Assembly (NCBI GenBank): GCA_003554345.1
Contig: PWGE01000401.1
Location: 1 to 8,171 of the forward strand
DNA length: 8,171 bases
Direction: 5' to 3'
Origin: T1SED10-198M sp003554345 [NCBI: Candidatus Sumerlaeota bacterium]
GTDB taxonomy: Bacteria > Sumerlaeota > T1SED10-198M
Under the pieces are notes generated by a model that was not told where the DNA came from, ran no database searches, and worked only from the letters and a program-made list of their open reading frames with translations. Position numbers and translations under genes: made by a program. The number at the start of each line of letters is the position of its first letter. The first letter of the stretch is position 1. This document shows, in pieces, positions 1 to 8,171 of the stretch.

Positions 1-700
1 AAAAAGTATATGCCATTCCACCTCCGATGATCAGTTTATCAACCAGTTTGCCCAGGTTTTGAATGACATCAATTTTTCCTGAAATTTTTGCTCCCCCCAG
101 GATGGCAACATACGGATGTTCAGGACTGGAAATTGCTTTGCCAAGATACTCTACCTCTTTATCCATCAGCAAACCAACGGCACGTGCGTTTTCAGGGAAG
201 TGTGTGGCCAGCCCGTAAGTGGAAGCATGAGCTCTGTGAGAGGTGCCAAATGCATCGTTGACATACAGGTCTGCTCCGTTTTCAGCCAGGGCTTTTGCAA
301 AATCCTTATGATTCTTTGTTTCTTCCTTATAATGAAAACGAATATTTTCCAGGAGTAAAATGTCATTTTTCTGGAGCGAAGAGACCTTTTCCTGGCCCTC
401 TGAGCCGATGCAGTCGGAAACAAACTTTACACTGGCATCAGGTAAAAGTTCCTGCAAGCGTTCTGCAGCCGGTTTTAAAGACAGTTTGGGGTCGGGTCCT
501 TCCTTGGGTCTTCCCAGATGAGAGCCCAGAATGGGAATACCGCCCTGTTCTACCACATACTTGATGGTGGGTAAAGCAGCACGAATCCTGGCATCATCAG
601 TGATATTCTGGTTCTCATCAAGAGGGACGTTAAAATCGACCCGAATGAAAACTTTCTTAACTGACAGTGCCAGGTCTTTTACAGTTTTCTTTTTTTTCAT
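1..700 (-). CDS. pgk: Phosphoglycerate kinase, N-terminal part (cut by window edge)
   Basis: Encodes the first 233 residues of phosphoglycerate kinase, the cytoplasmic glycolytic enzyme that transfers phosphate between 1,3-bisphosphoglycerate and ADP. Family length is about 390-415 residues, so the nucleotide-binding C-terminal domain lies outside the window. Seen in the translation: [11 protein letters not shown] (18-28), the substrate-binding SHLGRP (60-65), LLLENIRFH (115-123), [14 protein letters not shown] (148-161), GGAKISGKI (202-210) and the inter-domain [10 protein letters not shown] at the cut. Basic substrate residues R40, R121 and R157 are present. The start is ATG at 700-698; a strong AAGGAG Shine-Dalgarno lies at 708-713 with 7-nt spacing, and the lysine run MKKKK follows. 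No gapA-like gene precedes it on the minus strand, so it probably begins its own transcript. The frame is intact to the edge. Confidence 0.97.
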
Positions 701-707
701 AATCCTA

Positions 708-713
708 CTCCTT
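708..713 (-). promoter_or_regulatory. Ribosome binding site of pgk
   Basis: The minus strand reads AAGGAG here, 7 nt before the ATG at 700. It is the strongest Shine-Dalgarno match I see in the window and fixes the pgk start. Confidence 0.85.
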
Positions 714-1158
714 TTTCGTTTTTATTGTTGTAACTACTCGAAATTATTTCTGGCAGTTATATTGAGCGGTTTCTTGTGTGGCTGGATTGCCTTCTTTGTT
801 CTGAATGTCCTCTCATAGAGATTCTCAAACTTATTGATACACCTTATTTACGCAACTTCCTTTCTTTACCACTATAATTTCAACATATACAACAGGACAA
901 TGATTAGTTATATTCTATCATTCTATTGTATTAACTCAAAAGATGAGGAAGTGAATGTAGGGGATAATGATGGCGTGATATTTTTTTGCCATTATAAAGG
1001 GTTGAAGATCGTGAAAGAGTGGTTTGGGGGTTTGAAGACTTTTGTTTCTTTTATATACCAGGAAAAATAACCATCAACTAAAAATATTTTACTGGTTTTG
1101 TATATTGATAATATACCGGGCAATTGTATCATGTTAAAATATTTACAACGCTGGACAT
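714..1158. other. AT-rich divergent intergenic region
   Basis: This stretch of about 445 bases separates pgk (minus) from the adenylate-forming enzyme (plus) and must carry both promoters. I see no convincing gene, tRNA, hairpin terminator or repeat. A frame opening at TTG 834 and closing at 1070 has no ribosome site and no recognisable family. For pgk, a TATAAC-like -10 is visible on the minus strand about 60 nt before the start, but no good -35 accompanies it. For the rightward gene, only weak AT-rich hexamers occur around 1088-1114. Promoter positions therefore stay unassigned. Confidence 0.5.
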
Positions 1159-2451
1159 ATGATGAATTTTGGTAAAACTTTTATTTATCCTAATGCTTTG
1201 ATAACTGCCCATAATCTGGCAAAAAATTTTCCTTATCCCAGGGATTCTATAGAGTCAATCCAGTTCAAAAAACTGAAAAGACTGCTCTGTTATGCTTACC
1301 GGAATATTCGTTTTTACCGTAATAGAATGAATGATGCAGGGTTTTCTCCTTTTGAGTTTAATGATATGGAGGAATTTCAAAAGTTACCGGTACTTACTAA
1401 AGAGGAATATAAATCCTACGTCGAAAAAGAAGTCTCTGTGAATCCAGAAAAATATGATGGGTGGTATAAAGAGAGTACCAGCGGTTCAACCGGCACGCCC
1501 ATGCAGGTATACAGAACATGGCGGGAAAGATCCTATTCCATAGCCAAATGGATTAGAGCCATACAGCTTAATGGTTATTCTTTTACATTTAAAACCTGTT
1601 ATGGAGGGTATCTCAGGAAGAATAACCCGGATTCGTGGATACAAGCTTTGGGTATTGGCAGGAGAAAATCAATAAGCTTTATGGGTCCTCTCGATGTAAT
1701 GATTGAGGAATATAAAGAGGCTGAACCAGATTTCTTTTATGCAAATAAAACTCATATATTTTTAATGGCCAGGGAGATTATGAGACAGAATATCCAGATA
1801 AAACAACCTTCTTTGTATGCTGTTGCTTCTGAAACACTTGATGAAAATTCCAGGGCAGTAATTCAAAGAGTCTTCGGCACTTCTAACATGTTTGAAGTTT
1901 ATGGAGCTATAGAACTGGGGGGCAACCTGGCATTTCAGATGAAAGGAAGAGATGGATTATATTTCAGTCATGATACTGATATTCTTGAACTTGATAACAA
2001 CGGAACAATGAATAACAGAGAAGGCTTCAGTATCGTTACTGATCTGCATATATGGTCTTTTCCCCTTATAAGGTATCGGTTAGGCGACTGGCTCGAAATG
2101 GAAAAAGAGAACGACGATTTTTTTTCCATCATAAAAAGGATCCGGGGACGGGAAGAAGATCTGATATATTTGCCCAACGGCAAAAAATTACCCTATCTTC
2201 ATTTTTCAGTGATTATGCGCGACTATCCGCATGTTCAACAGTTCAGAATAATTCAGGAGGATATCAAGAGTATAAAAATACAACTTGTATTGCAAGACAG
2301 GCGGGAAATAACAGATATTCAAAAAACTCTTACAAAAAAACTCTCGTCTTTATTAGAATGTGATATGTATTGCCATTTTGAATTTCCGGAACAGTTATTA
2401 CCGGATCCCAATGGCAAACTGAGGATGGTCATCAATAAACTTGACAGGTAA
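1159..2451 (+). CDS. PaaK/CapK-like adenylate-forming enzyme
   Basis: Member of the ANL adenylate-forming superfamily, closest in layout to phenylacetate-CoA ligase (PaaK) and the CapK/coenzyme F390 synthetase-like proteins often found in polysaccharide clusters. Seen in the 430-residue product: the ATP P-loop STSGSTGTP (106-114), the YGAIELGG adenine/acyl motif (248-255), TDLHIWSFPLIRYRLGD (294-310) with the ribose-binding Asp, RIRGREED (327-334) at the domain hinge, and a C-terminal subdomain ending PNGKLRMV (417-424) with a candidate catalytic Lys420. Length matches the family (about 430-450). The start gives tandem Met at 1159 and 1162 with no clear Shine-Dalgarno, so translation may be weak or begin at either ATG. 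It presumably activates a carboxylic acid as acyl-AMP; substrate and final acceptor (CoA, amine or sugar) cannot be read from the sequence. No signal peptide or membrane segment. The nearest polysaccharide-type neighbour, wecE, is about 1.9 kb downstream. Confidence 0.85.
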   Translation: MMNFGKTFIYPNALITAHNLAKNFPYPRDSIESIQFKKLKRLLCYAYRNIRFYRNRMNDAGFSPFEFNDMEEFQKLPVLTKEEYKSYVEKEVSVNPEKYDGWYKESTSGSTGTPMQVYRTWRERSYSIAKWIRAIQLNGYSFTFKTCYGGYLRKNNPDSWIQALGIGRRKSISFMGPLDVMIEEYKEAEPDFFYANKTHIFLMAREIMRQNIQIKQPSLYAVASETLDENSRAVIQRVFGTSNMFEVYGAIELGGNLAFQMKGRDGLYFSHDTDILELDNNGTMNNREGFSIVTDLHIWSFPLIRYRLGDWLEMEKENDDFFSIIKRIRGREEDLIYLPNGKKLPYLHFSVIMRDYPHVQQFRIIQEDIKSIKIQLVLQDRREITDIQKTLTKKLSSLLECDMYCHFEFPEQLLPDPNGKLRMVINKLDR

Positions 2452-2478
2452 ATAGGTTTTTGTAAATGTTAACTATAC

Positions 2479-2877
2479 ATGAAAATTAATACTGCATAAA
2501 GACATTCCCAGGTTGGTGATGGGCTGTGCTATTGTAGAAATAATAACCTGGGACCGGGTTTTTTAGAATCGGTGTATGAAAAAACGATGATAATTGCCTT
2601 ATAACAGGCTGGACTGCAGGTTGAAAAGCAGTATCCTGTTAAAGTGTTTTTCAGGGAAACCAGTGTAGGAGACTTTTATACGGACCTGCTTGTTGAAGAA
2701 AAAGTGACTGTTGAATTAAAAGTTGTAAAATCTCTTATGCCTGAACACAGGGCTCAGGTTATCAGTTATTTAAAAGCTATAGAAAAAGAAGTTGGACTAT
2801 TGATACATGCTAGTAATTGACCATTGGAATACAATATATTGAACCGAAATAAAGAAAACCATCTAAAAAATCAATAA
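2479..2877 (+). pseudogene. Decayed GxxExxY (PDDEXK_3-like) protein gene
   Basis: Translating across lesions gives a recognisable GxxExxY-family protein (PF13366-type, PDDEXK nuclease fold, role not established). ATG 2479 reads MKINT, then an extra base near 2494 shifts frame; HKDIPRLVMGCAIVE continues in the shifted frame. A one-base loss near 2539 restores frame for NNLGPGFLESVYE, which holds the family GxxExxY signature. A TAA at 2602-2604 interrupts the next helix. The conserved middle follows (QVEKQYPVKVFFRE, DFYTDLLVEEKVTVELK, EHRAQVISYLKA), then a TGA at 2818-2820 splits the end, after which PLEYNILNRN continues to TAA 2875-2877. The nuclease-fold acidic and Lys residues (TDLLVE, VELK) survive, which suggests fairly recent decay. 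The remnant begins 27 bases after the preceding gene and borders a large repeat field. Sequencing error could explain one lesion but hardly four. Confidence 0.88.
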
Positions 2878-3380
2878 ATTATATTTATGATAAGCAATTC
2901 GGTATCTACTCAAGAGGAAAAAGCATTTTATGTTAGAAACCTGAGTCTTATTTCGTTTGATAAGATTCACCTGTTTCAAAATATAAAATGTCCGTTCTTT
3001 TTTCTTTTTCCGGGCAATTCTTATTCTGTCTCTCTCAACAATATAGGTTCGAAGATCGGTTCTTATCAATTTTATTTGTCATCGATATCTGGTGGTCTTA
3101 TCCTGTCTATTCTTCCCATCGATGTTGAAAATCCGGCTTCTTATCTGTCTTCAGATATTTCTTATCTAGCATACCCTGTACATCAATTTTCAAACCTCAG
3201 TTCTTTGACTTATTCTTTCTTTTTCAGCAATTTCATCCTGTCTATCCTGCAAATCGAGGCTCTATCAGAAGTCAGAATACAGAATTCAGTATTCAGTAGT
3301 AAGAACAGGCAAAGAAATATTGGGTTTAATGGTTATTAGACAAAATAAAATATGTGGACTCTTTTTTCTGTCTTCCTGCA
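2878..3380. repeat. Pyrimidine-rich non-coding tract with degenerate short repeats
   Basis: No credible gene. The plus strand is pyrimidine-rich and carries degenerate copies of a TATCCTGTNN-like unit (around 3099-3110 and 3233-3250). At 3266-3299 is a separate CAGAATTCAGTATTCAG-type array of 7-9 nt steps. Frames that stay open here translate to low-complexity Ser/Leu/Ile strings, for example LILSIL and FILSIL, which merely mirror the repeats. Confidence 0.6.
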
Positions 3381-3382
3381 AG

Positions 3383-3397
3383 TCCGCCTCTGGCGGA
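3383..3397. repeat. TCCGCC-TCT-GGCGGA hairpin, copy 1
   Basis: Perfect 6-bp stem with a 3-nt loop, followed by TTGGCGTCTTTGCG. First of four copies. The surrounding bases match the core of the elements at 5.9 and 7.95 kb. Confidence 0.85.
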
Positions 3398-3422
3398 TTG
3401 GCGTCTTTGCGAGCTCCTACCC

Positions 3423-3716
3423 TGCGTGAGACAATCTTATTTCTGAGGTTTGCTACTCTTCCTCTGCTTCTCTTTTCCAAAAGCTTATTATTTTCTCCGC
3501 GATCTTGCAGGTATCTGTCTGTATTTAAATTCCGTTATGTCTTCTTTGCGACTTTGCGAACTTTGCGTGAGACAATCTTACTCTGGTATTCTTCTCTCTT
3601 TCCCAAAAGCTTATTATCTTCTTGGCGATCTTGTAAGTATTTACCGGGATTAAATGAGACTGTTCTGCATCCATTTTATTTGGATCTTCCTGAAAGTCCG
3701 CCTCTGGCGGATTTGC
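3423..3716. repeat. 294-bp direct repeat, copy 1
   Basis: Matches 4026-4319 at a constant offset of 603 bases with no indels I could find. Divergence is concentrated around 3486-3515. It contains CCAAAAGCTT boxes, a TTTGCG array (3545-3568), TTACCGGGATTAAATGAGAC and a TCCGCC/GGCGGA hairpin at its right end. It is internally repetitive, with two related half-units each starting near CCAAAAGCTT. Confidence 0.9.
3697..3711. repeat. TCCGCC-TCT-GGCGGA hairpin, copy 2
   Basis: Identical 15-base palindrome preceded by TCCTGAAAG and followed by TTTGCGCCTTTGCG. It lies at the right end of direct repeat copy 1. Confidence 0.85.
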
Positions 3717-4025
3717 GCCTTTGCGTGATGTTTTCTTATTTCTGTGGCTTGTTTTTCTTTATCCCTATCCTGTATATCCTGTTCATCCTGTTAAATTTTA
3801 TCTTTTCTTTAATTTTTCTCTCTTATCTCTCTTTTCCAAAAGATATTTATCTTCCTGAAAGTCCGCCTCTGGCGGATTTGCATCTCCTTTGCGTAACTTT
3901 GCGTGAGAAATTCTTATTCTGGTCTTCTTATCTGCCCCCCGAAATTTTTATCTCTTCTCCGAGTTCTTGGTGGTATTTGCCTGTATTTAAATTCCGTTCT
4001 GTTTTCTTTGCGACTTTGCGAGCTT
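3717..4025. repeat. Spacer between the direct repeats, itself repeat-derived
   Basis: Contains a three-step ATCCTGT array (TATCCTGTATATCCTGTTC, 3767-3785, then CATCCTGTTA), a CCAAAAGATA box at 3836, hairpin copy 3, a TTTGCG pair (3889-3906) and a partial third copy of the CTGTATTTAAATTCCGTT module beginning at 3981. The bases from 3851 to about 3907 match 4289 to 4345 at an offset of 438. No gene is credible here. Confidence 0.75.
3862..3876. repeat. TCCGCC-TCT-GGCGGA hairpin, copy 3
   Basis: Identical palindrome in the context CTTCCTGAAAG / TTTGCATCTCC, matching copy 4 on both sides. Confidence 0.85.
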
Positions 4026-4319
4026 TGCGTGAGGCAATCTTATTCCTGAGGTTTGCTACTCTTCCTCTGCTTCTCTTTTCCAAAAGCTTTTTGTCTTATT
4101 TGCGGTCTTGGAGGTATCTGTCTGTATTTATATTCCGTTCTGTCTTCTTTGCGACTTTGCGAGCTTTGCGTGAGACAATCTTACTCTGGTATTCTTCTCT
4201 CTTTTCCAAAAGCTTATTATCTTCTTGGCGATCTTGTAAGTATTTACCGGGATTAAATGAGACTGTTCTGCATCCATTTTATTTGGATCTTCCTGAAAGT
4301 CCGCCTCTGGCGGATTTGC
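4026..4319. repeat. 294-bp direct repeat, copy 2
   Basis: Second copy of 3423-3716 at offset 603. It carries the same order of CCAAAAGCTT boxes, TTTGCG array (4148-4171), TTACCGGGATTAAATGAGAC and terminal hairpin. Its right end stops about 70 bases before the wecE start, so the wecE promoter and leader must lie in or just beyond repeat DNA. Confidence 0.9.
4300..4314. repeat. TCCGCC-TCT-GGCGGA hairpin, copy 4
   Basis: Fourth identical palindrome, 75 bases before the wecE start codon, at the right end of direct repeat copy 2. Confidence 0.85.
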
Positions 4320-4324
4320 ATCTC

Positions 4325-4348
4325 CTTTGCGTAACTTTGCGTGAGACA
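4325..4348. repeat. TTTGCG short-period array (example nearest wecE)
   Basis: CTTTGCGTAACTTTGCGTGAG is the last of a family of degenerate arrays with a 9-nt step (consensus CTTTGCGNN). Others lie near 3405, 3545-3568, 3719, 3889-3906, 4008-4031 and 4148-4171. Most end in GCGTGAGACAATCTT. Confidence 0.8.
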
Positions 4349-4378
4349 ATCTTTTCCCGGTCTTTTCCTGACTCCTTG

Positions 4379-4383
4379 AAGGA
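4379..4383 (+). promoter_or_regulatory. Ribosome binding site of wecE
   Basis: AAGGA, 5 nt before ATG 4389. It supports this start over upstream in-frame codons in the repeat tract. Confidence 0.7.
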
Positions 4384-4388
4384 TATTT

Positions 4389-5528
4389 ATGCGTATACCA
4401 TTTAACAAACCCTATTTTACCGGCAAAGAGACCCAATATATTGAAGATGCCGTTCAATCCGGCAAGATATCCGGTGATGGTAAGTATACCATGAAGTGTC
4501 ACCGGTTTTTCGAAGATCGTTATGGTTTTCATAAGGTGCTTTTAACCACCTCCTGTACAGATGCCCTTGAAATGGCGGCTATACTCATTGATATACAACC
4601 CGGCGACGAAGTGATCGTGCCTTCTTATACCTTTGTTTCCACTGCCAATGCCTTTGTATTGCGTGGTGCGAAGATTGTCTTTGCAGACAGCCACCCGGAT
4701 CATCCTGGCATAAATGAAGAGGAGATTGAAAAATGTATTACTCCACGCACTCGTGCTGTCGTGGCGATGCATTATGCCGGTAGAGCCTGTAATATGGATA
4801 AGATTAATTCCCTTGCTGAAAAATACGGGCTCTATGTTATTGAAGACGCTGCGCAGGCGATAGACAGTTATTATAATGGGAAGCCCCTGGGTTCTTTCGG
4901 TCACCTTGCTGCATTTTCTTTTCATGAAACAAAGAATATCATTTCAGGTGAAGGAGGCATGCTTGTTATTAATGACGAACGTCTCGTGGAGCGCGCTGAA
5001 ATAATAAGGGAAAAAGGAACTAACCGTTCTGCCTTTTTTAGAGGCGAGGTGGATAAATATGGATGGGTGGATATCGGCTCTTCTTTTTTACCATCCGATA
5101 TCATAGCCGCAGTACTCTATGCCCAGCTGCAAAATATTGACCTTATCCAGTCAAGGCGCCGAGAAATATGGAATGATTACGATAAACTCCTTAATCCACT
5201 GGCTCAACAGGGATTCATAACAACTCCTTATTATCCCCCCGGTACTACCAACAATGGGCATATATATTATCTGGTCTGTCGTTCAGGAAAAGAACGAGAT
5301 GAACTCATGACCCACCTCAAAGAACAGGGTATATTAGCCGTATTTCATTACCTTTCTCTTCATCGATCACTGTATTACCGGGATAAACATGATGGACGAA
5401 CATTACCCAATGCCGATAGATTTTCAGACTGCTTACTACGCCTTCCCTTTTATTTCCAATTAAAAGAAAAGGAAATACAGTATATTTCAAGACAGATTAA
5501 TGAATTTTATAAAAGAAGACTCCTCTGA
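4389..5528 (+). CDS. wecE: dTDP-4-oxo-6-deoxy-glucose aminotransferase (WecE/RffA type)
   Basis: A 379-residue DegT/DnrJ/EryC1/StrS-family PLP aminotransferase that resembles enterobacterial WecE (376 residues) along its whole length. WecE transaminates dTDP-4-oxo-6-deoxy-D-glucose with glutamate to give dTDP-4-amino-4,6-dideoxy-D-galactose for surface glycans; it is cytoplasmic. Seen: IPFNKP at the N-terminus (3-8), LTTSCTDALEMAA (52-64), PGDEVIVPSYTFVSTANAF (71-89), the VIEDAAQ Asp that contacts the PLP ring nitrogen (150-156), FSFHETKN with Schiff-base Lys182, EIIREKGTNRS (204-214), VDKYGWVDIGSS (221-232), ILAVFHYLSLH (315-325) and LLRLPFYF (349-356). ATG 4389 has a good ribosome site, and starting here gives the family N-terminus exactly. 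No partner sugar genes (rmlA/rmlB, wecD) are in the window. The TGA stop lies in a 15-base match to the element at 5800-5814. The exact sugar substrate is inferred from similarity. Confidence 0.94.
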   Translation: MRIPFNKPYFTGKETQYIEDAVQSGKISGDGKYTMKCHRFFEDRYGFHKVLLTTSCTDALEMAAILIDIQPGDEVIVPSYTFVSTANAFVLRGAKIVFADSHPDHPGINEEEIEKCITPRTRAVVAMHYAGRACNMDKINSLAEKYGLYVIEDAAQAIDSYYNGKPLGSFGHLAAFSFHETKNIISGEGGMLVINDERLVERAEIIREKGTNRSAFFRGEVDKYGWVDIGSSFLPSDIIAAVLYAQLQNIDLIQSRRREIWNDYDKLLNPLAQQGFITTPYYPPGTTNNGHIYYLVCRSGKERDELMTHLKEQGILAVFHYLSLHRSLYYRDKHDGRTLPNADRFSDCLLRLPFYFQLKEKEIQYISRQINEFYKRRLL

Positions 5529-5533
5529 AAATA
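5519..5533. repeat. Fragment of the modular element overlapping the wecE stop
   Basis: ACTCCTCTGAAAATA is identical to 5800-5814, and a further CCCT follows in both places. The wecE stop codon TGA (5526-5528) lies inside it. Confidence 0.6.
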
Positions 5534-5765
5534 ATACCCTGGAAAAGAGGTTTTACATCGATGATACGGGGATGAAGTCGAGATAAGTCCAGAAAAAAGA
5601 AAAAACCAGAAAAATTTGCATCGATTAACAGGATGAAGAGGATAAGGACCTCAGAAAAATCTGCAAGAATCAGATTTTAAAGAAAAACAATGTGAAAAAT
5701 AAAGAAAACCAGGAAAAAAATTCACTCTTCCCGGTATCTTCTTCAGTAACACATAAATTTTCATG
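5534..5765. other. Purine-rich non-coding tract downstream of wecE
   Basis: No gene is visible. The plus strand is purine-rich, the mirror of the tract at 2.9-4.3 kb. It includes TTAACAGGATGAAGAGGATA (5625-5644), a reverse-orientation relative of the ATCCTGT repeats. I see no clear Rho-independent terminator for wecE. Confidence 0.5.
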
Positions 5766-5773
5766 ATTGGTGG

Positions 5774-5793
5774 CGCTGATGTCCGCATCAGCG
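5774..5793. repeat. Module A hairpin, stem CGCTGATG/CATCAGCG
   Basis: Perfect 8-bp stem with a TCCG loop, flanked by GGTGG and TGAGGAACT, the conserved module A borders. Confidence 0.85.
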
Positions 5794-5887
5794 TGAGGAA
5801 CTCCTCTGAAAATAGACCCTACAAAATATAGTATACGTCGCTATAAAAACTTTCACTTCATGAGTGTATTTCTGCTTTCCCGGGAGC

Positions 5888-5926
5888 GCCGATCCCCGAC
5901 TTACAGTTCACTCTGGCGGAATCGGC
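5888..5926. repeat. B-core hairpin, copy 1
   Basis: A 39-base palindromic unit with an outer GCCGAT/ATCGGC stem and an inner TCCG/CGGG stem (minus-strand sense) separated by one bulged base. It pairs through a U-G in the minus-strand RNA. Same length and position as 7946-7984. Confidence 0.75.
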
Positions 5927-5999
5927 ATCTTATTCTTATTCTGAAAGTTCACTATGGCGGTATCGGCATCTTATTCTGAAAATTCACTCCGGCAAATTC
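5907..5999. repeat. Tandem TTCACT-GGCGG-ATCGGCATC units
   Basis: Three head-to-tail units: 5907-5947 (41 bases), 5948-5982 (35 bases; lacks one TTATTC step) and a degraded third from 5983. Each opens TTCACTNNGGC; the first two continue GGCGGNATCGGCATCTTATT. Confidence 0.85.
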
Positions 6000-6010
6000 A
6001 TCACAGGTGG

Positions 6011-6030
6011 TGCCAGTCCTGGCGCTGGCG
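6011..6030. repeat. Module A hairpin, stem TGCCAG/CTGGCG
   Basis: Six-pair stem with one T-G pair, between GGTGG and TGAGGAACT. It lies just past the stop codon of the phosphodiesterase on its sense strand and could mark the 3' end of that transcript, but no T-run follows. Confidence 0.65.
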
Positions 6031-6037
6031 TGAGGAA

Positions 6038-7678
6038 CTACCATGAAAAGGTCAGACCTATTCCTTTGGGGACAATCCAGGTCAGATCAATGTGAGGATG
6101 AAAATCCCATGAAAGAGAAAGATAGGAATCCTGATGACGGTAGGAACGAAAATATTGAAACCGGGAGCTGAGCTGTTGGTAACGCATTTCATAGCTCAAA
6201 CTCATGACAGGTTCGAGATCTGAATGGACATATTGAGCACCTATACCTGCCCAGAAACGCGTCAGATAAGAAGAAAAAATATCCCTTTCTCCCCACAGTC
6301 TTCCTCCACGCCTGTCGACTCTGCCGCCAATACGCCATCGGTAAGCGGGGGAATAGTAGGCTTGCATACCCCGGTAACTCTGGCGGTCGGAGTGACTCCC
6401 CCAGATAGCAAGCTGATGTTCTTCTCTGGAGGGTTCAGACCCTTCTATATCCAGGGCGGGAATCTTGTTATAAAGTCTGTGTAACCAGAGAAAATCTCTG
6501 TCATAAAGGTGCTCTACTTCTTTTCCCCTGAGCAGAATGGGGACAGATAAGTCTGTGTCCCTCAGTCCAGCATGATGAGCCCTGGTTATATAAAAAAGAT
6601 CAGCAGGCATATTAGGGTGGTCTAAAATTATTACCACGTCACCGGTTCGTGGATTCTGAACGTACCAGTAAAGTAAGGGAGGAGTTGCTGGATATTGAGC
6701 CTCGTGCGTGAGGGCGAGCCATTCATCAGGAGAAAGATACTCCCCGTCATAACCTATTTCACCGTAAGAAAAAGGGTCTTTTCCTTTGTAGGAATATCTT
6801 ATCCCTTCATTCTTTTTTGTGAAGGTAAGTTCAGATTCACGATAGTATCCTTTGACGGTTTTATGATCCTTTCGGTAAAAAGCAAAGTCAATCTCTGTTT
6901 GAGATACTAATTTTTGAGCTGCCTGAGGTTTTGTTTCCGGATTTTTTAAGTAGAGATTGGGCTTGAAAAAGGCAATAGTTTCTTCTTCCAGGACCTTTTG
7001 AATTTCCTTTTGCAGATCTACCCGGTTTAAATGTGAAAAAGTCATGCCGTGATCGGCATAAATGATGATATTAACATCTTCATCCAGGCGCCTTTCCAGT
7101 TTGCCAAAGTAGTGGTCAAAGCGATAGAGCTGGGGGAGAGTCCCCTCCTCTCCCAGGAAATGACCAAAGGTGTCTGTACTGAACCAGTAGAATTGAACAG
7201 TGTGGTAGTCATCGACAAGATCTGCAAGATTTACCAAAGCCGGTCCTGCCGCCAGATGGTATACCGGTAAACCGTAGAAAAAATTGGTGCGGGCTCGTCG
7301 GGGAAATTTGTCAACCAGGTGAAAGAAAATTTGAGGCTTGGTTGTTTTTTCACTGGTTTCCCTGTCATAATGTCCCCATGCTACAAATTGCCCCGTTTGA
7401 CTGGTTTCACCGGTTCGCAGTCGGGGTACTATCATTTCTGTTTCCCCCGGGAAAAGAGTAAGCCCATGGTGAATGATACCCTCATCCTGAAAGACACGTT
7501 CTAACTCAGGAAGGTTTCCACTTTTATATTCCTGTCTGAATAATTCGCTGGATATACCGTCTAAATGGAGGATAACAAAACGAGGGGTATCTTTCTCAGC
7601 TTTCAAGGAAACCATTAGAGTCAAAATAACAAAAAAGATACCGGCAATGAGTTTTTTTTCAGGTAAACATGAAGCCAT
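6038..7678 (-). CDS. Secreted alkaline-phosphatase-superfamily phosphodiesterase with strand-rich C-terminal domain
   Basis: A 546-residue protein of the type I phosphodiesterase/nucleotide pyrophosphatase branch. N-terminus: KK, a hydrophobic run LIAGIFFVILTLMVSL (10-25) and a probable signal-peptidase site near LKA-E, so export to the periplasm is likely; Cys4 is not in a lipobox. The two-metal site looks complete: Asp40 (HLDG), nucleophile candidate Thr80 (FPGETEM), Asp169 and His173 (STDTFGH), Asp209-His210 (ADHGM), and His369 (AHHAG). The catalytic domain ends near 430. Residues 440-546 show alternating polar/aromatic strands and a final FSW, resembling outer-membrane strands but too short for a typical barrel. 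Substrate unknown; phosphodiester, nucleotide or phospholipid headgroup are possible. ATG 7678 is the only start that keeps the signal peptide; its ribosome site (GGAAAAAG) is weak. Monocistronic, with its own promoter, between inverted copies of a repeat element. The TAG stop sits at the edge of copy 1. Confidence 0.88.
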   Translation of the reverse strand: MASCLPEKKLIAGIFFVILTLMVSLKAEKDTPRFVILHLDGISSELFRQEYKSGNLPELERVFQDEGIIHHGLTLFPGETEMIVPRLRTGETSQTGQFVAWGHYDRETSEKTTKPQIFFHLVDKFPRRARTNFFYGLPVYHLAAGPALVNLADLVDDYHTVQFYWFSTDTFGHFLGEEGTLPQLYRFDHYFGKLERRLDEDVNIIIYADHGMTFSHLNRVDLQKEIQKVLEEETIAFFKPNLYLKNPETKPQAAQKLVSQTEIDFAFYRKDHKTVKGYYRESELTFTKKNEGIRYSYKGKDPFSYGEIGYDGEYLSPDEWLALTHEAQYPATPPLLYWYVQNPRTGDVVIILDHPNMPADLFYITRAHHAGLRDTDLSVPILLRGKEVEHLYDRDFLWLHRLYNKIPALDIEGSEPSREEHQLAIWGSHSDRQSYRGMQAYYSPAYRWRIGGRVDRRGGRLWGERDIFSSYLTRFWAGIGAQYVHSDLEPVMSLSYEMRYQQLSSRFQYFRSYRHQDSYLSLSWDFHPHIDLTWIVPKGIGLTFSW

Positions 7679-7890
7679 GCTTGCTTTTTCCAGGGTGAAA
7701 ATTCAAACTATTACATTTTTGATTATTCTTTAATTTGGGGCATATTATAGTGTTTGAAGTCCAAATTACAAATAATAAACGATTCTTTCGTGCATTGCAG
7801 GGAAAAAGGTGTGGTGAAGTGTTTTGTTTCAGGAAATATTTTACAGCCATTGCATGATCGGAAAAGTTATGTCTTTAATGATTTTATGGG
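7679..7890. other. AT-rich upstream region of the phosphodiesterase
   Basis: No gene. It carries the candidate promoter at 7744-7771. Beyond that (7772-7890) I see no further motif before the modular element begins. Confidence 0.5.
7744..7771 (-). promoter_or_regulatory. Candidate sigma-70-type promoter of the phosphodiesterase
   Basis: On the minus strand, TTGTAA (7771-7766), a 16-base spacer and a consensus TATAAT (7749-7744). It would give a leader of roughly 60 nt before ATG 7678. Confidence 0.6.
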
Positions 7891-7899
7891 GGTCCTCAT

Positions 7900-7917
7900 G
7901 CCGACGCGCACGTTGGC
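7900..7917. repeat. Module A hairpin, stem GCCGACG/CGTTGGC
   Basis: Seven pairs including one G-T, loop CGCA, followed by the conserved GCCACCA border. Confidence 0.75.
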
Positions 7918-7945
7918 GCCACCAATGATAAAATAAGAATAAGAT

Positions 7946-7984
7946 GCCGATTCCGCCAGAGTGAACTGTAAGTCGGAGATCGGC
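7946..7984. repeat. B-core hairpin, copy 2
   Basis: Outer stem GCCGAT/ATCGGC, inner stem TCCG/CGGA, one bulged G at 7978, loop of 18 bases containing CAGAGTGAACTG. Same 39-base length as copy 1. Confidence 0.8.
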
Positions 7985-8078
7985 GCTCCCAGGGAAGCAG
8001 CAAGTCAATAGTGAGGTTTAAGTATTTTTATTAAAGTACATAGTATTTTGTAGAGTTTATTTTCAGATGAGTTCCTCA

Positions 8079-8097
8079 CGCCAGCGCGAGGCTGGCG
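8079..8097. repeat. Module A hairpin, stem CGCCAGC/GCTGGCG
   Basis: Perfect 7-bp stem with a GCGAG loop, between TTCCTCA and CCACCA. Confidence 0.85.
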
Positions 8098-8115
8098 CCA
8101 CCATGGAAGAAAATA

Positions 8116-8155
8116 AGTGGACTTACATGGACTAACACAGACAATATGGACAGAA
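8116..8155. repeat. Degenerate TGGAC/ACATGGACT array
   Basis: TGGACTTACATGGACTAACA followed by CAGACAATATGGACAG: a short-period degenerate array with TGGAC about every 11-22 bases. It directly follows element copy 2 and resembles in kind the other short-period arrays of the window. Confidence 0.55.
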
Positions 8156-8171
8156 CTATAATAAGACCAAA

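Follow-up and report, generated by a model that had tools for sequence, protein, structure and literature searches.

The closest described relatives of the repeats reported here are the REP sequences and the RAYT transposases associated with them, in which high-copy extragenic palindromes carry a one-sided tag of the GTRG type (PMC2817692, PMC3733652 and PMC8266576, in the excerpts used here). According to the excerpted text of PMC8266576, the site at which a RAYT cleaves a single-stranded REP is a dinucleotide tied to the tag, CT in E. coli and Stenotrophomonas; in these two systems attempts at changing the cleavage site failed. The Marinomonas RAYT, described in the same excerpt, cuts at CT or CA; with a GTGG mutant, cleavage took place at CC and CA also continued to be used. 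The excerpt of PMC3733652 lists GTGG among the degenerate variants of GTAG. Palindromes and linkers can also form larger composites, as in BIMEs and REPINs, where the REPs are paired in alternating or inverted fashion (PMC2817692 and PMC3116915, in part), and short modules are variably combined into intergenic composites in the neisserial intergenic mosaic elements and the pneumococcal BOX elements (PMC3049150, in part).

The DNA considered here, referred to as the window, is an 8,171-nt stretch that forms contig C8 in the draft genome (2.55 Mb, 454 contigs, 87.7% complete) of a Candidatus Sumerlaeota bacterium. Two repeat elements lie in it in opposite orientations on either side of a phosphodiesterase (PDE) gene. 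With the REP/RAYT systems these repeats share their high copy number and extragenic position, a one-sided GTRG-type tag (modules A and K), covarying stems (A) and a RAYT in the genome that adjoins one of the families (K). Unlike those systems, as the excerpts describe them, we found no cognate RAYT for A or B, the tag of B is GGAG, and several families are nested in each other with one junction sequence in common. Like BIMEs and REPINs, they build larger composites from palindromes and linkers, but the alternating or inverted pairing that the excerpts give for REPs is missing: no B copy of the 73 has A in inverted orientation within 140 nt, which argues against the BIME-like architecture, in its strict sense, that a first-pass annotation of the window had suggested. 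Like the neisserial and BOX elements they are intergenic composites of variably combined short modules, although, in a comparison of published descriptions (in part) rather than alignments, there are more module families here and they reassort more freely.

We conclude, with a probability of roughly 60%, that the two elements are fragments of intergenic mosaics of nested, reshuffled, non-autonomous REP-like repeats that are mobilised in trans via single-stranded DNA. REP-like repeats are a kind already known; what is new is their nesting in multi-family mosaics with a common junction. This exact arrangement was not found in print in a limited literature search, in which the listed matches to five module words were judged unrelated by title.

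Architecture of the two elements

The inverted arms at 5791-5940 and 7932-8081, 150 nt long and 83% complementary, confirm that two opposite-facing elements bracket the PDE gene, and further inverted matches join 5759-5804 to 7888-7933 and 6018-6049 to 8060-8091. The first-pass annotation gave both elements the same module order. An A-B-tail-A frame is indeed common to them, but their make-up differs: read in the direction of B, element 1 is A-P-b-P-b-P'-B-tail-A and element 2 is A-b-P'-B-tail-A, b being AATAAGATGCCGAT, which leaves element 1 with one additional b and two additional P copies. What had been taken as the B core resolves into a palindrome, GCCGATTCGGAGATCGGC, with a 21-nt insert, P', within its loop. 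The supposed variable spacer is diverged, as claimed, but represents two subfamilies of tail: element 1 has t1, element 2 has t2.

The DegT and PDE genes are separated by a repeat block (5517-6049), whose PDE-side portion is element 1, on the minus strand. At the DegT end of the block, a copy of junction J (TATTTTCAGAGGAG, 5520-5533) contains the DegT stop codon, TGA (5526-5528); at higher coordinates lie module D, the left partner of J (5534-5569), and module V, which stands after A (5640-5766), all three on the minus strand and the bounds of D and V being set by eye. Element 1 itself has its distal hairpin A at 5767-5805, with stem CGCTGATG/CATCAGCG and the GTGG tag on the opposite strand. 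An exact J (5801-5814) separates this hairpin from the t1 tail (5815-5881), beyond which lie the B palindrome (5882-5931) with P' in its loop (5900-5920), b, a P module (5941-5961), a second b, and a degenerate P (5976-5996) at the right end of the PDE-proximal A (6004-6042). The left end of this last A overlaps the stop codon (6038-6040) of the PDE gene (6038-7678, minus strand), whose product has a Phosphodiest domain (PF01663, E 7.4e-11).

Element 2, on the plus strand, comprises a left A without an upstream J (7887-7925), b, a B palindrome (7941-7990) with P' at 7952-7972, the t2 tail (7991-8057), the word TATTTTCAG in a J variant, TATTTTCAGATGAG (8058-8071), and a right A (8067-8104), whose right partner is module C (TGGACTTACATGGAC..., 8105-8171). 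The window contains a second repeat block (3364-4357), with four P copies on the minus strand at 3376-3397, 3690-3711, 3855-3876 and 4293-4314.

Abundance and distribution of the repeats

Copies are present throughout the host genome. Element 1 gives at least 84 aligned pieces, from the best 40 of 159 first-look candidates scored. The B core has 53 exact and 27 one-mismatch sites, 80 in all, of which at least two one-mismatch sites (C73 and C210:4346) look like chance matches, and its reversed word has one; J has 124 exact sites and its reversed word none. The counts for the B core and J far exceed those of the reversed words, and the elements are not a chance occurrence. The right arm of A is found at 91 sites (up to one mismatch), and the two forms of the insert P, one of them TCCGCCAGAGTGAACTTTCAG and the other recognised by GGCGGA, give 110 and 66 matches respectively (up to two mismatches), each count including the variant P' and the two possibly overlapping.

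The counts that follow come from 154,341 bases surrounding 75 B sites out of 80, the five omitted all being one-mismatch sites; those for A, P, J and K are enriched because the stretches were picked around B. In this DNA, chosen as it was around B sites, 34,073 bases out of 154,341 have three or more matches elsewhere within it, and 29 of 75 repeat blocks end at a contig end, so that the repeats probably also broke the assembly.

Among 39 other genomes of the phylum, none from the host's family, the element has no match at E<=1e-5 and J none at all, and P has a single two-mismatch match. The stretch 5755-6060 matched nothing in a plasmid collection, nor did one P' pattern in viral contigs. One B pattern found 11 stretches in a wider collection of genome contigs. 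Ten of these have no second module in their 80-nt flanks (two, L094 and L100, have a second core-like match), and a genuine array outside the host was seen on L096 only, a 3.4-kb contig that is binned as a Thermoplasmata archaeon and is probably misbinned.

Hairpin A and its neighbours

The examined DNA holds 73 copies of A, and their inner stems covary: 265 of 376 cells are Watson-Crick pairs, over 47 distinct stems, compared with 211 +/- 8 (maximum 238) in 1000 whole-arm shuffles, a null in which the effect of a few founder stems persists. A is a palindrome maintained by covariation, with a few founder stems contributing to the signal. GTGG stands next to the stem on the opposite strand in 66 of the 73 copies, and two typical copies, folded as single-stranded DNA, form a nested stem with z values of -4.3 and -4.6.

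On its left, A adjoins tails (T, 11 copies), K (10), F or S (10, S being merged with F), E (8), D (1) and G (1), or else an unclassed neighbour, with J in 5 copies and without it in 27. On its right are B (40), X (8), Q (8), Z (5), C (3), half of B (3), V (2) and others (4). These classes are our own regular expressions and are fuzzy, D and G being represented by one copy each, and at least two right-hand labels (C21:7290 and C223:4265, both counted as X) look wrong. A thus joins at least six kinds of neighbour on the left and at least six on the right.

Could A instead be a MITE of a DDE transposon, with terminal repeats TATTTTCA/TGAAAATA, insertion at TA and an internal hairpin, and with B, K and P as unrelated bystanders? 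Both 8-nt repeats are present in 36 of the 73 copies, with P inside the right one in 14 of those, and the nested stems of the two folded copies fit such an element. Contig C88 carries a single candidate for a paralogous empty site, K-TTTTATTTT/AAGAATAAG-B; clean empty sites are absent among the copies examined. However, 27 of the 73 copies lack the left TATTTTCAG (up to one mismatch; one of them at a contig end) with the inner hairpin retained, and at least six non-A modules, unrelated by eye, terminate in the identical word. We therefore consider a MITE origin of A unlikely.

Palindrome B and the reassortment of modules

B carries its GGAG tag one base off the stem, which is preceded by GGGAGC in 63 of 65 copies counted. 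Folded alone it gives a z value of -0.84, hardly more stable than shuffles, and with P' one of -2.0. Three of its characters, the left context (N or X), the presence of P and the tail, were classed by our own regular expressions in 72 of the 75 core matches, one of the others being too short (C181) and two chance matches (C210:4346 and C73:2313); the left context was unrecognised in 2 of the 72, and the tail was unrecognised or cut in 3. All four combinations are observed for every pair of characters. Context N occurs with P in 44 copies and without it in 14, context X in 3 and 5; tails t1 and t2 follow 20 and 13 copies with P, and 8 and 9 without; and N is combined with t1 in 22 and t2 in 17 copies, X with each in 4. 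The reassortment is thus observed, and the combinations were presumably made by recombination rather than by repeated insertion.

The same freedom is seen at a larger scale. Among readable B copies, A lies upstream in 39 of 58 and downstream in 10 of 58, from which 6.7 copies with A on both sides are expected by independence; 9 of the 73 B copies have it on both sides, and 30 with both sides readable have it only upstream. The A-B-A order does occur elsewhere, then, as do its modules, but 9 copies against 6.7 expected from the margins means that A-B-A is not a unit, and the mobile unit envisaged earlier dissolves into modules A and B that each join many others.

The orientation of B bears on the enclosed gene. 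Thirteen contigs of the examined DNA carry more than one B, and B has one orientation throughout in 11 of them; the mixed ones are the window and C306. As far as this evidence goes, the PDE gene is not the passenger proposed in the first-pass annotation, and the inverted pair around it looks coincidental. That the elements and the gene form a composite mobile unit is suggested by the bracketing of one gene by inverted copies and by the PDE, for which a search of the phylum's 39 other genomes gave no homologue at E<=1e-10. Such a unit is extremely unlikely in view of the prevailing single orientation of B, the A-B-A count close to its expectation, and the different tail subfamilies and make-up of elements 1 and 2.

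Filled and empty sites of the insert P

P, which had been merged with other sequence in the earlier description, is an insert of 21-22 nt in two forms; it or its variant P' is found at three unrelated kinds of site (a slash marks the insertion point). At the right end of A, ATGAA/AATA, 26 of the 73 copies are filled, 34 are empty and 13 are neither; in the loop of B, GCCGAT/TCGG, 53 of 72 are filled and 19 empty; and in another repeat, CGCAAA/GAAGAC, filled copies are found together with six empty candidates. The comparison is between paralogous sites inside one genome, and no target duplication was seen at any of the three. The GGCGGA form folds with a z value of -4.2. The commoner form (110 matches) is not a full palindrome because it is without the GGCGGA arm. 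Fusions in which half of B is missing beside P, on contigs C141, C85, C179 and C210, look like recombination across P.

P resembles the small dispersed repeats of Nostoc described by Elhai et al. in 2008, which are reportedly 20-odd nt long and insert precisely, also into other repeats, with no duplications; their sequence and host are said to differ from those of P.

The junction word and the gene context of the arrays

The word TATTTTCAG occurs 110 times in the examined DNA, compared with 4, 5 and 7 times for three control words, a fourth control word being the complement of another. Exact J is present 71 times, with unique DNA on its right in 19 cases; the next called frame there runs the same way in 8, is convergent in 10 and is absent in 1. 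The repeat blocks lie between called frames, apart from one K inside a RAYT frame, and of 29 classified by intergenic type 19 are tandem, 6 convergent and 4 divergent. In both counts any open frame of 80 codons or more stands for a gene, in place of gene predictions.

The idea that a tail with AGGAG serves as a portable promoter or ribosome site was rejected because orientation bias is absent at the 19 unique-flank J copies. A broader possibility is that the arrays are kept as RNA structures, acting as mRNA 3' ends, as attenuators or as 5' leaders in which AGGAG is the ribosome site. The hairpins do covary, AGGAG is similar to a Shine-Dalgarno site, and some J copies stand within 40 nt of a called frame start (C224, C261 and C112), but unique-flank J copies point toward gene ends as well as gene starts, the blocks occupy all three intergenic types by our own frame calls, and nothing in the window attains the gathering threshold of an Rfam family. 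We regard an RNA role as quite unlikely.

One strand of J contains CA, and the opposite strand contains CC and CT. These dinucleotides fit a common cut site, but they are frequent ones, and we therefore advance such a site as a hypothesis only. On this hypothesis unrelated tagged palindromes (GTGG, GGAG and GTAG) would share J as the place where one single-strand transposase cuts and joins them into cassette-like intergenic arrays; it would follow the printed tag rule of one RAYT, in which GTGG directs the cut to CC and GTAG to CT or CA, all of them present in J, and, if true, would mean a REP-based assembly system instead of independent insertions. We regard this as quite unlikely.

Transposases and module K

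The first-pass annotation suggested a TnpA-REP-like (Y1) transposase acting in trans, and RAYT-type genes are indeed present. Pfam Y1_Tnp finds one truncated copy in the host genome, on C235, which matches NF047646 (REP-associated tyrosine transposase) at positions 57-134 and adjoins a G repeat (GTAGGGGC...), with an A-B array upstream. A search with NF047646 found a second, near-complete RAYT on C150 (positions 9-133, E 8.2e-16), which scores 58 bits, under the NCBIfam cut-off of 80, and has no Pfam match at E<=0.01. Its protein contains the stretches MPNHVHSLMVI and YYDHIIRN, which we take to be the HUH and tyrosine motifs, and the enzyme may be active. Across the phylum, NF047646 is matched at E<=1e-5 in 21 of 40 genomes, and in 13 the match exceeds the cut-off.

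Beside the C150 RAYT are copies of K, a GTAG-tagged repeat (GACGCAAT..TTGCGTC) with 22 copies in the examined DNA: three lie downstream within about 345 nt, one is inside the open frame, and no copy was seen on the upstream side. In 12 of the 22 K copies the exact word TATTTTCAG comes next, and K with its flank folds with a z value of -7.6. One module family of the arrays thus has a resident RAYT. For A, B and P no cognate transposase was found among the Y1, IS110 and RAYT families searched in the 87.7% complete genome, nor a RAYT flanked by any of them on both sides, and it is for this reason that we term them REP-like and not REPs.

IS110 has one match in the host genome (C111) and one on L096. 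A GxxExxY (PDDEXK_3) nuclease was considered as mobiliser and rejected; it has three matches in the genome, with blocks of repeated DNA nearby.

Discussion

How might such mosaics arise? We suggest that A (a GTGG-tagged hairpin), B (a palindrome tagged GGAG), K (with a GTAG tag), G and P, at 21-22 nt, would be separate non-autonomous families. Their units would insert singly, passing through single-stranded DNA and leaving no target duplication, and a transposase of the RAYT type (Y1, HUH) would drive this in trans. Units would often land in or beside older copies, giving rise to nesting, and recombination among the many near-identical copies would swap left contexts, inserts and tails, a process that could produce the alternating conserved and diverged blocks to which the first-pass annotation had drawn attention. 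Its view of a REP-like, genome-wide and probably non-autonomous repeat is supported by the copy numbers and by the RAYT-type gene; spread in trans, as it suggested, is probable, and a RAYT may have moved A, B or P.

Several observations count against this explanation. The RAYT of C150 has K beside it and that of C235 has G, neither being flanked on both sides by A, B or P, and the C150 protein falls below the family cut-off and is unmatched in Pfam. The tag of B is non-canonical and B alone folds poorly, the commoner P is not fully palindromic, and the paired terminal repeats of A are also compatible with a MITE. No inverted A lies close to B, and REP singlets in Pseudomonas are regarded as immobile remnants (PMC3116915, in part).

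The arrays show the extent to which REP-like repeats can occupy intergenic space. The three sites with and without the 21-22 nt P unit provide a natural test set for the movement of very small repeats, and the host's own RAYT, which has K repeats beside it, is a protein with which this movement can be tested.

Repeat sequence within genes

The second repeat block of the window (3364-4357) lies directly upstream of the DegT gene and contains a 294-nt direct repeat, its copies 95% identical, together with four copies of the 21-22 nt insert P. Repeat sequence also reaches into genes. The stop codon of the DegT gene (5526-5528) falls within J, the short junction word common to several repeat modules, and that of the Phosphodiest-domain gene (6038-6040) within the left end of the GTGG-tagged hairpin A, so that the original final codons of these two genes may have given way to inserted repeats.

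In the host's REP-associated tyrosine transposase (RAYT) gene on contig C150, the open frame contains a REP of type K, the GTAG-tagged repeat, and remains unbroken (positions 3607-4152 of C150). Part of the transposase may therefore be a peptide for which its own repeat codes.

Neighbouring genes and a contig with the same repeats

The protein encoded at 1159-2451 is weakly related to phenylacetate-CoA ligases, with NCBIfam matches far below their cut-offs; a Pfam search gave no match at E<=0.001. At 2539-2808 lies a GxxExxY gene remnant (PDDEXK_3, PF13366; E 1e-29), interrupted by a single TAA, and the genome holds two further matches to this family, on C319 and C120, both free of stops.

Contig PULU01000064.1, which is assigned to the bin of a Thermoplasmata archaeon, contains the same repeats as the host arrays, together with an IS110 transposase and a frame that we take to be futalosine-hydrolase-like. 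This contig is likely to be misbinned.
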